Shown here piece by piece: positions 1 through 64,000 of a DNA stretch of 64,000 bases. Under the pieces are notes generated by a model, which was given only the letters and a program-made list of their open reading frames with translations, ran no database searches and was not told the origin of the DNA. Position 1 is the first letter of the stretch, and each line of letters begins with the position of its first letter. The position numbers and the translations under genes were made by a program. This DNA comes from Variovorax paradoxus (lineage in GTDB: Bacteria; Pseudomonadota; Gammaproteobacteria; Burkholderiales; Burkholderiaceae_C), in NCBI GenBank assembly GCA_016806145.1, contig CP063166.1:3844001-3908000 (forward strand), written 5' to 3'.

Positions 1-234
1 AGGGCTCAGGTAGGCGTCGATGCCGAACTTCTTGAGCGCTGCATCGCGCGTGGCCGGGATGACCTGGTACACGCTTTTGGCGCCTGCCTCGCTCACCTGG
101 TCGGCATTCGAACGCTCGCCGCGCGTGCGGATGCTCGACAGAAGGCCGACGGGTAGGCCGAGCTTCGTTTCGGTCTTCGCGTCGAGGTCCGCATACAGCG
201 GATCCTGATACGACTTCGGCGCTTCGGTGGCCAT
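1..234 (-). CDS. Phage lytic transglycosylase-like protein (5' part only)
   Basis: Only the first 78 codons lie in the window; the gene runs off the left edge. It starts with ATG at 234, one base after the stop of the upstream gene. The residues LGLPVGLLSSIRTRGERS (about 26-43) followed by AGAKSVYQVIPATRDA look like the N-terminal half of an SLT/lysozyme-like fold, with the Glu of GERS as the catalytic candidate. In P22-like phages such enzymes are virion proteins that open the cell wall during DNA entry. The position, last in the ejection-protein block, fits that role. The full length and the rest of the active site cannot be seen. Confidence 0.65.
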   Translation of the reverse strand, partial: MATEAPKSYQDPLYADLDAKTETKLGLPVGLLSSIRTRGERSNADQVSEAGAKSVYQVIPATRDAALKKFGIDAYLSP

Positions 235-235
235 G

Positions 236-1615
236 TCAGAACGATCCCGTCGCGCCGACAGCGGGCGTCGTGGTCGACGCGCCCGGCGTCGCTGTGCTCT
301 GCAGGTACTGCAGCACCTGTTCGCGCGTCGCGCCCGGGAACTTCGAAAGCAACTGGTTGATGTTGCCCTCGGTGACATTGCCGTAGACCGGGTGTTTGAG
401 CACGAAGCCGCCGCCGCTGGTCGGGAGCTTGCCGGAACCGACCTGCTTCGCCATCGCCTTGTCGAGATAGCGGCGCACGACCCCAAGGTTGTTCTTGATC
501 TGCTTCGCCGATTGGTCCGGATCCAGATTGGCAATCGCCGCGGATAGCTTCTTACCCTCGGCGTCGGACAGGTTGCCGAGGCCTACCATCGTCTTGATCT
601 GCGACTGGAAGTTCTGAGCCTGCAGGGTCTCGATCTGCGCGCGGAAGTCCTTGTCGTCGGTCCCGGGGATGCCGCCAAGGTACTTGCCGCTGATCGTGCC
701 TGCGCCGCCCAGCACCGTGCCGCCATTGAGGCCCGGATGCTTCATGAGCGAGTCGACCGTGGCGCGCGTCTGGTTGAGGGTGTCGATCGCATCCTGCGCC
801 GCGCCGCCCTCGGTCTTCGTTTTGTCGGCCTGCTTCTGCACGAGCTCGTCGCGCTTAAGGATCAACTCGCCACGTTGCGTCTCGCTGTTGGCCTGTGCGA
901 TCTGCGCGTTGAGGGCTGCAATCTGTCGCTGCGCCTGCTTGGTCTCGATGTCCTCGGCCGCGTTGGCGTTCTCCAGGGCCGTCTTCGTCGAAGCGTTCGC
1001 TGCCTCCACGCCCTTGATCCCAGCCTCTGCGTTCTTCTTTGCCAAGTCGGCCGGCGCTTGAGCGGCTGCACGCTCCTCGCCTCCCGCGGTGGCTGCAGCG
1101 CTCAAGAACTTGTCGCCGCCCGGAACGCTCGACAGCAGCACCCCCATCGTCGCCCTGGCGAACTGCGGGCTCATCTCGATCAACTGGGCCTGCGTCCGAA
1201 GCGCCTGAATCTCGGGCTTGGGCACGCCTGCAGCTTCCATCGAATCGGCGCGAGCTTGCATCTGCTTTACGGCGATGTCCGGCCGTCCGTTCACCACAGC
1301 CGAGTAGTACTGCCCGAGGTCCCGCAGCGTGTTCTGTTGCTGCTCGGTGCTTCGCATCTCGAAGGCCTGCTTGAAGTTGTCCTTCAATTGAGGCAGCACG
1401 ATCGAAGCTGCGGCATAGTCTTTCGCTGTGGGGTTTGGGTTTGCCAACAGGCTTTGCAGCACTTCCGCTTGCTTGACGCTCTGCTGTCGAATGAGCGCAA
1501 GCTGCTGTTGCTGCTGCTGGTCGTCACGAATAGCTGCCCCAGCCCTGTACCCCTGAAGGGCCGATTGGAACGGCGTGGCGACGTCGATCGAGTAGTCGAC
1601 AGGTGCGATTGGCAT
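236..1615 (-). CDS. Putative phage ejection (internal virion) protein
   Basis: The 459-residue product was not recognised as a named family. It has a polyglutamine run near residues 33-38, a long Ala/Gln/Lys-rich helical and probably coiled-coil middle (about 180-280), and a small C-terminal domain. It lies between the DNA-transfer protein and a transglycosylase. That is where P22-type phages keep the gp7/gp20/gp16 ejection proteins, so a role in DNA ejection is inferred from place and composition. It begins 2 bases after the previous stop and is part of the minus-strand late operon. Confidence 0.6.
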   Translation of the reverse strand: MPIAPVDYSIDVATPFQSALQGYRAGAAIRDDQQQQQQLALIRQQSVKQAEVLQSLLANPNPTAKDYAAASIVLPQLKDNFKQAFEMRSTEQQQNTLRDLGQYYSAVVNGRPDIAVKQMQARADSMEAAGVPKPEIQALRTQAQLIEMSPQFARATMGVLLSSVPGGDKFLSAAATAGGEERAAAQAPADLAKKNAEAGIKGVEAANASTKTALENANAAEDIETKQAQRQIAALNAQIAQANSETQRGELILKRDELVQKQADKTKTEGGAAQDAIDTLNQTRATVDSLMKHPGLNGGTVLGGAGTISGKYLGGIPGTDDKDFRAQIETLQAQNFQSQIKTMVGLGNLSDAEGKKLSAAIANLDPDQSAKQIKNNLGVVRRYLDKAMAKQVGSGKLPTSGGGFVLKHPVYGNVTEGNINQLLSKFPGATREQVLQYLQSTATPGASTTTPAVGATGSF

Positions 1616-1617
1616 GA

Positions 1618-2331
1618 TCAGAAGACTCCGTACGATGCGAGTTCATCCATGAGGCCGCCGCCTCCGAAACCCGAGCCGAGAGTGGACAACCCGCTGCCAC
1701 CTCCGCCGCTTCGACCTCCGGCCCATAGGCCGAGTCCGCTCGAGATGGCGCCGAGGCCGCTCGCTGTCGCACGGCCTTGCGCGATCGCACTGCCCGCGCG
1801 CGACGCGCCGATCTGGGCCAGTTGGGACGAAATCGCGTTCGTCGCAGCCTGGCCAGCGTTGCCCGACTGAACAGCTGCGTTCTGGCCGATGTTCACCAGG
1901 CCGCCCAATTGCTGGAAGCGGTTGTTGATCTCGGCTGACAGCATCGCCGGGCTGAACTGAGCCAATGCCGCCTGGGTGTTGCCACCGCGCAGCCCACCCG
2001 TCGCCGAGGCGTTCGCGAGGATCGATTGCTCACCCTGCTTGACCTGCGACTGAAACAGCGGAGACGACTGCAGGTTGTTGATGAAGCTCTGTTGCGCGTC
2101 GTTGCCGTTCAGGCCAAGGATGTCGCGCTGTTGGCCCACTGCCGTCGTGCCTGCATCGACGTAGGGCCGCAGCAGCGCGAGCATGTTGTTCAGATTTGCC
2201 TGCTGATTGATCGCGCTGTAGACCGCGAACTCGGTCTGGTTCTGGTTTGCAGCTTGCGCTGCATTCGACTGAGCGTTCGCACCGGCAACCCCTGCGACGG
2301 CCGATCCAACCCCTACTGCTGCTGCGACCAT
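1618..2331 (-). CDS. Phage DNA transfer/ejection protein (P22 gp7-like position)
   Basis: The 237-residue protein has an Ala/Gly-rich, hydrophobic N-terminus, a helical middle rich in Gln and Asn, and a Gly/Ser-rich tail near residues 205-230. The stretch with RPYVDAGTTAVGQQR and LASATGGLRGGNTQ-like residues is typical of a widespread family annotated as DNA transfer proteins in podoviruses. These small ejection proteins leave the capsid with the genome and help build the channel through the envelope. The gene sits between the acetyltransferase and the large ejection protein in the late operon. The family assignment is from memory of similar proteins, not a search. Confidence 0.65.
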   Translation of the reverse strand: MVAAAVGVGSAVAGVAGANAQSNAAQAANQNQTEFAVYSAINQQANLNNMLALLRPYVDAGTTAVGQQRDILGLNGNDAQQSFINNLQSSPLFQSQVKQGEQSILANASATGGLRGGNTQAALAQFSPAMLSAEINNRFQQLGGLVNIGQNAAVQSGNAGQAATNAISSQLAQIGASRAGSAIAQGRATASGLGAISSGLGLWAGGRSGGGGSGLSTLGSGFGGGGLMDELASYGVF

Positions 2332-2332
2332 T

Positions 2333-2869
2333 TCAGTCTCCGATGAGTTTGGCGTAGAGGTACTCCACGCGCTTGTAGCCGAGGTGTTCGAACAGCTTGC
2401 TCATGTCGAGATGCACCTTCGTGCCGGTGAAGAGCTTGCGCACGCCGAGCGCTGCCATCTCTTTCTCGACGTGGCGAAAGAGACGAATGCCAGTGAAGCC
2501 CTGACGGTGCGCCGGGGCCAGCCAATAGACGTCGGTGATGCCGTGCAGCGTGGACTTGTAGTGCAGGTGCCCCGAGATGATGGCGACGTGATAGCCGACG
2601 AGCTCGCCGTCTTGACGCACCGTGACGATGTGCAGCGCGCCATCCTTGTCGAGCGCGTCGTACTTCTCGTGATCGATGTCGAGGGGGACCGCGGCATGGT
2701 TGAGCGCGATCTCTTTCCAGTGCTGCACCAGCAGCGGGAGCATCTCGCGGCGCAGATCACGCCAGCGCTCGACCTTGTAGGTGGTGCCGGCCGGCGGCGG
2801 TGTGACGGTGCCCTCAAGCGCCAAGGCGCATGCCGCAGCGGCGGGGCCACCGCAGGTGACGCCGATCAC
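2333..2869 (-). CDS. Phage GNAT-type N-acetyltransferase
   Basis: The product is about 178 residues if it starts at GTG 2869. I prefer this start because a GAGGT ribosome site lies 8 bases upstream and the start overlaps the previous stop as GTGA, a pattern common in this phage; an upstream GTG at 2878 is the alternative. The C-terminal half has the GNAT pattern: a strand with VGYHVAIISGHLHY, then VYWLAPAHRQGFTGIRLFRHVEKEM, where the acetyl-CoA loop is the diverged HRQGFTG. Such enzymes occur in phage structural regions, where they may modify host or virion proteins. The substrate is unknown. It pairs with the dioxygenase gene just upstream. Confidence 0.75.
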   Translation of the reverse strand: MIGVTCGGPAAAACALALEGTVTPPPAGTTYKVERWRDLRREMLPLLVQHWKEIALNHAAVPLDIDHEKYDALDKDGALHIVTVRQDGELVGYHVAIISGHLHYKSTLHGITDVYWLAPAHRQGFTGIRLFRHVEKEMAALGVRKLFTGTKVHLDMSKLFEHLGYKRVEYLYAKLIGD

Positions 2870-3447
2870 AGCGAGCACCTCGCATCGAGGATCATGTGGA
2901 TGCGGTCGGTCTTGCTGTGGTTCCAGATCTCGTGCTCGAGCTTGTTGTTGAACCAGAACACCGCACCAGTCTCCCAGTAGGTCTTCTCGTTGCCGCAGCG
3001 GAATTCGACGCCCTCCTCGCTCTGCAGGACGACATGGAAGCGGCGGTAGTAGTCGGCGTGTTCGGGGGTGTCAGCGTGCGGAAAGATGTGGCCGCCAGGC
3101 GCAATCTTGTTGATCATCACGCGGCCTAGACGCTCGCCGGCAACGGCCGAGAAAACGCTCATCACCAGCGCGCGGGCCTCGTGCAGGCGCGCGTAGGCCG
3201 GCTGGTCGACGCTCTCGTGCTGGTCGTAGCCCGCGAGCTTGTTCTTCTTGTAGAGCGCGATCTGCTTCTCGGTCAGGCCCGTGGCCACAACCGGAAATCG
3301 CAGCATGATGGATTCGACTTCGCCGAAGGGTCCCTGGGGGTAGTTGCGGAGGAACGTGTCCTCGGTCCACAACTCGGGGCGACGGGCGATGGCCAGCATG
3401 AGCGGCGCGACGTTCGCACCGGTGGCCAGACGCATGAAATTGCGCAT
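2866..3447 (-). CDS. Phage aspartyl/asparaginyl beta-hydroxylase-like dioxygenase
   Basis: The 193-residue protein has the marks of the Asp/Arg beta-hydroxylase family, iron and 2-oxoglutarate dioxygenases with a jelly-roll fold. The HxD pair is H124-A-D126 (FPHADTP), the distal iron histidine is probably H172 or H177 (EHEIWNHS), and R182 is placed to bind 2-oxoglutarate. The sequence PGGHIFPHADTPEHADYYRRFH is followed by a strand ending in VEFRCG. Its gene follows a 120-base gap that holds a strong promoter, unlike its tightly packed neighbours, and it overlaps the acetyltransferase gene. It may be a separately expressed pair of protein-modifying enzymes. The target is unknown. Confidence 0.8.
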   Translation of the reverse strand: MRNFMRLATGANVAPLMLAIARRPELWTEDTFLRNYPQGPFGEVESIMLRFPVVATGLTEKQIALYKKNKLAGYDQHESVDQPAYARLHEARALVMSVFSAVAGERLGRVMINKIAPGGHIFPHADTPEHADYYRRFHVVLQSEEGVEFRCGNEKTYWETGAVFWFNNKLEHEIWNHSKTDRIHMILDARCSL

Positions 3448-3527
3448 TGCAGCTCTCTCTTTCGAGGATTGGCGAGCTGCTGGCTGCTCATTCGGCTCAG
3501 CTAATCGACCGGAGCCGACTGGCGCGA

Positions 3528-3556
3528 ATTATAGGGATGGGCTATCGAAACACCAA
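3528..3556 (-). promoter_or_regulatory. Sigma70-type promoter for the dioxygenase/acetyltransferase pair
   Basis: On the minus strand there is a perfect -10 TATAAT (3533-3528) 17 bases after TTGGTG (3556-3551). It lies in the 123-base gap between the fibre gene and the dioxygenase gene and points toward the latter. The TATAAT is unusual in this GC-rich late operon. Confidence 0.6.
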
Positions 3557-3570
3557 ACCGCGATAGCTTA

Positions 3571-4584
3571 TCAAGGCGTGATGGTCGAACCCTGGAAATA
3601 GGTCAACTCGGGCGCGGCCGCGGTGTTCTGTGCAGAGCCCGTCGCCTGGAAGGCCCAGAGCTCGTAGGCGTCCGTGCCGTTGGGGATGTCGATGCAAGTC
3701 ACGCGCGAACCTGTCACGGCGGTGCTTTGTGCCTCGATGGCGGTCCCCCGCTTGAACTCGGCGCCGTTTTTGTACACGGCCACAGTCATGCTGGCGCCTG
3801 CGGCCGACACCGAGGTGTACGCGCCGCTGAGCATCACTGGCTTGCCTGCCGGCGGTGACCACGTGCTGCCGGCGAAGAAGCCGCCGGTGTCGAACTGCTC
3901 GGTGCTGAAGGTCAGCTTCGTGAAGGCTCCAGAGGGTATCGACTGCGCCACCGAGTTGTTGTGCGCGCTGAAACTGGCAGACGTCACAGCGGGCGCTGCG
4001 CCGGCGCGGAAGATCATCAACAGCTTGTTGCTCGCTGCATCGTAGTAGCCGAAGGCGTAGTCGACGACGTTGGGACCCGTGCTGAGAACCGGCGTCCCGG
4101 CGGCGCCGAAGTCGTAGATCGACGCGAACGACAGCGTGCGGCCGCCTGTCGCATCCTGGCGCAGCACGAAACACAGCAGCATGCCGTCGCTCAAGCCCGT
4201 GGGCGCGGCCAGAGCGCGATTGCCGCCGAGCGTCACGCTGAAGGAATTGTGCTGCGATGCGTCCACAGCGATCACCGGGCCGTCCACGAGCGCCAGCGGA
4301 ACGTCGCGTAGCGCCAGTGCGTCCGCGGTCCCCTGTGCCGTGTTCGCCGCGCTGAGCGCCGACGTTGCAGTGAGTTGCGCAGCCGATGCGGTTCCCTGCG
4401 CTGCTGCTGCGGCGGCGGCTACGGCGGCGATCTCGTCTGAGTTGTCGACCACGTTCTCGGGGATCGTGACCGCAACGTCGAAGAACAGGTTCTCGAAGGC
4501 CTTGAGCAGTTCGGGCGTCTTGCAGAACTGGGACAGAAGCGTTCGGCTGATCGGCTTGGCGCGGAGGACGAGTTCCGTGGCCAT
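3571..4584 (-). CDS. Phage tail fibre/spike-like protein with C1q-like C-terminus
   Basis: The 337-residue product has a helical Ala-rich segment (about residues 50-90, alternating AAQGTASAAQ-type repeats) that looks like a trimeric coiled coil. A beta-rich middle follows, then a C-terminal domain from about residue 210 (AHNNSVAQSIPSGAFTKLTF onward) with the TNF/C1q-like jelly-roll pattern, ending YFQGS. C1q-like heads occur at the tips of phage fibres and bind receptors. It starts 3 bases after the stop of the gp10-like gene. Function as a receptor-binding protein is inferred from the domain layout and position. Confidence 0.65.
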   Translation of the reverse strand: MATELVLRAKPISRTLLSQFCKTPELLKAFENLFFDVAVTIPENVVDNSDEIAAVAAAAAAAQGTASAAQLTATSALSAANTAQGTADALALRDVPLALVDGPVIAVDASQHNSFSVTLGGNRALAAPTGLSDGMLLCFVLRQDATGGRTLSFASIYDFGAAGTPVLSTGPNVVDYAFGYYDAASNKLLMIFRAGAAPAVTSASFSAHNNSVAQSIPSGAFTKLTFSTEQFDTGGFFAGSTWSPPAGKPVMLSGAYTSVSAAGASMTVAVYKNGAEFKRGTAIEAQSTAVTGSRVTCIDIPNGTDAYELWAFQATGSAQNTAAAPELTYFQGSTITP

Positions 4585-4587
4585 GCG

Positions 4588-5985
4588 TCAGGCCTGCAGA
4601 GGTTCAAGGCGCATCTCCAGCCGCAGCACTGCGAGAAACGCATCGCTGGTGCCCCGGAACCGCTGGATGCGCCAGTTTCGGATGAATCCCTGTTTGCGCC
4701 AGCAGATGCGCTTATCGCGCTCGCCGATCTTGCCCGCTGCGACTGGGCGCTCTTGGCTCCAGACCTGACCGTCCGAACTGTACGAGGTCCAGATCACCGG
4801 CGCCGCGCCCAGCGGAACATTGCCGGGCAGGCACACCAGTTCAAGTTCATGCACGATCGCGCCGCGACCCTCGTTGTAGAGAACTGCGGTGCCGAAGTCC
4901 CAGCCCACGGCCGCGCCGTAGTGGGTCGCAACGCTGTTGGACAGGCGGCCGACGGCCGGGCTCTGCGGGTCATCGCAAAGCCAGCGGTCGTAGGCCCACG
5001 CGAAGTGCCGCGCGCGGTACTGAGCATGGCCGGCCACCGACGTGGCGAGCTCGAACCAGACCGGATCCCCGATGAGTTCGCTTGCAGCGCCATCGAAGAC
5101 CAGCGTGCGGTCCGGCAGATGCAAGTAGAGGTGCTGCTGTCCGCGGTCGGCGCGCGTCTCGAGCAGCACACCAGCCAGTTGCGCTTCGCTGTAGCCCTGC
5201 AGGATGGTGTCGATCTCTCGCGTGGACAACTTCTGTGCGGTGCCCGAGGCCGCGATCCAGACCGCGGGAGCCTCATTGCGCGCAGAACCCAGGAAGGCGA
5301 TGCTCTCCAGGAACTTGGCGCATGCCTTAGTCCCTACGCAACCGCGCTGAATCTGGGCGCCATCAATGCGCGCGAAGGGGAACCCGTCGCCGCCGACGTT
5401 CTGGAAGGTCTCGATGCTGTACCGGTTGAGCGCGACGACCTCGCTGCGCACGCGCTTGAGCGCCACTATGGGGTCGGGATCTGCCTCCGACGATCCATAG
5501 CGCAACGGATTCACCGCGTAGGGGTTGTCGATGTCGGTGACCACGATCGACGTGCCGTCCGTCGTCATGAAGTAGCCGGCGATCCACAGCATGTCGACGA
5601 CCACACCGAGGTCCGGGTCGGTCACCTGCGAAAGCGTGCCGTCCCAGTAGAAGAGCTTCTGGTTCGAAGCGATGGCTAGGCGATCGAAAGACACATCGAG
5701 GCTGACTTCGCCGCCGGAGTCGACGTCGGCCAGCGTGGTCACGCTGCCGTCCGAATCGACCCGCACCAGCTTGGAGCCCATGACGCTGTAGCACACGCCA
5801 TTCCAGACCATGGAGCCGCGGCCGATGCCCGGGCCAGTGCCATGCGCCACAATGCCGTCGGCCGGCCCCAGGTAGCTCTTCGACAGCCCAGACTCCTTCA
5901 GCACCGGCACCAGGTTGCGCGGCAGCGCGGTGCGCAGCTGGGCGGTCTTGTCGGCGTAGATGCCGGTCATGATGCCGATTTGCAT
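4588..5985 (-). CDS. Packaged-DNA stabilisation/tail hub protein (P22 gp10-like)
   Basis: The 465-residue protein resembles the P22 gp10 family, tail accessory factors that close the portal channel after packaging and connect the portal/gp4 ring to the tail needle and spikes. Length is close to P22 gp10 (472). The N-terminus (IGIMTGIYADKTAQLRTALP) and repeated short blades such as VWNGVCYSVMG and KLFYWDGT fit the beta-propeller-like core. It lies downstream of the gp4-like gene but is separated from it by the fibre genes, whereas in P22 the two are adjacent. Confidence 0.8.
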   Translation of the reverse strand: MQIGIMTGIYADKTAQLRTALPRNLVPVLKESGLSKSYLGPADGIVAHGTGPGIGRGSMVWNGVCYSVMGSKLVRVDSDGSVTTLADVDSGGEVSLDVSFDRLAIASNQKLFYWDGTLSQVTDPDLGVVVDMLWIAGYFMTTDGTSIVVTDIDNPYAVNPLRYGSSEADPDPIVALKRVRSEVVALNRYSIETFQNVGGDGFPFARIDGAQIQRGCVGTKACAKFLESIAFLGSARNEAPAVWIAASGTAQKLSTREIDTILQGYSEAQLAGVLLETRADRGQQHLYLHLPDRTLVFDGAASELIGDPVWFELATSVAGHAQYRARHFAWAYDRWLCDDPQSPAVGRLSNSVATHYGAAVGWDFGTAVLYNEGRGAIVHELELVCLPGNVPLGAAPVIWTSYSSDGQVWSQERPVAAGKIGERDKRICWRKQGFIRNWRIQRFRGTSDAFLAVLRLEMRLEPLQA

Positions 5986-5987
5986 GG

Positions 5988-6428
5988 TCAGTTCGATGGC
6001 ATGAGGGCGATGACGCTGACTTCCACGCCCGAGGCGCTTCCGCCCAGCACGTCGAAGTTCTGCAGCGCGGTGATCAGCGGGCCGATCAAGACGATGCTCG
6101 TGAGGGCCGGCAGCAGTTGCGCGCGCGATCCCTTGATGGTGCAGCCGGTGTAGAGCCCGCCCGTCTGGATGTCTCCCGTCACCTCGAGCACCACTTGACG
6201 GCCGCTCGGGTTGATCGCGGTGAGGTTCACGGCCGGCTTGCTGGGGAAGCTGCGCGTGTATGTCACTGTGGCGGTGCCGTCGCCGGCAAGCGTCACCCGC
6301 GTGGCACTCGTGAGCCGTGGATGCACATGATCCTGACGCGATGCGGCCCCACCTCCTCCTGCCACCGCTGTCCCGGACTCACTCAGCGGCGCAGTGTTCG
6401 CCAGCGGTGCGCCGAAGCCCGCGTCCAT
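5988..6428 (-). CDS. Phage tail-associated hypothetical protein with DHVHP motif
   Basis: The 146-residue product carries GTAVAGGGGAASRQDHVHP near residues 20-38. DHxHP is the metal-binding knot motif found in tail-fibre proteins. The rest is predicted beta-rich (VTLAGDGTATVTYTRSFPSKPAV). It may be a short fibre or fibre-tip component. It starts 1 base downstream of the preceding stop and ends 2 bases before the gp10-like gene. No closer function is visible. Confidence 0.55.
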   Translation of the reverse strand: MDAGFGAPLANTAPLSESGTAVAGGGGAASRQDHVHPRLTSATRVTLAGDGTATVTYTRSFPSKPAVNLTAINPSGRQVVLEVTGDIQTGGLYTGCTIKGSRAQLLPALTSIVLIGPLITALQNFDVLGGSASGVEVSVIALMPSN

Positions 6429-6429
6429 C

Positions 6430-6738
6430 TCACCACCCCTCGCCCGTGATCACCTGCAGCGTGGTGCCGGCGGCCGAGATGAACGCAAGCCGGTCGTGCG
6501 AGATGTCTTTCGTGATCGTGACCGCCATGTTCGGAGGAATGGGCATGTCGGCGGCTGTTGCCACGGCCCCAGCCTGCGCAGCCTGGCTGAAGGTTCGCAC
6601 GAACGCGATGGCCGCCCCCGTGTTCACGATTCGCACCTGGTTGTTCGACGCGTTGATGGGTACGGCCGCGGAGGCGGCGCCCGGCGCGACAGCTTGGCCG
6701 GTGCCGTAGGCGGGCGAAAAGGGTTGGCGAGCAGTCAT
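6430..6738 (-). CDS. Small phage structural protein, function unknown
   Basis: A 102-residue protein without Cys, starting MTARQPFSPAYGTGQAVAPG. It has the composition of a compact beta-sandwich (AAVPINASNNQVRIVNTGA; MAVTITKDISHDRLAFISAA). Similar small proteins occur between tail genes of Burkholderiales podoviruses and are unassigned. It sits between two fibre-related genes in the late operon. I do not recognise a specific role. Confidence 0.55.
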   Translation of the reverse strand: MTARQPFSPAYGTGQAVAPGAASAAVPINASNNQVRIVNTGAAIAFVRTFSQAAQAGAVATAADMPIPPNMAVTITKDISHDRLAFISAAGTTLQVITGEGW

Positions 6739-6759
6739 GGAGTTCTCCAGGGTTGAAGG

Positions 6760-7224
6760 TCAGCCGACGCGATACCAGGACTTCGCGATGAAGTCGAAGC
6801 GCAGGCGGAAGAAGCTGTTGGCGGCCAGCGTGGCGGGGGCGCCATTCACTGCAGTGGCGCCGTTGCCGTTCACGGTCAGCGCGGTGACAGCCTGCGTGCA
6901 GGTCACAAGCACTTCCTGACCGTCGATGCACTCGGCGACCGGCGGAAGAATGACCGTCCCGGCGGCGTAGGCGGCCGCGGGCGTCAGCAGCAGGAATGCT
7001 GCGGTGCCGGCGACAGGCGGCTTGATCTGCACCGAGAACCCTGTTGCGCTGGGCGCGGCGTACTGCGTCACGAAGCCGCTGTTCGCTGCTACCTGCGCCA
7101 TCACGAAGGCGACGAGCGCGGTGATCGAGATGCGTCGCGTGTCGCCGTTGGCACTCGACCAGATGGGGATCAGGTCCCCGATGCTGAGTTGATCGTTGCT
7201 GGATAGGTCGTTGATATCGGTCAT
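6760..7224 (-). CDS. Phage fibre-adaptor-like protein sharing its N-terminus with the large fibre protein
   Basis: The 154-residue product opens MTDINDLSSNDQLSIGDLIP. It matches the first 20 residues of the SGNH fibre protein encoded upstream (MTDINQLSSVDQISLGDLVP), and the similarity continues to about residue 40. The remainder differs and is Ala/Thr-rich and beta-like. A shared N-terminus in fibre proteins usually marks the part that docks to the tail. So this may be a second, shorter fibre or adaptor. It starts in an ATGA overlap with a 17-codon micro-ORF. Confidence 0.55.
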   Translation of the reverse strand: MTDINDLSSNDQLSIGDLIPIWSSANGDTRRISITALVAFVMAQVAANSGFVTQYAAPSATGFSVQIKPPVAGTAAFLLLTPAAAYAAGTVILPPVAECIDGQEVLVTCTQAVTALTVNGNGATAVNGAPATLAANSFFRLRFDFIAKSWYRVG

Positions 7225-7274
7225 TCGATCGCCCCTTCAGATTCCGCAAATTGAAAATTAAAGCCGGCGCTCAT
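7221..7274 (-). CDS. 17-residue micro-ORF bridging two fibre genes
   Basis: ATG at 7274 overlaps the stop of the large fibre gene (ATGA), and its own TGA at 7223-7221 overlaps the ATG of the next gene (ATGA). The peptide would be MSAGFNFQFAESEGAIE. A G-rich stretch (six Gs on the minus strand just before the ATG) could act as a ribosome site or as a slippery run that fuses this peptide to the large protein. It may serve only to couple translation. Whether the peptide is made is unknown. Confidence 0.35.
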   Translation of the reverse strand: MSAGFNFQFAESEGAIE

Positions 7275-9865
7275 GCGGCCCCCCTGAACCCTCGAGCGAT
7301 CTTGTGCAGCAGGTTTGAGCGGATGGATTGCGTCTGCGACGTCGAAGCCGTAGAGGGCGGCATCAGAACAACCGGCTTGATTCCGGCTTTGCTCAGTCGA
7401 TCGCAGATGGCTTGCGTGTTGGAGTACCACCGGGTGTCGTTGGTCGATCCCTTCTTGCCGCCAGCGCTCTTGACCTTGTTCACCCACATGTTCACAGGAT
7501 CGAAGTCATAGGCCGAGTCGGTGTCCGCGTCGTAGGCAGTGCGCGAGTTGCTGTCATTGATGGCGAAATTGGTGAAACAGTGGGTTACCTTGGGGCGGAG
7601 TTCCAGGATCTTGTCGGCCCAGTACAGGCCCCACTCCGAAGTCTGTCCCCCCTTGCTCATGTTTAGCGTCGTCACACTGACGCCTTGAGAGGCGAGCTGC
7701 GTGCGCAGCCGCTCGGACGTGAACTGCATGCCGTCTGCCGTCGATCCGTCCGGCCGCAGCGGTGGGACCTCCCCGCCGACGGCAACCGGATAAGCGCCCC
7801 ACGAATCCATGAGGAAGGCCACCACGTCGCCCGACTTGAAGAACCCGCTGGTCGGCGTCGCTGCGGACTTGGTGTACGCATAGACAGCGCACAGCCGGAG
7901 CGCCGTGACCTTGTTCTCCGCGTTCATCAGGCGCACCGTCAGCGTGCTGTAGCCGGCGAAGTCAACGAAGACGTAATGCACGCGGCCAGCCTCGTAGACC
8001 TGGTCGTGGATCGTGACGCCGTCGCCCAGCACAACCAACCGAGCTTTGCCGTCGAAGGTCTGGCTCGTGCCGTCAACGCTGCTCGTGTAGGCGCCAGTAC
8101 GCGCAGCAATCGGGATCTCAAGAAAGCCCGTGTTGCGACCCGCAGGAATGGTGAACTCGATGCCATCCCCCGCAGCGGCGGAATTGATGTCGTACCCATA
8201 GCCCAGGTACTGCGTCGGCTCGCCAACGACGCCGTCGCCAGCAACGCCGACGTTGTATTGCGGGTCGGTCCTGGTCTGGCAAAGCTTCGCGAGGTTGGTT
8301 GTGCCCGGCACGAAGCCGCCGAATCCAGCATTCCCGAGCTTGGTAATCGCAACCTTCAGCGTAGTGTTGTCGAGCGTGTAGATATTGGCATTCGCGGCTG
8401 ACGGCGTGCTGCACGTCGGAGGGTGGTACTCGAAGATGGTCGACTTCTTGTACGCATACCGCTGCGTGCGGCTGATGATGAAGTCCGCGAGGCCCTTTTG
8501 TGCCAGTCGGCTCAAGTGCTGGGTGTTGGCGCTGTCCCACATGCCCTGGGCGTTGCCGAGGGTTGCCGGCAAAGTGCCGATGACCGTCACAACGTCGCCA
8601 ACCACGCTCTTGCAGACGAAGCTAGTGATTTCTCCGGTGGCGCCGTTCTCCACCACCAACGCACCGCCAGCGATGAAGTTGGAGCCTCCACCAGACGCCA
8701 CAGTGAATTGATTCGCAGAATCGCGAGAGGCCACAGCAACAGCATTGAAAGTAGCGGGGAACGCCCACGACTTCGTGTACTGCCACAGGTTCACGAAGAG
8801 CGGGGCAGCGGCATCTGTTGCAAGGTCGAGTTCACCCACCAAAGCCGCAATTCGCGTGTCCGATGCAAGCTGGGCCGCCGCCAGTGCCGTAAGCGTGACG
8901 TTCAGCGGCGTGCCATTGTCGTCCACGAGCGTTGAAGACAACGACACGGGATGCTGCGTGGTGATCTGCTTCTGCTTGCGGATGTTGTACGCGGCTACCG
9001 AGCCCTGTACATAGGCGCTGGTCACGGGCCACTGTTGCGCGCTCACGCGCAGATAGCGAGCATTCGCCGGGGCCGTGGCGGTGAGCGCCTGGAAGGTCGG
9101 CTCAGCACCGCCAAACGCGGAGATCAAGACCTTGTCCTTGTCGTACCAGCAGTGGCGCGCGCTACCGATGCACTGCGAATAGACGACATAGGCCTCGCCG
9201 CCAAGAATTTCGAGGAAACCAGTCGCTCCCCACGATGGGCTAGACGCAAAGGCGCCCGTCGCCAGAATGAAGCCGTTGTTCGTGAATTCAGCGGCGCCGT
9301 ACAGCAGCTCGGTCACCGTCTTCAAGCGTGTGGTGCTCGGCACCGACTTCCCTGCTTGCAGAACTGCGCTCCCGGCAACGTTCTGGTAGAGATCCAACGA
9401 GAACTGAGGGTCGCTGCTTGGCACCGTAAAGTACTCATTGAGTCCAACCCCGGCCGGTGTTCCCGCAGGATTGACGCCTGCCGCCGCCGTTGCGTAGGTG
9501 CGGCCTCGGGCTGCTGCTATATCTGCGGAGGTCGCTGCGCTCGTGGCGGAAGTCAGTGAGTTTGCGGCCTGAGTTGTCGCGACCCCCGCTTGAACCGTCG
9601 CGATTCCGGCCTGCGTGGTGGCCGTTGTCGCGCCCGCCGTCGCGATGGCTGCTTGCGTGCCCGCAGAGGCGGCATATCCCTGTGCAGCGGCGGCTGCTTC
9701 CCGGGCATCCTGCGCATCCTGCGATACGCCGATCAACTCTGCGATGGCCGCAGCGATCGCCGTCAGCGGCAACTTTCGAGCCGTGCCCCCGCTGATCGAG
9801 AAGATGGGAACCAGGTCGCCAAGGCTGATCTGATCGACGCTCGAAAGCTGATTGATATCGGTCAT
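7271..9865 (-). CDS. Large phage tail fibre protein with SGNH-hydrolase-like domain
   Basis: The product is 864 residues from ATG 9865, chosen because it overlaps the gp4 stop (ATGA) and matches the N-terminus of the smaller paralogue. Order of parts: docking segment (1-40); Ala/Thr-rich coiled coil with repeats such as QAGIATVQAGVATTQA (about 45-110); beta-rich shaft; then an SGNH/GDSL-like module from about residue 660, with block I in FLMDSWGAY, a block II Gly in NMSKGGQTSEW and a block III Asn in NFAINDSNS. The block V Asp-x-x-His is not seen: the protein stops soon after KPVVLMPPS. SGNH domains in fibres deacetylate surface polysaccharide. This one looks C-terminally short and may bind rather than cut. 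Confidence 0.7.
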   Translation of the reverse strand: MTDINQLSSVDQISLGDLVPIFSISGGTARKLPLTAIAAAIAELIGVSQDAQDAREAAAAAQGYAASAGTQAAIATAGATTATTQAGIATVQAGVATTQAANSLTSATSAATSADIAAARGRTYATAAAGVNPAGTPAGVGLNEYFTVPSSDPQFSLDLYQNVAGSAVLQAGKSVPSTTRLKTVTELLYGAAEFTNNGFILATGAFASSPSWGATGFLEILGGEAYVVYSQCIGSARHCWYDKDKVLISAFGGAEPTFQALTATAPANARYLRVSAQQWPVTSAYVQGSVAAYNIRKQKQITTQHPVSLSSTLVDDNGTPLNVTLTALAAAQLASDTRIAALVGELDLATDAAAPLFVNLWQYTKSWAFPATFNAVAVASRDSANQFTVASGGGSNFIAGGALVVENGATGEITSFVCKSVVGDVVTVIGTLPATLGNAQGMWDSANTQHLSRLAQKGLADFIISRTQRYAYKKSTIFEYHPPTCSTPSAANANIYTLDNTTLKVAITKLGNAGFGGFVPGTTNLAKLCQTRTDPQYNVGVAGDGVVGEPTQYLGYGYDINSAAAGDGIEFTIPAGRNTGFLEIPIAARTGAYTSSVDGTSQTFDGKARLVVLGDGVTIHDQVYEAGRVHYVFVDFAGYSTLTVRLMNAENKVTALRLCAVYAYTKSAATPTSGFFKSGDVVAFLMDSWGAYPVAVGGEVPPLRPDGSTADGMQFTSERLRTQLASQGVSVTTLNMSKGGQTSEWGLYWADKILELRPKVTHCFTNFAINDSNSRTAYDADTDSAYDFDPVNMWVNKVKSAGGKKGSTNDTRWYSNTQAICDRLSKAGIKPVVLMPPSTASTSQTQSIRSNLLHKIARGFRGAA

Positions 9866-10362
9866 GGCAGCGGCACCGGTCCGTTGAAGTCGAGCGTGCC
9901 GTCGGGCCCAGTGGTGAGCACGTCGACAGGGTTCAAGAGGAAGGGGTTGTTGCAGCGGAGGCGCTTGTATCCGGCGCCTGCTGGAACCTTGCCTCGCAGT
10001 TGCATTTGAGGTGGGTCGGCGAGGCACTTGCCCAGCAGCGCGTCGTAGGACTGCTTGGCGACGGCCGCCGTGGGCAGCGCGATCTGCTTGCCGTAGCTGG
10101 GCGCAGCACGCAGCGCCAGGTTGAGGTAGACCGTCTCGTTGGCCTGGTCTGGGATGCCGCTGTCCTGGTCAGGATCGGCTGCCTTCGGATCGACCGTGCG
10201 GTTGTAGCCGATGCGGATGCCCGGGGTCTCCCACGAGGCCATCATCGAGTCGAGCCGCAGCACCATGGCCACCATCTCGGCGGGCTGGATGTCGAAGTTG
10301 TACCCGGCCAGCGCGATCTCGTTGAAGGCCATGTCGCAAAGTTGTCGCTTCGTCCAGCCCAT
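9862..10362 (-). CDS. Head-to-tail adaptor (P22 gp4-like)
   Basis: The 166-residue protein matches the P22 gp4 family, the first tail factor, which binds under the portal ring. P22 gp4 also has 166 residues. Shared features are an N-terminal helix bundle (MGWTKRQLCDMAFNEIALAG), the pattern AEMVAMVLRLDSMMASWETPGI, and a C-terminal arm after GKVPAGAGYKR that would wrap the portal. The stop overlaps the start of the large fibre gene. In P22, gp4 also has a muramidase activity; no catalytic residues can be assigned here by eye. Confidence 0.8.
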   Translation of the reverse strand: MGWTKRQLCDMAFNEIALAGYNFDIQPAEMVAMVLRLDSMMASWETPGIRIGYNRTVDPKAADPDQDSGIPDQANETVYLNLALRAAPSYGKQIALPTAAVAKQSYDALLGKCLADPPQMQLRGKVPAGAGYKRLRCNNPFLLNPVDVLTTGPDGTLDFNGPVPLP

Positions 10363-10365
10363 GGC

Positions 10366-10698
10366 TTATTCCCCAGGACTCGCAGCGGCCGCGGCGATCT
10401 TTTCCTCGATCAGCGCCTGCAGTCGCTTGTCGCCAAGGCGCTTGTCGTAGGTCAGGCCCAGTTCGGCTGCCTTGGCCTCGAGCTCGGCGCGCGTGGGTGG
10501 CGCGGTGTCGTCGGTCGAGGCCGCGGGCACCGCAACACGCGCATCCAGTGCGGCCTGGGCTGCAGCAGGAGTGAGGTGCCAGCCATGGGCCAGCTTCGCC
10601 TCAAGGTCGGTGTCGTCGACCACCAAGTAATCGACGCGCACGCCGTGCAGCTCGTGCGCGCCCGGCGCCTTGTAGACCATCGTTTGGGGTGCTTGCAT
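10366..10698 (-). CDS. Small phage protein with HeH/LEM-like C-terminus
   Basis: A 110-residue protein. The first 60 residues resemble head-associated proteins often encoded next to coat genes (VRVDYLVVDDTDLEAKLAHG). The C-terminal 40 residues (TRAELEAKAAELGLTYDKRL) have the helix-extended-helix shape seen in phage SAP/HeH/LEM-like modules that bind nucleic acid or protein. It lies just after a terminator that closes the coat transcript, so it may mainly be read from read-through transcripts. Exact role unknown. Confidence 0.5.
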   Translation of the reverse strand: MQAPQTMVYKAPGAHELHGVRVDYLVVDDTDLEAKLAHGWHLTPAAAQAALDARVAVPAASTDDTAPPTRAELEAKAAELGLTYDKRLGDKRLQALIEEKIAAAAASPGE

Positions 10699-10715
10699 GT
10701 TCTTCCTCGGGATGG

Positions 10716-10740
10716 AAAAACGCCCGCACGAAGGCGGGCG
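10716..10740 (-). terminator. Intrinsic terminator after the coat-gene transcript
   Basis: Read on the minus strand: a 7-bp stem CGCCCGC/GCGGGCG (10740-10734 with 10727-10721), a 6-base loop, then five Ts (10720-10716). It lies 37 bases after the stop of the 161-codon gene. It would lower expression of the tail genes relative to coat protein. Confidence 0.75.
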
Positions 10741-10777
10741 TGAACTCCGGCAACTGCTTGCTAGAGAGGTCCCACGA

Positions 10778-11263
10778 TCAATCGCGAATGATGGGGTTGA
10801 CGCTCGACACGTCGTTCGTGAAGCCCGGGCCGGCCGAGGTGACCTCGTAGGGGGACTTCACGCCGAGGCGGTCGCACAGCGCCTTCACGTACTCGGTGCG
10901 GTTCTTGCCCGAGCGCTCGAGCTCGACGAGGCCGGCGATCTTGCCCTCGGGGATGGCCGGCTCGGCATCAGCAGCCACGGCAGCCTTGAAGGCGTCGAGG
11001 CTCAGATCCAGGGTCGGCGCCCAGGGCATGATCTCGTGACGGTCGGGCCAGCGGTCACCGCCGCTCGCGCTCTCGGTCGCGCTGCGCGTGGCGAAGTTGG
11101 TCTGCGCAGACTGCGCGATGGCAGCCTTCACGCCCTCCTTTTCGGCCTCCTCGCGTTCCGCAGGGGTGAGCTCGGGCACCGGGCGCGGATCGTTCTGTTC
11201 CTCGGTGGTGCCAGCGGGTGCGTTGGTCATGTCGACGCCCGAATCGGTCTTCTTTGCGGTCAT
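10778..11263 (-). CDS. Phage head-associated protein, function unknown
   Basis: A 161-residue product from ATG 11263, which has AGGAG 7 bases upstream; longer reading frames upstream lack a site. The N-terminal 60 residues are rich in Glu, Pro and Thr and look disordered (PELTPAEREEAEKEG). The C-terminal part ends GFTNDVSSVNPIIRD. It follows the coat gene directly and precedes the terminator, so it is probably made in large amounts. Decoration or assembly roles are possible; nothing specific was recognised. Confidence 0.55.
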   Translation of the reverse strand: MTAKKTDSGVDMTNAPAGTTEEQNDPRPVPELTPAEREEAEKEGVKAAIAQSAQTNFATRSATESASGGDRWPDRHEIMPWAPTLDLSLDAFKAAVAADAEPAIPEGKIAGLVELERSGKNRTEYVKALCDRLGVKSPYEVTSAGPGFTNDVSSVNPIIRD

Positions 11264-11289
11264 GTCGGTTCTCCTGGTGGGCCTGGTGG

Positions 11290-12558
11290 TCAGGCCTGGT
11301 TGAAGGCGAGCGACCCGGCCATCTGCGGGTTGGTCAGCGCCGTGCCGAAGTCGATGTCCCACCGGAACTTCATGCTCAGGTCGTTGATTTCGCCCTGGCG
11401 CACGTACGAGATGGCGATGCCCAGCTCGGTGGTGGCGCGCATCACTTCCCAGCCGGCCTCAGGGTCGACGGTGTACGAGCCCGGCAGCAGGAGCAGGTTG
11501 TCCTTCACGAAGAAGGGGTTCAGTTCGGCAGTGGTCGTGTTGAGCCACGTGAGCGCCGCGCCGTTGGCCGGGGTGGCCGTGACGTTCTGGTACTCCTTCT
11601 CGGCCTTGGTGCCGCCACCCGCGGAGATGATGGCCGGGGCCACCGTGATCACGCCGGCAGAGGGCTTGCCGATGACGCGGAACGTCTGCAGCTGGCCGGT
11701 GTCCTGCTTGGTGATCATGTGCACCGAGTTCACGCCAGCGATGGTGAACGCGTCGCCCGCCTTGATGTTGGCGTACGTGGCCGCCGTCACGGTGAGCGGC
11801 GAGTAGCGGTTGTCGACGTTCTCGGTTTCGCCGGTGCCGGCCGCCGTCGACGTGGCCTTCGGCACCCAGTACTGGTTCGCACCGTTCACCGTGGTGGCGC
11901 CGCCGGTGGCTGCAGCGAGGCGCAGCGACTGGTCATTCTTGTACGTCTCGAAGCCGGCGATGTCGCCGATGAAGGCCTTCTGGTAGGCGTTCATCGTCTC
12001 GCGCAGGCCGCTGGTCTGCGGCTTGGCCAGGTTCGAAGCCATGCCGTTGTAGACACGCGGCGCCAGGAAGGCCATGCGGTTGGCGAGCGGCACGCCCTGC
12101 TCCGTCAGTTGCGCGTCGGCCGCGGCGATGTCGTCGAAGCCGGTCGGTGCCGTGGTGCGCTTGATGAACTGCGAACCCTGGATCGCGGCGGTGGTGAACA
12201 GCGCGTAGTTGATGTCGCTCGACAGCTTCTGCTTGGCGGCGTCACCGTAGCGCGAGAGCTGCAGCGGGTCGCGCAGGTCCTTGGCCGTCATCTTGCCGTT
12301 GGACGACTTGTGGTAGCCGATCGACACCGGCACGGTGAGCTCGGTCATGTCGCCAAAGTTGGCGGTCTGGTCGAAGCCGTCGTACGACGCGGCGATATAC
12401 GGCGCGGGAATCCACACCTTGTCGCCGACACGCTGCATGCTCTGCGGATCGAGCGGCGTGTACTTCTGGGCGGCCTTCGCGATCACGAGCTGATCGTCGA
12501 AGCCCTCGATCATGTTGTCGAACATGATCCGTTCTTCACGGGAGAATACGTTTGCCAT
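11290..12558 (-). CDS. Major capsid (coat) protein, P22 gp5-like
   Basis: The 422-residue protein is close in length to P22 coat protein (430) and shows its pattern: AKKYTPL-like N-arm (IAKAAQKYTPLDPQSMQR), the segment DLRDPLQLSRYGDAAKQKL, and an inserted domain around VDNRYSPLTVTAATYANIKA with GDAFTIAGVNSVHMI. It forms the icosahedral shell with the HK97 fold. It follows the scaffold gene by 18 bases, as in P22-type head modules. Confidence 0.85.
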   Translation of the reverse strand: MANVFSREERIMFDNMIEGFDDQLVIAKAAQKYTPLDPQSMQRVGDKVWIPAPYIAASYDGFDQTANFGDMTELTVPVSIGYHKSSNGKMTAKDLRDPLQLSRYGDAAKQKLSSDINYALFTTAAIQGSQFIKRTTAPTGFDDIAAADAQLTEQGVPLANRMAFLAPRVYNGMASNLAKPQTSGLRETMNAYQKAFIGDIAGFETYKNDQSLRLAAATGGATTVNGANQYWVPKATSTAAGTGETENVDNRYSPLTVTAATYANIKAGDAFTIAGVNSVHMITKQDTGQLQTFRVIGKPSAGVITVAPAIISAGGGTKAEKEYQNVTATPANGAALTWLNTTTAELNPFFVKDNLLLLPGSYTVDPEAGWEVMRATTELGIAISYVRQGEINDLSMKFRWDIDFGTALTNPQMAGSLAFNQA

Positions 12559-12576
12559 TTGGGCTGCCTTTGATGG

Positions 12577-13458
12577 TTAGGCGGCGGCCTTCTGCTTCAG
12601 CTGCTTCTTGTACGCAACGACCTTGGAACGATCGCCCGTCTTCTCAGCCTCGGCTTCCAGGCGCTTCAGGTTCGAATCCATCGCCCCCATCCCAGGCGCG
12701 GAACCGCGCACGGTGGACTCGGGCAGTGGTGCTGTTTTGCGGGGCGTGACCTTCATTTGGGTTTCCAGTTTTGCGACCGCGAACGCGAACTTCACGGGGT
12801 CTTCGATGGAAGCGAGCTCCTTGGCCTTCTTCGGGTTTTTGCCGAGCGCGTAGATCACAACCGCGGGGTTGTCGGCCCCGGAGAGAATGACGCCCTGCTG
12901 CGTGACGCTGAACGTGTCTTTCGCCACGTCCTCCGCGTCTGCGAAGTCCTTCACCTTCAGCTCGGCCGTGGCCTTGCCGTAAGCGTCCAACTTCGCCTGC
13001 CAGGCCGCCTGGGCCTTGGTCTGGGCATCCTGCTTCTTGCGCTCCTGTTCGCCGTGCTCCTGCAGCCGCAGGTTCCACGCCTTCCAGTCCGCTTTGAACT
13101 TCGCTTCGTCGTATTCGCAGCCCTCGAGCGTGGGTTCGTCGCCGACCACGACGGCTTGAGCTGCTGTGCTCTTGCCGCGCAGGACGGTGAGTTCCTGTTC
13201 GAGCTCGCGATTCCGGCGTTGCGTCTCTCGGTTGTTCTTCCGCAGCTCGCGAACCCACTCGGGCGCACGGCTCTCGTCTTCGTCAGAGGGCGGCGATTCC
13301 TCTCCGATGGTGACGGTCACCCCGCCTTCGTCGCCCTCCTCGCCGCCTTCGCCTTCGGCCCCCTCGCCGGCTTCCGCCAGTTCGGTTTCCTCGTGCTCTT
13401 GCTCGTCAGTGGTTTCGTCGGTGGAGAGCTCTTCGCCCTCGGTTACTGCCTGCGTCAT
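12577..13458 (-). CDS. Capsid scaffolding protein, P22-like position
   Basis: A 293-residue product from ATG 13458, preceded by AAGGG; a GTG seven codons upstream is less likely. The first 80 residues are strongly acidic (runs of Glu and Asp), the middle is a long charged helix (EWVRELRKNNRETQRRNREL), and the end is basic (SKVVAYKKQLKQK). A basic C-terminal helix that binds coat protein is the hallmark of P22 scaffolds (303 residues). The place between portal and coat supports this. Confidence 0.8.
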   Translation of the reverse strand: MTQAVTEGEELSTDETTDEQEHEETELAEAGEGAEGEGGEEGDEGGVTVTIGEESPPSDEDESRAPEWVRELRKNNRETQRRNRELEQELTVLRGKSTAAQAVVVGDEPTLEGCEYDEAKFKADWKAWNLRLQEHGEQERKKQDAQTKAQAAWQAKLDAYGKATAELKVKDFADAEDVAKDTFSVTQQGVILSGADNPAVVIYALGKNPKKAKELASIEDPVKFAFAVAKLETQMKVTPRKTAPLPESTVRGSAPGMGAMDSNLKRLEAEAEKTGDRSKVVAYKKQLKQKAAA

Positions 13459-13505
13459 CGTTTCGACCCTTCGTCTCACCTGAAAGCCGGTGGTGGCAGG
13501 GCCGA

Positions 13506-13534
13506 ATGATAGCTACAGTCAATCGGTCACGCAA
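13506..13534 (-). promoter_or_regulatory. Candidate promoter for scaffold and coat genes
   Basis: On the minus strand: TTGCGT (13534-13529), 17 bases, TATCAT (13511-13506), in the AT-richer gap between the portal and scaffold genes. It would allow extra expression of scaffold and coat. No experimental support is available from sequence alone. Confidence 0.45.
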
Positions 13535-13565
13535 ATCTTGATAGTTATTGACTAAATCAGGCGGG

Positions 13566-15668
13566 TCAAAGGCCGGCGGGGAAGTCCGGCGCGGGGATGT
13601 CGATCGGAGCCGGGACGGCACCCGATGGTGCGGCCAGCATCCCCTGCAGCGCCTCCGCGCTGGCGATCTGCTGCTCGTTGTGCTCGCCCATCGTTTCGGC
13701 CATGGTCTTGGCGGTCTGCGCGCGCTTCAGGTCGGCGCTGGCGATGGTCTCCACCGTGTCGGCACGCTTCTGCGCGGCCGCAGCTTCGGCTTCCTGGGCG
13801 GCGGATAGCAGGTACTGCGATTGCGGGTCCGGCGGCGCGTTCTTCGCGACCTCCTGCGCCGCGGCGAGTTGCTGAGCTTCCTCCTCGGTGGGCTTGATGA
13901 CGCCCATCTTCACGAGCTTGGCGCGGAAGAAGTCGCGCGTATCACTGAGCCCTTCGCCCTCCATGTTCATCAGGATCAGCGCGTTGAGCACAGCCACTGT
14001 CTCGGGGTCTTGAGTAAGCGACAGCATAGAGGTGAGCGCGCGCACAGTGGCTGCGCGCCGGCTGACCGATGACGGGCCGACATCCACATTCACGTCGAAG
14101 TCAGCCTTCGTCATGTCGTTGTCGACAAACTCGGTCTCGGTCTCCGGGTCATAGCTCGGCTCATTGAGCACAGCGGTCCCAACGCCGCCCGACGAGTCGA
14201 GTGTCTTCATGCGGCGGCGCTCCTCAACCACGATGTCTTTCGACATCGAGAGCCAGACCTGACCGCCGCGTCGCATGCCCTTGGCGAAGTTCGACATGTA
14301 GATGAAAACCTGCATGTCCAGTCGGTTCTGGATCAACTCGACGGTCTTTGACCCAATGTTGCTGACCATCTTTTCCGCGGCCTGCTGATTGCCCAGCAAA
14401 TCCTGCATGTCCTGCTCGACCACCTGCATCAGAGCGCCCCAGGCCTGCGGGATTTCCGGGGCCTTGGTGTAGCCGATCGGGCCGGCGGCCTGCTGGTTGC
14501 CTTGCGCGTCAGTCACGGGGTTGAGCAACAGGTAGGGAAAGTCGTCTACGTTGTCGCGCGCCCACATATTCACGTGCCCAGCGATCTGCTGCGGCGTGAC
14601 GATGGGCTTCGAAATGTTCGAGCGGCCGGCCAAGTCGCCGAGGAACGATCGGAGCATGTTGGCCAGGCGTTGAGCATCTTTGGCCAGGCGCACGTGTCCC
14701 ATGCAGCGCTCGATGTTGTCGACAAACCAGCGCTTGCCATACACCGGGATGATCGGAATGCAGCGCCCTGGGATCACCTCCTTGTCGCCCAGCACCTTGC
14801 CGCCGCTCATCGTGTACTTGTGAATCTCGCGGCGCTTCACGCGCTTGCGGCGCACCTCGCGGAAGCCAGTCGCCAGAAGCGTGTCGAGCTTGTCGGGATC
14901 GGCCTCGAGCTCGCTTTCCGGGACCATCATGTCCTGGTCGTCGAGTCCACGGAAGACGCGAATCACCTCGCTCTTTTCCTCGACGCTGTAGCGCTCGCAG
15001 ATGTAGACGACATCCGGCGTGCACCAGTCGAAGTAGGCGCTCTGCACGTCCTGGGGCCAGGTCGTGGGGTCATCCTTGTACTCCTCGACGTAGGCCGACC
15101 GGCTCATGCCCGTGAGCACGTAGCAGCGCTTCGCATCGGCCTTGTCCTGGCGCTTGGCGTTCAGGTCAAAGAACACGCTGGAGTCGGCATCGAAGATGGG
15201 CTCCAGCTTGATGCGCTGGCGGTCATCCTCGTCGTCGTCCTCGTCCTCGTAGCACGCGCGAAGGCGCCACGCACCGAATCCACCGCCCACAGCCTCCTCG
15301 AAGGCGTTGTCGTAGGCTTCCTCCGCCGTGCTGTCCTGCTCGTCGGCACGGTAGAGCCCGTCGCACACGTCCGCGAACTTGTCGCCGGTCGTGCCGTCCT
15401 TCGGGGTGAAGTCCACCGTGATGCGGTTGTTCCGGTACTCGTTGATGATCCGGATCACCGCAAGGTGGATCTTGTTCATCTCGAACCGCGGCTTGTTCTC
15501 GAACTGGTCGCCAACCGGGCCTTCCCACTGCGCGCCGGCGATGCTGTAGAACCGTCGGTCTTCTAGGCACTGCATGCGCACTTCACGCTGCGCTGCCTGG
15601 ATCTCGTCGAACTCCTTCAGCGAGTCGGCATGGATCTTGGCGAGGCGATCGGCGGTCGAGATGGTCAT
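13566..15668 (-). CDS. Portal protein, P22-like
   Basis: A 700-residue protein (P22 portal has 725) of the P22-type portal family. It has the N-terminal pattern QCLEDRRFYSIAGAQWEGP and RFEMNKIHLAVIRIINEYRN, with an acidic patch EDEDDDEDDRQR near residue 145. A C-terminal Ala/Gln-rich helical tail (about 600-690) corresponds to the barrel segment. The dodecamer forms the DNA channel at one capsid vertex and docks terminase, then gp4. It lies between terminase and scaffold. Confidence 0.85.
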   Translation of the reverse strand: MTISTADRLAKIHADSLKEFDEIQAAQREVRMQCLEDRRFYSIAGAQWEGPVGDQFENKPRFEMNKIHLAVIRIINEYRNNRITVDFTPKDGTTGDKFADVCDGLYRADEQDSTAEEAYDNAFEEAVGGGFGAWRLRACYEDEDDDEDDRQRIKLEPIFDADSSVFFDLNAKRQDKADAKRCYVLTGMSRSAYVEEYKDDPTTWPQDVQSAYFDWCTPDVVYICERYSVEEKSEVIRVFRGLDDQDMMVPESELEADPDKLDTLLATGFREVRRKRVKRREIHKYTMSGGKVLGDKEVIPGRCIPIIPVYGKRWFVDNIERCMGHVRLAKDAQRLANMLRSFLGDLAGRSNISKPIVTPQQIAGHVNMWARDNVDDFPYLLLNPVTDAQGNQQAAGPIGYTKAPEIPQAWGALMQVVEQDMQDLLGNQQAAEKMVSNIGSKTVELIQNRLDMQVFIYMSNFAKGMRRGGQVWLSMSKDIVVEERRRMKTLDSSGGVGTAVLNEPSYDPETETEFVDNDMTKADFDVNVDVGPSSVSRRAATVRALTSMLSLTQDPETVAVLNALILMNMEGEGLSDTRDFFRAKLVKMGVIKPTEEEAQQLAAAQEVAKNAPPDPQSQYLLSAAQEAEAAAAQKRADTVETIASADLKRAQTAKTMAETMGEHNEQQIASAEALQGMLAAPSGAVPAPIDIPAPDFPAGL

Positions 15669-15732
15669 AGTAAATTCCTACCACGCCAATCGGCGTCAAT
15701 AGCGGAATTCTATGATTCGACCCTGAAAAAGC

Positions 15733-17094
15733 CTACCGCCCGCGGCGGAAGTGGCTCACGCTGGGCAGCGGATTGACCTTCGGCGAGGTGTCGACGGTCT
15801 TCGTCATGGCAGGGAACAACTCGGCCAGGCCCCAGATGTGCGCGTCCGCCCGGTTCGGTGAGCGGGGGCCCGTGTAGCCGCCAGTCGAGAAGGCGCAGAG
15901 CTCGTCCTCGAGCTTCGGGAACAGGCCGACGTGCCGCACCTTGCCGTCTTCGTAGAGCGCAGAGAACGGCTCGGCGCGCTGGATCTTGCCGCGGCTGGCG
16001 GTGACCATCTTGAAGAACACTCGGGTTTCAGCGCGCGCGGCCGCAACCTGGATCGTCTGCTGCACCATGCCGCCGCCGAAGTTCGACTCGCCCACGATCA
16101 CGTCGGCCTTGTGGCGCATGTAGGCTTCGACGGCGATGCGACCCCAGACGGTTGGGCCGCCCTTCACGGTCAGGTCTTCGACCAGGTAGGCGCGGCTGTC
16201 GATGCCCAGCGCGTCGACCGTGATGCCTACCTCGTCGTTGTCCGCGTTCTGCTCGTCGTCGCTGGCGCCCGATGGGTCGACGGACACGACCACGCGCTGG
16301 TACGCCGGGACCTGACCGTCGTTGACGCGCCAGCGGTCGATCACCGCCTCGTCGAACAGCGCGTTTGGGGTGGCGTCCGCGAACTCGCCGCGCACGAAGC
16401 GGCGCTTCATCCGCTCGGACAGACCTTCCAGCGTCTGCAGGTACTCGCTGCTCAGGTTCTCGGCGTTGTCGGCCGGGTTCATGAGGAACGAGTCGTAGTT
16501 GTTCGGCTCGCGGAGTGGCTCCTTCGTCTCGGGGTCGAGCTTTTGCTTGAAAACCTTGAACGACCAATGCGCCTTGGAAGGTGGGTTGCAGTCGAACAGG
16601 AAGCGCAGCTTGAGAGGCGACTCGGCGCGCCCGGGCAGCACCTGCATGACCTTCTGCGCAAGGCGGGTGAGCAGCAGCATCACGCCGCCCCAACTGACCT
16701 GCGACGCCTCGTTGATGTAGATCGTCACGAACTCCATGCCGAGTAGCTTTTCCATGCGGTCGCCCTCGTCCAGGCCGCCGAACCAGATCTCGGAGCCACC
16801 GGGCAGCTTGGCAACCCACTCGGTGCGGCTCAGGTCGTAGTGCACCCCGGGGAAGCAGAGGCGCATGACGCGCGGGAACGTGTCGGCAATGATCGACGCG
16901 CGGAGGTGGACGAACCGGAAGCGGACGATCAGATGGCGCGAGCCTGGCGCCTTGAGCGCGCGCAGGACGATGGTCCGGATGATCAGGAACGTCTTCCCGC
17001 TGCGGCCACCACCGAACAGCATCACCCACGTGGCGAGGCCCGACAACACGGTGTCGATGGCCTGGCGCTGGCGTTCGGTCGGCGCGAAGCTCAC
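15733..17094 (-). CDS. terL: Terminase large subunit
   Basis: The 453-residue packaging motor has an N-terminal ATPase with Walker A GGGRSGKT (residues 28-35) and a Walker B-like strand FVTIYINEAS near 130, where Glu is the catalytic residue. The C-terminal RNase H-like nuclease begins at VVVSVDPSG (about 268), with the first metal Asp in DPSG. It pumps DNA into the procapsid and cuts the concatemer. Its start overlaps the small-subunit stop by ATGA. Confidence 0.88.
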   Translation of the reverse strand: MSFAPTERQRQAIDTVLSGLATWVMLFGGGRSGKTFLIIRTIVLRALKAPGSRHLIVRFRFVHLRASIIADTFPRVMRLCFPGVHYDLSRTEWVAKLPGGSEIWFGGLDEGDRMEKLLGMEFVTIYINEASQVSWGGVMLLLTRLAQKVMQVLPGRAESPLKLRFLFDCNPPSKAHWSFKVFKQKLDPETKEPLREPNNYDSFLMNPADNAENLSSEYLQTLEGLSERMKRRFVRGEFADATPNALFDEAVIDRWRVNDGQVPAYQRVVVSVDPSGASDDEQNADNDEVGITVDALGIDSRAYLVEDLTVKGGPTVWGRIAVEAYMRHKADVIVGESNFGGGMVQQTIQVAAARAETRVFFKMVTASRGKIQRAEPFSALYEDGKVRHVGLFPKLEDELCAFSTGGYTGPRSPNRADAHIWGLAELFPAMTKTVDTSPKVNPLPSVSHFRRGR

Positions 17095-17492
17095 AGGTCG
17101 GCTTCCTTCTCCGACATCACGAACTGAATCGGGCCGCCGTCAAGGCCGCCGTGTTCGTGCTTCTCAGTGAAGAGCTTGAGGTGCTTGCCCAGCAACTCCT
17201 GCGAGCGCAACGCTGCGTTGTAGTCGTTCGAGAACTCGGCCTTCATGCCGATGCGATGGATGTTCTGCAGCACCGCCTCGGCTTTCAGGTTGAGCTTTTC
17301 GGTCATGCGCGCCGTAGCCGCGTCAATCGCAGCAATGACCGCGGGCGATTGCATCAGCCGGTGGGCAGACTGTCGCGCGCCCTTCTCGCTGTAGCCGGCG
17401 CGAATCAGGGCCTGCGTCCGGTTGCGCTTCGGGTCGGTCAGCAGCTCGGCGACGAAGCGGGCTTCGCCGAGGGTGAGTTTCTTCGTTGCCAT
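17091..17492 (-). CDS. terS: Terminase small subunit
   Basis: A 133-residue product from ATG 17492, with AGGAG 8 bases upstream. The N-terminal half is of the terminase_2 type: TLGEARFVAELLTDPKRNRT then AGYSEKGARQSAHRLMQSPAV, a helix-turn-helix that recognises the packaging site. C-terminal helices would form the ring. The start shares TAATG with the stop of the zinc-ribbon gene upstream. Confidence 0.85.
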   Translation of the reverse strand: MATKKLTLGEARFVAELLTDPKRNRTQALIRAGYSEKGARQSAHRLMQSPAVIAAIDAATARMTEKLNLKAEAVLQNIHRIGMKAEFSNDYNAALRSQELLGKHLKLFTEKHEHGGLDGGPIQFVMSEKEADL

Positions 17493-17872
17493 TACCAATC
17501 TCCTGTTGCTCCACCACCGCTGAAGTTGCCGCCCCCGTCCGAAATGAAGTCGAGCGCAGGCGCCGGTGCAGGACTGTACGAGGGCTCGAATGCGGGGGTT
17601 GGCGGGATAGCAGAGAACACGAACGGGGCCGGCGGTGATGCCGCAGCGAAGTGACGTGCTGTCTCGTCGTAGAGGTCCTGCGGGTAGTCGGGCGATTTCT
17701 CGGCGCCACGTCGTGGCCGCCGGCAGTGATCGCAGACCATCCCCTTTGGCTTGAGTGGCGCGCCGCAGCCATCGCACATAGTGGGCTCCGGCTCGCGCTC
17801 AGGTGTCGGTCCAGTCTTCACAGCCGCATTGGCAGCTGCAGCGGCGGCGTAGACGTATGCGGATGCAACCAT
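17492..17872 (-). CDS. Small phage protein with a CxxC-CxxC zinc ribbon
   Basis: A 126-residue product from ATG 17872 (a GTG at 17890 is possible). After a short Ala-rich helix it carries CDGCGAPLKPKGMVCDHC near residues 33-50, a compact zinc ribbon, followed by a Pro/Ala-rich, probably disordered tail ending in Gly/Ser. No family recognised. It sits directly before terS with a TAATG overlap. Being next to terminase it could be an HNH-like or packaging helper, but no nuclease residues are seen. Confidence 0.6.
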   Translation of the reverse strand: MVASAYVYAAAAAANAAVKTGPTPEREPEPTMCDGCGAPLKPKGMVCDHCRRPRRGAEKSPDYPQDLYDETARHFAAASPPAPFVFSAIPPTPAFEPSYSPAPAPALDFISDGGGNFSGGGATGDW

Positions 17873-17882
17873 GTTTTCTCTC

Positions 17883-18062
17883 TCAAACACGCGCGTTGAG
17901 CGCGTCGAACAGTTCCCGCTGCCTAGGATCCGGCGCTTGCGTGTCGGGCTGCTTCTTCCTCTGCCTCGGCCCGCGCACCAGGGCAGCGCAGTGCGCGCCG
18001 AACGGCATGCCGCCCAGCAGCACAGGCTGAGCGACGGCTCGGTGGCAGCGGGCGCATCGCAT
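17883..18062 (-). CDS. 59-residue Cys/His zinc-finger-like protein
   Basis: ATG 18062 overlaps the stop of the Ntn-hydrolase gene (TGATG). The protein begins MRCARCHRAVAQPVLLGG and then has an HC pair (GAHCAALV), giving a possible C-x2-C...H-C metal site. A basic segment (RGPRQRKKQ) and a C-terminal helix follow. It is one of four tiny genes packed around the proteasome-like gene. Function unknown. Confidence 0.6.
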   Translation of the reverse strand: MRCARCHRAVAQPVLLGGMPFGAHCAALVRGPRQRKKQPDTQAPDPRQRELFDALNARV

Positions 18063-18496
18063 CACAACGCCAGCGTGTCGACGCCGTTGCCACATCCGCA
18101 GTCCAACTGGCACGCCACGACCACGGCGTGCCGCGCGTCCTGGCCGAGCCACATGGCGGCCATCGCGAAGTCGCGACCGCTTCCGATGGCCCAGAACAGG
18201 TTTTCGATCACGATCGGGTGCGCGCTGTTCTCGTACTGCAGGACGCGGCCGCCTGGCTCGATCACGAGCGCCGATACGCACTTCTCCGGATCGCGCTGGC
18301 ACGCGGGCAACTGTTCGGGGAGCGCGCCGGCGCCGAGCCAGTGCACGATCTCGGAGATCTGAGCGGTGTTGCCGGCGCAGCCGACCAGCCGGCCATCGCC
18401 CAGGCGGTGCACCTTCGTGGTGGTGGCGTGCAGGCCGCCGAAGCTGGTGCGCTTGTCGCCAGCGAGCACCTTTCCATCCCATGCAATGACTGTCAC
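18062..18496 (-). CDS. Proteasome/HslV-like Ntn-hydrolase encoded by the phage
   Basis: Starts at GTG 18496 with AGGAGG 9-10 bases upstream. The 144-residue product begins (M)TVIAWDGKVLAGDKRTSFGG. After Met removal Thr1 would be the nucleophile, as in HslV and proteasome beta subunits (TTxxxxxx...GDxxxT). Further conserved-looking parts are TKVHRLGDGRLVGCAGN (with a Lys in the position expected for the catalytic Lys), LVIEPGGRVLQYEN and FWAIGSGRDFAMAA, where GSG is typical. HslV is about 175 residues, so this is a short form. No HslU-like ATPase is nearby. It may be a self-standing peptidase. A role in head maturation or host proteolysis is only a guess. Confidence 0.75.
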   Translation of the reverse strand: MTVIAWDGKVLAGDKRTSFGGLHATTTKVHRLGDGRLVGCAGNTAQISEIVHWLGAGALPEQLPACQRDPEKCVSALVIEPGGRVLQYENSAHPIVIENLFWAIGSGRDFAMAAMWLGQDARHAVVVACQLDCGCGNGVDTLAL

Positions 18497-18672
18497 AGCA
18501 GTTGTCCCTCCTGCGGCCGCGGCGCGGGCGCGTGCTTGCCGATGCGGCAGACGTTCTGTGCCGAGGTGGTTCGGCCAGCGCGCTCCTGTTCGGGCCGCGC
18601 GAGGCATTCGCCGTACCCGTGCTGGGCCAGTGCGCCCTGCAGAAGCCAGTGGGTGCAGGATCCACACGTCAT
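18493..18672 (-). CDS. 59-residue Cys-rich protein
   Basis: Starts at ATG 18672, overlapping the stop of the small membrane-protein gene (ATGA); its TGA overlaps the GTG of the Ntn-hydrolase gene. The sequence begins MTCGSCTHWLLQG and contains C at four positions (CGSC, ECLARP, NVCRIG), a likely zinc-binding set. Similar small proteins are common in Burkholderiales phages. Function unknown. Confidence 0.6.
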   Translation of the reverse strand: MTCGSCTHWLLQGALAQHGYGECLARPEQERAGRTTSAQNVCRIGKHAPAPRPQEGQLL

Positions 18673-18782
18673 GGCCGGCCTTTCTCGATCAACCAAGGCA
18701 CGAGGATCGAAACCAGCAACACCACGATCGCAGCGCCCCAGAAGACGATCGCGAGGGATGGAGCGTGAGCGCCGCAGTTCAC
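18669..18782 (-). CDS. 37-residue single-span membrane peptide
   Basis: GTG at 18782 overlaps the rusA stop (GTGA) and the TGA overlaps the next ATG (ATGA), which argues that this tiny gene is real. The peptide has one hydrophobic helix (LAIVFWGAAIVVLLVSILVP) followed by WLIEKGRP, so the tail is probably cytoplasmic. It could be a membrane-active early peptide; a holin role is unlikely to be decided from this alone. Confidence 0.5.
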   Translation of the reverse strand: MNCGAHAPSLAIVFWGAAIVVLLVSILVPWLIEKGRP

Positions 18783-19234
18783 GCCACCGCTCCCAGCAGG
18801 TCGCCCTGCACAGCCGGCGCGGCGATGGGCTCGATGGTGAGCACCACGCGCGCGCCGTGTTCGTCGGGCTCCATGCGCTCGGCCGAATACCGACGCACCT
18901 GCTTGTCGTCGCCGAACGCCACGCCGTTCAGCGCGTCCATCAGCACCTTCTCAGCGTTGGTCAGGTCGATGCACTGCACGGTATCGTCCCAGGCCGCGCC
19001 GTGCTTGCGCTGGCGCGTCTGCCAGTCGAGCGGACGATGCGGGTAGAGCTGCAGGTGCACTGCGATGCGGCCCGACAGCGGCGTGCGCACACCCGCGGCT
19101 CGGGCCATGGCGCCCACCTCCACGCGGAATGCCTTGGCCTCCTTCGTGGGCACGATGCTGATGTGGGCGCCGAGCTTGACCGGGCGCCAGTACCGGTTGG
19201 CGCTGATCGGGTACGGGAGGGTCAGGCGGATCAT
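18779..19234 (-). CDS. rusA: RusA-type Holliday junction resolvase
   Basis: A 151-residue product from ATG 19234, preceded by GGAGGTG. It has the RusA pattern: N-terminal strand LTLPYPISANRYWRP, and a metal site in DLTNAEKVLMDALNGVAFGD where Asp, Lys and Asp correspond to RusA catalytic residues. The enzyme cuts four-way junctions, here probably resolving replication and recombination intermediates before packaging. It overlaps the stop of the HNH-like gene. Confidence 0.85.
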   Translation of the reverse strand: MIRLTLPYPISANRYWRPVKLGAHISIVPTKEAKAFRVEVGAMARAAGVRTPLSGRIAVHLQLYPHRPLDWQTRQRKHGAAWDDTVQCIDLTNAEKVLMDALNGVAFGDDKQVRRYSAERMEPDEHGARVVLTIEPIAAPAVQGDLLGAVA

Positions 19235-19821
19235 GATTGCACCTCCGCAGCGCGTACCCGGCCGCGCACCGGCGCCAGGTCGAAGACGCTTCGCGCCGGT
19301 CGCGCGCTCAGTTCGATGCGCTCCTGCGCGCGGATGGCGTTGGCACGGCCCTGGGTGATCCCGAGCGCGTGCGCCGCGTCGATGCCAGTCTGCGGGCTCT
19401 CCAGCAGCCACCGCTTGAGTTCGGCCGTCAGCTTCCACGTCGAGCGCCGGCCCTGTCGATTTGCCTGCGCCTTGGCCGTCGTCACAGCCTTGCCCGAGCG
19501 CGCCATGTGCATGCCCCAGGCTTTGCGCGTGCCCGAGACGATGTGCTGCGGCGCCACGCAGTCGTAGCTGTCGCAGGAGCGGTAGCAGACCCAGCCGTTG
19601 CGCAGTTGGCGCGCCGGATGCGCGAGCAGCCACGCGGCGCGAGTTGCCGTCACGTGCCCGATCCCATGCACCCAGATGACGTGCCGTTGATCCTGCGGCA
19701 GTGCGCGGCCGCGAGCCGTGCGCAGGTGCCAGCAGCCTGCGTCCTCGTCGACCACGCATCGCTGGCGCAGGTCCTCGAGCGAGGCGATGCCGTCGAGGCG
19801 CGTTCCTTTCTCGTGGCTCAT
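19231..19821 (-). CDS. HNH-like zinc endonuclease or DNA-binding protein
   Basis: The 196-residue protein has the arrangement CWHLRTARG ... HVIWVHGIGHVTATRAAWLL ... GWVCYRSC ... DCVAPQHIVSGTRKAWG. This matches phage HNH-type proteins with AP2-like features (TRAAW and DCVNPxHL-type motifs). The C-terminal half has a helix-turn-helix (TGIDAAHALGITQGRANAI). It may be a homing-type nuclease or a regulator derived from one. Both ends overlap neighbours by 4 bases, so it is an integral part of the operon. Confidence 0.6.
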   Translation of the reverse strand: MSHEKGTRLDGIASLEDLRQRCVVDEDAGCWHLRTARGRALPQDQRHVIWVHGIGHVTATRAAWLLAHPARQLRNGWVCYRSCDSYDCVAPQHIVSGTRKAWGMHMARSGKAVTTAKAQANRQGRRSTWKLTAELKRWLLESPQTGIDAAHALGITQGRANAIRAQERIELSARPARSVFDLAPVRGRVRAAEVQS

Positions 19822-20096
19822 GCCCCCCTCCCGTCAGCCAAAGTCAGCGGGCGCTCACCAAATGCGCGCGCGTGCGCGGGAGCGTCGGAGACGTAGGGTT
19901 TCGTCAGGGTGAGCAACATGCAGCGGGTCTGCAGCCCGTTCGTGATCAGTCCATGCCGCATGCCGTGCCAGACCTCGGAGCGGGACAGGGGCGTCTCATC
20001 GGGTGTTGGATAGCGCAGCGGCGTGGCGCGCTTGGGCGGCTCGTGGTCGACCGTCTCGAGCACGAGCTCGGGGTCGCGGAACAGGACTTCGGTCAT
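19818..20096 (-). CDS. 92-residue phage early protein, function unknown
   Basis: ATG 20096 has GGAG upstream and overlaps the stop of the P-like gene. The product begins MTEVLFRDPELVLETVDHEP and contains a central segment RSEVWHGMRHGLITNGLQTR. This resembles conserved small proteins that follow replication genes in related prophages. No motif with known function is seen. By place it could be a regulator of the late genes, but nothing in the sequence shows that. Confidence 0.5.
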   Translation of the reverse strand: MTEVLFRDPELVLETVDHEPPKRATPLRYPTPDETPLSRSEVWHGMRHGLITNGLQTRCMLLTLTKPYVSDAPAHARAFGERPLTLADGRGA

Positions 20097-20590
20097 GCGT
20101 TGGACTCCTCGGGTGTGAACGTGGGCTCGCGCAGCGCGTCGCGGGCCATGGACAGAGCGACAGGCGTTGAGCGGTGCTCGCCGGATTCGTGGCGGCGGAT
20201 CAGGTCGCGGGCCCACTGGCGCGGATCGCGCGCGGCGGCGGGCTTGTTCATGGCTTGGAAGGCGGCCAGCACGCGCTCGCGAGTGGCGCGCGATGCGGGC
20301 GTCGGCGCCTCGATCCGCGGCTTGTCGGGCTGGATGTCGGGCCCGGACTTGGCCAGGCGCCGGAACTCGCCCGCGTTGGGCGCGCGGTCCGGCAGGTGGT
20401 CGAGCGCCCAGCCGATCAGCGCGGGGTGCCGCTCGAAGCCGTCGAGCTCTCGGGCCCAATCGGCCTGCACGATCGCCGCGCCCTCCTCCACGGTCTTCCC
20501 GAGGCCCTCGTAGCGGATCGTGAAGTCGCGGCCGTAGCGCACCGTGAGGCGGCTGAAAATCCGCTCAACCCAGGGCTGGGGGAGTGACAT
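20093..20590 (-). CDS. Replication protein P-like helicase loader
   Basis: A 165-residue product from ATG 20590. The N-terminal segment WVERIFSRLTVRYGRDFTIR and ALDHLPDRAPNAGEFRRLA match the lambda P-like family of phage proteins that bring the host DnaB helicase to the origin. It follows a DUF1376 (O-like position) gene and overlaps it by 26 bases, the usual O-P arrangement. Assignment is by pattern and position. Confidence 0.65.
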   Translation of the reverse strand: MSLPQPWVERIFSRLTVRYGRDFTIRYEGLGKTVEEGAAIVQADWARELDGFERHPALIGWALDHLPDRAPNAGEFRRLAKSGPDIQPDKPRIEAPTPASRATRERVLAAFQAMNKPAAARDPRQWARDLIRRHESGEHRSTPVALSMARDALREPTFTPEESNA

Positions 20591-21428
20591 CGCGTGTCTC
20601 CGCTTCGATGGTTTCGGGGTCGTGGCGCTGGCCCGGCGGGCGGCGCGCGAGGCTCGGCGCGAAGGCGGCAACCGTCTCGCGAGACCGGCGCTGGTAGGGG
20701 GTTTCGGTGGGCGGTGCGGCCGCGGGCAGCGTGCCGACCTTCGCGGCTTCACGGCGCCGGCCAGCAGCGACGCGCAGGGCGTAGACGAAGCCCTTGCCCC
20801 CGGCGGCAGCAACACGGGCCGCGTCCTCGAGCTCGGGGAGCGTGATTCCGGCGGCCAGCAGCGCCAGCAGCTCGGGGTGCGATGGATTGGCGTCCTGCAG
20901 CCCTGCCGCCCGCATCGCCTTCGCCGCAGCCCCCGCGTTTGCGCCCGCGATAACCGCGTGAGCGGTTATGTCTGGTGACTGGTTACTGGTGTCTGGTGTC
21001 TGGGGACGGGCGCGCGGTGCATTGCCTTCGCTATGCGTTCGCATGTCGTCCGCATCATGCGTTTCCGATGCGTTCGCATGGCCTGAGTTAGCGAGTGCTT
21101 CTGCTTTTTCCTTTTCCCAGCGCGCATTTGCAGAGGCCTTCGCCTTCTTGCTCTTGTTCTGAAACTTCGCGATTTCCTCGTCGGCTCGCGCATTGGCATG
21201 GAAACCCTGAACGAGAGAAAAAAACTCGGCCAGAACTTCCCTGACCGCCTGTTTTTCGTGACGCCCGTTCGCGCGTGCGAGCCGGCAGCAGGCCTCGAAG
21301 TCGCCAGGCAACGGCTGTTCAGTGATGTAGTAGCGATCGAGCAACCGCCGATAGATCCCCTCCTGCATGGCCGACAGATGCGCCGTCTTCTTGAGGAAGT
21401 CGCCGAGGTGGTGCTCGTAGTAGTTCAT
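20565..21428 (-). CDS. DUF1376/YdaU-type replication initiator-like protein
   Basis: A 287-residue protein starting MNYYEHHLGDFLKKTAHLSA. This is the start of the DUF1376 family, winged-helix proteins that stand in for lambda O in many prophages. The winged-helix domain covers about 1-95 (EGIYRRLLDRYYITEQPLP). A charged helical linker (NKSKKAKASANARWEKEKAE) follows, then a low-complexity tail. The phage replication origin may lie inside this gene, as in lambda O, but no clear iterons were seen. Confidence 0.75.
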   Translation of the reverse strand: MNYYEHHLGDFLKKTAHLSAMQEGIYRRLLDRYYITEQPLPGDFEACCRLARANGRHEKQAVREVLAEFFSLVQGFHANARADEEIAKFQNKSKKAKASANARWEKEKAEALANSGHANASETHDADDMRTHSEGNAPRARPQTPDTSNQSPDITAHAVIAGANAGAAAKAMRAAGLQDANPSHPELLALLAAGITLPELEDAARVAAAGGKGFVYALRVAAGRRREAAKVGTLPAAAPPTETPYQRRSRETVAAFAPSLARRPPGQRHDPETIEAETRDVTPPALG

Positions 21429-22225
21429 GCCGCGGCCTCCGGCATCAACGACTGCTGCAGCGGTTGCTGAGCGTCAGCAAACATGCGGGTACTGGTGATG
21501 GCTTCCTCGATACGGCGGCAGGCGACGTCGAAGTACTGCAGGCTCTGCTCACAGCCGATGAACTTCCGTCCGAGCTGCAGCGCCGCAACACCCGTGGTGC
21601 CACTGCCCATGAACGGATCGAGCACGACGCCGCCAGGCTCGCAAATCTCGACCATCGCGGCCATAAGCGGTACCGGCTTCTGGGTGACGTGCTCTCGATC
21701 GCCCGGTACGTGGAATTCGTAGAAGCCAGGAAGACATCCCACGCCGCGATCGACCGGCATCGGTCCAGCCGAACCCCAGACGACGTACTCGGCGGCCGAG
21801 GTAAAACGCCCCATCTGCGGCCTGGGCGACGTCTTGACCCATGGCACCACGCCGCGCCACACCCAGCCGCCAGCCTGCAGATAGTCGGTGGAGATGGGGA
21901 GCTGTCGCCAGTCGGTGAAGAACAGCGCGGGTGAGCCTGGCTTTGATGCGCGCAGCGCGGCGGCGGCCCAGAGCGTCGACCAGAAATGAAACGATCGCTG
22001 GTCGCGGTTGTCGCCGCCGAAATCCGAGGTCTTGCCTAGGTTCGAAGATCCGGTACTGAGGTACTTCGTCTTCGTATCCATGGCGCGATCGCCGCGAAAG
22101 GCGCCCCCGCTCGAATACGGCGGGTCTGTTATCACGGCGTCAGCGACTCCAGGCTCGAGAGCCTGCAGTACTTCCAGCGCTTCGCCGTGGTAGAGCGTCG
22201 CGCCGCCGATGACCTCGGTTCTCAT
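21425..22225 (-). CDS. Phage DNA methyltransferase (N6-adenine/N4-cytosine type)
   Basis: The 266-residue protein has the catalytic motif IV DPPY at 34-37 and the SAM-binding motif I DPFMGSGTTG at 203-212, preceded by TQKP (181-184): the beta-class order. Between them lies a target-recognition region. No restriction gene is adjacent, so it is a solitary methylase that may protect phage DNA or set replication timing. It overlaps the DUF1376 start by ATGA. Confidence 0.82.
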   Translation of the reverse strand: MRTEVIGGATLYHGEALEVLQALEPGVADAVITDPPYSSGGAFRGDRAMDTKTKYLSTGSSNLGKTSDFGGDNRDQRSFHFWSTLWAAAALRASKPGSPALFFTDWRQLPISTDYLQAGGWVWRGVVPWVKTSPRPQMGRFTSAAEYVVWGSAGPMPVDRGVGCLPGFYEFHVPGDREHVTQKPVPLMAAMVEICEPGGVVLDPFMGSGTTGVAALQLGRKFIGCEQSLQYFDVACRRIEEAITSTRMFADAQQPLQQSLMPEAAA

Positions 22226-22235
22226 CGCGTTGCCC

Positions 22236-22667
22236 CTACGCCAACAGCCGCCCGTGCCGCTGCTCGAGCTCCGCGACCTTGGCGCGCGCCGCGGCGAGCT
22301 CGGCCGAGATCTTGTGCCGCACGGTCACGTCGCAGCCCATCTGGTCGGCCAGCCACACCAGCGGCGCGATGCTGTTCGTCACGCGCATGAAGGCGATGAG
22401 GCGCTTGGCCCACTGCTCGCCCACCCCGCGCATGAACTTCGCCATGTAGCCGTGGCTGATGTGGATGCGATCGGCGATCTGGTAGTGGTCGAGATCCGCG
22501 TGCATCGCGGCCTCCGAGAGCGTCCTGCTGAAGCCAGCGCGCTCGATGAGCTCGAGCTCCAGCACTTCGCCGGCAGGTCCGTGCGTCGTCACCGCGCGGT
22601 CCGCTTTCCAGTGCTTTCCAGCGGTTTCTTGTGGTTTCCATTCGGCGGGTTCAAAACTGCGATCCAT
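22236..22667 (-). CDS. Predicted phage DNA-binding regulator after cro
   Basis: The product is 143 residues from ATG 22667, with GGGAG 11 bases upstream; ATG 22685 is possible. It has an HTH-like middle (HADLDHYQIADRIHISHGYMAKF), a second helical segment (NSIAPLVWLADQMGC) and a C-terminal coiled coil (AELAAARAKVAELEQRH). Its place, third to fourth gene of the leftward early operon, is that of lambda cII. It lies directly downstream of the c4-like RNA, whose U-tract ends 15-32 bases before the start, so it is the most likely target of that element. Confidence 0.55.
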   Translation of the reverse strand: MDRSFEPAEWKPQETAGKHWKADRAVTTHGPAGEVLELELIERAGFSRTLSEAAMHADLDHYQIADRIHISHGYMAKFMRGVGEQWAKRLIAFMRVTNSIAPLVWLADQMGCDVTVRHKISAELAAARAKVAELEQRHGRLLA

Positions 22668-22699
22668 GATTTCTGCGACTCCCATCGCTTCGGTTGATG

Positions 22700-22794
22700 A
22701 AAAAAAGGCCTTGTTGGGCCGCCCTATCCGTTCAGCCCCCTCGCTGGGGAGTCGGCCGGTTGAGGGCCTTGCAGTAGGACGGCCCAACAAGGGC
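22700..22794 (-). ncRNA. Structured RNA resembling phage c4 antisense RNA
   Basis: Read on the minus strand, arms 22792-22775 and 22726-22709 pair at 17 of 18 positions, with one mismatch (22722/22779). The 48 bases between them fold into two short GC hairpins: 22754-22757 with 22765-22768 (7-base loop), and 22736-22740 with 22746-22749. The result is a three-way junction. Seven Us follow at 22706-22700. This layout, in the early operon behind cro, resembles the c4 RNA of P1/P7, P4 and N15, which blocks translation of antirepressor or inhibitor genes. The U-tract could also make it an attenuator. A 27-codon frame (22815-22732) overlaps it. Confidence 0.55.
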
Positions 22795-22824
22795 TCTGAG
22801 TGGGTTCACGTGCATGACGCCGCC

Positions 22825-22926
22825 TTACTCGGCATTGCCGCGGCGCTGGCGGACGCGGTCGTCGAGCATGAGCCCGACAACCACGGCCAGGATCACGAGG
22901 CCAGCCAAGAGGAAGAACGGATCCAC
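22825..22926 (-). CDS. 33-residue single-span membrane peptide
   Basis: GTG 22926 has GGAG 9 bases upstream and follows the previous stop by 3 bases. The peptide has one hydrophobic stretch (FFLLAGLVILAVVVGLML) then a basic tail DDRVRQRRGN. It is the third gene of the leftward early transcript. Its shape (short lumenal end, positively charged cytoplasmic end) fits a small inner-membrane effector, like phage kil or superinfection peptides. No homologue recognised. Confidence 0.45.
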   Translation of the reverse strand: MDPFFLLAGLVILAVVVGLMLDDRVRQRRGNAE

Positions 22927-22929
22927 AGC

Positions 22930-23040
22930 TCAGCGCTCCGGCCGATCGAAGCCGCGGCACAGCAGTTGCGCCAGGCTCCACAGCACGGCGGCAACGACGA
23001 TTGCGGCCGCGCAGGCGCAGGAATGGGCGATGCGGGTCAT
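22930..23040 (-). CDS. 36-residue hydrophobic peptide after cro
   Basis: ATG 23040 lies 3 bases after the cro-like stop. The peptide starts MTRIAHSCACAAAIVVAAVL and ends in a basic tail CRGFDRPER, with one short membrane helix and three Cys. It is tightly packed with the next 33-residue membrane peptide. Too short for family assignment; reality is supported by spacing only. Confidence 0.4.
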   Translation of the reverse strand: MTRIAHSCACAAAIVVAAVLWSLAQLLCRGFDRPER

Positions 23041-23043
23041 GGC

Positions 23044-23274
23044 CTACGCCCCCTCTGCGGTGGGCTCGGGGGCGGCCTGCGCGGGCGTAGCACCGGCGGC
23101 CTCCAGCATCTCGGCCGGCAGGTGCCTTCGAGCGAGGGCTGCGAGAACCCGGTCCTCGATGCGAGCTGGAAGCTCGTCGGGCCATTGCGAGATGGCAGCC
23201 GACGAGATGCCGATTGCTTCAGCGGCGGCAGCGACCGACCCACCGAGCAGTTCAAGAGCGCGAGCTTTGTTCAT
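23044..23274 (-). CDS. Cro-like transcriptional regulator
   Basis: The product is 76 residues from ATG 23274. The HTH spans about 11-33 (GGSVAAAAEAIGISSAAISQ), of the YdaS/Cro type, followed by a short helical end and a disordered Ala/Pro tail. It is divergent from the cI-like gene and separated from it by 73 bases that hold three operator copies. The predicted start point of its promoter lies at or next to the ATG and no ribosome site is visible, so the mRNA may be leaderless. Confidence 0.8.
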   Translation of the reverse strand: MNKARALELLGGSVAAAAEAIGISSAAISQWPDELPARIEDRVLAALARRHLPAEMLEAAGATPAQAAPEPTAEGA

Positions 23275-23281
23275 AGCGCAC

Positions 23282-23309
23282 ATGTTAGCGCGCTTATGTT
23301 TTTTGTCAA
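23282..23309 (-). promoter_or_regulatory. PR-like promoter of the leftward early operon
   Basis: Minus strand: consensus TTGACA (23309-23304), 16 bases, TAACAT (23287-23282). One operator copy (23285-23296) covers the -10 and another (23308-23319) touches the -35, so a bound repressor would exclude polymerase. The +1 would fall near 23275, at the cro start codon. Confidence 0.7.
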
Positions 23310-23346
23310 AGCACGCTTATCTCGCCGTGGCTTCTAATCTTGCTTA
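23285..23346. promoter_or_regulatory. Operator cluster between cro-like and cI-like genes (three sites)
   Basis: Three copies of a 12-bp partly palindromic motif, consensus close to TAAGCRYGCTTA: TTAGCGCGCTTA at 23285-23296, AAAGCACGCTTA at 23308-23319, and a weaker TAATCTTGCTTA at 23335-23346. Spacing is 23 and 27 bases, about two helical turns or a little more. The last copy ends one base before the cI start codon. The same motif recurs at 24570-24623, so these are likely the binding sites for the two regulators, as OR and OL in lambda. Confidence 0.65.
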
Positions 23347-23347
23347 C

Positions 23348-23794
23348 ATGAGCACGCTGGCCGAACGCATGCAGGAGTTCTCGCGCGAGACCGGATGGTC
23401 GATCGCAGAGATTGCTGCGATCGCGAAGGTTTCGCACTCTGCGGTGTCGCAGTGGATGGGCAAGGGTGCCAAGGAAATCAAGTCCATCGCCAAGATCGAT
23501 TCGGCGATTTACTTGGAACGCGCCTCTGGATTCAGCGCATTGTGGCTTGCGAAAGGGCTGGGGCCGCGGAAGGCCGCAATTCAGCCAGCGGCCGCGGCGA
23601 TGACGCTCGAGCAGATGCTTGAGGCCATCGGGCTCGCCCTTGAGAAAGCGCCGGCCCTGGAGGCGCGGCAAGGTGCAGAGTCCATGCTTCAAACCTTCAT
23701 CGCCAATCCGAGTGCCAACATGGATGTCGTACCGCTGATCGCCAGGCGCTTATCGGGGGAGCGGCCGCTCAAGACGGGTACGCACAGTCACTGA
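23348..23794 (+). CDS. cI-like prophage repressor (HTH only)
   Basis: The product is 148 residues from ATG 23348. An XRE-type HTH occupies about 15-40 (TGWSIAEIAAIAKVSHSAVS then QWMGKG). The rest is helical and lacks the Ser-Lys peptidase domain of LexA/CI proteins, so induction by RecA-stimulated self-cleavage is not expected in the usual form. No ribosome site precedes the ATG and a TCTAAT -10-like element lies at 23333-23338, so a leaderless message is likely, as for lambda cI from PRM. Confidence 0.75.
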   Translation: MSTLAERMQEFSRETGWSIAEIAAIAKVSHSAVSQWMGKGAKEIKSIAKIDSAIYLERASGFSALWLAKGLGPRKAAIQPAAAAMTLEQMLEAIGLALEKAPALEARQGAESMLQTFIANPSANMDVVPLIARRLSGERPLKTGTHSH

Positions 23795-23942
23795 GGGGAT
23801 CGATGGCCAAGCCGTCGGCGCGAATCTATGAATACGCACCCAGAGTGTTATCTAAAGTAACCAATTTTCAGTCGGTGAAGACCCGAGGGCAGCCACCCTG
23901 GAATATGGTTTTTTACCTGAGATTCGGACAACGGAGGGGATG

Positions 23943-24212
23943 ATGAGAGGGATTCTTGTTGCGGCGCTCGCCGCATCCACGCTCGCCGCATGCACGAGCA
24001 TGACGCCGATTCAGCCGGTGGGTCGTGATCGATTCATGGTGTCGTCGACAGTCCGCGGAGGCTTTACTACTGACGGCCAAATCAAGCAGGATCTTCTGGC
24101 GCGAGCTCGCGAGTTCTGCGGCAAGAAGGAAATGGTCCTTGAGTCGTCGACCTCTGGTGGCACTCAGGGGTGGACACCACAGACAGCGGAGGTCTTGTTC
24201 AAATGCGAGTGA
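23943..24212 (+). CDS. Prophage lipoprotein 1
   Basis: An 89-residue product from ATG 23943, 5 bases after GGAGG; ATG 23940 would be too close. The signal peptide ends in the lipobox LAAC, with Cys17 as the lipidated residue. The mature part has PVGRDRFMVSSTVRGGF and a C-terminal strand AEVLFKCE with a possible disulphide to Cys in REFCGKK. It lies downstream of the repressor and is probably expressed in the lysogen. Roles in superinfection exclusion or lysogenic conversion are inferred from place and export signal only. Confidence 0.65.
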   Translation: MRGILVAALAASTLAACTSMTPIQPVGRDRFMVSSTVRGGFTTDGQIKQDLLARAREFCGKKEMVLESSTSGGTQGWTPQTAEVLFKCE

Positions 24213-24508
24213 TAGTTCGACCTCGGGTTGCGACTGTAGCGGTCGCCTCGATCTGCATCTCACTGTTGGCCGGATGCGCAAGCAACTCCGGGGTAGTCCC
24301 TGTTGGGCAAGACACCTTCCTCATTTCCAAGCAAGCTGCGACTGGTTTTAGTGGTCTAGGCACCTTGAAAGCAGAGGTCTACCAAGCCGCCTCGGAGACA
24401 TGCTCTAGGGGTGGGAAGACCATGGAAACGACGACTTATTCCGAAAGCCAACCGCCCTTCATCTTGGGCAACTTTCCCCGAGTGGATCTGACTTTCCGTT
24501 GCAGATAG
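24203..24508 (+). CDS. Prophage lipoprotein 2, paralogue of lipoprotein 1
   Basis: The product is 101 residues from ATG 24203, which has GGAGGT 9 bases upstream and overlaps the previous gene by 10 bases in another frame. The lipobox is LLAGC with Cys25. The mature part repeats the pattern of its neighbour: VPVGQDTFLISKQAATGFS, then a Cys-containing helix (SETCSRGGKTM) and a final LTFRCR. The two genes are thus a tandem duplication, followed by a strong terminator, which marks the end of the lysogenic transcript. Confidence 0.65.
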   Translation: MRVIVRPRVATVAVASICISLLAGCASNSGVVPVGQDTFLISKQAATGFSGLGTLKAEVYQAASETCSRGGKTMETTTYSESQPPFILGNFPRVDLTFRCR

Positions 24509-24530
24509 CGGCCTAACCCTCCGCCGACCG

Positions 24531-24557
24531 AGCCCGCCATCGCGCGGGCTTTTTTTT
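24531..24557 (+). terminator. Intrinsic terminator after the lipoprotein genes
   Basis: Stem AGCCCGC (24531-24537) with GCGGGCT (24544-24550), 6-base loop, then eight Ts through 24557. It closes the cI-lipoprotein transcript just before the second operator cluster. Confidence 0.85.
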
Positions 24558-24569
24558 CGTCCGAAAGAC

Positions 24570-24623
24570 TGAGCACGCTTAAGGGTCAATAAGCATGCTT
24601 GTATTCATTGGTTAGAGCGCTTA
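24570..24623. promoter_or_regulatory. Second operator cluster (three sites), OL-like
   Basis: Copies of the same 12-bp motif as between cro and cI: TGAGCACGCTTA at 24570-24581, TAAGCATGCTTG at 24590-24601, TTAGAGCGCTTA at 24612-24623. Spacing is 20 and 22 bases. The second covers the -35 and the third the -10 of the rightward promoter. About 1.3 kb separates the two clusters, so DNA looping between them is possible. Confidence 0.65.
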
Positions 24624-24627
24624 CATT
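24599..24627 (+). promoter_or_regulatory. PL-like promoter of the plus-strand early operon
   Basis: TTGTAT (24599-24604), 17 bases, TACATT (24622-24627), directly upstream of the first gene of the recombination operon and overlapped by two operator copies. Repression in the lysogen is expected. Confidence 0.6.
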
Positions 24628-24653
24628 GCATCCCATCCCAACAGGAGATGGAC

Positions 24654-24971
24654 ATGCAAGCACTACAGAGCCGGCCCGAGGTGGCCGATCGGCATCGGAT
24701 GCTGCGCTTGGCGGACGAGCAGGTGCAGTTCAACGACTTCGAGCGCGAGGAGAAGGTTGCGCGCTACCGGCGTCTGTTGGCGCGCGCTGACTGGTTCCAC
24801 GAGGCGAGCGACAACCACGAGGTGTGGCGCGAGGGCCGTGCGCAGTTCACGGCGATCTACGAGCTGCAGGTCGAGGTCGATCCCGATGGTTCGATCTGGC
24901 GCACGGTTGCCCCGGCGGCGATGACCTCGGGCGTGTCGATCCCCCAACCCCGCGCCCGGAGGTCGGCATGA
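24654..24971 (+). CDS. First gene of the rightward early operon, function unknown
   Basis: A 105-residue product from ATG 24654, 6 bases after AGGAG; ATG 24648 touches the ribosome site and is rejected. Charged helical protein (QVQFNDFEREEKVARYRRLL) with a tryptophan pair in DWFHEASDNHEVWREG. No family recognised. As the first gene after the operator-controlled promoter it sits where lambda has N and early host-takeover genes. Confidence 0.55.
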   Translation: MQALQSRPEVADRHRMLRLADEQVQFNDFEREEKVARYRRLLARADWFHEASDNHEVWREGRAQFTAIYELQVEVDPDGSIWRTVAPAAMTSGVSIPQPRARRSA

Positions 24972-25318
24972 GCTCCTTCGAAGACCAAGTCAAGGCTGCG
25001 GCCGAGAAGGCTGTGCTGCAGTTCGTCGGCTCTGGTGGCTGGTTGCTGCCGAACTACGAAAGCCGCCTCAAGATCCCGGCCGAGTGGATCGCTGACTGCT
25101 GGCGGCTCGTGGATGCCGAAGCGCTCAAGAGGCAAATCGCTGCGCGCCTCGAGGCCGAGCTGGCCGACCGCATGGTCAACCACATGGCCGCCGAACTCGC
25201 CACCGACATCAAGCAGATCCTCGGCGTCAAGGAACGGCGCGAGATGCTTCGCGGTCTGGCGCGCGAGCACATGGATGCGGTGATGACTGCAGGCAAGACC
25301 ACTGGGAGGTCGGCATGA
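24968..25318 (+). CDS. Helical phage early protein, function unknown
   Basis: A 116-residue product, ATG 24968 overlapping the previous stop (ATGA) with GGAGGT upstream. Almost entirely helical, with GSGGWLLPNYESRLKIPAEW followed by long Arg/Glu-rich helices (AARLEAELADRMVNHMAAEL). Acidic and basic faces suggest a dimer or partner-binding protein. No known domain. Confidence 0.5.
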   Translation: MSSFEDQVKAAAEKAVLQFVGSGGWLLPNYESRLKIPAEWIADCWRLVDAEALKRQIAARLEAELADRMVNHMAAELATDIKQILGVKERREMLRGLAREHMDAVMTAGKTTGRSA

Positions 25319-25596
25319 GCGCCGCGCGTCTCACCCCATCGGTCGGCGACTACATCACGGGTCGCTGCGTGACGATGAATAGTTGCCACGACGGCCAAGT
25401 GCTGGAAGTCGTGCCCCTCGGCCCCTTCGATTCGACACGACGTTACCGCATTCGGGATGACATCGGTCGGGACTACGTCGTTTTCCACCAAGGCTTCGCG
25501 TTTCGCCCTGCGACGCACTCTGCCGATGCGCGAGTGAACGCAGCGGCTTGGGCTGTGTTCGATGAACTCAGCGTAGCGCAGGAGGCAGCATCGTGA
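25315..25596 (+). CDS. Small phage protein with SH3-like beta core, function unknown
   Basis: A 93-residue product, ATG 25315 overlapping the previous stop, with a GGGAGGT site. The first 60 residues (SVGDYITGRCVTMNSCHDGQ; RRYRIRDDIGRDYVVFHQG) look like a five-strand barrel. The end is helical. The second gene in a row to start MSAA. No function recognised. Confidence 0.5.
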   Translation: MSAARLTPSVGDYITGRCVTMNSCHDGQVLEVVPLGPFDSTRRYRIRDDIGRDYVVFHQGFAFRPATHSADARVNAAAWAVFDELSVAQEAAS

Positions 25597-25919
25597 GCGC
25601 CGCGCAGCACACGCCTGGGCCGTGGGAAGCAAACGGCCCCTTCGTCAACTCTGCCGCCGTCATTGGCATTGCTGACTGCTCGCGCGCTGCCGTTGCAGAA
25701 AACTGGGCCGGCACCGACTACGCAACGGATGAGATCGCTGAGGCCAACGCCCGCCTGATCGCCGCAGCGCCCGAGTTGCTGAACTCACTGATCCTGATGG
25801 TCCGCACCCACGACGAACCTGCCGAGACGCTTCTGCAAGAGACGAAGGAGATGCTGTGGCTTGAGCAAGCGCGGGCAGTGATTGCCAAGGCCACCGGCCA
25901 GGAAGGCGGTGCCAAGTGA
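25593..25919 (+). CDS. Conserved phage early protein (HTPGPWE family)
   Basis: A 108-residue product from GTG 25593 with AGGAGG upstream, overlapping the previous stop by GTGA. It begins MSAAQHTPGPWEANGP and has EIAEANARLIAAAPELLNSL near residues 48-67. The pair of motifs HTPGPW and ANARLIAAAPELL recurs in many Burkholderiales and enterobacterial prophages and has no assigned function. Confidence 0.65.
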   Translation: MSAAQHTPGPWEANGPFVNSAAVIGIADCSRAAVAENWAGTDYATDEIAEANARLIAAAPELLNSLILMVRTHDEPAETLLQETKEMLWLEQARAVIAKATGQEGGAK

Positions 25920-26137
25920 GCACGGACCGCAACACCCTTCGCAAGCTGGCGCGCGAGTGCGAGGTCGAAGTCATCGAGTACCCCGACGGCCGCGTGCTGG
26001 TGGTCGGCGGACTGGTGAACGTGCACTGGTGGCCGGACAGCAAGCGCAAGACGGCGTTCGTTGAGGGCGCGCCTGCGGGCCGGCGCTACGCCACGGCGCG
26101 CAACGTGATCAACCTCGCGACGAAGGGGGTGGCATGA
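25916..26137 (+). CDS. Small phage protein, function unknown
   Basis: A 73-residue product from GTG 25916 in a GTGA overlap. The N-terminal helix (TDRNTLRKLARECEVEVIEY) is followed by a small beta hairpin (GRVLVVGGLVNVHWWPDSKR) that recalls minimal nucleic-acid-binding or inhibitor folds. No family recognised. Confidence 0.5.
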   Translation: MSTDRNTLRKLARECEVEVIEYPDGRVLVVGGLVNVHWWPDSKRKTAFVEGAPAGRRYATARNVINLATKGVA

Positions 26138-26373
26138 ACGCACACCGCCTGACCGCCCCGCGCGAGTTCGTCGGCAGCGTCGACGCGACGCACGAGCGCT
26201 GCACGCCCTGCCCTCGCACGCTGGAGGAAGCGTTCGGCCGCGCTGCCGGCGGCGTGATCGTGCCCATGGCCGACGAGCCGAGTTCCTTCAACGACGCCGA
26301 GCCCTACGTCTACGTCGCGAGCCTGATCGGGATCGTGGCCGCGCTGGTCTTCAACAACTGGAGGCCGATGTGA
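26134..26373 (+). CDS. Small phage protein with C-terminal membrane helix
   Basis: A 79-residue product, ATG 26134 overlapping the previous stop. The soluble N-terminal 50 residues carry a CTPC pair. A single hydrophobic segment (VYVASLIGIVAALVFNNW) lies at the C-terminus, so it is probably a tail-anchored inner-membrane protein. It precedes another small membrane protein by a GTGA overlap. Confidence 0.5.
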   Translation: MNAHRLTAPREFVGSVDATHERCTPCPRTLEEAFGRAAGGVIVPMADEPSSFNDAEPYVYVASLIGIVAALVFNNWRPM

Positions 26374-26525
26374 AGCCCTACCCGAACGTCGCGACGGAGA
26401 CGGACTTCCCGCCGCTGCAGTCGCGCCCCCACGAGCCCGAGAGCGGAGCCGCGCGCTTCGTGTCGCTCGGCCTGCTCGCACTGTCCCTCATCTTGCTGGG
26501 CGTCTGGGCCTGGCGCTCGTTTTGA
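26370..26525 (+). CDS. 51-residue membrane protein
   Basis: GTG 26370 overlaps the previous stop (GTGA). The N-terminal half is polar and Pro-rich (TDFPPLQSRPHEPESG), the C-terminal half is one membrane helix (VSLGLLALSLILLGVWAW) ending RSF. Together with the gene before it, this makes a pair of tail-anchored small proteins in the recombination operon. Confidence 0.5.
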   Translation: MKPYPNVATETDFPPLQSRPHEPESGAARFVSLGLLALSLILLGVWAWRSF

Positions 26526-26536
26526 AAGGCTGAATC

Positions 26537-26731
26537 ATGCCCACTGAATTCGACAACGCCCTCCACATGATGGAGGTCCAAGGCGGCAGCTTCGTGAAGT
26601 CGCTGGCGCACTGCTACCTCATGGCGGACCCGTCCAACAAGACGAAGCTGCGCGCGGCGTTCGCGGACTACTTCGCCGACTACGAGGAGCGCTTCCGCCG
26701 GCACGCCGCCCAGCGCGCCGTGGAGGCCTGA
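26537..26731 (+). CDS. Conserved 64-residue phage protein upstream of the exonuclease
   Basis: The protein begins MPTEFDNALHMMEVQGGSFV and continues SLAHCYLMADPSNKTKLRAAF. This compact helical pattern is frequent just before recombination genes in phages of this group. Function unknown. It lies 2 bases before the RecE-like gene. Confidence 0.6.
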   Translation: MPTEFDNALHMMEVQGGSFVKSLAHCYLMADPSNKTKLRAAFADYFADYEERFRRHAAQRAVEA

Positions 26732-26733
26732 CC

Positions 26734-27609
26734 ATGGGCGCGATCGAAACCGACCTGCTGCCGTGCGAGGCGAGCGCGGTGTTCCCGGGGCTGTACACGA
26801 GCATGCCGGCCGAGCGCTACCACGCGATCGCTGCGATGAGCGCTGGTGGACTCAAGCGCATGCAGCAAAGCCCGGCGCACTTCTTCGGCATCCAGATGGA
26901 TCCGAACCGGCCGCCGCCCGGCGAGCCCTCGCCTGCAATGGTGAACGGCACGCTGGTGCACTGCGCGCTGTTCGAACCCGACACGCTGGATGCGCGCTAC
27001 GTGATCAAGCCCGATGGCATGAGCTTCAGCACGAAGGACGGCAAGGCCTGGCGCGCTAAGCAGACCCGAATCATCGTCGACGTCGAGCAGATGGCCGCGG
27101 CGCGCGCGCAGTCGGCGCGACTGCGTGCTCTGCCCGAGCTCGGCGCGCTTCTGGCCGATGGCATCGGCGAGTCCTCGGCCTTCTGGATCGACGAGAAGAC
27201 CGGCGAGCTCTGCAAGTGCCGGCCCGACTGGACCAGCCCGGCCGGCGACGGCGTCGTCATCGTCGACGGCAAGACGTGCCAGGACGCCAGCCCGGAAGGC
27301 TTCGGCCGCGCGATCTGGAACTACCGCTACCACCTGCAGGCAGCCTGGTACGCGGACGGCTACGAGCGCGCCACCGGCACGAAGGTGCACGGCTTCGTGT
27401 TCGCCGCGGTGGAGTCCTCGTGGCCTCACCAAGCGGCCGCCTACATGCTCGACGACCTCGTGCTCGACGCCGCGCGCCGCGAGAACCGCCGCCTCCTTGA
27501 CCTCTACGCCGAATGCAAGCGCACCGGCGTGTGGCCCGGCTACGCCCCTTCCATCAGCCTCATCACCCTGCCCGCATGGGCGAATCGTCAACTGGAGAAC
27601 GCAGCATGA
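26734..27609 (+). CDS. RecE/Exo VIII-like PD-(D/E)XK exonuclease
   Basis: The 291-residue protein resembles the C-terminal nuclease domain of RecE and related phage exonucleases. It has an N-terminal strand and helix (SAGGLKRMQQSPAHFFGIQM), GTLVHCALFEP with the conserved His, then the catalytic hairpin KCRPDW and VVIVDGKTC giving the D...xGK pair. A helix with the conserved Gln and Tyr follows (YHLQAAWYADGY). It would digest one strand of broken DNA 5'-3' for single-strand annealing. The stop overlaps the start of its partner gene (ATGA). Confidence 0.8.
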   Translation: MGAIETDLLPCEASAVFPGLYTSMPAERYHAIAAMSAGGLKRMQQSPAHFFGIQMDPNRPPPGEPSPAMVNGTLVHCALFEPDTLDARYVIKPDGMSFSTKDGKAWRAKQTRIIVDVEQMAAARAQSARLRALPELGALLADGIGESSAFWIDEKTGELCKCRPDWTSPAGDGVVIVDGKTCQDASPEGFGRAIWNYRYHLQAAWYADGYERATGTKVHGFVFAAVESSWPHQAAAYMLDDLVLDAARRENRRLLDLYAECKRTGVWPGYAPSISLITLPAWANRQLENAA

Positions 27610-28670
27610 ATCAACTTGTGACCCGCAACGAGTTTGCCAACGAACTGGCAGCACCGGACACCGCGTCCACCGCAGTTGCGGCCCAGGCCAAGGCGCTGGT
27701 GGAGGCCCGCTACATCATGGCCATCCGCCGGCCGCGCGACATGGACGTCGTGCGCGAGCGCATGCTGAAGGAGTGCCTGCGGCCCTCCTTCGCCGCCGTG
27801 GCGCGCTACACGAAGCCGATCGGCCGCGACCGCAGCAAGTGGCCCACCGGCCCGAGCATCCGGTTCGCCGAAGCGGCCGTGCGCAACATGACCAACATCA
27901 CGGTGGAAACGATGACGGTCTACGACGACCGCGAGAAGCGCATCGTCCGCGTGACCGTTACCGACCTCGAGGCGAACGTCCCCTACAGCCAGGACATCAC
28001 GATCGCCAAGACCATCGAGCGCCGCCAAAAGAAGGACGGTGACACCGTGATCGCCACGCGCACGAACAGCTACGGCGACACGCTGTACATCCTCGAAGGC
28101 ACCGACGACGACATCATCAACAAGCAGCAGGCGCTGATCTCGAAGGCGGTCCGCACGCTGGGCCTGCGCCTGATCCCCGGCGACATCGTGGACGAGTGCA
28201 TGGACCAGGTTGTGGTCACGCAGGCCAATGGCGATGCGCAGGACCCGGATGCGGCCAAGCGCAAGCTGTTCGACGCCTTCGCAGGCCTCGGCGTGCAGGC
28301 GAACCAGTTGAAGGAGTACCTGGGCCACGAGGCGGCAACGCTGGCGCCCAAGGACCTGGCCGACCTGCGCTCGCTGTATGCCGCGATTCGCGATGGCGAA
28401 ACCACGTGGCGCGAAGTCATGGACACGCGCGTCGCCGCGGCAGAAGCGAAGACCGCCAGCCTTGATGCCGTGCGCGAGGCGGCCAACAAGAAGCGCACGC
28501 CGGCGCCGCCGCCCGTCGACGCCGGCCCGACCTACGCCCAACTCGCCGACCAGGTGAACAAGTCCACGAGCCGCGAGGTAGCCGACCTCGTGCTCGACAG
28601 CGCGACCGATCTTCCCGCCGACCAGCAGGCAGACCTGCGCAAGTTGGTCGAGAGCAAGTTCGGCGCCTGA
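27606..28670 (+). CDS. Putative recombination partner of the RecE-like exonuclease
   Basis: The 354-residue product from ATG 27606 overlaps the exonuclease stop. It does not look like classic RecT, Erf or Rad52-type sequences at once. Its middle has an alternating strand pattern (NITVETMTVYDDREKRIVRV; VTDLEANVPYSQDITIAKTI) and a helical segment with KQQALISKAVRTLGLRLIPG that resembles the beta-beta-beta-alpha core of single-strand annealing proteins. The C-terminus is Pro/Ala-rich then helical. Role as the annealing protein is inferred mainly from coupling with the exonuclease. Confidence 0.5.
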   Translation: MNQLVTRNEFANELAAPDTASTAVAAQAKALVEARYIMAIRRPRDMDVVRERMLKECLRPSFAAVARYTKPIGRDRSKWPTGPSIRFAEAAVRNMTNITVETMTVYDDREKRIVRVTVTDLEANVPYSQDITIAKTIERRQKKDGDTVIATRTNSYGDTLYILEGTDDDIINKQQALISKAVRTLGLRLIPGDIVDECMDQVVVTQANGDAQDPDAAKRKLFDAFAGLGVQANQLKEYLGHEAATLAPKDLADLRSLYAAIRDGETTWREVMDTRVAAAEAKTASLDAVREAANKKRTPAPPPVDAGPTYAQLADQVNKSTSREVADLVLDSATDLPADQQADLRKLVESKFGA

Positions 28671-28786
28671 CCCTTTCGGGCGAGCCCGGCCGGGCCTTCA
28701 TCTCCTCCTGTGACTGCACTCATTCCCGGCCGGCGCTGAGCGATCAGCCGCCCTCTTTCTCCACCCACCAACCGGAGCCCTTACCC

Positions 28787-29314
28787 ATGTTCTACCTCGA
28801 GTCCTCGACCAAGGCCAAGCTGATCGACATCGACGTCCTGTCGCAGAAGAACCGCCCGCCGGACAGCAACCCGGGCGTGAAGCTCGTGTTCTCCGCGGAG
28901 ATGCCCAACGGCGCGCTGAGCATGCTCGACGGCTACCTGCTGGGCATGCTCTACACCAAGCAGGCCGGCGGCGCGGAGCAGCAGGGCCTCGACGGCGTGG
29001 AGCCCATCACCGACAAGCCGAACCTCACGAAGATCGGCCAGAAGCTCGGCCGCTTCTCGTGGGACGGCGAGCAGACCGGGTGCACGCTCACCTTCGACTT
29101 CGGACTGGGCGGCAAGTCCGACATCGTGCTCGGTGACGTGAAGGTCGACTCGCTGCACATCACTCCGAAGGAAGGCGGCACGACGACCTGGTCGTGGGCC
29201 TGCGAGATCGCCGACGTGCGCGAGGCCGACTTCGGGAAGCTGGCGACGTTCAAGTCGCGGGACGTGCAGTTGCTGCTGGCGCTGCCCGACGTCCAGCAGG
29301 ACTCGATCGAGTAA
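28787..29314 (+). CDS. Phage protein following the recombination pair, function unknown
   Basis: A 175-residue product starting MFYLESSTKAKLIDIDVLSQ. It is beta-rich with many short strands (CTLTFDFGLGGKSDIVLGDV; KVDSLHITPKEGGTTTWSWA), no Cys-based motif except one C in each half. It is separated from the previous gene by 116 bases that contain GC-rich palindromes but no clear promoter. Similar proteins follow RecE-like genes in related prophages, so a role in replication or recombination is possible. Confidence 0.5.
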   Translation: MFYLESSTKAKLIDIDVLSQKNRPPDSNPGVKLVFSAEMPNGALSMLDGYLLGMLYTKQAGGAEQQGLDGVEPITDKPNLTKIGQKLGRFSWDGEQTGCTLTFDFGLGGKSDIVLGDVKVDSLHITPKEGGTTTWSWACEIADVREADFGKLATFKSRDVQLLLALPDVQQDSIE

Positions 29315-29327
29315 CCCCCATCCCACC

Positions 29328-30107
29328 ATGACCGATACCACCAAGCCCGGCCCTTGCCCGTTCTGCGGGGGCGAGACTACGCTGATCGACGGCACGGAAG
29401 GCCCGTTGATCCATGGGGCGTTCGCCGAGTGCGCGCAGTGCAAGATATCAAGCCCGATCTGCCCGACTGCGGCCGAAGCCATCGCCGCCTGGAATCGCCG
29501 CCCCTCCCCCTCCGTGCACCGCCAAGCCAGTGCAGAGGATGAACGGGCGCAGTTCGAAGCGTGGGCCAATGACCAAGGCTTCGTGCTGCAGCGCGTTGTT
29601 CGCGGCGATGACTACCAAGACCTGCGCACGCAGGGGCCATGGGATGCATGGCGGGCTCGTGCCGAAGGGGCCCCCTCCGCCTCCCAGGGCCGCCAAGCCA
29701 GTGCGGGGCAGGAGGGAGAGCGCGAGGCATTCATCGCATGGCTCGGGCACAGCTTCCCGCACGTCTACGACGTGACCGACGCCGCGCACCTCTGGGACAA
29801 GCACCATGTCGCCGCGCTTGCTTGGCAACGGCGTGCCACGCTCTCCACTGCCGCGCCCGAGAGCGGGTGGAGACCTATCGAGACTGCGCCGAAGGGTGCA
29901 AAGGGCGTCGCTTGGATGCAGTTGGCCTGGGGTCCCGAGGAGGATCGGAAAACGGGCTACGGGATGCGCATCGAAGACAAGTTCTACGCCGCTGCCACTT
30001 TCTTCTGTCCGGAGCAAGAGAAGCAGTTCGAACTGCGCGAAGTGGAAGTGCAACCCACCCACTGGCAGCCCCTGCCCGCTGCACCTACTGCGGGAGAGAC
30101 GCCGTGA
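29328..30107 (+). CDS. Fusion of a Lar-type zinc-ribbon domain and DUF551
   Basis: The 259-residue protein begins with a Lar (restriction alleviation) zinc ribbon: PCPFCGG at about 9-15, then C...C in AECAQCKIS and the family ending EAIAAWNRR. The middle repeats two similar helical units (ERAQFEAWANDQGFVLQ and EREAFIAWLGHSFPHVY). The end is DUF551-like, from GWRPIETAPKGAKGVAW to PTHWQPLP. Lar of Rac prophage lowers EcoKI restriction; whether this larger protein does so is unknown. Confidence 0.65.
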   Translation: MTDTTKPGPCPFCGGETTLIDGTEGPLIHGAFAECAQCKISSPICPTAAEAIAAWNRRPSPSVHRQASAEDERAQFEAWANDQGFVLQRVVRGDDYQDLRTQGPWDAWRARAEGAPSASQGRQASAGQEGEREAFIAWLGHSFPHVYDVTDAAHLWDKHHVAALAWQRRATLSTAAPESGWRPIETAPKGAKGVAWMQLAWGPEEDRKTGYGMRIEDKFYAAATFFCPEQEKQFELREVEVQPTHWQPLPAAPTAGETP

Positions 30108-30475
30108 CGCGAGACGATATCGACTACTGGCTCAGGCAGTCTTCAGGGGCGCCGCAGCAGGCGGTGAGCGATCCGCTCGCGGAACTGCGCAATGCGGTGG
30201 AGTTTCTCGACCAGATGCGCGCGGCTGCGGAGGCCGGCGAGGACGTGACGGGAACCGGCATCGCGAAGGATGCACGCAACTGGCTTGAGCGTGCTGCGCG
30301 GGCTGCAATCGAGGCCCGGCCCCTCTCTCCACTCGGATTCGTGCGCCAGTTCGATCTGGACAACTTCCCCAACGCCAACATCCTTCTGGCGAGGTCTGCG
30401 GAAGGTGATTGGCAAGTGCCGGTCTACTGCGCAGCCCTCGCCAAGGCCCGCCCCACCCCGGGAGAAGGCGCATGA
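30104..30475 (+). CDS. Phage early protein, function unknown
   Basis: A 123-residue product from GTG 30104 in a GTGA overlap with the Lar-DUF551 gene. It contains a helical part (PLAELRNAVEFLDQMRAAAE) and a C-terminal strand pair (GDWQVPVYCAALAKA). It resembles the modular, often recombined small proteins of this operon but no family was recognised. Confidence 0.45.
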   Translation: MTRDDIDYWLRQSSGAPQQAVSDPLAELRNAVEFLDQMRAAAEAGEDVTGTGIAKDARNWLERAARAAIEARPLSPLGFVRQFDLDNFPNANILLARSAEGDWQVPVYCAALAKARPTPGEGA

Positions 30476-30705
30476 CTGACAGGGAGCTCGCCGAGAAGCT
30501 GTATACGGCCCTGAAGCGCATCACGGCCTACATGCCGCCGGACAAGCTGGCCGCTGTCTGCCAGAGGAGATACGCCCTCGAGTACGAAGAAGCGCTCGAG
30601 ATGGCCTACGAGAACGTGCTGAGCGAGGCCGCCAACGCGATCAGAGGCGTTCGTCGTCCCCGAGTCACCCGCGCCGCTGCCGCAATCGGAGAGGGGAAGA
30701 CGTGA
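30472..30705 (+). CDS. Small helical phage protein, function unknown
   Basis: A 77-residue product, ATG 30472 overlapping the previous stop with GGAG upstream. Helical and charged (TDRELAEKLYTALKRITAYM; YEEALEMAYENVLSEAANAI) with a basic end (RGVRRPRVTR). Nucleic-acid binding is possible from charge alone. Confidence 0.45.
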   Translation: MTDRELAEKLYTALKRITAYMPPDKLAAVCQRRYALEYEEALEMAYENVLSEAANAIRGVRRPRVTRAAAAIGEGKT

Positions 30706-30914
30706 AGCGCTTCCGCTGGACCCGCGCCAAGTACCGCAAGGCCGCCCATCTGGCCCGGTTCTTCGCCCGCTTCATCTACACGCTTCCCGACGAGAAGCCG
30801 GCGCTGCTCGAACGCTACTTCGAGCTCTGGGAGCGCCACCCGCAGGGCATCGACCCGCTGACCGAGTCGCTGCGCTGGCGCCTCGCGCGGTTCACCGACG
30901 ACATCCCCTTTTGA
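30702..30914 (+). CDS. Small basic phage protein, function unknown
   Basis: A 70-residue product from GTG 30702 in a GTGA overlap. Its N-terminal half is strongly basic (KRFRWTRAKYRKAAHLARFF), its second half helical (ALLERYFELWERHPQGIDPL). No known family. Confidence 0.45.
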   Translation: MKRFRWTRAKYRKAAHLARFFARFIYTLPDEKPALLERYFELWERHPQGIDPLTESLRWRLARFTDDIPF

Positions 30915-30930
30915 CCCACAGGAGAACAAC

Positions 30931-31275
30931 ATGGCTGAAGCCCTTCTTTTCGAGCACGAGGACGGCCGGTATGCCGTCGCGATGGGGCCGGAGTCGCCGG
31001 ACTTTGCGCTCTGCAACCCAAAGTGGCACCGCCTCGGGCCTGTCGATGTCTCGGCCCTCTCCACCAATGCAGGCGAAGCGGCCCCGGTGGCGTACCTCGT
31101 GAGCAACCTCCCGAGCGGAGAGCCGAGCCTGTGCTTCGAAGAAGAGCGCGGGGACTACGGGAGCGATACGTACACCCCGGTGTTCGAACCCCTGTTTCTC
31201 GCAGCGGGCACGGGCAGAGCGCCAGCACCGAGGCTCCTGCAGGCTGGCTGGACCTGCAAGACGACCCGCGCGTGA
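30931..31275 (+). CDS. Phage protein, possibly the N-terminal half of a split gene
   Basis: A 114-residue product with AGGAGAACAAC before ATG 30931. The first 85 residues (ALLFEHEDGRYAVAMGPESP; PVAYLVSNLPSGEPSLCFEE) resemble N-terminal parts of long modular phage proteins that continue with a DPRVNEIV-type module. Here the frame ends in an unrelated tail (GWTCKTTRA), while the next frame carries AGWLDLQDDPRVNEIVSGLY across the same bases. A frameshift near 31,200-31,260 may have split one gene into two, or this is a genuine GTGA overlap. Confidence 0.5.
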   Translation: MAEALLFEHEDGRYAVAMGPESPDFALCNPKWHRLGPVDVSALSTNAGEAAPVAYLVSNLPSGEPSLCFEEERGDYGSDTYTPVFEPLFLAAGTGRAPAPRLLQAGWTCKTTRA

Positions 31276-31676
31276 ACGAAATCGTCTCCGGCCTCTACCG
31301 CCGATTCAAAGACTGGTCGCAGCGCGGCTTCTCCGCTGAGGACGTGACGTGGTGCGAAGTCAAGGCCGACGTCATTCGCCTGCTCGCCACAGCCCCTCCC
31401 GCCGCTATACCGGCCGCGCCGAGCGAGGCAGGGAAGCAGAGGTTCCGGTGGACCGATGGAACCCGCACGCTCAAGCAGGACGTGCTTTCCGCTGTCCACA
31501 CCTATGCCGACTCGAAGCCGGAGAACGATCCCAGCGACCCCGAGTCTTGGGAATCGTGGTTCAAGGCCGCCTTCGACCTGTGCGGCGATCGTATCGGCGA
31601 CATCTTCGATGAACACGAGCGCCGCGCCGCCCTCGCCCAGCCCGCGCCCGTGCAGCCTCCGGAGGAGCAAGCATGA
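31272..31676 (+). CDS. Phage protein, possibly the C-terminal half of a split gene
   Basis: A 134-residue product if started at GTG 31272, which overlaps the previous stop. It carries NEIVSGLYRRFKDWSQRGFS and DVTWCEVKADVIRLLATAPP, then a second helical unit (LCGDRIGDIFDEHERRAALA). The same frame is open upstream and reads sensibly there (PAGWLDLQDDPR), which suggests the natural protein began further left. No function known. Confidence 0.5.
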   Translation: MNEIVSGLYRRFKDWSQRGFSAEDVTWCEVKADVIRLLATAPPAAIPAAPSEAGKQRFRWTDGTRTLKQDVLSAVHTYADSKPENDPSDPESWESWFKAAFDLCGDRIGDIFDEHERRAALAQPAPVQPPEEQA

Positions 31677-31897
31677 GCACGCTGAGCAGATTCGCGGACA
31701 AGCAGGAGGCGATCGAGGCCGCGCTATCGGACAGCCAGTACCTGGCCGGCATGGCGGCCGGATGGAACGCTGCGCAGGCCGAAGACCCCAACGCCGCATT
31801 TCAGAAACTCCGCAGTGCCTACGCCGGCTACCTCAAGCCGATCAAGGACGCTCGCGCAGCACTTCAGCCCACCCAGGGCGCGAAGGGAGGGGCGTGA
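31673..31897 (+). CDS. Small phage protein, function unknown
   Basis: A 74-residue product, ATG 31673 overlapping the previous stop with GGAGGAG upstream. Helical, with FADKQEAIEAALSDSQYLAG and MAAGWNAAQAED. The motif GMAAGWNA is common in short phage proteins of unknown role. Confidence 0.5.
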   Translation: MSTLSRFADKQEAIEAALSDSQYLAGMAAGWNAAQAEDPNAAFQKLRSAYAGYLKPIKDARAALQPTQGAKGGA

Positions 31898-32190
31898 TGG
31901 GCAACTTCTTCCATCCGATGACCGAGCAGGCCAGCCGCACGCTACGGCAGTGCATCTGCTGTGCCTACGCCATCGAGAAAGGCGAGCGCTACTGCAAGCA
32001 GTCGGGCGTGTGGGAAGGTGACTACTGCACCAACCACTATCACACCGCATGCTGGGCAGCGCTTCTAGAAGAAGGGGCGGCATTCGAGTTCACCCCCGGC
32101 GAAGGGGATCCGCCCGAGGGCTCGCGCTCCATGGCCGATGCCCGCGCCGCCCTCAAGAGCACGAGCCCGGACGGAGGTAGCCATGGCTGA
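31897..32190 (+). CDS. Small Cys-rich zinc-finger-like phage protein
   Basis: A 97-residue product from ATG 31897 (a GTG at 31894 is equally placed). Residues 16-52 hold a dense Cys/His set: QCICCAYAIEKGERYCKQSG then DYCTNHYHTACW, enough for two zinc sites in a treble-clef or LIM-like arrangement. The tail is Ser/Asp/Gly-rich. It overlaps the PP-loop gene by 8 bases. Function unknown. Confidence 0.55.
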   Translation: MGNFFHPMTEQASRTLRQCICCAYAIEKGERYCKQSGVWEGDYCTNHYHTACWAALLEEGAAFEFTPGEGDPPEGSRSMADARAALKSTSPDGGSHG

Positions 32191-33007
32191 GCAGCACATC
32201 GTCTGCTATTCGGGTGGCCTTAGCTCGGCGTTGGTAGCGCTCGATGTGGCACGCAGGCACGGCAAGAACAACGTGGTGCTTCTGAACCACGACATGCATT
32301 TCAGTGTCGAGCACGCCGACATCAAGCGATTCAAGCGCGACGTGGCGGAGCACCTGGGGCTGCCTCTCACTTTCGCCAGCCGGCGCAATGCATCGCAAGA
32401 TCAGTTCGACGTATGCGTGGAATCGCAGGCGTTCAAGGTGGGGAATGGGTCCGAGCTCTGCACTGCACGGCTCAAGACCGAGCCCTTCATGGAGTGGCTG
32501 GCCGCGAATGCGAGCAAGGACTCCAGCACGATCTACTACGGCTTCGATGCCACGGAGCCGGGGCGCATCCAGCGCCGCATCGGGATCATGGGATCGCAGG
32601 GATGGAAGACCGACTATCCGCGCCTGTGGAGCGACAAGCAGTTCAACGACACCGAGGCCATCGGCATCGCACGCCCGTGCACCTACAGCGTGTTCAAGCA
32701 CGGCAACTGCATCGGCTGCCTCAAAGCGGGCTGGCAGCATTGGTACATCGTGTACTGCACGCGACCGGACATCTGGCTCAAGGGTATGTGGGCCGAGGAA
32801 GAGATCGGCCATGCCATCCACTGGGACGGCGACCAGCCGGTCTATCTGGAAGAGATGCAGCCGCGCTTTGCGGCGATGAAGGCTGCGGGCATCCCCGCGA
32901 CCGAGCACATCCCCCAGCAGCGTTTTTGGGCCGACGCCAAGCGGATCATCAACATCAAGGTGCTCCAGCAAGACCTGTTGCCTTGCGAATGCACGGAGGA
33001 CGCATGA
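32183..33007 (+). CDS. PAPS-reductase-like PP-loop ATPase domain protein
   Basis: The 274-residue protein from ATG 32183 (GGAGG upstream) has the N-type ATP pyrophosphatase loop YSGGLSSAL at about 9-17. A strand VVLLNHDMHF, a motif LCTARLKTEPF that corresponds to the C..RLK segment of PAPS-reductase-like proteins, and CIGCLKAGW near residue 175 follow. Such phage proteins are annotated as phosphoadenosine phosphosulfate reductase family. The same fold in DndC serves DNA phosphorothioation. No cysD/N or dnd genes are near, so the substrate is unclear; nucleotide or nucleic-acid modification is plausible. Confidence 0.75.
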   Translation: MAEQHIVCYSGGLSSALVALDVARRHGKNNVVLLNHDMHFSVEHADIKRFKRDVAEHLGLPLTFASRRNASQDQFDVCVESQAFKVGNGSELCTARLKTEPFMEWLAANASKDSSTIYYGFDATEPGRIQRRIGIMGSQGWKTDYPRLWSDKQFNDTEAIGIARPCTYSVFKHGNCIGCLKAGWQHWYIVYCTRPDIWLKGMWAEEEIGHAIHWDGDQPVYLEEMQPRFAAMKAAGIPATEHIPQQRFWADAKRIINIKVLQQDLLPCECTEDA

Positions 33008-33348
33008 CCGCCCCCGCCTTCGAGGAAGTGCCGATGCCGGCGCCTGTCATCTTGCGAACGCTGCATGCAGATCAGTACCCCGAGCGACCGTTCCTTGTCT
33101 GGGGGTACACCGCCGACCAGCTCCGTGCCTACGGCGACCAGCGTGCCAATGCGGCGCTGGAGGAGGCGGCGAAGCTGCGCAAGCTGATCGCAGACCACAA
33201 CGCCGATTGCGTGCGCATGTGCGACTCGCGCTTCGCCAACGGCCCCACCCAATGCCCCATGCGGGCCTACAACCGCCAGTGCCAAGACTGCCCGAAAGAC
33301 GGGATGGTCGAGGTGCCGGCGCTCAAGAAGGAGAACGGCGATGCCTGA
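33004..33348 (+). CDS. Cys-rich phage protein between two enzyme genes
   Basis: A 114-residue product, ATG 33004 overlapping the PP-loop stop. The C-terminal 50 residues carry six Cys: DCVRMCDSRF, QCPMRAYNRQCQDCPKDG, likely a metal-binding knuckle. It is coupled to both the PP-loop and the methyltransferase genes, so it may be an accessory or carrier for the same modification. This is an inference from order only. Confidence 0.5.
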   Translation: MTAPAFEEVPMPAPVILRTLHADQYPERPFLVWGYTADQLRAYGDQRANAALEEAAKLRKLIADHNADCVRMCDSRFANGPTQCPMRAYNRQCQDCPKDGMVEVPALKKENGDA

Positions 33349-33841
33349 GCAACTAGTGCTCGACCCCTGCTGCGGGAGCCGCATGATGTGGTTCGACAAG
33401 ACCGATCCGCGCGCGATCTTTGGTGACCGTCGTAGCGAGACGATTACCGTCACCGACCGCACGCACCACGAAGACGGCACGCGGACCCTCACCATCGAGC
33501 CCGACACGCTGATGGACTTCCGCGCGCTGCCGTTCCCTGACGGCCGCTTCCGCCTCGTGGCGTTCGACCCGCCGCACCTCGAGCGGGCCGGTCCGCGCAG
33601 CTGGCTCGCCGCCAAGTACGGGAAGCTCGGCAACGACTGGCGAGAAGACCTGCGGCAAGGCTTCGCCGAGTGCTTCCGCGTGCTCGCTCCCGAAGGCGTG
33701 CTCGTCTTCAAGTGGAACGAAACGCAGGTCAAGCTGCGCGAGATCTTGCCCTTGACGCCCGAGAAGCCGCTGTTCGGCCAGATCAGTGGCCGCAACGGCA
33801 TGACGCACTGGTTGGTCTTCATGAAAGGCCCCCTCCCATGA
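33341..33841 (+). CDS. Phage class I SAM-dependent methyltransferase (DPPH type)
   Basis: A compact 166-residue enzyme. Motif I is LDPCCGSRMMWFDK (about 7-20), motif IV is FDPPHL (75-80), followed by a strand GVLVFKWNETQVKL. DPPH/DPPY motifs are typical of amino-group methylation of bases. The usual target-recognition domain is missing, so it may act on a short RNA or nucleotide or need a partner. Small methylases of this kind are common in phage early regions. It overlaps the Cys-rich gene by 8 bases. Confidence 0.75.
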   Translation: MPEQLVLDPCCGSRMMWFDKTDPRAIFGDRRSETITVTDRTHHEDGTRTLTIEPDTLMDFRALPFPDGRFRLVAFDPPHLERAGPRSWLAAKYGKLGNDWREDLRQGFAECFRVLAPEGVLVFKWNETQVKLREILPLTPEKPLFGQISGRNGMTHWLVFMKGPLP

Positions 33842-34209
33842 CCACTGACATCCACGCCGCCTTCGAAGCCACCGTCTCCCAGGTAGGCGAGTTCTACTTC
33901 GAGAAAGACGCGGCCGGCGAATACATCAACAGCTACGCCAGAACGGCATGGATCGTCTGGCAGGCACGGGACGCAGAGATTGCGGCGCTCAGTGCCAAGA
34001 ACCTGCTTCTCCGCGAACTCCTCGCATGGCTCGACTGGCAAGGAGGCCTCGGCTTCGACAAGCACGACCGCATCCAGAAGGCGCTCGAGGTAACAGGAGA
34101 CGCGGTCGATCAGGACCACACTCCACAACACCCCCGCTTCCCCTGGACCGAGCCACAGAAGATCGCTCGGCAGATTCGGGGGGATGGGGGGAAGGAGAGG
34201 AAGGGATGA
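33838..34209 (+). CDS. Phage early protein, function unknown
   Basis: A 123-residue product, ATG 33838 overlapping the methyltransferase stop. It has the modular pattern FEATVSQVGEFYFEKDAAGE and SYARTAWIVWQARDAEIAAL, the latter frequent in phage proteins of unknown function. The C-terminus is polar. No catalytic residues recognised. Confidence 0.45.
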   Translation: MTTDIHAAFEATVSQVGEFYFEKDAAGEYINSYARTAWIVWQARDAEIAALSAKNLLLRELLAWLDWQGGLGFDKHDRIQKALEVTGDAVDQDHTPQHPRFPWTEPQKIARQIRGDGGKERKG

Positions 34210-34412
34210 AGCAGACCTACATTTTTCTCGCCGTCATCGCCTGGGTTTTCGTCGTCGCCATCGCGTTCGGGTTCCTCATGCTCAGCGAGCCGTGGCGCAC
34301 GCTCCACTTCAAAGCCACCGCCCTGTTTTTCCTGATGATGGCGCCCCTCGTGGCGCTAGCAGCGTGGAAAGACTTCGAGGCCCACTCGTCTCGCGGGAAA
34401 GGAAAAAAATGA
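34206..34412 (+). CDS. 68-residue two-span membrane protein
   Basis: ATG 34206 overlaps the previous stop. Two hydrophobic helices (FLAVIAWVFVVAIAFGFLML and ATALFFLMMAPLVALAAW) flank a short polar turn, with a basic end (SSRGKGKK), so both ends are likely cytoplasmic. It resembles small inner-membrane proteins near excisionase genes. A holin role cannot be excluded but its early-operon place argues against it. Confidence 0.5.
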   Translation: MKQTYIFLAVIAWVFVVAIAFGFLMLSEPWRTLHFKATALFFLMMAPLVALAAWKDFEAHSSRGKGKK

Positions 34413-34609
34413 GACTGCTTCGACTGCCCGAGGTCTGCGAGCGCGTGCGCCGCGGCAAATCCACGATCTACAGCGAGATCAAGCGCGGCGCGTTCCCCGC
34501 ACCCGTCAAGCAGGGCGGCGGCAACTACTGGCCCGATACCGAGATCGACGCCTATCTGCAGCGCCTCATTTCTGAGCGTCCAGCCAATCCGCCCACGTCT
34601 GCATCATGA
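34409..34609 (+). CDS. AlpA/Xis-like DNA-binding protein (excisionase candidate)
   Basis: A 66-residue product from ATG 34409. It starts MRLLRLPEVCERVRRGKSTI and continues YSEIKRGAFPAPVKQGGGN, the MerR-like winged helix of AlpA-type proteins, with W and D following in YWPDTEIDAYL. AlpA and relatives control excision of P4-like elements. It is the last gene of the early operon and its 3' end overlaps the integrase gene by 44 bases on the opposite strand, so the two transcripts can interfere. Confidence 0.75.
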   Translation: MRLLRLPEVCERVRRGKSTIYSEIKRGAFPAPVKQGGGNYWPDTEIDAYLQRLISERPANPPTSAS

Positions 34610-35786
34610 GCACACGGTCGTCCCAGTACTCTGCGCGGTTGTACGCACCGCGTAGCCTGGCGTCGACCTCGTGCGACAACTGCTTCTCAATGAAGCGCGT
34701 GTCGACCTTCAACTTCTCGTCCAGCACGGTTCGGGCCATCGCCCGGAACCCGTGCGGAGTGTGCTTCTTGTCGTAGCCGGCCGTGATCAGCCGCCCGGTC
34801 AGCGTTCCCTCGGAAATCGGCTTCCCGTACTTCCGGCCAGGGAACACCCAGCCCTCGCTGCCGACGACGCCCTGATGCTGACGTAGCAGCGCCACCACCT
34901 GAGGTGCCAGCGGCACCCAGTGCTCTTCGCGATTCTTCATCCGCTCCGGCGGGATCACCCAGCGCGCAGCGTCAAGGTCGAACTCGCTCCACGGCGCCTC
35001 GCGGATCTCGGTAGGTCGCTGCCACACGTAGGCCGAGAACAGCAGCGCCGCGCGCACCGTCCAGCTTTGCGAGGACCGGAGCGCCATCATCAGGTCTTTC
35101 ACCTGGGCGGCCTCGGTGATCGCCGGGAAGCTCCGAGTCTTGCGAGTCTTGAAGCTCCGCAGCGTGCCCATCGGGATCGGCGAGGCCAGAAGCTGCGGTC
35201 GCTTCTCGTCGTCGATGCCGAACTCGAATAGCTCACGCAGCCACATGCGGATCCGGCGCACCATCTCGTAGGCGCCCCGCTCCTCGACGTCGCGAAGAAT
35301 CTCAACGATGTCGGCCCGGGTGATCGTGTGCGGAGCCTTGGCGCCTAGTTTGGGGAAGACGTCTTTCTTCAGCGCCGCCTCGATGTTGCCGCGGTAGACC
35401 TCGCTAGCCTCGGACTTCGTTTTGGCCATCCACTCATCGAACATGGCCCGCAGGGTATCAGTCGAGGCGGCCGAGACTCGCGCCTGGCGCTCCTCCACCC
35501 GCTTTGCCGCAGGGTCCTGGCCGGCCGCCAGCGATCGCCTGGCCTCCTCCGCCTTGTCGCGGGCCAGCGCCAGCGTGACCGTGGGCCATCGCCCCACCGT
35601 GTGGTCCGTGCGCTTGCCAAGGTTCGAGTAGCGCAGCACCCATGAGGCATGCCCATTCGGCTGCACAACCAGCATCAGGCCGTCGCCGTCACCGATGCGC
35701 TGCGGCTTCTTCGTCTCGGCAGCCGCCTTAGCGGCCTCGGCAAGGCGCGCTTTCAGGGCAAGCGCGGTCAGGGTGTGGCGGGGCAT
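34566..35786 (-). CDS. int: P4-type tyrosine site-specific integrase
   Basis: A 406-residue product from ATG 35786. It has the N-terminal arm-binding DUF4102-like domain (GLMLVVQPNGHASWVLRYSN), a core-binding SAM-like domain (about 110-200), and the catalytic domain from about 220. Active-site residues: R257 in QRPTEIRE, H345 and R348 in HGFR, H372 in LSHEV, and probably Tyr382 in AYNRAEY. It joins the phage to the tRNA-Ser gene 210 bases away. The gene reads away from the attachment site, the usual P4-family arrangement. Confidence 0.88.
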   Translation of the reverse strand: MPRHTLTALALKARLAEAAKAAAETKKPQRIGDGDGLMLVVQPNGHASWVLRYSNLGKRTDHTVGRWPTVTLALARDKAEEARRSLAAGQDPAAKRVEERQARVSAASTDTLRAMFDEWMAKTKSEASEVYRGNIEAALKKDVFPKLGAKAPHTITRADIVEILRDVEERGAYEMVRRIRMWLRELFEFGIDDEKRPQLLASPIPMGTLRSFKTRKTRSFPAITEAAQVKDLMMALRSSQSWTVRAALLFSAYVWQRPTEIREAPWSEFDLDAARWVIPPERMKNREEHWVPLAPQVVALLRQHQGVVGSEGWVFPGRKYGKPISEGTLTGRLITAGYDKKHTPHGFRAMARTVLDEKLKVDTRFIEKQLSHEVDARLRGAYNRAEYWDDRVLMMQTWADWLDAQK

Positions 35787-35797
35787 GCGGCGGGTTT

Positions 35798-35859
35798 TAC
35801 CACAGGGGTTCCCCGCCAATCTTTACCACAGCATTGCGGCCTACCACCGCCCCTACCAC
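35798..35859. repeat. Four TACCAC direct repeats between integrase and attachment site
   Basis: TACCAC occurs at 35798-35803, 35824-35829, 35842-35847 and 35854-35859, each with a pyrimidine-rich left flank (TT or CC). All four point the same way, with 26, 18 and 12 bases from start to start. They are placed where arm-type integrase or excisionase sites are expected. Confidence 0.5.
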
Positions 35860-35926
35860 CAGTCGAACGCGGCTCGAACTGGAAAACCCTGGAAAGTCTT
35901 GGATCGTTTGAGAGGCGCAGGCAAAG

Positions 35927-35964
35927 AAAAAGCCCGGCAGATCAACGATCTACTGGGCTTTTTT
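35927..35964. terminator. Bidirectional intrinsic terminator downstream of tRNA-Ser
   Basis: A run of As and AGCCC at 35927-35935 pairs with GGGCTTTTT at 35955-35963, and an inner AGAT/ATCT stem extends the hairpin. With A-tract on one side and T-tract on the other it can stop transcription in both directions: tRNA-Ser from the right, integrase-region transcripts from the left. Confidence 0.7.
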
Positions 35965-35970
35965 GGAAGA

Positions 35971-35988
35971 CTCTGGATTGATCCAGAG
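35971..35988. repeat. Perfect 8-bp inverted repeat beside the attachment site
   Basis: CTCTGGAT-TG-ATCCAGAG, 8 bases from the 3' end of tRNA-Ser. It could be a protein site near the crossover or a remnant of host sequence after the tRNA. Nothing decides between these. Confidence 0.4.
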
Positions 35989-35995
35989 CCTCAAT

Positions 35996-36088
35996 TGGCG
36001 GAACCGGAGGGATTCGAACCCTCGATGAGGCTCTACACCCCATACTCCCTTAGCAGGGGAGCACCTTCGGCCACTCGGTCACAGTTCC
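35996..36088 (-). tRNA. tRNA-Ser (anticodon GCU)
   Basis: The 93-base gene reads GGAACTGTGACCGAGTGGCC at its 5' end and ends GGTTCCGCCA, so CCA is encoded. The anticodon GCT is at 36054-36052, the T-loop TTCGAATC is present, and the long variable arm is typical of serine tRNA. The 3' end faces the prophage, and with the integrase 210 bases away this is the attachment locus. The prophage keeps the tRNA intact. Confidence 0.95.
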
Positions 36089-36115
36089 TGAAAGAAGCCG
36101 AGATTATGCCATCAC

Positions 36116-37384
36116 TCAGGCGGCCGGTTGGTCCAGATCGAAGGCTTTGTGCAACGCGCGCACCGCCAACTCCATATATTTTTCGTCGATCACGACCGAG
36201 GTCTTGATCTCGCTGGTCGAAATCATCTGGATGTTGATGCCCTCTTCGCTCAGCACGCGGAACATCTTGCTCGCGACGCCCACGTGGCTGCGCATGCCGA
36301 TGCCCACGATGCTGACTTTGCAGATCTTGGTGTCGCCGACGATCTCGGTCGCGCCCAGCGAGGGCATGACCTTGGCCTGCAGCAGGTCGACGGTGCGCGC
36401 GTACTCGTTGCGGTGCACCGTGAAGCTGAAGTCGGTCTTGCCGTCCTTGCTGAGGTTCTGGATGATCACGTCGACCTCGATGTTGGCGTCGGCCACCGCA
36501 CCGAGGATGTGATACGCGATGCCCGGCTTGTCGGGCACGCCGAGCACCGAGATCTTGGCTTCGTCGCGGTTGAAAGCGATGCCGGATACGACGGCTTGTT
36601 CCATGTTTTCGTCTTCCTCGAAAGTGATCAGCGTGCCGGACTTGGCCTCTTCATTGATGTCGATGTCCCAGGGCGTGAAGCTGGACAGCACGCGCAGCGG
36701 CACCTTGTACTTGCCGGCGAATTCCACCGAGCGGATCTGCAGCACCTTGGAGCCCAGGCTCGCCATCTCGAGCATCTCCTCGAAGCTCACGGTCGAGAGG
36801 CGGCGCGCATCGGGCTCGACGCGCGGGTCGGTGGTGTAGACGCCGTCGACGTCGGTGTAGATCAGACACTCGTTGGCCTTCATCGCGGCCGCGATCGCCA
36901 CCGCCGAGGTGTCGCTGCCGCCACGGCCCAGCGTCGTGATGTTGCCGGCATCGTCCACGCCCTGGAAGCCGGTGATGACGACCACGCGGCCGACCGCGAG
37001 GTCGGCGCGCACGCGGGCGTCGTCGATGCTCTCGATGCGGGCCTTGGTGTAGGAGCTGTCGGTGCGCACCGACACCTGCCAGCCCGCGTAGCTCACGGCC
37101 TCCACGCCCTCGGACTGCAGCGCGATGGCCAGCAGCGCCGACGAGGCCTGCTCGCCGGTGGAGGCGAGCATGTCGAGTTCGCGGTTGTGCGCCTCGGCCG
37201 GTTTGCTGGGTGCGAGCTCTTTCGCCAGGCCGAGCAGGCGATTGGTTTCGCCGCTCATGGCACTCGGGACCACGATCATCTGGTGGCCGGCGCGCGCCCA
37301 CTTGGCGACGCGCTTGGCGACATTGCGGATGCGCTCGGTCGAGCCCATCGACGTGCCGCCGTATTTGTGAACGATCAATGCCAT
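36116..37384 (-). CDS. lysC: Aspartate kinase
   Basis: The 422-residue enzyme phosphorylates aspartate, the first step to lysine, threonine, methionine and diaminopimelate. KYGGTS at 7-12 binds ATP, and the substrate region includes IYTDVDGVYTTDPR near 175-190. Two ACT domains for feedback control follow from about 265 (DEAKISVLGVPDKPGIAY; CKVSIVGIGMRSHVGVA). Length fits the single-function aspartokinases of betaproteobacteria. The gene ends 28 bases from the tRNA-Ser 5' end. Confidence 0.96.
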   Translation of the reverse strand: MALIVHKYGGTSMGSTERIRNVAKRVAKWARAGHQMIVVPSAMSGETNRLLGLAKELAPSKPAEAHNRELDMLASTGEQASSALLAIALQSEGVEAVSYAGWQVSVRTDSSYTKARIESIDDARVRADLAVGRVVVITGFQGVDDAGNITTLGRGGSDTSAVAIAAAMKANECLIYTDVDGVYTTDPRVEPDARRLSTVSFEEMLEMASLGSKVLQIRSVEFAGKYKVPLRVLSSFTPWDIDINEEAKSGTLITFEEDENMEQAVVSGIAFNRDEAKISVLGVPDKPGIAYHILGAVADANIEVDVIIQNLSKDGKTDFSFTVHRNEYARTVDLLQAKVMPSLGATEIVGDTKICKVSIVGIGMRSHVGVASKMFRVLSEEGINIQMISTSEIKTSVVIDEKYMELAVRALHKAFDLDQPAA

Positions 37385-37463
37385 GGGTGAATTCTGAGAG
37401 AAGAAAAATCCCGCGCTTCAACCATATGCGGCGCATGCGGCGAAGGCGGCGCCCCGCAGGCTG

Positions 37464-38429
37464 TCAGCGCGAGGCTGCTGGCGAGGGCGGGGCATTGTAC
37501 CAATGCAGCCGATCCCCCCTGCGTTCGGCGAAACCGTCGGCCACCTTGAGGTGGATCCGGTGGCCGCGCGTGGTGCAGGCGCGGACCTGGTCGAGCAGCT
37601 GGTCGAGCTGCGCCGCGCTCGGTGCGCGGCCATGCGTGCGCGCGAGCCAGTGGCGCAGCAGATTGGCCTGGCGCGCGCGCGACAGCGCCTGCAGCGCGGC
37701 GATCCGCGGCGGCTCGCCGGCGGTCTCGAGGTCCTGCGCCGCGACCTCGTCGAGCAGCTGCTGCGCCTGCGCCGCATGGCCGGCACTGCGCGCGAAGGTG
37801 CCGCGGAACTGCGGGAAAGCCTCGGCCAGCGCGGGCAGCAGCACAGCGCGGATGCGGTTGCGCGTGAAGCGCGCGTCGGCGTTGGTCGGGTCCTCGATCC
37901 AGGGCAGTCCGGTGGCCGCGAGCCACTCACGGATCTCGCCGCCCGGCACCGCGAGCAAGGGCCGATGGAAGTCGATGCCGCCGCGCAGCGCATGCGCGGG
38001 CATGGCCGAAAGACCCGGCAACCCCGCGCCGCGCGACAGCGCCAGCAGCAGGGTCTCGACCTGGTCGTCGGCGTGATGGCCCAGCGCGATGGCGCGCACG
38101 CCCTCCTCGCTCGCCATTGCTGCCAGTGCTTCGTAGCGCGCGCGCCGCGCCGCATCCTCGGGGCTGTCGCCGGCCGCATGGTGCGCATCGACGCGCCGCA
38201 CGCTCAAGGGCACGCCGAGCCGCTCGCAGACCGCGAGGCAATGCCGTTCGAAATCGTCAGCGGCAGACTGCAGGCCGTGATGCACATGCAACGCACGCAG
38301 CTGACCGGGCCAGCGCTCGGCGCAGGCCACCAGCAGTGCGGTGGAATCGGCACCGCCGCTGAAGCCCACGGCCAGCGGCAGATGCGCCGGCTCGAACGCG
38401 GCCATGGCCCGTTCGAAGGCGGCGGTCAT
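37464..38429 (-). CDS. tilS: tRNA(Ile)-lysidine synthase
   Basis: The 321-residue enzyme adds lysine to C34 of the CAU-anticodon tRNA-Ile, changing its reading from AUG to AUA. The PP-loop SGGADS is at 24-29, with HVHHGLQ and LGHHADDQVET further on, all typical of TilS. It is shorter than E. coli TilS (432), lacking much of the C-terminal domain. It lies between accA and lysC on the same strand. Confidence 0.93.
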   Translation of the reverse strand: MTAAFERAMAAFEPAHLPLAVGFSGGADSTALLVACAERWPGQLRALHVHHGLQSAADDFERHCLAVCERLGVPLSVRRVDAHHAAGDSPEDAARRARYEALAAMASEEGVRAIALGHHADDQVETLLLALSRGAGLPGLSAMPAHALRGGIDFHRPLLAVPGGEIREWLAATGLPWIEDPTNADARFTRNRIRAVLLPALAEAFPQFRGTFARSAGHAAQAQQLLDEVAAQDLETAGEPPRIAALQALSRARQANLLRHWLARTHGRAPSAAQLDQLLDQVRACTTRGHRIHLKVADGFAERRGDRLHWYNAPPSPAASR

Positions 38430-38447
38430 GGCGGTGCCGCGGCCGGC

Positions 38448-39428
38448 TCAGCGGCCGGCGTCGGCCTTGGTGTCGGTGAAGCGGCCGTAGCTTTGCAGGC
38501 GCTCGTAGCGGCGGTCGAGCAGTTCGCGCGGCTTCAGGTCGCTGACCTGGCGGAACGCATCGTTGAGCGCGCGCTTGAGGAAGGCGGCCATCTGGCGATG
38601 GTCGCGGTGCGAGCCACCGACCGGCTCGCTCACGATCTTGTCGACCAGGCCCAGGGCCTTGAGGCGATGCGCGGTGATGCCGAGCGCGTCGGCCGCTTCC
38701 TGCGCCTTCTCGCTGGTCTTCCAGAGGATCGATGCGCAGCCTTCGGGGCTGATCACCGAATACACGGAGTACTGCAGCATCAGCACCTGGTCGCCGACCG
38801 AGATCGCCAGCGCACCGCCCGAGCCGCCCTCGCCGATGATGGTCACGATGATCGGCACCTCGAGCTGCGCCATCTCGAAGATGTTGCGGCCGATGGCCTC
38901 GGACTGGCCGCGCTCCTCGGCGTCGATGCCGGGATAGGCACCGGGCGTGTCGACGAAGGTGAAGACCGGCAGCTTGAACTTCTCCGCCGTCTTCATGAGG
39001 CGCAGCGCCTTGCGGTAGCCCTCGGGCTTGCTCATGCCGAAGTTGCGCGCGGTGCGCTCCTTGGTGTCGCGGCCCTTCTGGTGGCCGAGCACCATGCAGG
39101 GCGTGCCGTTAAAGCGCGCCAGGCCGCCGACGATCGAGAGGTCGTCGGAGAAATGGCGGTCGCCGTGCAGCTCGACGAAGTCGGTGAAGATCTCGTTGAC
39201 GTAGTCGAGCGTGTAGGGACGTTCCGGATGCCGCGCGATCTTGGTGATCTGCCAGGGCGTCAGGTCGCTGTAGATGTCCTTGGTGAGTTGCTGGCTCTTT
39301 TTGCCGAGCTGATCGATTTCTTCCGAGATGTCGACCGCGGATTCGGTCTGCACATAGCGCAATTCTTCGATCTTGGTTTCGAGTTCCGCGATGGGTTGCT
39401 CGAAGTCTAGGAAGGTTCGTTTCGCCAA
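38448..39428 (-). CDS. accA: Acetyl-CoA carboxylase carboxyltransferase subunit alpha
   Basis: A 326-residue product. I place the start at TTG 39428, which has AGGAG 7 bases upstream and gives the usual N-terminus (L/M)[16 protein letters not shown]; a longer frame exists but has no homology-like sequence. Crotonase-type core with [11 protein letters not shown] forming the oxyanion hole and [12 protein letters not shown] near 65. With AccD it moves the carboxyl group from biotin to acetyl-CoA, starting fatty acid synthesis. Confidence 0.95.
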
Positions 39429-39444
39429 CGTCTTCTCCTGTTTT

Positions 39445-40098
39445 TCAGTATGCGACGACCGGCGCCGGGTCGAGAGAGCGCCAAATATACCAAGTCGCCA
39501 CGCTGCAATACGGGGCCCAGGCCACGGCCACGTCGCGGGCATCGCTGCGGCTGACCGGATCACCCGAAAAATAGTTGACGCTGATGCCGTTGAGCAGCCC
39601 CAGGTCGTCCACGGGCAGCACGTTGGGCCGCATCAGGTGGAAGATCAGGAACATCTCGGCGGTCCAGCGGCCGATGCCGCGGATGGCCACGAGCTCCTCG
39701 ATGATCTGCTCGTCGGCCATGTCGTTCCAGGCGTCGACGTGCACCTTTCCCAAGTCGAAGTGCAGCGCCAGGTCGACCAGGTAGTCGATCTTGCGCACCG
39801 ACAGCCCGGCCGCGCGCATGTCGTCGACCTTGAGCTTGAGCACGTTGCGCGGCGTGAGCTTGCGCGGCAGCGCGGCGAAGCGGTCCCAGACCGACTGCGC
39901 GGCCTTCACCGAGATCTGCTGCCCGACGATGCTGCGCGCCAGCGTGACGAAGGCATCGCCATGCGACTCGAGGCAGGCGTCGCCGAACTTCGGGATCAAC
40001 CGCTTCATCACGCGGTCCTTCTTGGCCAGGTGCCTGCAGGCCTCCTCCCAATAGTCCGGCGTGATGATCTCGACGCTCGTCTTGGGCAGGGTGGGCAT
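39445..40098 (-). CDS. DNA-3-methyladenine glycosylase (AlkA/HhH-GPD family)
   Basis: A 217-residue product from ATG 40098; a GTG at 40119 overlapping the cysS stop is an alternative. The helix-hairpin-helix and GPD segment is [14 protein letters not shown] (136-149), with the catalytic Asp in LPVDDLGL (164 or 165). It removes alkylated bases such as 3-methyladenine. Smaller than E. coli AlkA (282), without its N-terminal domain. It lies between cysS and accA in the same direction. Confidence 0.88.
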
Positions 40099-40115
40099 GG
40101 GATTGGTCGTTCCGT

Positions 40116-41495
40116 TCACTGGGCAACGGCCCAGGTGGTGCCGGTCGGCGAATCCTTCAGGACGATGCCCTGGTCGAGCAGCTCCTTCCGGATGCGGTCG
40201 GCCTCGGCGAAATTCTTCGCGGCCTTGGCATCGGCACGCTGTGCGATCAGCACCTGGATGGCCGCGTCGTCGAGTGCGCTGCCCGCCTGCAGGAAAGCCT
40301 GCGGACTGTCCTGCAGCAGGCCGAGCACGCCGCCCAGCGCCTTGAGCAGGCCCGCGATCTCGGCCGAGCGCGTGCGGTTGACCTCGCCCGCCAGTTCGAA
40401 CAGCACGGCGATCGCCTCGGGCGTGCCGAAGTCCTCGTCCATCGCGGCCTTGAAGCGCGCCGCGTGCGGCTGCGTCCAGTCGATCGCCACGCTCGCCGGC
40501 GCCACCGCGTCGAGCGCGGTGTAGAGACGCTTGAGCGAGTTGCGCGCATCGTCGAGATGCACGTTGCTGTAGTTGAGCGGGCTGCGGTAGTGCGTGCGCG
40601 CGACGAAGAAGCGGATGGTCTCGGCGTCGTACTTCTCGAGCACGTCGCGGATCAGGAAGAAGTTGCCCAGGCTCTTGGACATCTTCTCGTCGTCGACGTT
40701 GATGAAGCCGTTGTGCATCCAGGTGCGCGCGAACGGCGCCTGGCCGGTCGCGCCTTCGGATTGCGCGATCTCGTTCTCGTGGTGCGGGAACTGCAGGTCG
40801 GCGCCGCCGCCGTGGATGTCGAAGCGCTCGCCCAGCAGGTCGCAGGCCATGGCCGAGCATTCGATGTGCCAGCCCGGGCGGCCGGGTCCGAACTCGCTGG
40901 CCCACTTCACCTCGTCGGGCTCGCTGGGCTTGGCGCTCTTCCAGAGCACCGGGTCGAGCGGATCGTCCTTGCCGTCGAGCACGGCCACGCGCTCGCCCGC
41001 ATGCAGCTCGTCGAGCGACTTGCCGCTGAGCTTGCCGTAGCCGGGAAACTTGCGCACCGCGTAGTTCACGTCGCCGTTGGGCGCGCGATAGGCCAGGCCC
41101 TTCTGCTCGAGCGTGCCGATCATCGCGAGCATCTGCGGAATGAACTCGGTGGCGCGCGGCTCGTGCGTGGGGCGCTCGATGCCGAGCGCATCGGCGTCCT
41201 CGTGCAGCGCGTCGATCATGCGGTCGGTCAGCGAGCGGATGCTCTCGCCGTTCTCGACCGCGCGGCGGATGATCTTGTCGTCGATGTCGGTGATGTTGCG
41301 CACGTAGGTCACGGCGAAGCCGCTGGTCTTGAGCCAGCGCTGCACCACGTCGAAGGCGATCATCGAGCGCGCATGGCCCAGGTGGCAGAAGTCGTAGACC
41401 GTCATGCCGCAGACGTACATGCGCACCTGACCGGGCCGCAAAGGGGAGAACTCCTCCAGTTCACGCGAAAGCGTGTTGTAGATGCGCAGACTCAT
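40116..41495 (-). CDS. cysS: Cysteinyl-tRNA synthetase
   Basis: The 459-residue class I synthetase has HLGH at 38-41, KMSKS at 271-275, and zinc ligands C29, C213, H238 and E242. It charges tRNA-Cys. Length matches bacterial CysRS (about 460). It is the first gene of the minus-strand cysS-glycosylase-accA-tilS-lysC group and is divergent from the TPR gene. Confidence 0.96.
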
Positions 41496-41601
41496 GAGAT
41501 TCGGAAAGCGTCGTGTCGCGCTCGTGCGATGCGGGCGAACGACGGTGTTTTCAGGGGTGATGGGGCTGTGGCGACGAGGCGGCTGGACAGGGCCCCTCGG
41601 C

Positions 41602-41620
41602 TACAATGCCGGGCAGTATA
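41602..41620. promoter_or_regulatory. Two divergent -10-like elements between cysS and the TPR gene
   Basis: TACAAT on the plus strand (41602-41607) points to the TPR gene, TATACT on the minus strand (41620-41615) points to cysS. No good -35 hexamer is seen for either, as is usual in GC-rich betaproteobacteria. A 7-bp hairpin at 41660-41676 lies in the TPR leader. Confidence 0.35.
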
Positions 41621-41746
41621 AACGGCTGCCGCCGAGTCTTCTTCCGGGTGTTTTCGAGCCCTTGCGCAGCGCAAGGCTTGCTCCCGACCCGGCTCCACCC
41701 CGCCCCCCATTCCGCAGCATTCGTGCCGCACCTTTGCAGAGGCTTC

Positions 41747-42337
41747 ATGAAGAACGCCGTGTTTTCCAGACTCTCGATCGCCATCGCGCTGCTGTTCGGC
41801 CTGTGGGCCTCCGCGGCCCAGGCCAACGACTACGACGACGTCAACCAGCTGCTGCGCCAGGGCAAGTCGAACGAGGCGCTCGCCAAGGCCGACACCTACA
41901 TCGCCGGCAAGCCGCGCGATCCGCAGATGCGCTTCCTGCGCGGCGTGATCCTCACCGAGCAGGGCAAGAAGGACGAGGCCGTCAAGACCTTCACCCAGCT
42001 CACGCAGGACTTCCCCGAGCTGCCCGAGCCCTACAACAACCTCGCGGCGCTCTATGCCTCGCAGAGCCAGTTCGACAAGGCGCGCGACGCGCTCGAGACC
42101 GCGCTCAAGCTCAACCCCAACTACGCCACGGCAGAGGAGAACCTCGGCGACGTGTATGCGCGCCTCGCGGCCCAGTCCTACACCAAGGCGCAGCGCTTCG
42201 CGACCACCAGCACGAGCGTGGCGCCCAAGCTCGAATTGATCCGCCAGATCTTCACGCCGAAGAGCGAGGCCGACGCGGCCGCGCTGCCCGGGGCCGCGCC
42301 CGTGGTGCGCAAGCCGGTGGGCCGCACCAGCAAGTAG
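41747..42337 (+). CDS. Exported tetratricopeptide-repeat protein
   Basis: A 196-residue product from ATG 41747 (AGAGG upstream). The signal peptide is MKNAVFSRLSIAIALLFGLW with likely cleavage after AQA at 24-26. About four TPR units follow (PQMRFLRGVILTEQGKKDEA; PEPYNNLAALYASQSQFDKA; NPNYATAEENLGDVYARLAA). It probably acts as a periplasmic protein-protein scaffold. This gene regularly precedes the cyclophilin genes in Comamonadaceae; its partner is unknown. Confidence 0.8.
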   Translation: MKNAVFSRLSIAIALLFGLWASAAQANDYDDVNQLLRQGKSNEALAKADTYIAGKPRDPQMRFLRGVILTEQGKKDEAVKTFTQLTQDFPELPEPYNNLAALYASQSQFDKARDALETALKLNPNYATAEENLGDVYARLAAQSYTKAQRFATTSTSVAPKLELIRQIFTPKSEADAAALPGAAPVVRKPVGRTSK

Positions 42338-42450
42338 GCGGCGCAAGCCGGTTGCCGATCGCGCGCACGCACGCCGGAACGTTTGCAGCAGGCTCGCGCT
42401 CTCACGGCCGGCCTTCCACCCTTTTCATCCCCCGGACACGGAGCTCTTCC

Positions 42451-43038
42451 TTGACGATCCAAGCCCTCTCCCGTTTCAGCCGCCGCGGCGCCCTCGTGTT
42501 CGCGGCCACCCTCGCCTTCGCCGCCGCGGGCCATGCGCAGGCGCAGCAGCGCGTGAAGCTCGCGACCTCCGCCGGCGACATCGTGGTCGAGCTCGATGCG
42601 GCCAAGGCGCCGAAGACGGTCGAGAACTTCCTGCAGTACGTCAAGGACAAGCACTACGACGGCACCGTGTTCCACCGCGTGATCGACGGCTTCATGATCC
42701 AGGGCGGCGGCTTCACGGCCGACCTGCAGCAGAAGCCCACGCGCGCGCCGATCCCGCTCGAGGCGAGCAACGGCCTGAAGAACGACAAGTACACGATCGC
42801 CATGGCGCGCACCGGCAACCCGAACTCGGCCACCTCGCAGTTCTTCATCAACGTGAAGAACAACGACTCGCTCAACGCCCCCAACCCCGATGGCTACGGC
42901 TACACGGTGTTCGGCAAGGTGGTGGCGGGCACCGACGTGGTCGACAAGATCCGCGGCGTCGCCACCGGCAACAAGAACGGCATGCAGAACGTGCCGGTCA
43001 CGCCCGTCGTGATCCAGTCCGCCACCCTGGCGAAGTAA
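42451..43038 (+). CDS. ppiA: Periplasmic peptidyl-prolyl cis-trans isomerase (cyclophilin)
   Basis: A 195-residue product. The best start is TTG 42451, with GGAG 7 bases upstream, giving a signal peptide that ends AAAGHAQA. The cyclophilin core has [25 protein letters not shown] and YTVFGKVV. It speeds proline isomerisation in exported proteins. It lies 113 bases after the TPR gene and 43 bases before a cytoplasmic paralogue. Confidence 0.9.
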
Positions 43039-43081
43039 GCCGGCCCCGCCAGGCATCCACCCCCTTTCAAGGAGCATCAGC

Positions 43082-43594
43082 ATGAGCAATCCCCAAGTCG
43101 ACCTGCATATCCAGAACCTCGGCGTCATCACGCTCGAACTCGACGCCGCGAAGGCGCCGAAGTCGGCCGCCAACTTCATCGAGTACGTGAAGAAGGGCCA
43201 CTACGACAACACGGTGTTCCACCGCGTGATCCCCGGCTTCATGGTGCAAGGCGGCGGCTTCGAGCCCGGCATGAAGCAGAAGCCCACCGGCGCCGAGATC
43301 GAGAACGAGGCCAACAACGGCCTGAAGAACGAGGTCTACACCGTCGCCATGGCCCGCACCAGCGCGCCGCACTCGGCCACGGCCCAGTTCTTCATCAACG
43401 TGGCCGACAACGGCTTCCTCAACCACACCGCGCCCTCGGCCCAGGGCTGGGGCTACGCCGTGTTCGGCAAGGTGGTCAAGGGCACCGAGGTGGTCGACAA
43501 GATCAAGGCCGTGAAGACCGGCCGCAAGGGCTTCCATGACGACGTGCCGCTCGAGGACGTCGTGATCGAGAAGGCCGTCGTCGTCGGCGAATGA
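43082..43594 (+). CDS. ppiB: Cytoplasmic peptidyl-prolyl cis-trans isomerase
   Basis: The 170-residue cyclophilin has no signal peptide. Its active-site pattern [15 protein letters not shown] and [10 protein letters not shown] matches PpiB (E. coli 164 residues). It is very similar to the upstream ppiA product, so the pair arose by duplication, with one copy exported. AAGGAG lies before the start. Confidence 0.94.
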
Positions 43595-43613
43595 CGACAG
43601 GGCCGACGGCGGC

Positions 43614-44396
43614 ATGAGCAGGGCAGCCACTGCACCCGCGGTCTTCGCGGAACTGGTGGCGCCCGCCTCCTGGCGCACCGTCGACCTGATCTCCGACCTG
43701 CACCTGCAGGCCGGCGAGCCCGCCACCTTCGAGGCCTGGCGCGGCTATCTCGAGACCACGCCGGCCGATGCGCTGGTGATCCTCGGCGACCTGTTCGAGG
43801 TCTGGGTCGGCGACGACGCGGCCGGCGAGCCGGGCTTCGAGGCGCAGTGCGCCGAGTTGCTGCGCCGCACGGCCGCGCGGCTGCCGGTGTTCTTCATGCA
43901 CGGCAACCGCGACTTCCTCGTCGGCGCCGCGCTCGCGGCCCGAAGCGGCCTCACGCTGCTCGACGATCCCACGGTGCTGGTGCTGCACGGCGAACGCTGG
44001 CTGCTGAGCCATGGCGACGCGCTGTGCCTGGACGACACCGACTACCTGCGCTTTCGCGCCCAGGTGCGCACGCCCGAGTGGCAGTCGGCCTTTCTCGCGC
44101 GCCCGCTTGCCGAGCGCCGCGCCCTGGCGCGCGCGATGCGCGTGCAGAGCGAGGACCGCAAGCGCGATCCCTCGGTGGTCTGGGCCGACGTCGATGCCGA
44201 TGCGGCGCGCGACTGGCTCGCGCGCGGCAACGCACGCACGCTGGTCCACGGCCACACGCACCGCCCCGCCGAGCACGACCTCGGCGACGGCCTGCGCCGC
44301 CTCGTGCTCAGCGACTGGGATGCCGCCGCGCATCCGCCGCGCGCGCAGCTGCTGTGCCTGTCTCCGGCGGGCGCCCAGCGCGTCGATCTGCGTTAA
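43614..44396 (+). CDS. lpxH: UDP-2,3-diacylglucosamine diphosphatase
   Basis: The 260-residue calcineurin-like enzyme makes lipid X in lipid A synthesis. Metal-site motifs in order: DLISDLHL (24-31), GDLFEVWVGD (about 58-67), HGNRDFL, SHGD and HGHTHRP. It is a peripheral inner-membrane enzyme. It follows ppiB by 19 bases, the standard neighbour pair in Burkholderiales. Confidence 0.95.
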   Translation: MSRAATAPAVFAELVAPASWRTVDLISDLHLQAGEPATFEAWRGYLETTPADALVILGDLFEVWVGDDAAGEPGFEAQCAELLRRTAARLPVFFMHGNRDFLVGAALAARSGLTLLDDPTVLVLHGERWLLSHGDALCLDDTDYLRFRAQVRTPEWQSAFLARPLAERRALARAMRVQSEDRKRDPSVVWADVDADAARDWLARGNARTLVHGHTHRPAEHDLGDGLRRLVLSDWDAAAHPPRAQLLCLSPAGAQRVDLR

Positions 44397-44410
44397 GGGC
44401 CGCCGACGCG

Positions 44411-45217
44411 ATGCTCGACTGGCTGCGCCGCCTGCGCCATCCGCGCGCCCTGCCCCCGATTCCCGAAGCCGCCTGGCAGGCCACGCTCGCGCGCTATGCC
44501 TTCCTGGCCGAGCGCCCGGCCGCCGACGTCGAGCGGCTGCGCGCGCTCACGGCGCATTTCCTGCGCGACAAGCAGTTCCATGGCGCCCAGGGTTTCGTCA
44601 TCACCGACGAGGTCGCGCTCGCGATCGCGGCGCAGGCGGTGCTGCCGGTGCTGCACCTGCGCGGCGGCCTGGCCTGGTACGACGATTTCGTCGGCATCGT
44701 GGTGCATCCCTCCGAGGTGGTCGCCCAGCGCAAGGTGGTCGACGAGGCCTCGGTGGTGCACGAGTACGAGGAAGTGGTGGCCGGCGAGGCCATGGACCAC
44801 GGTCCGGTGATGCTGAGCTGGCAGGACGTGCTGGCCAGCGGCGTCACCAGCGAGGGCGGCTACAACGTGGTGATCCACGAGTTCGCCCACAAGATCGACA
44901 TGCGCGGCGGCGATGCCGACGGCTGCCCGCCGCTGCCGCCGGGCTTTGCCGGCAGCCGCAATGCGCGCGAGGCCCGCGCGGCCTGGCTCGGCGCGCTGCA
45001 GCCCGCCTACGAGGCCTTCCGCGAGCAGACCATCATGGCCGAGCGCTTCGGCGCCGAACCGCCCTGGCTCGACGACTACGGCGCGACCTCGATCGGCGAA
45101 TTCTTCGCGGTGGCCTGCGAGGCCTACTTCGTGAACCGCGCGAACTTTGGGCGCGACTTTCCGGGCGTGCTCGAGCTGTTCGACCGCTTCTTCGGCCCGC
45201 CGCCGAGTCGAGGTTAG
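44411..45217 (+). CDS. mtfA: MtfA-like zinc-dependent peptidase
   Basis: A 268-residue product from ATG 44411. Zinc motif HEFAHKID at 156-163, with a downstream Glu in SIGEFFAVACEAYF as the third ligand. In E. coli MtfA binds the Mlc repressor and so affects ptsG, and it has aminopeptidase activity. Whether Mlc exists in this host is unknown. The last 4 bases overlap the convergent FAD monooxygenase gene. Confidence 0.88.
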   Translation: MLDWLRRLRHPRALPPIPEAAWQATLARYAFLAERPAADVERLRALTAHFLRDKQFHGAQGFVITDEVALAIAAQAVLPVLHLRGGLAWYDDFVGIVVHPSEVVAQRKVVDEASVVHEYEEVVAGEAMDHGPVMLSWQDVLASGVTSEGGYNVVIHEFAHKIDMRGGDADGCPPLPPGFAGSRNAREARAAWLGALQPAYEAFREQTIMAERFGAEPPWLDDYGATSIGEFFAVACEAYFVNRANFGRDFPGVLELFDRFFGPPPSRG

Positions 45218-46509
45218 ACCGCGACCCGCGCGCCCGGCGCGATCGTCGACGGTGCCGCGTTGAGGGTCTCGATCGCGAAGCCGGCCGCGGCCTTGTAGCG
45301 CGCCATGTAGGCCTCGCGCTCCGCGGCCGGAATGACCTGCTCGATGTCGTCGAACACGCCGCCACAGCGCTCGTCGACCAGGCCCAGCAGCCCGAACGGA
45401 CCGGCCCCGCGGTTGCGCAGCACCAGCGCCGAGATGTCGGCGCACAGGCGCTCGTCGTAGGCGCGCAGCGCGGCCGGCGTCACGCCGTGCGAGAGCATGG
45501 AGGCGCCGAGCACGCGTGCATCGACGATGGCCTGGCTCGCGCCGTTGGAACCCACCGGGTACATCACGTGCGCGGCATCGCCGAGCAGCGCGACGTGGCC
45601 GTCGACCCAGGTCGGCACCGGGTCGCGATCGATCATCGGGTATTCGAAGACCTCCTCCGCGCCGCGCAGCATCGAGGGCACGTCGAGCCAGCCGAAGTCC
45701 CAGCCCTCGAAGTGATGGGCGAAGTCCTTCAGTTCGACGCGCCGGTTCCAGTCGCCCTGGGTCCAGCCCTCGGCGTTGTCGACCGTGATCTCGGCGATCC
45801 AGTTGATGGTGGCCAGGCCCGTGGCGGGATCGGGCGGCGAGATCGGATAGAGCACCACGCGGTGCCGCAGCGAGCCGACGCCGACGAAGGAGGCGCCGCT
45901 GCGCACCGGCACGCCCGGCGTGGTGCCGCGCCACATGATGGCGCCGCCCCACTGGATCGGCGGCTGCTGCGGATGCATCTGTGCGCGCACCGCCGAATGC
46001 AGGCCATCGGCCGCGATCAGCAGGCGGCCCTCGACCTCGCTGCGCTGGCCGTCGCGCGACTCGATCAACGCGGTGACGCCGTGCTCGCCGTTGCGATAGC
46101 CCGCGACCCGCTGGCCGAGCTCGATGGCATCCGGCCCGAGCCGTTCGAGCACCGTGCGATACAGCAGCATCTGCAGTTCGCCGCGATGCACCGAGTACTG
46201 CGGCCAGCGGTAGCCCGCGCGCAGTCCGCGCGGCTCGGCATAGACCTCGTTGCCGTTGCGCCCGACCAGCGCCCATTCGCGCGCCTGGATGCCGATGCGG
46301 TCGAGCACGTCGTTGCCGATGCCGAGCTCGTGCAGCTCGCGCACCGCGTTGGGCTGCAGGTTGATGCCCACGCCCAGCGGCTGCAGCGCGGACACCGCCT
46401 CGAACACGCGGCAGGGCACGCCGAGCTGGTGCAGGGTCAGCGCGAGCGAAAGGCCGCCGATGCCGCCGCCGGCGATCAGTACGGGGGATGCGTCAGGAGT
46501 GGAGGCCAT
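45214..46509 (-). CDS. FAD-dependent aromatic monooxygenase (salicylate/3-hydroxybenzoate type)
   Basis: A 431-residue product from ATG 46509. The FAD motif GGGIGGL is at 14-20, DG near 155 (AADGLHSAVRAQM) and the second FAD motif is HVALLGDAAHVMYPVGSNGA near 290. These define class A flavoprotein hydroxylases, closest by eye to salicylate hydroxylase and 3-hydroxybenzoate 6-hydroxylase. No aromatic-ring genes are adjacent, so the substrate is open. Confidence 0.82.
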   Translation of the reverse strand: MASTPDASPVLIAGGGIGGLSLALTLHQLGVPCRVFEAVSALQPLGVGINLQPNAVRELHELGIGNDVLDRIGIQAREWALVGRNGNEVYAEPRGLRAGYRWPQYSVHRGELQMLLYRTVLERLGPDAIELGQRVAGYRNGEHGVTALIESRDGQRSEVEGRLLIAADGLHSAVRAQMHPQQPPIQWGGAIMWRGTTPGVPVRSGASFVGVGSLRHRVVLYPISPPDPATGLATINWIAEITVDNAEGWTQGDWNRRVELKDFAHHFEGWDFGWLDVPSMLRGAEEVFEYPMIDRDPVPTWVDGHVALLGDAAHVMYPVGSNGASQAIVDARVLGASMLSHGVTPAALRAYDERLCADISALVLRNRGAGPFGLLGLVDERCGGVFDDIEQVIPAAEREAYMARYKAAAGFAIETLNAAPSTIAPGARVAV

Positions 46510-46530
46510 GCGGCGATCGTCGGAAGTCGG

Positions 46531-46558
46531 AAAAAGGAAGGGCCGCACGAAGCGGCCC
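46531..46558 (-). terminator. Intrinsic terminator of the DUF349 gene
   Basis: Minus strand: GGGCCGC (46558... pairing arms 46552-46558 and 46540-46546), 5-base loop, then a T-rich tract that includes TTTTT at 46535-46531. It lies 55 bases after the DUF349 stop. Confidence 0.75.
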
Positions 46559-46612
46559 GATGAATGCCGGGCTCGCCACGGGCGCCCGGGCCCGCGACGG
46601 CGCTTCGGCCGC

Positions 46613-49489
46613 TTACTTGCGCAGCAGCGCCTTCAGCGCGTTCTGCAGGCGCCGCGCGCTGTTCGCGTCATGCGCAGCCGCGAGCACCTTGCCCGCGTCC
46701 TGGCCCCAGGTCTGGGCCGGGGCCGGATCGCCGCGCTTGGTCAGCAGCTTGAGCTGCAGCGCACGGCGCGCTTCGAGCTGCTCGGCGGGTGTCGGCACCT
46801 CGGCGGCCATCTCGAGACGCAGCAGCGCCTCGGCGGCCTCGTCGGCACGTGCGGCCGGCGAAGCGCCGATCGCCTGCGACCAGCTGCTGCGCACCGCGGG
46901 CGTGACCGCGCGGCCAAGTTCCTGCACGCTCGGCAGGCGCGCGGCATCGCGTTGTTCCCAGGCGCCGAGCACCTGGGTCAGCGCTTCGCCGTGGGCCTGG
47001 GCCGCCAGCTTGCGCAGCGCCATGTCGGCACGCTCGAGCGCCTCGCGCTGGGCGCGGAAGGCGGTGTCGCCCAGGCGCGGACCGCGGTCCTCGCGCGGCG
47101 GGTAGTCGCCGAAGCGGCCGCCCGGTGCGCCACGGTCGCCACCGCGATCGCCACGGCCATCGGGGCGCGGACCGCCACGGTCGCCGCCCGGACGGCCAGG
47201 GCCGCCGGGACCGCCAGGTCCGCGCCGGTCGCCGAAGCGGCCGCCGCCACGCGTCGCGGGTGCCGCGGGTTCGGACTTGCGGTTGCCCGGACGGTCGTCG
47301 CCGCGCACGGCCACCACCGGACGGGGCGCGGGCTTGGGCGGCGCGGCCGGTGCCGGAGGTTCGGCAGCGGCGGCTTCGCCGGCATCGTGCGCTTCGCTGT
47401 CGGCGCGCGCCGAGGCGTCGGCGCCATCGGCCGGTGCCACGAGGTCGGCGGCCGGTGCGGATTCATGGGCCGGCACGGCCGCGGGCGAAGCCTCGGCATC
47501 GCTGGGCGACGGCGCCTGCTCGGCGCTCTCGCCGAATTCGGCGGCGGCCTGGTCGGGCCCGGCCACCTCGGTCGCGCCGACCGCCGGGCCGTCGCCCGAT
47601 GCGGTGCGCTGCGGGGCCGGCGCCGGTGCCGGGGGCGGCACCTCGCCGCGCAACGCGGCTTCGAGCTGGGCGATGGCGGCGCGGATCTTCTGCGCGTCGC
47701 CGCTGGCATTGGCCGCGTCGAGCGCCTTCGAGGCGTTGAGCACGTGGCGGTCGCGGTCGCTCATCGCGGCGGACGCCTTCTCGCGTTCGGCCGACTTGCG
47801 GTTGAAGGCTTCGTCGATGGGCGCGCGGAAGGCGTCCCAGAGCTTCTGTTCCTGACGGCGGTCGAGCGGCACGCCCTGCGCCTCGGCCTGCCAGCGCTGC
47901 TGCAGCGCCTTGACGGCGTCGATGCGCAGCACGGGCTGGGCACCGAGCTCGGTGGCTTCGCCGATCATGGCCTGGCGGCGTTCGATGCTGGCCTTCTGCG
48001 CGGTTTCGAACGGCGCACGGGCGGCACCGAAGGCTTCGTTCCATTGCGGCTGCAGCTCGGCGAACACCTTCTCGCCCACGTGGCCGGCATCGCGCCAGCG
48101 GTCGGCGAACTGGTGCAGCGCGCGGTTGTGCGCCTTCAGGTCGGTGGCGCCCGCGTGTTCGGCGGCCCAGGCCTTGACCTCCTCGATCAGGGCCACGCGC
48201 AGCGCGCGGTGTTCGGCCGCGTCGGCGCGCACCTTCTCGAGCCAGGCCTCGACCACCTTGTGGGCCTCGTTGCAGGCCTCGTCGAAACGCTTCCACAGCG
48301 CGTGGTTCGGCACGCCGCCCTGGTCGGCCTGCTTCCACTGGTCGCGCAGCGCGCGCAGGGTTTCCTGCATCTTGCGGCCGCCCAGGGCCTGACCCTCGGG
48401 GCGCTTGAGCAGGCCTTCGGCCTTGGCCACGAGGTCCTCGCGCACCTTGTCGGCGCTCCAGCGCTGCCAGCCTTCGAGTTCGCCGGCCGCCACCAGCGCG
48501 GCATGCACGCGCGCCTCGAGCGGGGCCTCGACCAGCTTGCCGTGTTCCTTCAGCACCGCGCGCAGCGCGGCGGCGGCGCCGGCGCTGGCCTTGCCATGGC
48601 CCTCGGCGGTTTCCTGTTCGAGCTTGGCCAGCGCGGCCTGCACGGCGTCCTGCGCGGCGGCACGCACCGCGGGATCGACCTTGGGTGCCGGCGGGCGCGC
48701 GGGTGCCGCGGCCTTGGGCGCGACGGCCTCGCCGCGCGCGGCGCGCAGTTCATCGGCCCAGACGGGCACCGGCGGCAGCGGCGCGGCGGCGTCGGCCGCG
48801 GCGGCAATGGCCTGCGCCAGCGCGCTGTGGAAGGCATCGGACACCACGAGCAGCTGTGCCTTCGAGGCTTCGAGCTGTGGGGCGAACTTGGCGTCGAGGC
48901 TGGTCCAGTTGGCGTCGGCGGCGATGTCCGCGGCCTGCTGTTGCCAGTGCGTCACGTCGGTGCGCAGGGATTCCTCGGCGACCTGGGCATCCTTCCAGCC
49001 CTTGGTCGACAGCACCTCGAAGCGCTGCGCCAGCAGCACGGCGGCCTCGCGGTGGACCTGGGCACGGTGCTGCAGGTCCTCGATGCCCTTGATGCGCTCG
49101 GCCAGCCGTGCCTTGAGGCCGGCCAGCGGCTCGCGCGACAGCGGCGCGCCGGCCTTGGCGGCATCGCGCTGCCAGGCGAGCGCGTCGGCGATGTTGAGCT
49201 TGGACTGGCCCAGCAGCCCCTCGGCCTTCTGGGCCCATTCGGCCGCGATGGCCTCCTGGCCCTTGGCGCGCTTGAGCTCGTCGAGTTTCTCGCGCAGCAG
49301 GCGGGCGGCACCCTTGTCGCGGCCGCTCAACTCCTTGAAGACTTCCTGCATCTGCTCGGGTGCCGGGTTGCTCGCGAGCCAGTCGCGGATGCGCGAGGCA
49401 CGCTCGCCCGAGGTCGGCGCGGTGAAGGCGCCGCCGGTCAGCGAATCGAGGGCCTGAAGGTCGTGTGGCTTGGAAGAATTAGAGGTCAC
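46613..49489 (-). CDS. DUF349 multi-repeat protein with RGG-like segment
   Basis: The product is 958 residues if started at GTG 49489, chosen because the protein-like sequence SNSSKPHDLQALDSLTGGAF begins there; no clear ribosome site is seen. The N-terminal 560 residues hold several DUF349 helical repeats with the W...F pattern (AQWNEAFGAARAPFETAQ-like units: QPQWNEAFGAARAPFETAQK). From about 740 to 800 there is a Gly/Arg/Asp-rich segment with RGG and GGDRGG repeats, then a helical end. Function unknown. Confidence 0.75.
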   Translation of the reverse strand: MTSNSSKPHDLQALDSLTGGAFTAPTSGERASRIRDWLASNPAPEQMQEVFKELSGRDKGAARLLREKLDELKRAKGQEAIAAEWAQKAEGLLGQSKLNIADALAWQRDAAKAGAPLSREPLAGLKARLAERIKGIEDLQHRAQVHREAAVLLAQRFEVLSTKGWKDAQVAEESLRTDVTHWQQQAADIAADANWTSLDAKFAPQLEASKAQLLVVSDAFHSALAQAIAAAADAAAPLPPVPVWADELRAARGEAVAPKAAAPARPPAPKVDPAVRAAAQDAVQAALAKLEQETAEGHGKASAGAAAALRAVLKEHGKLVEAPLEARVHAALVAAGELEGWQRWSADKVREDLVAKAEGLLKRPEGQALGGRKMQETLRALRDQWKQADQGGVPNHALWKRFDEACNEAHKVVEAWLEKVRADAAEHRALRVALIEEVKAWAAEHAGATDLKAHNRALHQFADRWRDAGHVGEKVFAELQPQWNEAFGAARAPFETAQKASIERRQAMIGEATELGAQPVLRIDAVKALQQRWQAEAQGVPLDRRQEQKLWDAFRAPIDEAFNRKSAEREKASAAMSDRDRHVLNASKALDAANASGDAQKIRAAIAQLEAALRGEVPPPAPAPAPQRTASGDGPAVGATEVAGPDQAAAEFGESAEQAPSPSDAEASPAAVPAHESAPAADLVAPADGADASARADSEAHDAGEAAAAEPPAPAAPPKPAPRPVVAVRGDDRPGNRKSEPAAPATRGGGRFGDRRGPGGPGGPGRPGGDRGGPRPDGRGDRGGDRGAPGGRFGDYPPREDRGPRLGDTAFRAQREALERADMALRKLAAQAHGEALTQVLGAWEQRDAARLPSVQELGRAVTPAVRSSWSQAIGASPAARADEAAEALLRLEMAAEVPTPAEQLEARRALQLKLLTKRGDPAPAQTWGQDAGKVLAAAHDANSARRLQNALKALLRK

Positions 49490-49525
49490 GTGCGCGAGAT
49501 CGTTGTCTGAAGAGAGAAAGCGAAG

Positions 49526-49545
49526 GCGCCGGCAGAGGCCGGCGC
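49526..49545 (-). other. GC hairpin in the leader of the DUF349 gene
   Basis: Perfect 8-bp inverted repeat GCGCCGGC/GCCGGCGC with a 4-base loop, about 35-60 bases before the GTG start and inside a leader of roughly 170 bases. It may affect translation. No U-tract follows on the minus strand. Confidence 0.4.
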
Positions 49546-49663
49546 AGACCGCCATTTTGACCCACTTGCCGCGCGCCGTCGAAATCCACCTTGCGGCGCG
49601 GCCCGGCGATGCGGCGAAACGACGCCGGGGCCGGTCGCGCCGCAGGGGGAAACGGTGCCTGCA

Positions 49664-49691
49664 TATATAGCAGTGCACGCTGAAAAACCAA
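49664..49691 (-). promoter_or_regulatory. Promoter of the DUF349 gene
   Basis: Minus strand: TTGGTT (49691-49686), 16 bases, TATATA (49669-49664). The -35 overlaps the T-tract of the DUF748 terminator, a compact terminator-promoter junction. Confidence 0.5.
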
Positions 49692-49711
49692 GGGGCGCCG
49701 CGCGGCGCCCC
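49683..49711 (-). terminator. Intrinsic terminator of the DUF748 gene
   Basis: Minus strand: 9-bp GC stem (49711-49703 with 49700-49692), 2-base spacer, then TTGGTTTTT ending at 49683. It lies 12 bases after the DUF748 stop. Confidence 0.8.
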
Positions 49712-49723
49712 CGGGACGGACGC

Positions 49724-52700
49724 TCAGCGCATCGCGAGCTTGAGTTCGGCGCCCGGCTTCCAGTCGTCGCCGCTGGCCGTGGTGCGCACCGCGCCCAGGA
49801 ACAGCCGCTCGCTCGTGAGCTTCTGCGACAGCAGGTAGTCGCGCACGGCGGCGCCGCGCTCCACCGCCAGTTGCCGCATCGACTCCTCGTCGACCGGCAC
49901 GCTCGCGAGCAGCAGTTTCTCCATCTCGTTGAGCGGCAGGTCCTTGGCCAGCCCGACCATGTTGCGCGGCTTGGTGATGTCGGCGCGCTTGTAGACGGCG
50001 GTCAGCAGCGCGGGGTACTCGGCGTCGGTGACCGGCGGCACCTCGGTGCCGGCCTGGCCGCCGCGCACGGCGGCGCGGCGCTTCTCGGCCAGGGCCATCT
50101 GGCGCAGGCGCTGGCGCTGGTAGGCATCGCGCTCCTTCTCGAGGCTGGCGGTGCCGATCACGGTCATCTCGAGCGTCGGCCGGTCGACCAGCGCCTTCAC
50201 CACCTTGTCGAGGCTTTCCTTGGCCGAGGCGCTCAGCGCCGAGCTGCCGGGCTCGAAGGTGATGGTGCTCGACTCGCTGCTCCCGCCGCCGCCCAGGCCG
50301 CCGGTCAGCAGGCTGAACGGCGCGGTCACGGCCTTCACGATCAGGTTGACCACCGCCTTGAAGATCAGCGGCCCGATGCTGAACTGCGGGTCGTTGAGCG
50401 AGCCGCGCAGCGGCAGGTCGACGTCGATCACGCCGTTGCGGTCGGCCAGCAGCGCCACCGCGAGCTTGACCGGCAGGCTGTTGGGCGCGCCGGCGACCTC
50501 CTCGCCGAACTGCAGCTGGTTGAGCACCAGCTTGTTGGTGGCGGTGAGCTGGCCATCGGGCGCGATCTTGTAGTTGACGTCCATGCTCATCTTGCCGCGC
50601 TCGATGCCGTGGCCGGCGTAGCGCACCGAGTACGGCGACAGCGGCGCGAGGTCGAGGTCGCGCATCTTCGCGGTGATATCGAGCTCGAGCGGCTTGGCCA
50701 GCGGATTGAGCTTGCCGGTGATCTCGAGCGCCGCGGTCTGCTGCGCCTTGCCGCGCAGTTCGAGCTCGGCCAGCGCGGGCCGGCCGCCCTGCCCGTTCGG
50801 CGGGTTCGACGAGAACGAACTGAGCTTGCCGGTCAGCTCGCTGAGGTCGGCCGAGTAGTTGGGCTTGACGAACAGGTCGGTGAAGTCGATCTTGCCGTTG
50901 ACCAGGCTCATCGGGCCGAAGTTGATGACCGGCGCCGGGCCGCCCGGCGCGGCGGGCGCGGCCTGGGCCACCGCGGCGGGCGCGGAGGCCGGCGCCGCCG
51001 GCGTGGCGGCGCCGCCGACCATCAGCTCGGCCGGCACCGGGGCGCCACCCGTGGGCCGCTCCGGTCCGCGCGTGGTGGTGGTCGTGCCGCCCAGGTTGCG
51101 GCGCGAACGGGTCTCGGCCGTCGTGGCCGCGGCGGCCTTGGACTCGGCCTCGCCCTTCTTCGTGAGGCTCAGCAGGTTGAGCTGGCCGCTGGGGTCGATG
51201 ATGACCCGGGCGAAGAAGTCGGTCAGCGTGGTCTCGCGCACGTCGACGGTGGGCGCGGCGTTGGGCGCCAGGCCGACCTGCAGGCCGCGCAGGCTCAGCG
51301 TCTTCCAGCTCAGCAGCTGGTTGTCGCCGCGGTCGAAGCCCGGCGACTGGGTCAGCGAGACGCTGTTGGCGCGGAAGTCGTCGAGCGCGGTGTCGCCCGC
51401 GAGCTTGACGGTCATGCCCGCCGGAGCCGTCGCGTAGTTCACGCTGCCGCGGTAGCTGACGAAGGCCCGGCGGATGTCGACGTTGAGCGCGTCGGCGTAG
51501 TAGGCCTTGAAGGCATGGGCCGGGAACGAGGCCACCTCGAGCCGGCCCTCGGCGGCCAGCGGCTTGAGCACGATGTGGCCCTTGTAGTCGAAGCGGCCCG
51601 GATCGGCGCGGCGGCCCGATCCGATGCGGCCCGACACCTGCAGCGGCGACTTGGTGGCGGTCTCGGGCGCGAGCTTCTCGGCATTGAGCTTGAAGGCCGT
51701 GATCTCGACCGCGACCGGCGTGGCGCTGGCCTTGTCGGCATACGAGAGGCTGCCGTTGTCGACCGCGAACGTGCCGACCGTCAGCGCCCAGGGCTTGGTG
51801 TTGGCGCCCGGCGGTGCCGATTCGGGCCCGCTGCCGGCCGGCTTGGGCGCCGCCACCTTGGCTTCGGTTTCGGGCTTGCCGCCCGCGGCGGCCGGCGTCT
51901 TGAGCCAGCGCTCGAACATCCAGCGCTTCTCGCTGTCGCGCTCGATGCTGACCTTGGGATTGGTGGCGGTGAACGAGCCCACGGCCAGCGTGTGCTTCGC
52001 CATGTCGACCTCGGTATCGCGCAGTTCGAAGCGGCCGACGCTCGCGAGCGCGGTCTTGGCCTGGGTCAGCGCGAGGTTGTCGGCCGCCACCCGCTTGGCC
52101 TTGAAGCGCAGGTCGGGCGGAGCCCAGGCGATGCCGATCTCGCCGCTGAGCTTGCCGTCGAGCGTGGGCTCGAGGCTGTTGGCCAAGTAGGGCGCGGCCA
52201 GCGAGAGCGGCAGCGCCTCGACCTCGGTCTGCACCTCGGCCGCCTTGTCGGTGCCGCTGCCCTTGAACTTGAGCGTGGCGCCGCCGACCTCGGTGCTGCC
52301 GCTGAACTGGGCCGGCTTCTCCATCGGCCAGGTGAGGGCCGTGACGTCGAGGCCGAGCGCGCTGACGTCGATCGCCGCGCCGGGCTGCACGGTCTCGTCG
52401 CGCCAGCCGATGCGCCCGCCGCTCAGGGCGATCTTGTCGACCTGGACCTTGAGCGCGGGCTTGGGTGCCGCCGCGCCCGCGGCGCCGCTGGCGGCACTGG
52501 CGGATGAAGCGGGCGGTGCCGGCGGCTTGGCCGCGACCACCTTCTCGGTCTTGCCCGTGGCCGGATCGCGCGCCATCAGATTGAGCTGGCCCGAGGCATC
52601 GCGCGCCACGATCAGCTGCGGGCTCGCCAGCGCGACCTCGCTCAGATGGAACACCGATTCGAGCGGCCGCACGTCGGCCAGCGCGAGCTTGAGCGAGTCG

Positions 52701-53593
52701 AAGGCCAGCAGGTCGCGCCCGCGCGCGTCGGCGAGCTTGGCGCCGTGCGCCTCGACCGTGCCGGTGACCTTGAGGCCGACCGTGCTGGCCTGCTGGAAGT
52801 CGATCTTGAGGTCGGCGTCGAGGCTGCCGGCCTGCAGCTGCACCGGCAGGCCGCCCGGGATGTAGCCCAGGTACGGCGCGAGGTCGAGCCCATTGAACTG
52901 CACGTGGGCGTCGGTCTTGCGGCTGGCGGCGAAGGGCGTGGTCAGCGCGGCCGAGTCGAACTTGCTGCCGTTGAGCGCGAAGGCCAGCTTGGGCTCGGTG
53001 TTGACCTCGCGTTGCGAGGCCAGGTTGCTGAGGAACGGCACCTTGAGCACGAAGTCGCGCAGTTCATGGCGGCGCTTGACGGTCTGGTCGTCGAAGTCGA
53101 CCGCGCCCTCGGTGATCGCGATGTTGTAGATGGCGAAGCGCGCGGGCTCGGCCTTGGGGTCGGGCGGCGGGCCGGAGGCCAGTCTGGCGAGGATGTCGTC
53201 GATGTCGTACTTGCCGTCGGCCTGGTGGGTCAGCAGGATGGCCGGCGCTTCCACCGTCACCGCGTCGATCACCGGCGCGAGCCGGAACATCGACTGCAGC
53301 TCGGCATCGGCATAGATGCGCCGCACCACGACCTGGTTGCCCTTGCCGTCGGCGGTGGCGATGCGCAGGTTGTTGAGCGTGAGCTCGAGCGTCCAGGGCT
53401 TGAAGCCGATGCGCTCCACCGTGACCTGGCGGCCCAGCTTCTCGCTGGCGATCCTCTGCAGCTGGCTCTTGGCGATCGGCGGCACCGCCAGCCACGCCAG
53501 GACCCAGAGGCCCAGAAGCACGAGCAGTGCCACGATCCCGCGTCGCACCCATTTGTTCTTTCTTAAGCTTTGTATCGAGGCGGCAGCATTCAT
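49724..53593 (-). CDS. Giant DUF748/AsmA-like envelope protein
   Basis: A 1289-residue product from ATG 53593. It has an N-terminal membrane anchor after a basic segment (GIVALLVLLGLWVLAWLAV, about 17-35), then AsmA/TamB-superfamily repeats of beta strands with the DUF748 signature (VTVERIGFKPWTLELTLNNL). The C-terminal region from about 1105 (ITFEPGSSALSASAKESLDK) looks like an OmpA-type fold that may bind peptidoglycan. AsmA-like proteins form bridges for lipid transport between membranes; this role is inferred from the family. Confidence 0.85.
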   Translation of the reverse strand: MNAAASIQSLRKNKWVRRGIVALLVLLGLWVLAWLAVPPIAKSQLQRIASEKLGRQVTVERIGFKPWTLELTLNNLRIATADGKGNQVVVRRIYADAELQSMFRLAPVIDAVTVEAPAILLTHQADGKYDIDDILARLASGPPPDPKAEPARFAIYNIAITEGAVDFDDQTVKRRHELRDFVLKVPFLSNLASQREVNTEPKLAFALNGSKFDSAALTTPFAASRKTDAHVQFNGLDLAPYLGYIPGGLPVQLQAGSLDADLKIDFQQASTVGLKVTGTVEAHGAKLADARGRDLLAFDSLKLALADVRPLESVFHLSEVALASPQLIVARDASGQLNLMARDPATGKTEKVVAAKPPAPPASSASAASGAAGAAAPKPALKVQVDKIALSGGRIGWRDETVQPGAAIDVSALGLDVTALTWPMEKPAQFSGSTEVGGATLKFKGSGTDKAAEVQTEVEALPLSLAAPYLANSLEPTLDGKLSGEIGIAWAPPDLRFKAKRVAADNLALTQAKTALASVGRFELRDTEVDMAKHTLAVGSFTATNPKVSIERDSEKRWMFERWLKTPAAAGGKPETEAKVAAPKPAGSGPESAPPGANTKPWALTVGTFAVDNGSLSYADKASATPVAVEITAFKLNAEKLAPETATKSPLQVSGRIGSGRRADPGRFDYKGHIVLKPLAAEGRLEVASFPAHAFKAYYADALNVDIRRAFVSYRGSVNYATAPAGMTVKLAGDTALDDFRANSVSLTQSPGFDRGDNQLLSWKTLSLRGLQVGLAPNAAPTVDVRETTLTDFFARVIIDPSGQLNLLSLTKKGEAESKAAAATTAETRSRRNLGGTTTTTRGPERPTGGAPVPAELMVGGAATPAAPASAPAAVAQAAPAAPGGPAPVINFGPMSLVNGKIDFTDLFVKPNYSADLSELTGKLSSFSSNPPNGQGGRPALAELELRGKAQQTAALEITGKLNPLAKPLELDITAKMRDLDLAPLSPYSVRYAGHGIERGKMSMDVNYKIAPDGQLTATNKLVLNQLQFGEEVAGAPNSLPVKLAVALLADRNGVIDVDLPLRGSLNDPQFSIGPLIFKAVVNLIVKAVTAPFSLLTGGLGGGGSSESSTITFEPGSSALSASAKESLDKVVKALVDRPTLEMTVIGTASLEKERDAYQRQRLRQMALAEKRRAAVRGGQAGTEVPPVTDAEYPALLTAVYKRADITKPRNMVGLAKDLPLNEMEKLLLASVPVDEESMRQLAVERGAAVRDYLLSQKLTSERLFLGAVRTTASGDDWKPGAELKLAMR

Positions 53594-54192
53594 TCGCGCG
53601 AGTGTGCCCCAAACAAGTGGCATGCCAGAAGCAAGAAAGCCCGGCGACGCGACGAATGTCATGTCACCGGGCTTGATGGCGGGCATACGACCCATTGCCA
53701 TCGTTTCGCTCGACCGGAAGTCGATGGTTCCGGTCGTGCTGGCGGCAAGAGATTGCCGCCGTGGTTCCTCCGCCGTTCGGGCCCCGGCTCGCACCGCGAC
53801 CGCCTGGCTTCGGAAAGCACCTGAAAACCTCAGGCCCGTTCAGCTTAGGCGGCCCGACGCGGCTTTTCAAACCCGAAATCGCAAGGGATTTCCCTTAAGA
53901 AAGACGCGGTCCAAGTGGTCGGTTTGAAACATTTGTTCGACACTTTTAAGAATTAAGACGGAATTCCTTATGCTTGACCGGGTATTTAGCAACGATAGAA
54001 TCCCGCCTGCTCCGGACGCCCGACGGGACGGAGCCACCCTGTATCCGCTGCCGACTCCCCCCGGCTTGATCAGGCGGCCGCGCACCTTATCCCTCCAGCG
54101 CGGAACCTGATTGGTACCAATCCAAGCGCCGCTGCCTCCATCCCACCGCCCTTCCCGGCGCTGCGACAGGTGCCGCACAGAAAGGAAGAGCG
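53594..54192. other. 599-base gene-free stretch between DUF748 and transglycosylase genes
   Basis: No convincing gene is seen. It contains a large stem-loop (AAGCCCGG at 53637-53644 with CCGGGCTT at 53667-53674), followed on the minus strand by a weak T-rich run, possibly an attenuator before the DUF748 gene. A small hairpin AAGGG/CCCTT lies near 53883-53896, and an AT-rich patch at about 53,920-53,990 has TTGAAA followed by AAGAAT at 18 bases on the plus strand, a weak promoter candidate for the transglycosylase. Open frames here have unnatural composition. Confidence 0.4.
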
Positions 54193-55059
54193 ATGAACAA
54201 GGCGTTTGATGCCACGGCCCGCGGGCTGAGGACCTTCGTGTCCGATGTGGCAGACGGCTTTTTTGAAATCACGCACAACGGTTTCGCCCTGCTGGGCCTG
54301 GCCATCGTGTTCGCGGCCCTCGCCCTCGTGGCGCGGCCCGACCTGCGCCATCAAGGCGAGGAACAGCTCATGGGCTGGCTGCAGTCGCGCAAACCCGCGC
54401 CCGAAGCCACCGACCTCGAGCCGACCGCGATCGAGCGCACGACGGCCGCGAGCCCCGGCGACCTGCCCAAGCAGCAGGCCGCCGTGGCTTACTGGCTCAG
54501 CAAGAAGTACCGCGTCGCGGCCGAGCCGCTGAGCGTGCTCGTGGCCGAGGCCTACAACATCGGCAAGCACACCAAGCTCGACCCGACGCTGATCCTCGCG
54601 ATCATGGCGGTCGAGTCCAGCTTCAACCCGTTCGCGCAGAGCCAGGTCGGCGCGCAGGGGCTGATGCAGGTCATGACCCGCGTGCACGGCGACAAGTACG
54701 AACCGGCCGGCGGCACGCTGACCGCCTTCGACCCCGTGACCAACATGCGGGTCGGCGTGAAGGTGCTGCAGGAATGCATCGCCCGCGCCGGGTCGCTCGA
54801 AGGCGGCCTGCGCTACTACGTGGGCGCGGCCAACCTCGAGGACGACGGCGGCTATGCCGGCAAGGTGATGGCCGAGCGCGAACGCCTGCTGCAGGTGGCC
54901 AGCGGCCGCGCGCCCTCGCCGTTCGCGCCGACGCCGCCGGTGCTGCGCCCGCAGCCGCTGCCGCTGCCGGTGGTGGCCCCGGCCAAGCCCGACGAGGCGA
55001 CCGAGCCGGCCAACGGCCCGACGCCGCCGAAGGTGGCGCTGCTGTCGGCCGTGTCCTGA
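54193..55059 (+). CDS. Membrane-anchored lytic transglycosylase (SLT domain)
   Basis: A 288-residue product with GGAAGAG before the ATG. One membrane helix at about 33-50 (GLAIVFAALALVA), then a linker and the SLT fold: catalytic Glu in MAVESSFNPFAQS, then GAQGLMQVM and YYVGAANL. It cleaves the glycan strand of peptidoglycan to 1,6-anhydro products. The Pro-rich C-terminus (about 245-280) is disordered. It lies upstream of glyA in the same direction. Confidence 0.88.
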   Translation: MNKAFDATARGLRTFVSDVADGFFEITHNGFALLGLAIVFAALALVARPDLRHQGEEQLMGWLQSRKPAPEATDLEPTAIERTTAASPGDLPKQQAAVAYWLSKKYRVAAEPLSVLVAEAYNIGKHTKLDPTLILAIMAVESSFNPFAQSQVGAQGLMQVMTRVHGDKYEPAGGTLTAFDPVTNMRVGVKVLQECIARAGSLEGGLRYYVGAANLEDDGGYAGKVMAERERLLQVASGRAPSPFAPTPPVLRPQPLPLPVVAPAKPDEATEPANGPTPPKVALLSAVS

Positions 55060-55096
55060 ATCTCCTTTCGCCCGCCGCCGGGCCGGCCCGATCCGC

Positions 55097-55257
55097 TACA
55101 CTCGAGCGGGTACGCGACTGGCGATAGGCGCGGTGCCGACAAGGCGCCCGCGCTGACGTGGACTACCACTGGGAAGCGTACCGCCCGCGACGTCGCTCCA
55201 GACGCGCGGGCGATCAGCCGTTCGCCTGGGCAGCCCTTGTTTGGTTGAAGAACAAGG
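55097..55257 (+). promoter_or_regulatory. ZTP (pfl) riboswitch in the glyA leader
   Basis: The leader holds the conserved parts of the pfl motif: CGCGACTGGCGAT (55113-55125), the central pairing around GTGGACTACCACTGGGAAGC, and the second conserved part GCCGTTCGCCTGGGCA (55217-55232). A -10-like TACACT sits at 55097-55102. After the aptamer a 7-bp hairpin CCTTGTT/AACAAGG (55235-55257) has no U-tract, so control is probably at translation start: the site AAAGGA (55269-55274) is 5 bases before the ATG. ZTP/ZMP signals folate shortage, and glyA is a known target. Confidence 0.85.
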
Positions 55258-55279
55258 ACCTCGTCTTCAAAGGACTGCC

Positions 55280-56524
55280 ATGTACCAACGCAACAATCTG
55301 GTCGAACAGACCGATCCCGAAATCTGGGCTGCCATCCAGGCCGAAAACGCGCGCCAGGAACACCACATCGAGCTGATCGCGAGCGAGAACTACGCCTCGC
55401 CGGCCGTCATGGCCGCGCAGGGCTCGCAGCTCACCAACAAGTACGCCGAGGGCTATCCGGGCAAGCGCTACTACGGCGGCTGCGAGCACGTCGACGTGGC
55501 CGAGCAGCTGGCCATCGACCGCGTGAAGCAGATCTTCGGCGCCGAAGCGGCCAACGTGCAGCCGCATTGCGGCGCCTCGGCCAACGAGGCCGTGCTGCTG
55601 GCCTTCCTCAAGCCCGGCGACACCATCATGGGCATGAGCCTGGCCGAAGGCGGCCACCTGACCCACGGCATGCCGCTCAACATGAGCGGCAAGTGGTTCA
55701 ACGTGGTGAGCTACGGCCTGGACGCCAACGAAGCCATCGACTACGACGCGATGGAACGCAAGGCGCACGAGCACCAGCCCAAGCTGATCATCGCGGGCGC
55801 CTCGGCCTACTCGCTGCGCATCGATTTCGAGCGCTTCGCCAAGGTGGCCAAGGACGTCGGCGCGATCTTCATGGTCGACATCGCCCACTACGCCGGCCTG
55901 GTGGCCGCGGGCGTCTACCCGAACCCGGTGCCGCACGCCGACATCGTGACCTCGACCACCCACAAGAGCCTGCGCGGCCCGCGCGGCGGCATCATCCTGA
56001 TGAAGTCGCAGCACGAGAAGGCGATCAACAGCGCGATCTTCCCCGGCCTGCAAGGCGGCCCGCTGATGCACGTGATCGCGGCCAAGGCGGTGGCCTTCAA
56101 GGAAGCGCTGTCGCCCGAGTTCAAGTCCTACCAGCAGCAGGTGGTCAAGAACGCCCAGATCGTGGCCGAAACCCTCACGCAGCGCGGCCTGCGCATCGTG
56201 AGCGGACGCACCGAAAGCCACGTGATGCTGGTCGACCTGCGCGCCAAGGGCATCACCGGCAAGGAAGCCGAGGCCGTGCTGGGCAGCGCCCACATGACCA
56301 TCAACAAGAACGCGATCCCCAACGACCCCGAGAAGCCGATGGTGACCAGCGGCGTGCGTGTCGGCACGCCGGCCATGACCACGCGCGGCTTCAAGGACGA
56401 AGAGGCCCGCATCACCGCGAACCTGATCGCCGACGTGCTCGAGAACCCGCGCGATGCCGCGAACATCGACGCCGTGCGCGCCAAGGTCCACGCGCTGACC
56501 AGCCGATTCCCGGTCTACCGCTGA
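55280..56524 (+). CDS. glyA: Serine hydroxymethyltransferase
   Basis: The 414-residue PLP enzyme turns serine and tetrahydrofolate into glycine and 5,10-methylene-THF, the main one-carbon source for purine and thymidylate synthesis. PLP lysine is K229 in [14 protein letters not shown]. Start at ATG 55280 follows the AAAGGA site. Expression is likely under the ZTP riboswitch upstream. nrdR follows after 24 bases, the standard order in betaproteobacteria. Confidence 0.97.
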
Positions 56525-56548
56525 GCCCGAAGAAGAAGCCCTGACCGC

Positions 56549-56992
56549 ATGAAATGCCCTTTTTGCGGTCATCTCGAAACGCAGGTCGTGGAGACCCGCG
56601 TTTCGGAAGACGCCGACTTCGTGCGCAGGCGCCGCCAGTGCGGTGCCTGCGACAAGCGCTTCACCACCTACGAGCGCCCTGACGTCAATTTCCCGGTCGT
56701 GGTGAAGAAGGACGGCAGCCGCGCCGACTTCGACTCGACCAAGGTCCGTGCCTCGATGATGCTGGCGCTGCGCAAGCGCCCGGTGAGCATCGAGCAGATC
56801 GACAACGCGCTGCTGCGCATCGAACAGAAGCTGCTCGCCAGCGGCCTGCGCGAAATCGAGTCGACCAAGGTCGGCGAACTCGTGATGCGCGAACTCAAGA
56901 AGCTCGACAAGGTGGCCTACGTGCGCTTCGCCTCGGTCTACCGCAGCTTCGAGGACGTGGACGAGTTCAGGCAACTGCTGCGCGACATCTGA
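56549..56992 (+). CDS. nrdR: Transcriptional repressor of ribonucleotide reductases
   Basis: The 147-residue protein has an N-terminal zinc ribbon (CPFC at 3-6, CGAC at 31-34) that binds NrdR boxes and an ATP-cone domain from about 49 ([20 protein letters not shown]). It senses ATP/dATP and represses nrd genes. Length is as in other bacteria (149-155). Confidence 0.97.
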
Positions 56993-57013
56993 GCGGCGGG
57001 CGCTACCCGCCGC
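56993..57013. terminator. GC hairpin between convergent nrdR and pilin genes
   Basis: Perfect 8-bp stem GCGGCGGG/CCCGCCGC with a 5-base loop, starting at the nrdR stop. No U-tract on either strand, so if it terminates it does so weakly or with Rho. It lies between convergent genes 30 bases apart. Confidence 0.45.
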
Positions 57014-57022
57014 TGCCGGCTG

Positions 57023-57571
57023 CTACTCGCCGCCCTTTCCGCACACCCCCGTTCCGCATTCCCCCTTCCGATCGGGGTCGCAACTTCGAGGCCGCCCCGA
57101 CGCCGAGAGGACGATGGCCGCGCGCCGCCCCGTCTCGGCCCTGAACGCCACGCAGCCCGCGCCGAAACCGGCATTGCGCAGGCGCCGCGAGAAGCCGTTG
57201 CCGTCGTAGTGCACGCCTTGCGCCAGCCCGTCGCCCAGTTCCTTGTCGATGGCGACGCCCGGCGGGAGCTGGTCGAAGCGGCGCAGCACGCGTGGCGCGC
57301 CTTCGCCGCCGGGATCGACGACGATCGCCCAGCCCCCGTCCCAGCCCGCGCCGCCTTCGGGCAGCACGCCGACCGGCTCGCCGCGCCGGATCGCCTCGAT
57401 CCGCGCCATCGCGAGCGCGCTCATGAAGGCCTGCGACGCGGCTGCCAGCCGCTGATGCAGCAGCAACGCGCGAAAACCCGGCACGCCCACGGCGGCCAGG
57501 ATGGCGACGATGGCGATCACGGTCAGCAGCTCGATCAGCGTGAGCCCGCGCGGCCTGCCGCAGCGCTTCAT
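57023..57571 (-). CDS. fimT: FimT/GspH-like minor pilin
   Basis: The 182-residue pilin-like protein has the type III signal: short basic leader MKRCGRPRG, cleavage before LTLIELLTVI with Glu5, and the hydrophobic helix AIVAILAAVGVPGF. The C-terminal beta region fits GspH/FimT (NAGFGAGCVAFRAETGRRAA; DPDRKGECGTG with the Cys pair). It is the last gene of the minor-pilin operon and its start overlaps the pilE-like stop by ATGA. Minor pilins prime pilus assembly, and FimT-like ones can bind DNA in natural transformation. Confidence 0.82.
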   Translation of the reverse strand: MKRCGRPRGLTLIELLTVIAIVAILAAVGVPGFRALLLHQRLAAASQAFMSALAMARIEAIRRGEPVGVLPEGGAGWDGGWAIVVDPGGEGAPRVLRRFDQLPPGVAIDKELGDGLAQGVHYDGNGFSRRLRNAGFGAGCVAFRAETGRRAAIVLSASGRPRSCDPDRKGECGTGVCGKGGE

Positions 57572-57996
57572 TGCCAGCACCGCGCCCGCTGCGCGCCATC
57601 GCAGCCGCGTCCGCCCGTGCTGTCCAGCCACAGGTTGCCGACCGGCGGGTCCGAGAAGCCGGGCTTGAGCCGCGCGGAAAGCCGCAGACAGTCGTCGAGG
57701 CTGCGCTGGCCGTCGCAATGCTCGCTGCGCACGAGGTACTTGCCGCCCTGCCCGCTCTCGGCGGAATCGCCCTCGTAGCGCCGGTAACGGCCGTCGACGG
57801 TGAAATGGCGCTCCTGCTGCTGCATCTGCGCGAGCAGCGCCGAGCGCGCCTCGGCGCGCCAGCCACGGTGCACCGCATCGACGTACGAGGGAAAGGCGAT
57901 GGCCGCGAGGATGGCGATGATCGCGAGCGCGATCAGCACCTCGATCAGGCTCCAGCCGAGGGCCGTGCCCGCTCGCTGCACGTGGCGCGCGGTCAT
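57568..57996 (-). CDS. pilE: PilE-like minor pilin
   Basis: A 142-residue product. The leader ends ...ALG, then WSLIEVLIALAIIAILAAIA, the canonical N-terminal helix with Glu5; the residue after the cut is Trp instead of Phe or Met. The C-terminal half has two Cys pairs (EHCDGQRSLDDC; GCDGAQRARC) for the D-region loop. It starts within the pilY1 stop (ATGA). Minor pilins of this type cap or prime the pilus with PilY1. Confidence 0.82.
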   Translation of the reverse strand: MTARHVQRAGTALGWSLIEVLIALAIIAILAAIAFPSYVDAVHRGWRAEARSALLAQMQQQERHFTVDGRYRRYEGDSAESGQGGKYLVRSEHCDGQRSLDDCLRLSARLKPGFSDPPVGNLWLDSTGGRGCDGAQRARCWQ

Positions 57997-60900
57997 GGCC
58001 GCGTCCCTTGCGGATCCGGCACCTGCCGCCAGCTGAGACGGCCGGCCCGGCGCGAGACCGTGGCGTCTTCGAGCGGCCGGGTGAGCGACACCGCCTTGCC
58101 TTTCATCAGCGTGCCGGGGCTGAGGACCGCGAGCCGCCGGGTCTCGGCGCGCCGCCCCGTCGGATCGGCGGCACCGTAGGCGGCGTCGCCCTGCTGGACC
58201 ACGAAGGGCGCGCCCGGCAGCCCCGCCTCCGAAGGCACGCAGGTGCCGCCCATCGACAGCCCGGTCATCGCGTCGACGGCGCAACTGCGGCCACCGCCTT
58301 CGCCGCAGGCCGCCTGCGGCGGGATCAGCGTGTTGAAGAACAGGCGGCCGTCGGCCAGCACGGAGCGCTCGACCTGCCGCTCGCCCTGCTCGCGCGAGGC
58401 CGGCAGGTCGAGGTACCAGCCACGCCGCCGTGTCGTCGTGCGATCGAAGGCGCCGTAGACGAAGGACGGGCCTTCGATGACCGTCAGCCCGCCCTCGACG
58501 GATCGCGCCTGCCGCGCCATCAACTGGGTGCGCGCCTCGCCGGCGCGGATCGGCGTGCCCGTGTCCTGCACCGCATACACGGTCTGGAGGCCGCGGCGCG
58601 CGGCACCGAGGTCCGCCGGCTCGATGAACTGGCCGGTGCCGAACAGCACGACGCTGCCGCCGCCGGGCCCGAGCCCCACCTCCGGCGGCACCGTGATCGG
58701 CTGGCGCCGGCTGCCCGCGCCGCCATCCATCGCGACCATCAGCGGCGCCCCGCCGAAGCCCAGTGCGTTGGCTTCGCTCCACGGCGCATCGCGCTCGAAG
58801 TCGAACTTCCAGAGATGGCCCTGGGTATCGCCCGCATAGAGCCAGCGGACCGTTCCGTCGTCGGCCGCATGGTCGCCCGGTGCGCTCGCGAGCGCATTGA
58901 GCAAGCTGGCATCGGCGGGCCGGGGCAGCAGGATCTTGTGATAGTCGACGCCGCGCCGCCACGGCGTGCCGGCCGGCTTGTCGAGCGACAGCAGGAACAG
59001 CGCGGCACGCTTGTCGGCATTGCGGTTGTTGAAGCCCGAGGGCACGACCGCGAACCAGGCATGGGTGGCCGGGCGCCCCGCGGTCGCCGCCCTGGTACGG
59101 AACTTCAGGATGCGCGGCGGCTGCATCAGGTGGCCTATGTCGGGGTCGTCGGCGCTGCCGAATTCCCACAGCACCTTGTCGGCCGAGAAGGCGCGCGGGT
59201 CGCTGACATCGAGCGCGAAGACACCGGCCGCGCCCGCGCCGAGGCCGGAGACCAGCACGCTCTTCCACTTGCCGCTGGCCATGCGCGCCTCGGCCACCGT
59301 GGGCGTGCCATCGACGTAGGCGCGGTGCGGGCCACCGGCCTGCGCCAGCTGGCCCAGCGCGGGAAACACCAGGCGCGGGACATAGCCGAACAGCTCCTCG
59401 CCCGTGCGCGCCGAGAAGGCATGCAGCATGCCGTCGTTGGCGCCCTGATAGACCACGCGCTCGCGCTGGCGGTGTGCATCGAGGAACGCCGGGTAGCCCG
59501 CCTCGCGCAAGGCGGGATCAGGCGCGCCGACGTACAGCGGCGCCGCATGCGCGATGTCGCCCATCACCGAGTCGCGCACGCGCAAGCGGCCGCCCGCGAA
59601 CGAGGCTTCGTTGCGGCGTTCGCCGCGCAAGAAGTTCATGCGGTCGCGGGCCAGGACATCGACCGATGCCGCCGACGCAGGCTCGGCCGCCGGATCGGGG
59701 TTCGCGCGCAGCGAGCGCCGCAACGGCTCGTCGAGCGCCTCCCATTCGAAGGGGATGCCGAGGCCGGCGCTCGACAGCGTGAAGATCTTCCGCGACGCCG
59801 CTGCACCGGGCTTCTCCATGCGCGCATCGAGCAAGGCACCCGCGTCCCACGACGGCGCGTCGGCCACGCGCAAGGCGCCGGTCTCCGGGTCCACGAACAG
59901 GCGAAACGCCTGCAGGGTGCCGGACCAGCGCCGGCTGTCGGAACGCGAGCGATAGACGCTCGCGCCGGCCGCGCCCACCGTGTCCGAGGAGATCGCGGCG
60001 GTGGCATTCGCGCCCAGCGACGGCGCGGTGGCACGGCGCAGCACGCCGCGCAACGCCTGCGCCGTCGATCGCGCATCGCTGGCCAGGACGTAGTTGGCCG
60101 GCATCGGCTGCCCGTCGCTGTCGAGCCCCTCCGCCCATTCGGCGTTGCCGACCCATGCCGACCTGCCCGCCGTGTCCGGGGCACCGAACAGCGCGGCCGT
60201 TCGGAACGGATCGCCATCGCCGTTGCGGTCCACGAATCCGCCGTACTTCGCGGCCAGGTAGAGCGCGCTGCCGCGCTCGCGCTTGCCCACCGACGCGCCG
60301 CGGCCGGCATCGAGGTCGATCGCGAAGGTCTGCACGCGCAGATCGGGGTGGTCGCTGCGGACCCGCTGGGTGCGCGCCCAGTAGGCCAGTCCCGCCATGG
60401 CGAAGGAGCCAGGGGCCGCGGCGGCGTCTCCATGCTCGAACGCAGCGACAAGGCGAGCCCCGTGCGCGGCGCCGGGCTCGAAGGCCGCGCCCGGCCATGG
60501 ACGCTCCTCGCGGGCGGCGAGGCCGCCGATGCTCACGATGTGCTGGCGCTGGCAGTTGCCAAGCACCGGATCGGCTGCCGTCGACGGTCTGCCCTGCAGG
60601 TAGCGCAGCGATTCGTGGAACAGTTCGCCCGCGGCGCCGAGGCGCGCGTATGCGCCCGAACGTCCGAAGCGATTGACCGCCAGGACGATGCCCTGCGCGG
60701 CGCCCGCGCCGCCGTCACGGAACACGCCCGTGCGCGCATCCCACTCGGCCCGCGGGTTCGCGACCCGATCGAAGCGGGCATCGATCTTCTCCGGCCCGAT
60801 GGACTTCATCGCTTCGCGCGGCAAGCCGCCAAGGCGCACGGGATCGCCGCCGAACACGGCGAAACGCGCGTCGCCCGCATGGATCTGCAAGGCGCCCACG

Positions 60901-61649
60901 GGTTTGTGATGCCCGCCGGGATGGGCGGCGCACAGATCGCGGCGCGCGACGGCCTCGTCGGCGGTGCAGACCTCGACGCGCGCGAAGTGGAGATCGGCAC
61001 CGGCCGCCGAGGCGCAGCCACGGTCGGCCTCGGCGCGCATGTCCGTATCGACGACCAGCCGCTCCCCGCAGTTGCGGATGCGCAGCGCACCGCCCGCGCG
61101 AAGCCTGCCGCGCGGAACCAGCCACTCGAGACGCCCGCGCACGGTCTTCACGGGAAGCTCGAGACCGGCATCCACCGGCCAGGTCGCGCGCTGCAGCACG
61201 GTCCGCTCGGGCGTGTCGACCACGCGGTCGCCGCCGGTCAGCGCCATGCGCAGATGGTCGAGCGGCGATGCCGTGGCCCAGTTCAGCAGATTGCCGCTCC
61301 ATTGGTCTTCGCAGACGATCTCGCCGCCGGCAAGCGTGGTGGCGGTTTCCGTGCGGCGGAAATAGCCGTCGACGCGCAGGTAGTCGTAGCAGCCCTTCGC
61401 ATCCCAGTAGCCGCCGTAGACCTTGGTGGGCTCGAAGTCGCCGAGGTACGCCGGTCCCGCGTTCGAGGCCTGGATCGCCAGGTCGATCACGACGTTGGGC
61501 TCGGGCTGGCCGGCCAGCGCATGGAGCGGCACGTCGGTCAGCAGCGCGTCGGGCGGCATCGCGGAGGACGCACCGGCCCATGCCGGGCCCTTCGACGTCA
61601 TGCAGAAAACCAGGGCGATGCACACGATGAATGTTCGAAGCAAGGGCAT
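57993..61649 (-). CDS. pilY1: Type IV pilus tip adhesin/assembly protein PilY1
   Basis: A 1218-residue product from ATG 61649 with a signal peptide (RTFIVCIALVFCMTSKGPAWA). The C-terminal 500 residues form the PilY1 beta-propeller (VYQGANDGMLHAFSARTGEE; KSVLVSGLGAGAAGVFALDV), which works with the minor pilins at the pilus tip. A calcium-loop-like DRNGDGDP lies near residue 475. The N-terminus has EPNVVIDLAIQASNAGPAYL and no DxSxS MIDAS motif, so the vWA domain of Pseudomonas PilY1 seems absent or altered. Confidence 0.88.
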   Translation of the reverse strand: MPLLRTFIVCIALVFCMTSKGPAWAGASSAMPPDALLTDVPLHALAGQPEPNVVIDLAIQASNAGPAYLGDFEPTKVYGGYWDAKGCYDYLRVDGYFRRTETATTLAGGEIVCEDQWSGNLLNWATASPLDHLRMALTGGDRVVDTPERTVLQRATWPVDAGLELPVKTVRGRLEWLVPRGRLRAGGALRIRNCGERLVVDTDMRAEADRGCASAAGADLHFARVEVCTADEAVARRDLCAAHPGGHHKPVGALQIHAGDARFAVFGGDPVRLGGLPREAMKSIGPEKIDARFDRVANPRAEWDARTGVFRDGGAGAAQGIVLAVNRFGRSGAYARLGAAGELFHESLRYLQGRPSTAADPVLGNCQRQHIVSIGGLAAREERPWPGAAFEPGAAHGARLVAAFEHGDAAAAPGSFAMAGLAYWARTQRVRSDHPDLRVQTFAIDLDAGRGASVGKRERGSALYLAAKYGGFVDRNGDGDPFRTAALFGAPDTAGRSAWVGNAEWAEGLDSDGQPMPANYVLASDARSTAQALRGVLRRATAPSLGANATAAISSDTVGAAGASVYRSRSDSRRWSGTLQAFRLFVDPETGALRVADAPSWDAGALLDARMEKPGAAASRKIFTLSSAGLGIPFEWEALDEPLRRSLRANPDPAAEPASAASVDVLARDRMNFLRGERRNEASFAGGRLRVRDSVMGDIAHAAPLYVGAPDPALREAGYPAFLDAHRQRERVVYQGANDGMLHAFSARTGEELFGYVPRLVFPALGQLAQAGGPHRAYVDGTPTVAEARMASGKWKSVLVSGLGAGAAGVFALDVSDPRAFSADKVLWEFGSADDPDIGHLMQPPRILKFRTRAATAGRPATHAWFAVVPSGFNNRNADKRAALFLLSLDKPAGTPWRRGVDYHKILLPRPADASLLNALASAPGDHAADDGTVRWLYAGDTQGHLWKFDFERDAPWSEANALGFGGAPLMVAMDGGAGSRRQPITVPPEVGLGPGGGSVVLFGTGQFIEPADLGAARRGLQTVYAVQDTGTPIRAGEARTQLMARQARSVEGGLTVIEGPSFVYGAFDRTTTRRRGWYLDLPASREQGERQVERSVLADGRLFFNTLIPPQAACGEGGGRSCAVDAMTGLSMGGTCVPSEAGLPGAPFVVQQGDAAYGAADPTGRRAETRRLAVLSPGTLMKGKAVSLTRPLEDATVSRRAGRLSWRQVPDPQGTRP

Positions 61650-61659
61650 GGCAGTCCGA

Positions 61660-62307
61660 TCAGGAGGACGAAGAGGAAGCGCCGGCACAGCCGGGACTCG
61701 CCGACGGCTTGGCCAGCGTGGTCTGCAGCAGCACGCGCGTCTCCTCGCGCGGTCCGTAGCCGATGGCGGTGACGCGGAAGACATGCGTCGCGGTGGCCGC
61801 GCTCGCGCTGTGCAGCACGCCCTGCGCTCCGCCGCCCCGGCTGCGCAGGGCTTCGACGACATAGCGCGGCGCCCGCACCGACAGGCCACCGGCACCGGTG
61901 GCATAGACCTGCCCCGTAAAACGGCCATAGGCCACCGACGGCCCGGCATCGGCGTTGAAATCGACCTGCGTCCACGCCGGCTTCGCGCCCACCGGTGCGG
62001 CCGCGCAAAGCCCCAGCCGTGCACCGGTGCCGGCGCAATCGGCAACGAAGGCCGAGACATCGCGGCCATCGAACAGGCACAGCCGCCGGGCCGCATGATC
62101 GTTGGGCCCGAGCAAGTCGCGCTCGGCATCGAGCAGCGCGGCCTCGGCCGCCTGGAACGCCACCTCGGTGTCGCGGTCGTGGCGCGCGATGCGTTCGCCG
62201 AGCAATGCGTTCTGTGCCGCGGCAAGGCCGAGCACCGACACCACGAGCAGCAGCATCAGCACGACGATCAGCGAGAAGCCGCGCGAGGCACGCACGCGCG
62301 GGCTCAT
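61660..62307 (-). CDS. pilX: Minor pilin PilX
   Basis: The 215-residue protein begins MSPRVRASRGFSLIVVLMLL. The helix has Val at the position of Glu5, which is typical for PilX-type minor pilins. The N-terminal PilX domain (NALLGERIARHDRDTEVAFQ; AAEAALLDAE) follows, ending in a Ser-rich tail. It starts within the pilW stop (ATGA) and precedes pilY1 by 10 bases. Confidence 0.87.
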   Translation of the reverse strand: MSPRVRASRGFSLIVVLMLLLVVSVLGLAAAQNALLGERIARHDRDTEVAFQAAEAALLDAERDLLGPNDHAARRLCLFDGRDVSAFVADCAGTGARLGLCAAAPVGAKPAWTQVDFNADAGPSVAYGRFTGQVYATGAGGLSVRAPRYVVEALRSRGGGAQGVLHSASAATATHVFRVTAIGYGPREETRVLLQTTLAKPSASPGCAGASSSSS

Positions 62308-63248
62308 GGCGCGTCCTCGCGCTGGCTGTTGCGCAGCGCCACCGTGAAGCTCGCGACACGCCGCAGCCGCCCGTCGGCCGCCGGCCGGAAGCGGACCGCC
62401 GGGAACTCGGGGCCGAGCGGATGCAACTGCGTCTCCTCGGGCCGGGGCCAGTGACCCGGCCGTGCGCTGCGCGCCACCATCCCGATGCGCAGCGCCACCA
62501 CCTGGCGCCAGGCCGCATTGCCGAGCGACGACGCGGCCGCCGCCGCATCGAGCTGCGCGGCATCGAGCCACTGCTCGGGCGTGCCGTCGCCATCGAGGTC
62601 ACGCCCGAACAGCACGCGGAACACCTCGATGCCGCGCGCCAGCGGCTCGGAGCGGAAGCTGCCGCGCCGGTCGCCGCGGTATTTGCAATAGAGCTCGGGC
62701 TCCCCGTCGGCCGCCTCGGCGACATGGAAGATGCTCCAGGCCCGATCGGCCGGCGTGGCGGTGCCGGCGCTCGGCGCGGGCTGCGCGAAGCCCATGCAGT
62801 CGACCATGGTGCCGTCGGCTTCCGTGGCATCGCCTTCGTCGTCGGTGCGCGAGCTGCCGGCGAAGCGCACCAGCAGCGAATCACTGTCGTTCACGCCGCG
62901 GGTGTGGTGCCGCCCGTAGCTTTCGCCGCTGGCGCCGACGCGGGTGTTGCGCGCGCCGACGATGTCGAGGTCGAGGGGATCGTTCCCGGCGGACGTGGCC
63001 GCAGCGCCGGTCACGCGATCGGCATAGCCGGCCTGCCGCACCGTGCGCCGCACGACGAAGGCCGCGAAGCGCAGCGACTCCTCCACCGTGCGGGCCTCGG
63101 ACTCGGCGACGAACAATTGCCGGCTGCCGCCAAAGGCGAGCGTGGCCGCGAGCACGACCACCAGGCCGAGCGCCAGTGCGACCATCAGCTCGACCAGCGA
63201 AACGCCGCGCTGCCGCGCGCGGCCTCCGAGCCCGGCATGCTCAGTCAC
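62304..63248 (-). CDS. pilW: Minor pilin PilW
   Basis: A 314-residue product from GTG 63248, overlapping the pilV stop by 8 bases. Leader to RQRG, then VSLVELMVALALGLVVVLAA with Glu5. PilW family by length and by the long C-terminal domain. A calcium-loop-like DLDGDGTPEQW lies near 222-232, just before the last third. Confidence 0.87.
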   Translation of the reverse strand: MTEHAGLGGRARQRGVSLVELMVALALGLVVVLAATLAFGGSRQLFVAESEARTVEESLRFAAFVVRRTVRQAGYADRVTGAAATSAGNDPLDLDIVGARNTRVGASGESYGRHHTRGVNDSDSLLVRFAGSSRTDDEGDATEADGTMVDCMGFAQPAPSAGTATPADRAWSIFHVAEAADGEPELYCKYRGDRRGSFRSEPLARGIEVFRVLFGRDLDGDGTPEQWLDAAQLDAAAAASSLGNAAWRQVVALRIGMVARSARPGHWPRPEETQLHPLGPEFPAVRFRPAADGRLRRVASFTVALRNSQREDAP

Positions 63249-63846
63249 CGCGCGCCCCTTCGCTGGCCGGCTCGGCCATCAGCGGCATCACAAGCCGCGG
63301 CGGTGCCGACGCAGCCGCGCGGCGCTGCGCCTCGCTCGCATTGCGCGGCAACCAGCCGAGCTTGACGACCAGCAACGGTCCATCGGCCTCGCAGACCCAG
63401 GCATGGGCGCCCGATGCCTCGTTCCATGGATTGCCGTCGAAGCAGACCGTGACGCGCGCGCCCGGCAGGGCCTTCGCGGCGCGGTGCTTCCAGGCCTGCA
63501 TGTCCCAGTGCGCGAGCGCCTCGGGCTTGCAGGCGACGCCGGCCGCCGCGCAATCGGTGCCGCCGGTCTCGCCCATGGCGGATGCTGCGGTCCAGCTCGC
63601 CACGAGGTAGCCATTCGCCGCATCGCGCCGCCCGGCCAAGGCCCGGTTGAGCCGCGTCTTCTCCGACAGCTCGCGCACCAGGTTCAGCGCCGCGCCGAAG
63701 TTCGCGGCCTCGCCACTCGCGCGCACCGCCTGCAGCAGCATGGCCGCCGCGCCGAGCAGCCCCAGGCTCAGCAGCGCGATGGACACCAGCACCTCCACGA
63801 GCGAGAAGCCCATGCCGGCGCGCGCCGATCGATTCGACATTCCCAT
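63241..63846 (-). CDS. pilV: Minor pilin PilV
   Basis: A 201-residue product from ATG 63846, 6-9 bases after an AGGAGGAC-like site; ATG 63840 is possible. Leader MGMSNRSARAGMG, then FSLVEVLVSIALLSLGLLGA with Glu5, and the PilV-type continuation AAAMLLQAVRASGEAANFGA. First gene of the minor-pilin operon. Confidence 0.87.
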   Translation of the reverse strand: MGMSNRSARAGMGFSLVEVLVSIALLSLGLLGAAAMLLQAVRASGEAANFGAALNLVRELSEKTRLNRALAGRRDAANGYLVASWTAASAMGETGGTDCAAAGVACKPEALAHWDMQAWKHRAAKALPGARVTVCFDGNPWNEASGAHAWVCEADGPLLVVKLGWLPRNASEAQRRAAASAPPRLVMPLMAEPASEGARGD

Positions 63847-63955
63847 ATCCGTCCTCCCCCGTTCTCTTCTTGTGTCGCGTGTCTCGCGATCGAGCGGCAA
63901 GCGTACGAGCGCTCCGCGCGCAGGCAACGCTCCGTCCATCCGCATTCGCGCGCCG

Positions 63956-63984
63956 CTCGTATGATCCCGGCGCACCCGTGTCAA
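63956..63984 (-). promoter_or_regulatory. Promoter of the minor-pilin operon
   Basis: Minus strand: consensus TTGACA (63984-63979), 17 bases, TACGAG (63961-63956), about 110 bases upstream of the pilV start. The -35 is perfect, the -10 poor, which suggests help from an activator; fimbrial minor-pilin operons are often under AlgR/FimS-like control, but no specific site was recognised. Confidence 0.55.
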
Positions 63985-64000
63985 CTTTTCCTCGCGAAGC

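Follow-up and report, generated by a model that had tools for sequence, protein, structure and literature searches.

In the window, i.e., the whole stretch of 64,000 nucleotides that was analysed, the minus strand carries in succession a promoter-like site, a cro-like gene, two frames of 36 and 33 codons, a long hairpin and a 143-codon gene (Table 1), followed on the 3' side by genes for a DNA methyltransferase and a DUF1376 protein. Judged by order and spacing, the genes from the cro-like gene to the DUF1376 gene probably constitute one operon. The very short frames situated directly 5' of the hairpin (22930-23040 and 22825-22926, both minus strand) appear membrane-like by eye and have no PHROG match; a very short membrane-like frame (by eye) also lies directly 5' of the hairpin in Variovorax paradoxus 110B (L002; 2754-2846, plus strand), the nearest relative whose DNA was read. 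Elsewhere in the window, a ZMP/ZTP riboswitch (48.8 bits) is located at 55104-55238 on the plus strand.

Table 1. Features of the hairpin locus; positions are counted from the first nucleotide of the window.
Feature	Position	Strand	Basis
cI-like repressor gene, divergent from cro	23348..23794	+	phrog_4 transcriptional repressor, 1.7e-07
Promoter-like site TTGACA-16-TAACAT, 5' of cro	23282..23309	-	sole site found in 22500-23600; mean of 0.1 in shuffles
cro-like gene, first in early operon	23044..23283	-	phrog_409, 9.4e-08; P22_Cro 29 bits, just below cut-off of 30.2
27-codon frame overlapping the hairpin, judged incidental	22732..22815	-	open with same stop in L002 (GTG start)
Rod-like hairpin RNA	22707..22794	-	fold z -3.84
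Apical antisense stretch CCGACUCCC (anti-Shine-Dalgarno)	22747..22755	-	8-nt core predicted unpaired at a mean of 0.84, against 0.25 elsewhere
U7 tract after hairpin, possible intrinsic terminator in Variovorax-like members	22700..22706	-	sequence
Small target hairpin GCGAU-GGGA-GUCGC, GGGA in loop (predicted)	22675..22688	-	98.5% of cells paired, 13 members
Target GGGAGUCG at ribosome-binding site of the regulator gene (predicted)	22676..22683	-	kept or changed together with the tip in relatives
143-codon gene, predicted target and possible HTH regulator	22236..22667	-	phrog_2345 'transcriptional regulator', 6.8e-07

Out of 20 members of alignment A6, 15 match phrog_2345, the family to which the 143-codon gene is assigned. 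No Pfam family above cut-off and nothing from NCBIfam or PADLOC was obtained for this gene, and a fold search with the structure model of the regulator (mean pLDDT 74) returned no match at E<=0.001 and weak HTH resemblances only. The ATG codons at 22685 and 22667 share one frame in the window and in L002. In case of L029 and L033, the upstream AUG is situated 19 and 22 nt (manual count), respectively, from the downstream ATG and is out of frame, and due to this GGGAG was taken as the Shine-Dalgarno sequence of the downstream ATG.

Codons 6-24 of the regulator gene of the window (22652-22596, minus strand) have a third-position GC content of 0.53, compared to 0.95 for the rest of the gene. Except for L079, all genes compared (12 out of 13) have a lower value in this stretch than in the rest, and in some of them GGAAA repeats occur within it. 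The low third-position GC looks as if a nucleotide-level signal were present in the start of the regulator gene. An AAC box (mostly UCAAC; 22697-22693 in the window) is located between hairpin and target and is invariant in 13 out of 13 members (alignment A5), for which no partner or role was found. On the 3' side of the regulator gene, matches to int-alpA RNA (RF02996) slightly below the gathering score were observed in L033 (4159-4226, plus strand) and L035 (3791-3858, plus strand).

Members of the hairpin family

Including the window, 15 distinct members of the family were collected, namely the window, L002, L028, L029, L031, L033, L034, L035, L036, L041, L042, L046, L047, L050, and L079, which comprise the second Variovorax locus (L002), a genome locus from a different genus within the family (L041) and, for the rest, viral contigs. 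In L002, the same element precedes a gene with 71% identity. L041 was found by protein profile and is absent from the RNA model R2, with which it scores 52 bits; L076, a viral-contig record with the same score, was excluded from the counts. The members were retrieved by protein-guided scans of viral contigs, one protein-profile search of genomes and two DNA-pattern scans. A pattern that fixes the standard tip and target gave the first hits to L042, L046, L047, and L050, which are therefore unable to show other tips. Another pattern, from which the tip was omitted, also recovered L046, L047, and L050, and protein similarity led to L042 (as L053) and L050 (as L056). Duplicates were excluded, i.e., L003, L020, and L061 (the contig of the L002 element), L030 (identical to L029), L043-L045, L048, L049, L051, and L080. 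In case of L046 and L047, the RNA is followed by a short frame, different or truncated, in which the N-terminal motif of the regulator is retained: the frame of L046 is devoid of the HTH part, and the contig of L047 ends too soon to show this part.

The element looks rare among genomes. A scan of genome contigs, which reaches close relatives only, gave one locus. With the window's own genome included in each count, the protein profile was positive in 2 out of 399 genomes of the family, and other protein searches in 1 out of 200 genomes of the family and 1 out of 300 genomes of the order. Among predicted proteins, 85 matches to the target protein were obtained, again including that of the window. 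Model R1, built from two sequences, recovered among 399 genomes of the family the window on both strands and two weak matches, L023 and L024, which lie within coding frames and were judged false. Model R2 recovered the window only among 399 genomes of the order, in a search limited to 8 scored candidates per genome, by which members would be overlooked. No match was found when the DNA of the window region was compared with phages and plasmids, nor by tblastn with the relative P0019. Further finds of the DNA patterns were judged to be due to chance, i.e., L026 and L027 as well as L078, L081, L082, and L083, the latter four being without a match to R2.

Seven other groups of target-gene relatives, grouped by eye, revealed no such hairpin: L004/L032, L005-L012, L013/L014, L015/L016, L017, L038, and L039/L040. 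L010, with only 126 nt of upstream sequence, was left out of the R2 scan, and L037 has no upstream sequence.

Fold of the hairpin and pairing of its tip

The closing stem on the minus strand, described in a sequence-only reading of this DNA, was found as stated (22794-22777 with 22724-22707), with one C-C mismatch near its base by eye. Its outer part (22791-22777 with 22724-22710, 15 pairs) is referred to as stem P1. The hairpin region of the window folds at -63.2 kcal/mol, compared to a mean of -48.2 (sd 3.91) for dinucleotide shuffles, and is better than 200 out of 200 of them. Minimum-energy and centroid folds of the window show one extended, bulged rod, the apical region of which is large. 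Thus, of the cloverleaf that the same reading had proposed, the strong fold stands, but the two-armed shape was not confirmed for the window; by minimum energy it is predicted in 5 out of 15 members (L029, L034, L035, L041, and L046), whereas the other 10 (window included) are predicted as bulged rods. Due to the rod fold and the covarying apical stem, the cloverleaf was not favoured in the window; in the five members it may be adopted.

Covariation was assessed in alignment A4 with 13 members, none of which had been chosen by its stem; L041 and L079, recognised later, were left out. In stem P1, 92.3% of the cells are paired, and 12 out of 14 counted pairs are changed on both sides, i.e., compensatory changes in relatives, which had been suggested as a check of the fold, were indeed observed. 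P1 and one inner helix together contain 39 cells changed on both sides, compared to 12.4 in shuffles (reached by 0 out of 500). If the partner is shifted by 1-3 columns, pairing falls from 90.6% to 32-49%. Since G-U cells (14) outnumber A-C cells (4) in P1, the sense strand is favoured as the RNA. With arms placed by hand, L041 keeps 14 of 16 stem pairs and L079 16 of 17. The apical stem of the rod reaches a covariation score of 0.46 versus 0.21 (0 out of 500 shuffles) and is weaker in other respects: the number of its pairs changed on both sides is reached by 76 out of 500 shuffles, and its lowest pair is unpaired in 8 out of 13 members. It nevertheless co-varies more than the CCC-GGG arm of the two-armed drawing, which is nearly invariant, one pair being A-U in three members, C-G in three and unpaired in seven. 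By this comparison of relatives the hairpin is a conserved structured RNA.

An apical loop of exactly CCGACUCCC was observed in L002, L031, L033, L036, L042, and L050. The tip is predicted to be unpaired at 0.73-0.94 in 11 out of 15 members and at 0.22-0.49, i.e., less than half, in the remaining four (L029, L034, L046, and L041). In the window, the tip CGACUCCC (22754-22747) forms 8 Watson-Crick pairs with GGGAGUCG (22683-22676), which contains the GGGAG 5' of the ATG at 22667. The target named as possible in the sequence-only reading, i.e., the start region of the gene beginning at 22667 or 22685, is thus supported, as the tip complements its ribosome-binding site and co-varies with it in relatives. 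The antisense layout resembling that of C4 was likewise borne out, with a hairpin on the same strand that ends 16-32 nt before the matched (A)TGGG.

Taken by itself, the 8-bp match of the window is modest (P 0.10 by shuffling of the hairpin, 0.043 compared to other stretches of the locus). Among 13 members, 100 out of 104 cells (96.2%) of the tip-target register pair, which is reached by 2 out of 500 shuffles, with four of these members having been selected by a pattern for tip and target. Duplexes of a tip with its own target have -26.8 kcal/mol, compared to -24.3 for permuted ones (P 0.0004). Against other stretches of the same locus, the own target stands out in L033, L034, and L046 (P 0.0024 each) and in L028 (0.0047), while values above 0.05 were obtained for L029 (0.11), L035 (0.13), L042 (0.08), and L050 (0.06); a combined P of this test is overstated because the members are related. 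By shuffling of the hairpin only L034 and L046 (0.001) and L033 (0.041) stand out among 13 members, and if G-U pairs are permitted, the longest match of L036 is located elsewhere than at the target.

In some members both sides differ. An altered target is met by an altered tip in L028 and L079 (GUGAUGGGAG-CUCCCAUCAC, 10 pairs), in L034 (15 pairs with one G-U) and in L041 (GAGUGGGAG-CUCCCACUC, 9 pairs), and L046 lengthens the standard match to 13 pairs. The specificity is leaky, since the hairpin of L046 pairs over 12-14 nt with 12 out of 13 targets, its own included, and the target of L041 pairs slightly better with the hairpin of L047 (-23) than with its own (-22). In L033, L034, and L035, the duplexes reach beyond the Shine-Dalgarno sequence on its 5' side, which is not clearly the case in the window. 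The small target hairpin has 3 cells changed on both sides, which is reached by 0 out of 500 shuffles if five pairs are counted and by 66 out of 500 if its both-side cells are counted with four. Judged from sequence comparison, the tip-target match is convincing through the family rather than through the window alone, and hairpin and tip match together represent a probable antisense switch.

Transcription and putative mode of action

We consider it fairly probable that the early operon encodes an antisense RNA in this element, and that the tip of its hairpin prevents translation of the regulator by pairing at the ribosome-binding site of the gene that follows. Transcription from the promoter 5' of cro would yield a transcript containing the long hairpin with an anti-Shine-Dalgarno sequence displayed at its tip, and the hairpin RNA would end at the U-tract or be excised from a longer transcript. 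A loop-loop contact between UCCC of the tip and the GGGA loop of the target hairpin would probably initiate pairing and spread into the adjacent stem; pairing at the ribosome-binding site would then block translation of the possible HTH regulator. We infer a discrete molecule, action in trans as in case of C4, and repression as the outcome.

On the same strand, a small Cro- or YdaS-type HTH protein is encoded upstream of the hairpin in 12 out of 15 members, i.e., in the window, in ten scanned members and in L047. In the HTH scan, all ten members match HTH, Cro or YdaS families at E<0.05, 6 of them over the curated cut-off, and the upstream proteins of L046 and L079 match a phage DNA-binding family in addition. 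No such protein was found for L029 and L033 (one frame scanned each) and L034 (by eye). Due to this predominant association, the RNA is probably made with the early transcript.

The sequence-only reading had assumed two layers of immunity, by a protein and by an RNA. This was not supported, as the sole promoter-like site in 22500-23600 precedes cro, and a lysogen with the cro promoter shut might make little of the RNA since no other promoter-like site was found in this region. Based on the consensus promoter of the window only, the probable role of the RNA would be in timing or limiting the regulator at an early stage of infection or induction, and not in a second immunity layer of a quiet lysogen. 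In a looser promoter scan, 8 out of 15 members had no site within 700 nt upstream. A weak separate promoter for the hairpin RNA is possible.

In 10 out of 15 members (L028, L029, L031, L033, L034, L035, L036, L041, L046, and L079), a short frame of 30-59 codons is present on the opposite strand; its start lies 4-21 nt 5' of the hairpin, and it is read in the direction leading away from the hairpin. A WA motif was recognised by eye in 8 of these 10 frames, and L002 and L047 have opposite frames without the motif. A similar opposite-strand start was seen by eye in relatives without hairpin such as L013. A promoter on the opposite strand between cro and the regulator gene, in the position of pRE in lambda, would explain these frames.

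Relation to C4 and alternative readings

The sequence-only reading had assigned the hairpin to the C4 RNAs. Membership in this Rfam family (RF01695) was rejected: no match was obtained in the window at the gathering score nor, over 22560-22960, at E<=10, and none at E<=5 in the other 14 member loci, whereas the positive controls scored 68.8 bits (c4 of phage P1) and 56.4 and 55.2 bits (L018 and L019 of the host). The latter are two true C4 RNAs of the host genome outside the window, situated at C1:1161092-1161180 (plus strand, L018) and C1:5123373-5123461 (minus strand, L019). An a2 site immediately 3' of C4 is present in phage P1, L018, and L019, in case of L018 and L019 as an a2-like TTGGAAG within 3 nt that is complementary to the hairpin junction, and the b2 site of phage P1 starts 33 nt past the end of c4. 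Excision by RNase P is a further feature of C4 RNAs.

According to PMC5320573 and PMC8546580, C4 of phage P1 is cut from a longer transcript and acts in trans on sites directly 3' of it, by which a ribosome-binding site is occluded. The window element resembles C4 of P1 and P7 in being a long-stemmed hairpin on the same strand just 5' of its target, with complementarity near the ribosome-binding site, and both sit in a phage immunity or early operon. It differs from C4 in that all 15 members lack a match to the covariance model, that a rod with one apical antisense loop (10 out of 15) takes the place of two arms and a junction (a', b'), that the target is, by annotation, a possible HTH regulator after cro instead of icd-ant, and that no promoter-like site other than the one ahead of cro was found in this region of the window.

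In lambda, cII follows cro, and OOP RNA is transcribed from the opposite strand, overlapping its target. Antisense control of the gene after cro is shared with OOP, which controls cII according to PMC12197685; in contrast, the RNA of the window is located upstream on the same strand and has a short match. The same source describes Sar RNA of P22, antisense to ant, as a small phage RNA that blocks the translation start of a regulatory gene, like the one proposed here. No matching family for the window hairpin was found in Rfam 15, and no description of the element in the searches of open-licence papers, among them PMC2864571, PMC5320573, PMC12197685, and PMC8546580.

That the element is a true C4 RNA diverged past the reach of the model is considered very improbable. 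Layout and kind of target are alike, C4 is present elsewhere in the host and 5 out of 15 members are predicted as two-armed, but besides the lacking RF01695 matches, model R2 with filters off scores 0.9 bits at the C4 of L018 and has no match at the C4 of phage P1 or of L019, and no a2-type site was established just after the hairpin. More weight is given to a cis-acting leader, although we regard it as rather unlikely. In this case the tip would pair with the ribosome-binding site of its own mRNA about 50-80 nt downstream in a pseudoknot, and translation of the regulator would be prevented as long as the pairing is not opened by ribosomes, a protein or cleavage of the RNA. Tip and target are located on the same strand in 15 out of 15 members at the short spacing given above, intramolecular pairing requires no separate RNA, and 10 out of 15 members are devoid of a T run of at least 5 in the first 16 nt after the hairpin; with hairpin and target on a single transcript, pairing in cis is equally consistent. 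On the other hand, C4 of phage P1, the best-studied RNA of such layout, acts in trans after processing (PMC5320573 and PMC8546580), and the U7 in the window, L002, and L050 would free a separate RNA.

This tract, at 22706-22700, was confirmed, as was the 27-codon frame opened by the ATG at 22815 and ending at 22732. A GC stem with T7 directly attached occurs in the window, L002, and L050 and is not a family-wide feature, a run of at least 5 T within the first 16 nt being present in 5 out of 15 members. Attenuation, considered in the sequence-only reading, is thus possible where a U-tract exists and was not supported for the remaining members. The consensus terminator scan found none at the hairpin, probably because it permits loops of 3-8 only. 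The hairpin after cro occupies the position of tR1 in lambda, and a strong stem followed by U7 would suit simple intrinsic termination or attenuation before the genes 3' of cro, with the anti-Shine-Dalgarno match as a by-product of GC-rich sequence. This reading is improbable, since the U-tract is not conserved, whereas tip, target and match are, and since covariation, as observed in the stem, the apical stem and the tip-target pairs, is not required of a terminator. Still less can be said for a leader-peptide attenuator, in which ribosomes translating the 27-codon frame would open or close the hairpin, as the sequence-only reading had suggested. In L002 this frame is likewise open and has an identical stop, and a frame of L033 shares KALxRPTPP, mirroring the underlying letters. 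In the other 13 members the 27-codon frame is not retained with its start and stop, L031, L034, L035, L036, and L050 have no frame of at least 15 codons starting near the hairpin, and frames elsewhere have other ends. Between window and L002 substitutions are even over the codon positions (4/5/4, compared to 24/17/38 in the regulator gene from codon 31 on). With no codon constraint and the frame not kept, the leader peptide was rejected and is regarded as scarcely conceivable.

Returning to the antisense RNA of the early operon, it is tempting to speculate, though doubtful on the present comparison, that its members form a separate trans-acting family of phage antisense RNAs, distinct from C4, located after cro in betaproteobacterial phages and divided into loop-target specificity types. 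Proposed types are the standard one (CGACUCCC) and those of L028/L079, L034, and L041. If true, the RNA of each phage would act best on its own type, which would represent an RNA-coded heteroimmunity like that of P1 versus P7. This extended reading was graded lower because the hairpins of L046 and L034 fit several targets and because 5 out of 15 members are predicted as two-armed.

C4 is the classic antisense regulator in temperate phages. The element described here is regarded as a probable phage antisense RNA acting on a ribosome-binding site; it looks like a second family that shares the logic of C4, with hairpin and target match both co-varying, and is absent from Rfam 15. It would provide a testable control point directly 3' of cro in phages for which no studied member was found, and suggests that a search for antisense RNAs between cro and the gene after it is worthwhile in other phages.
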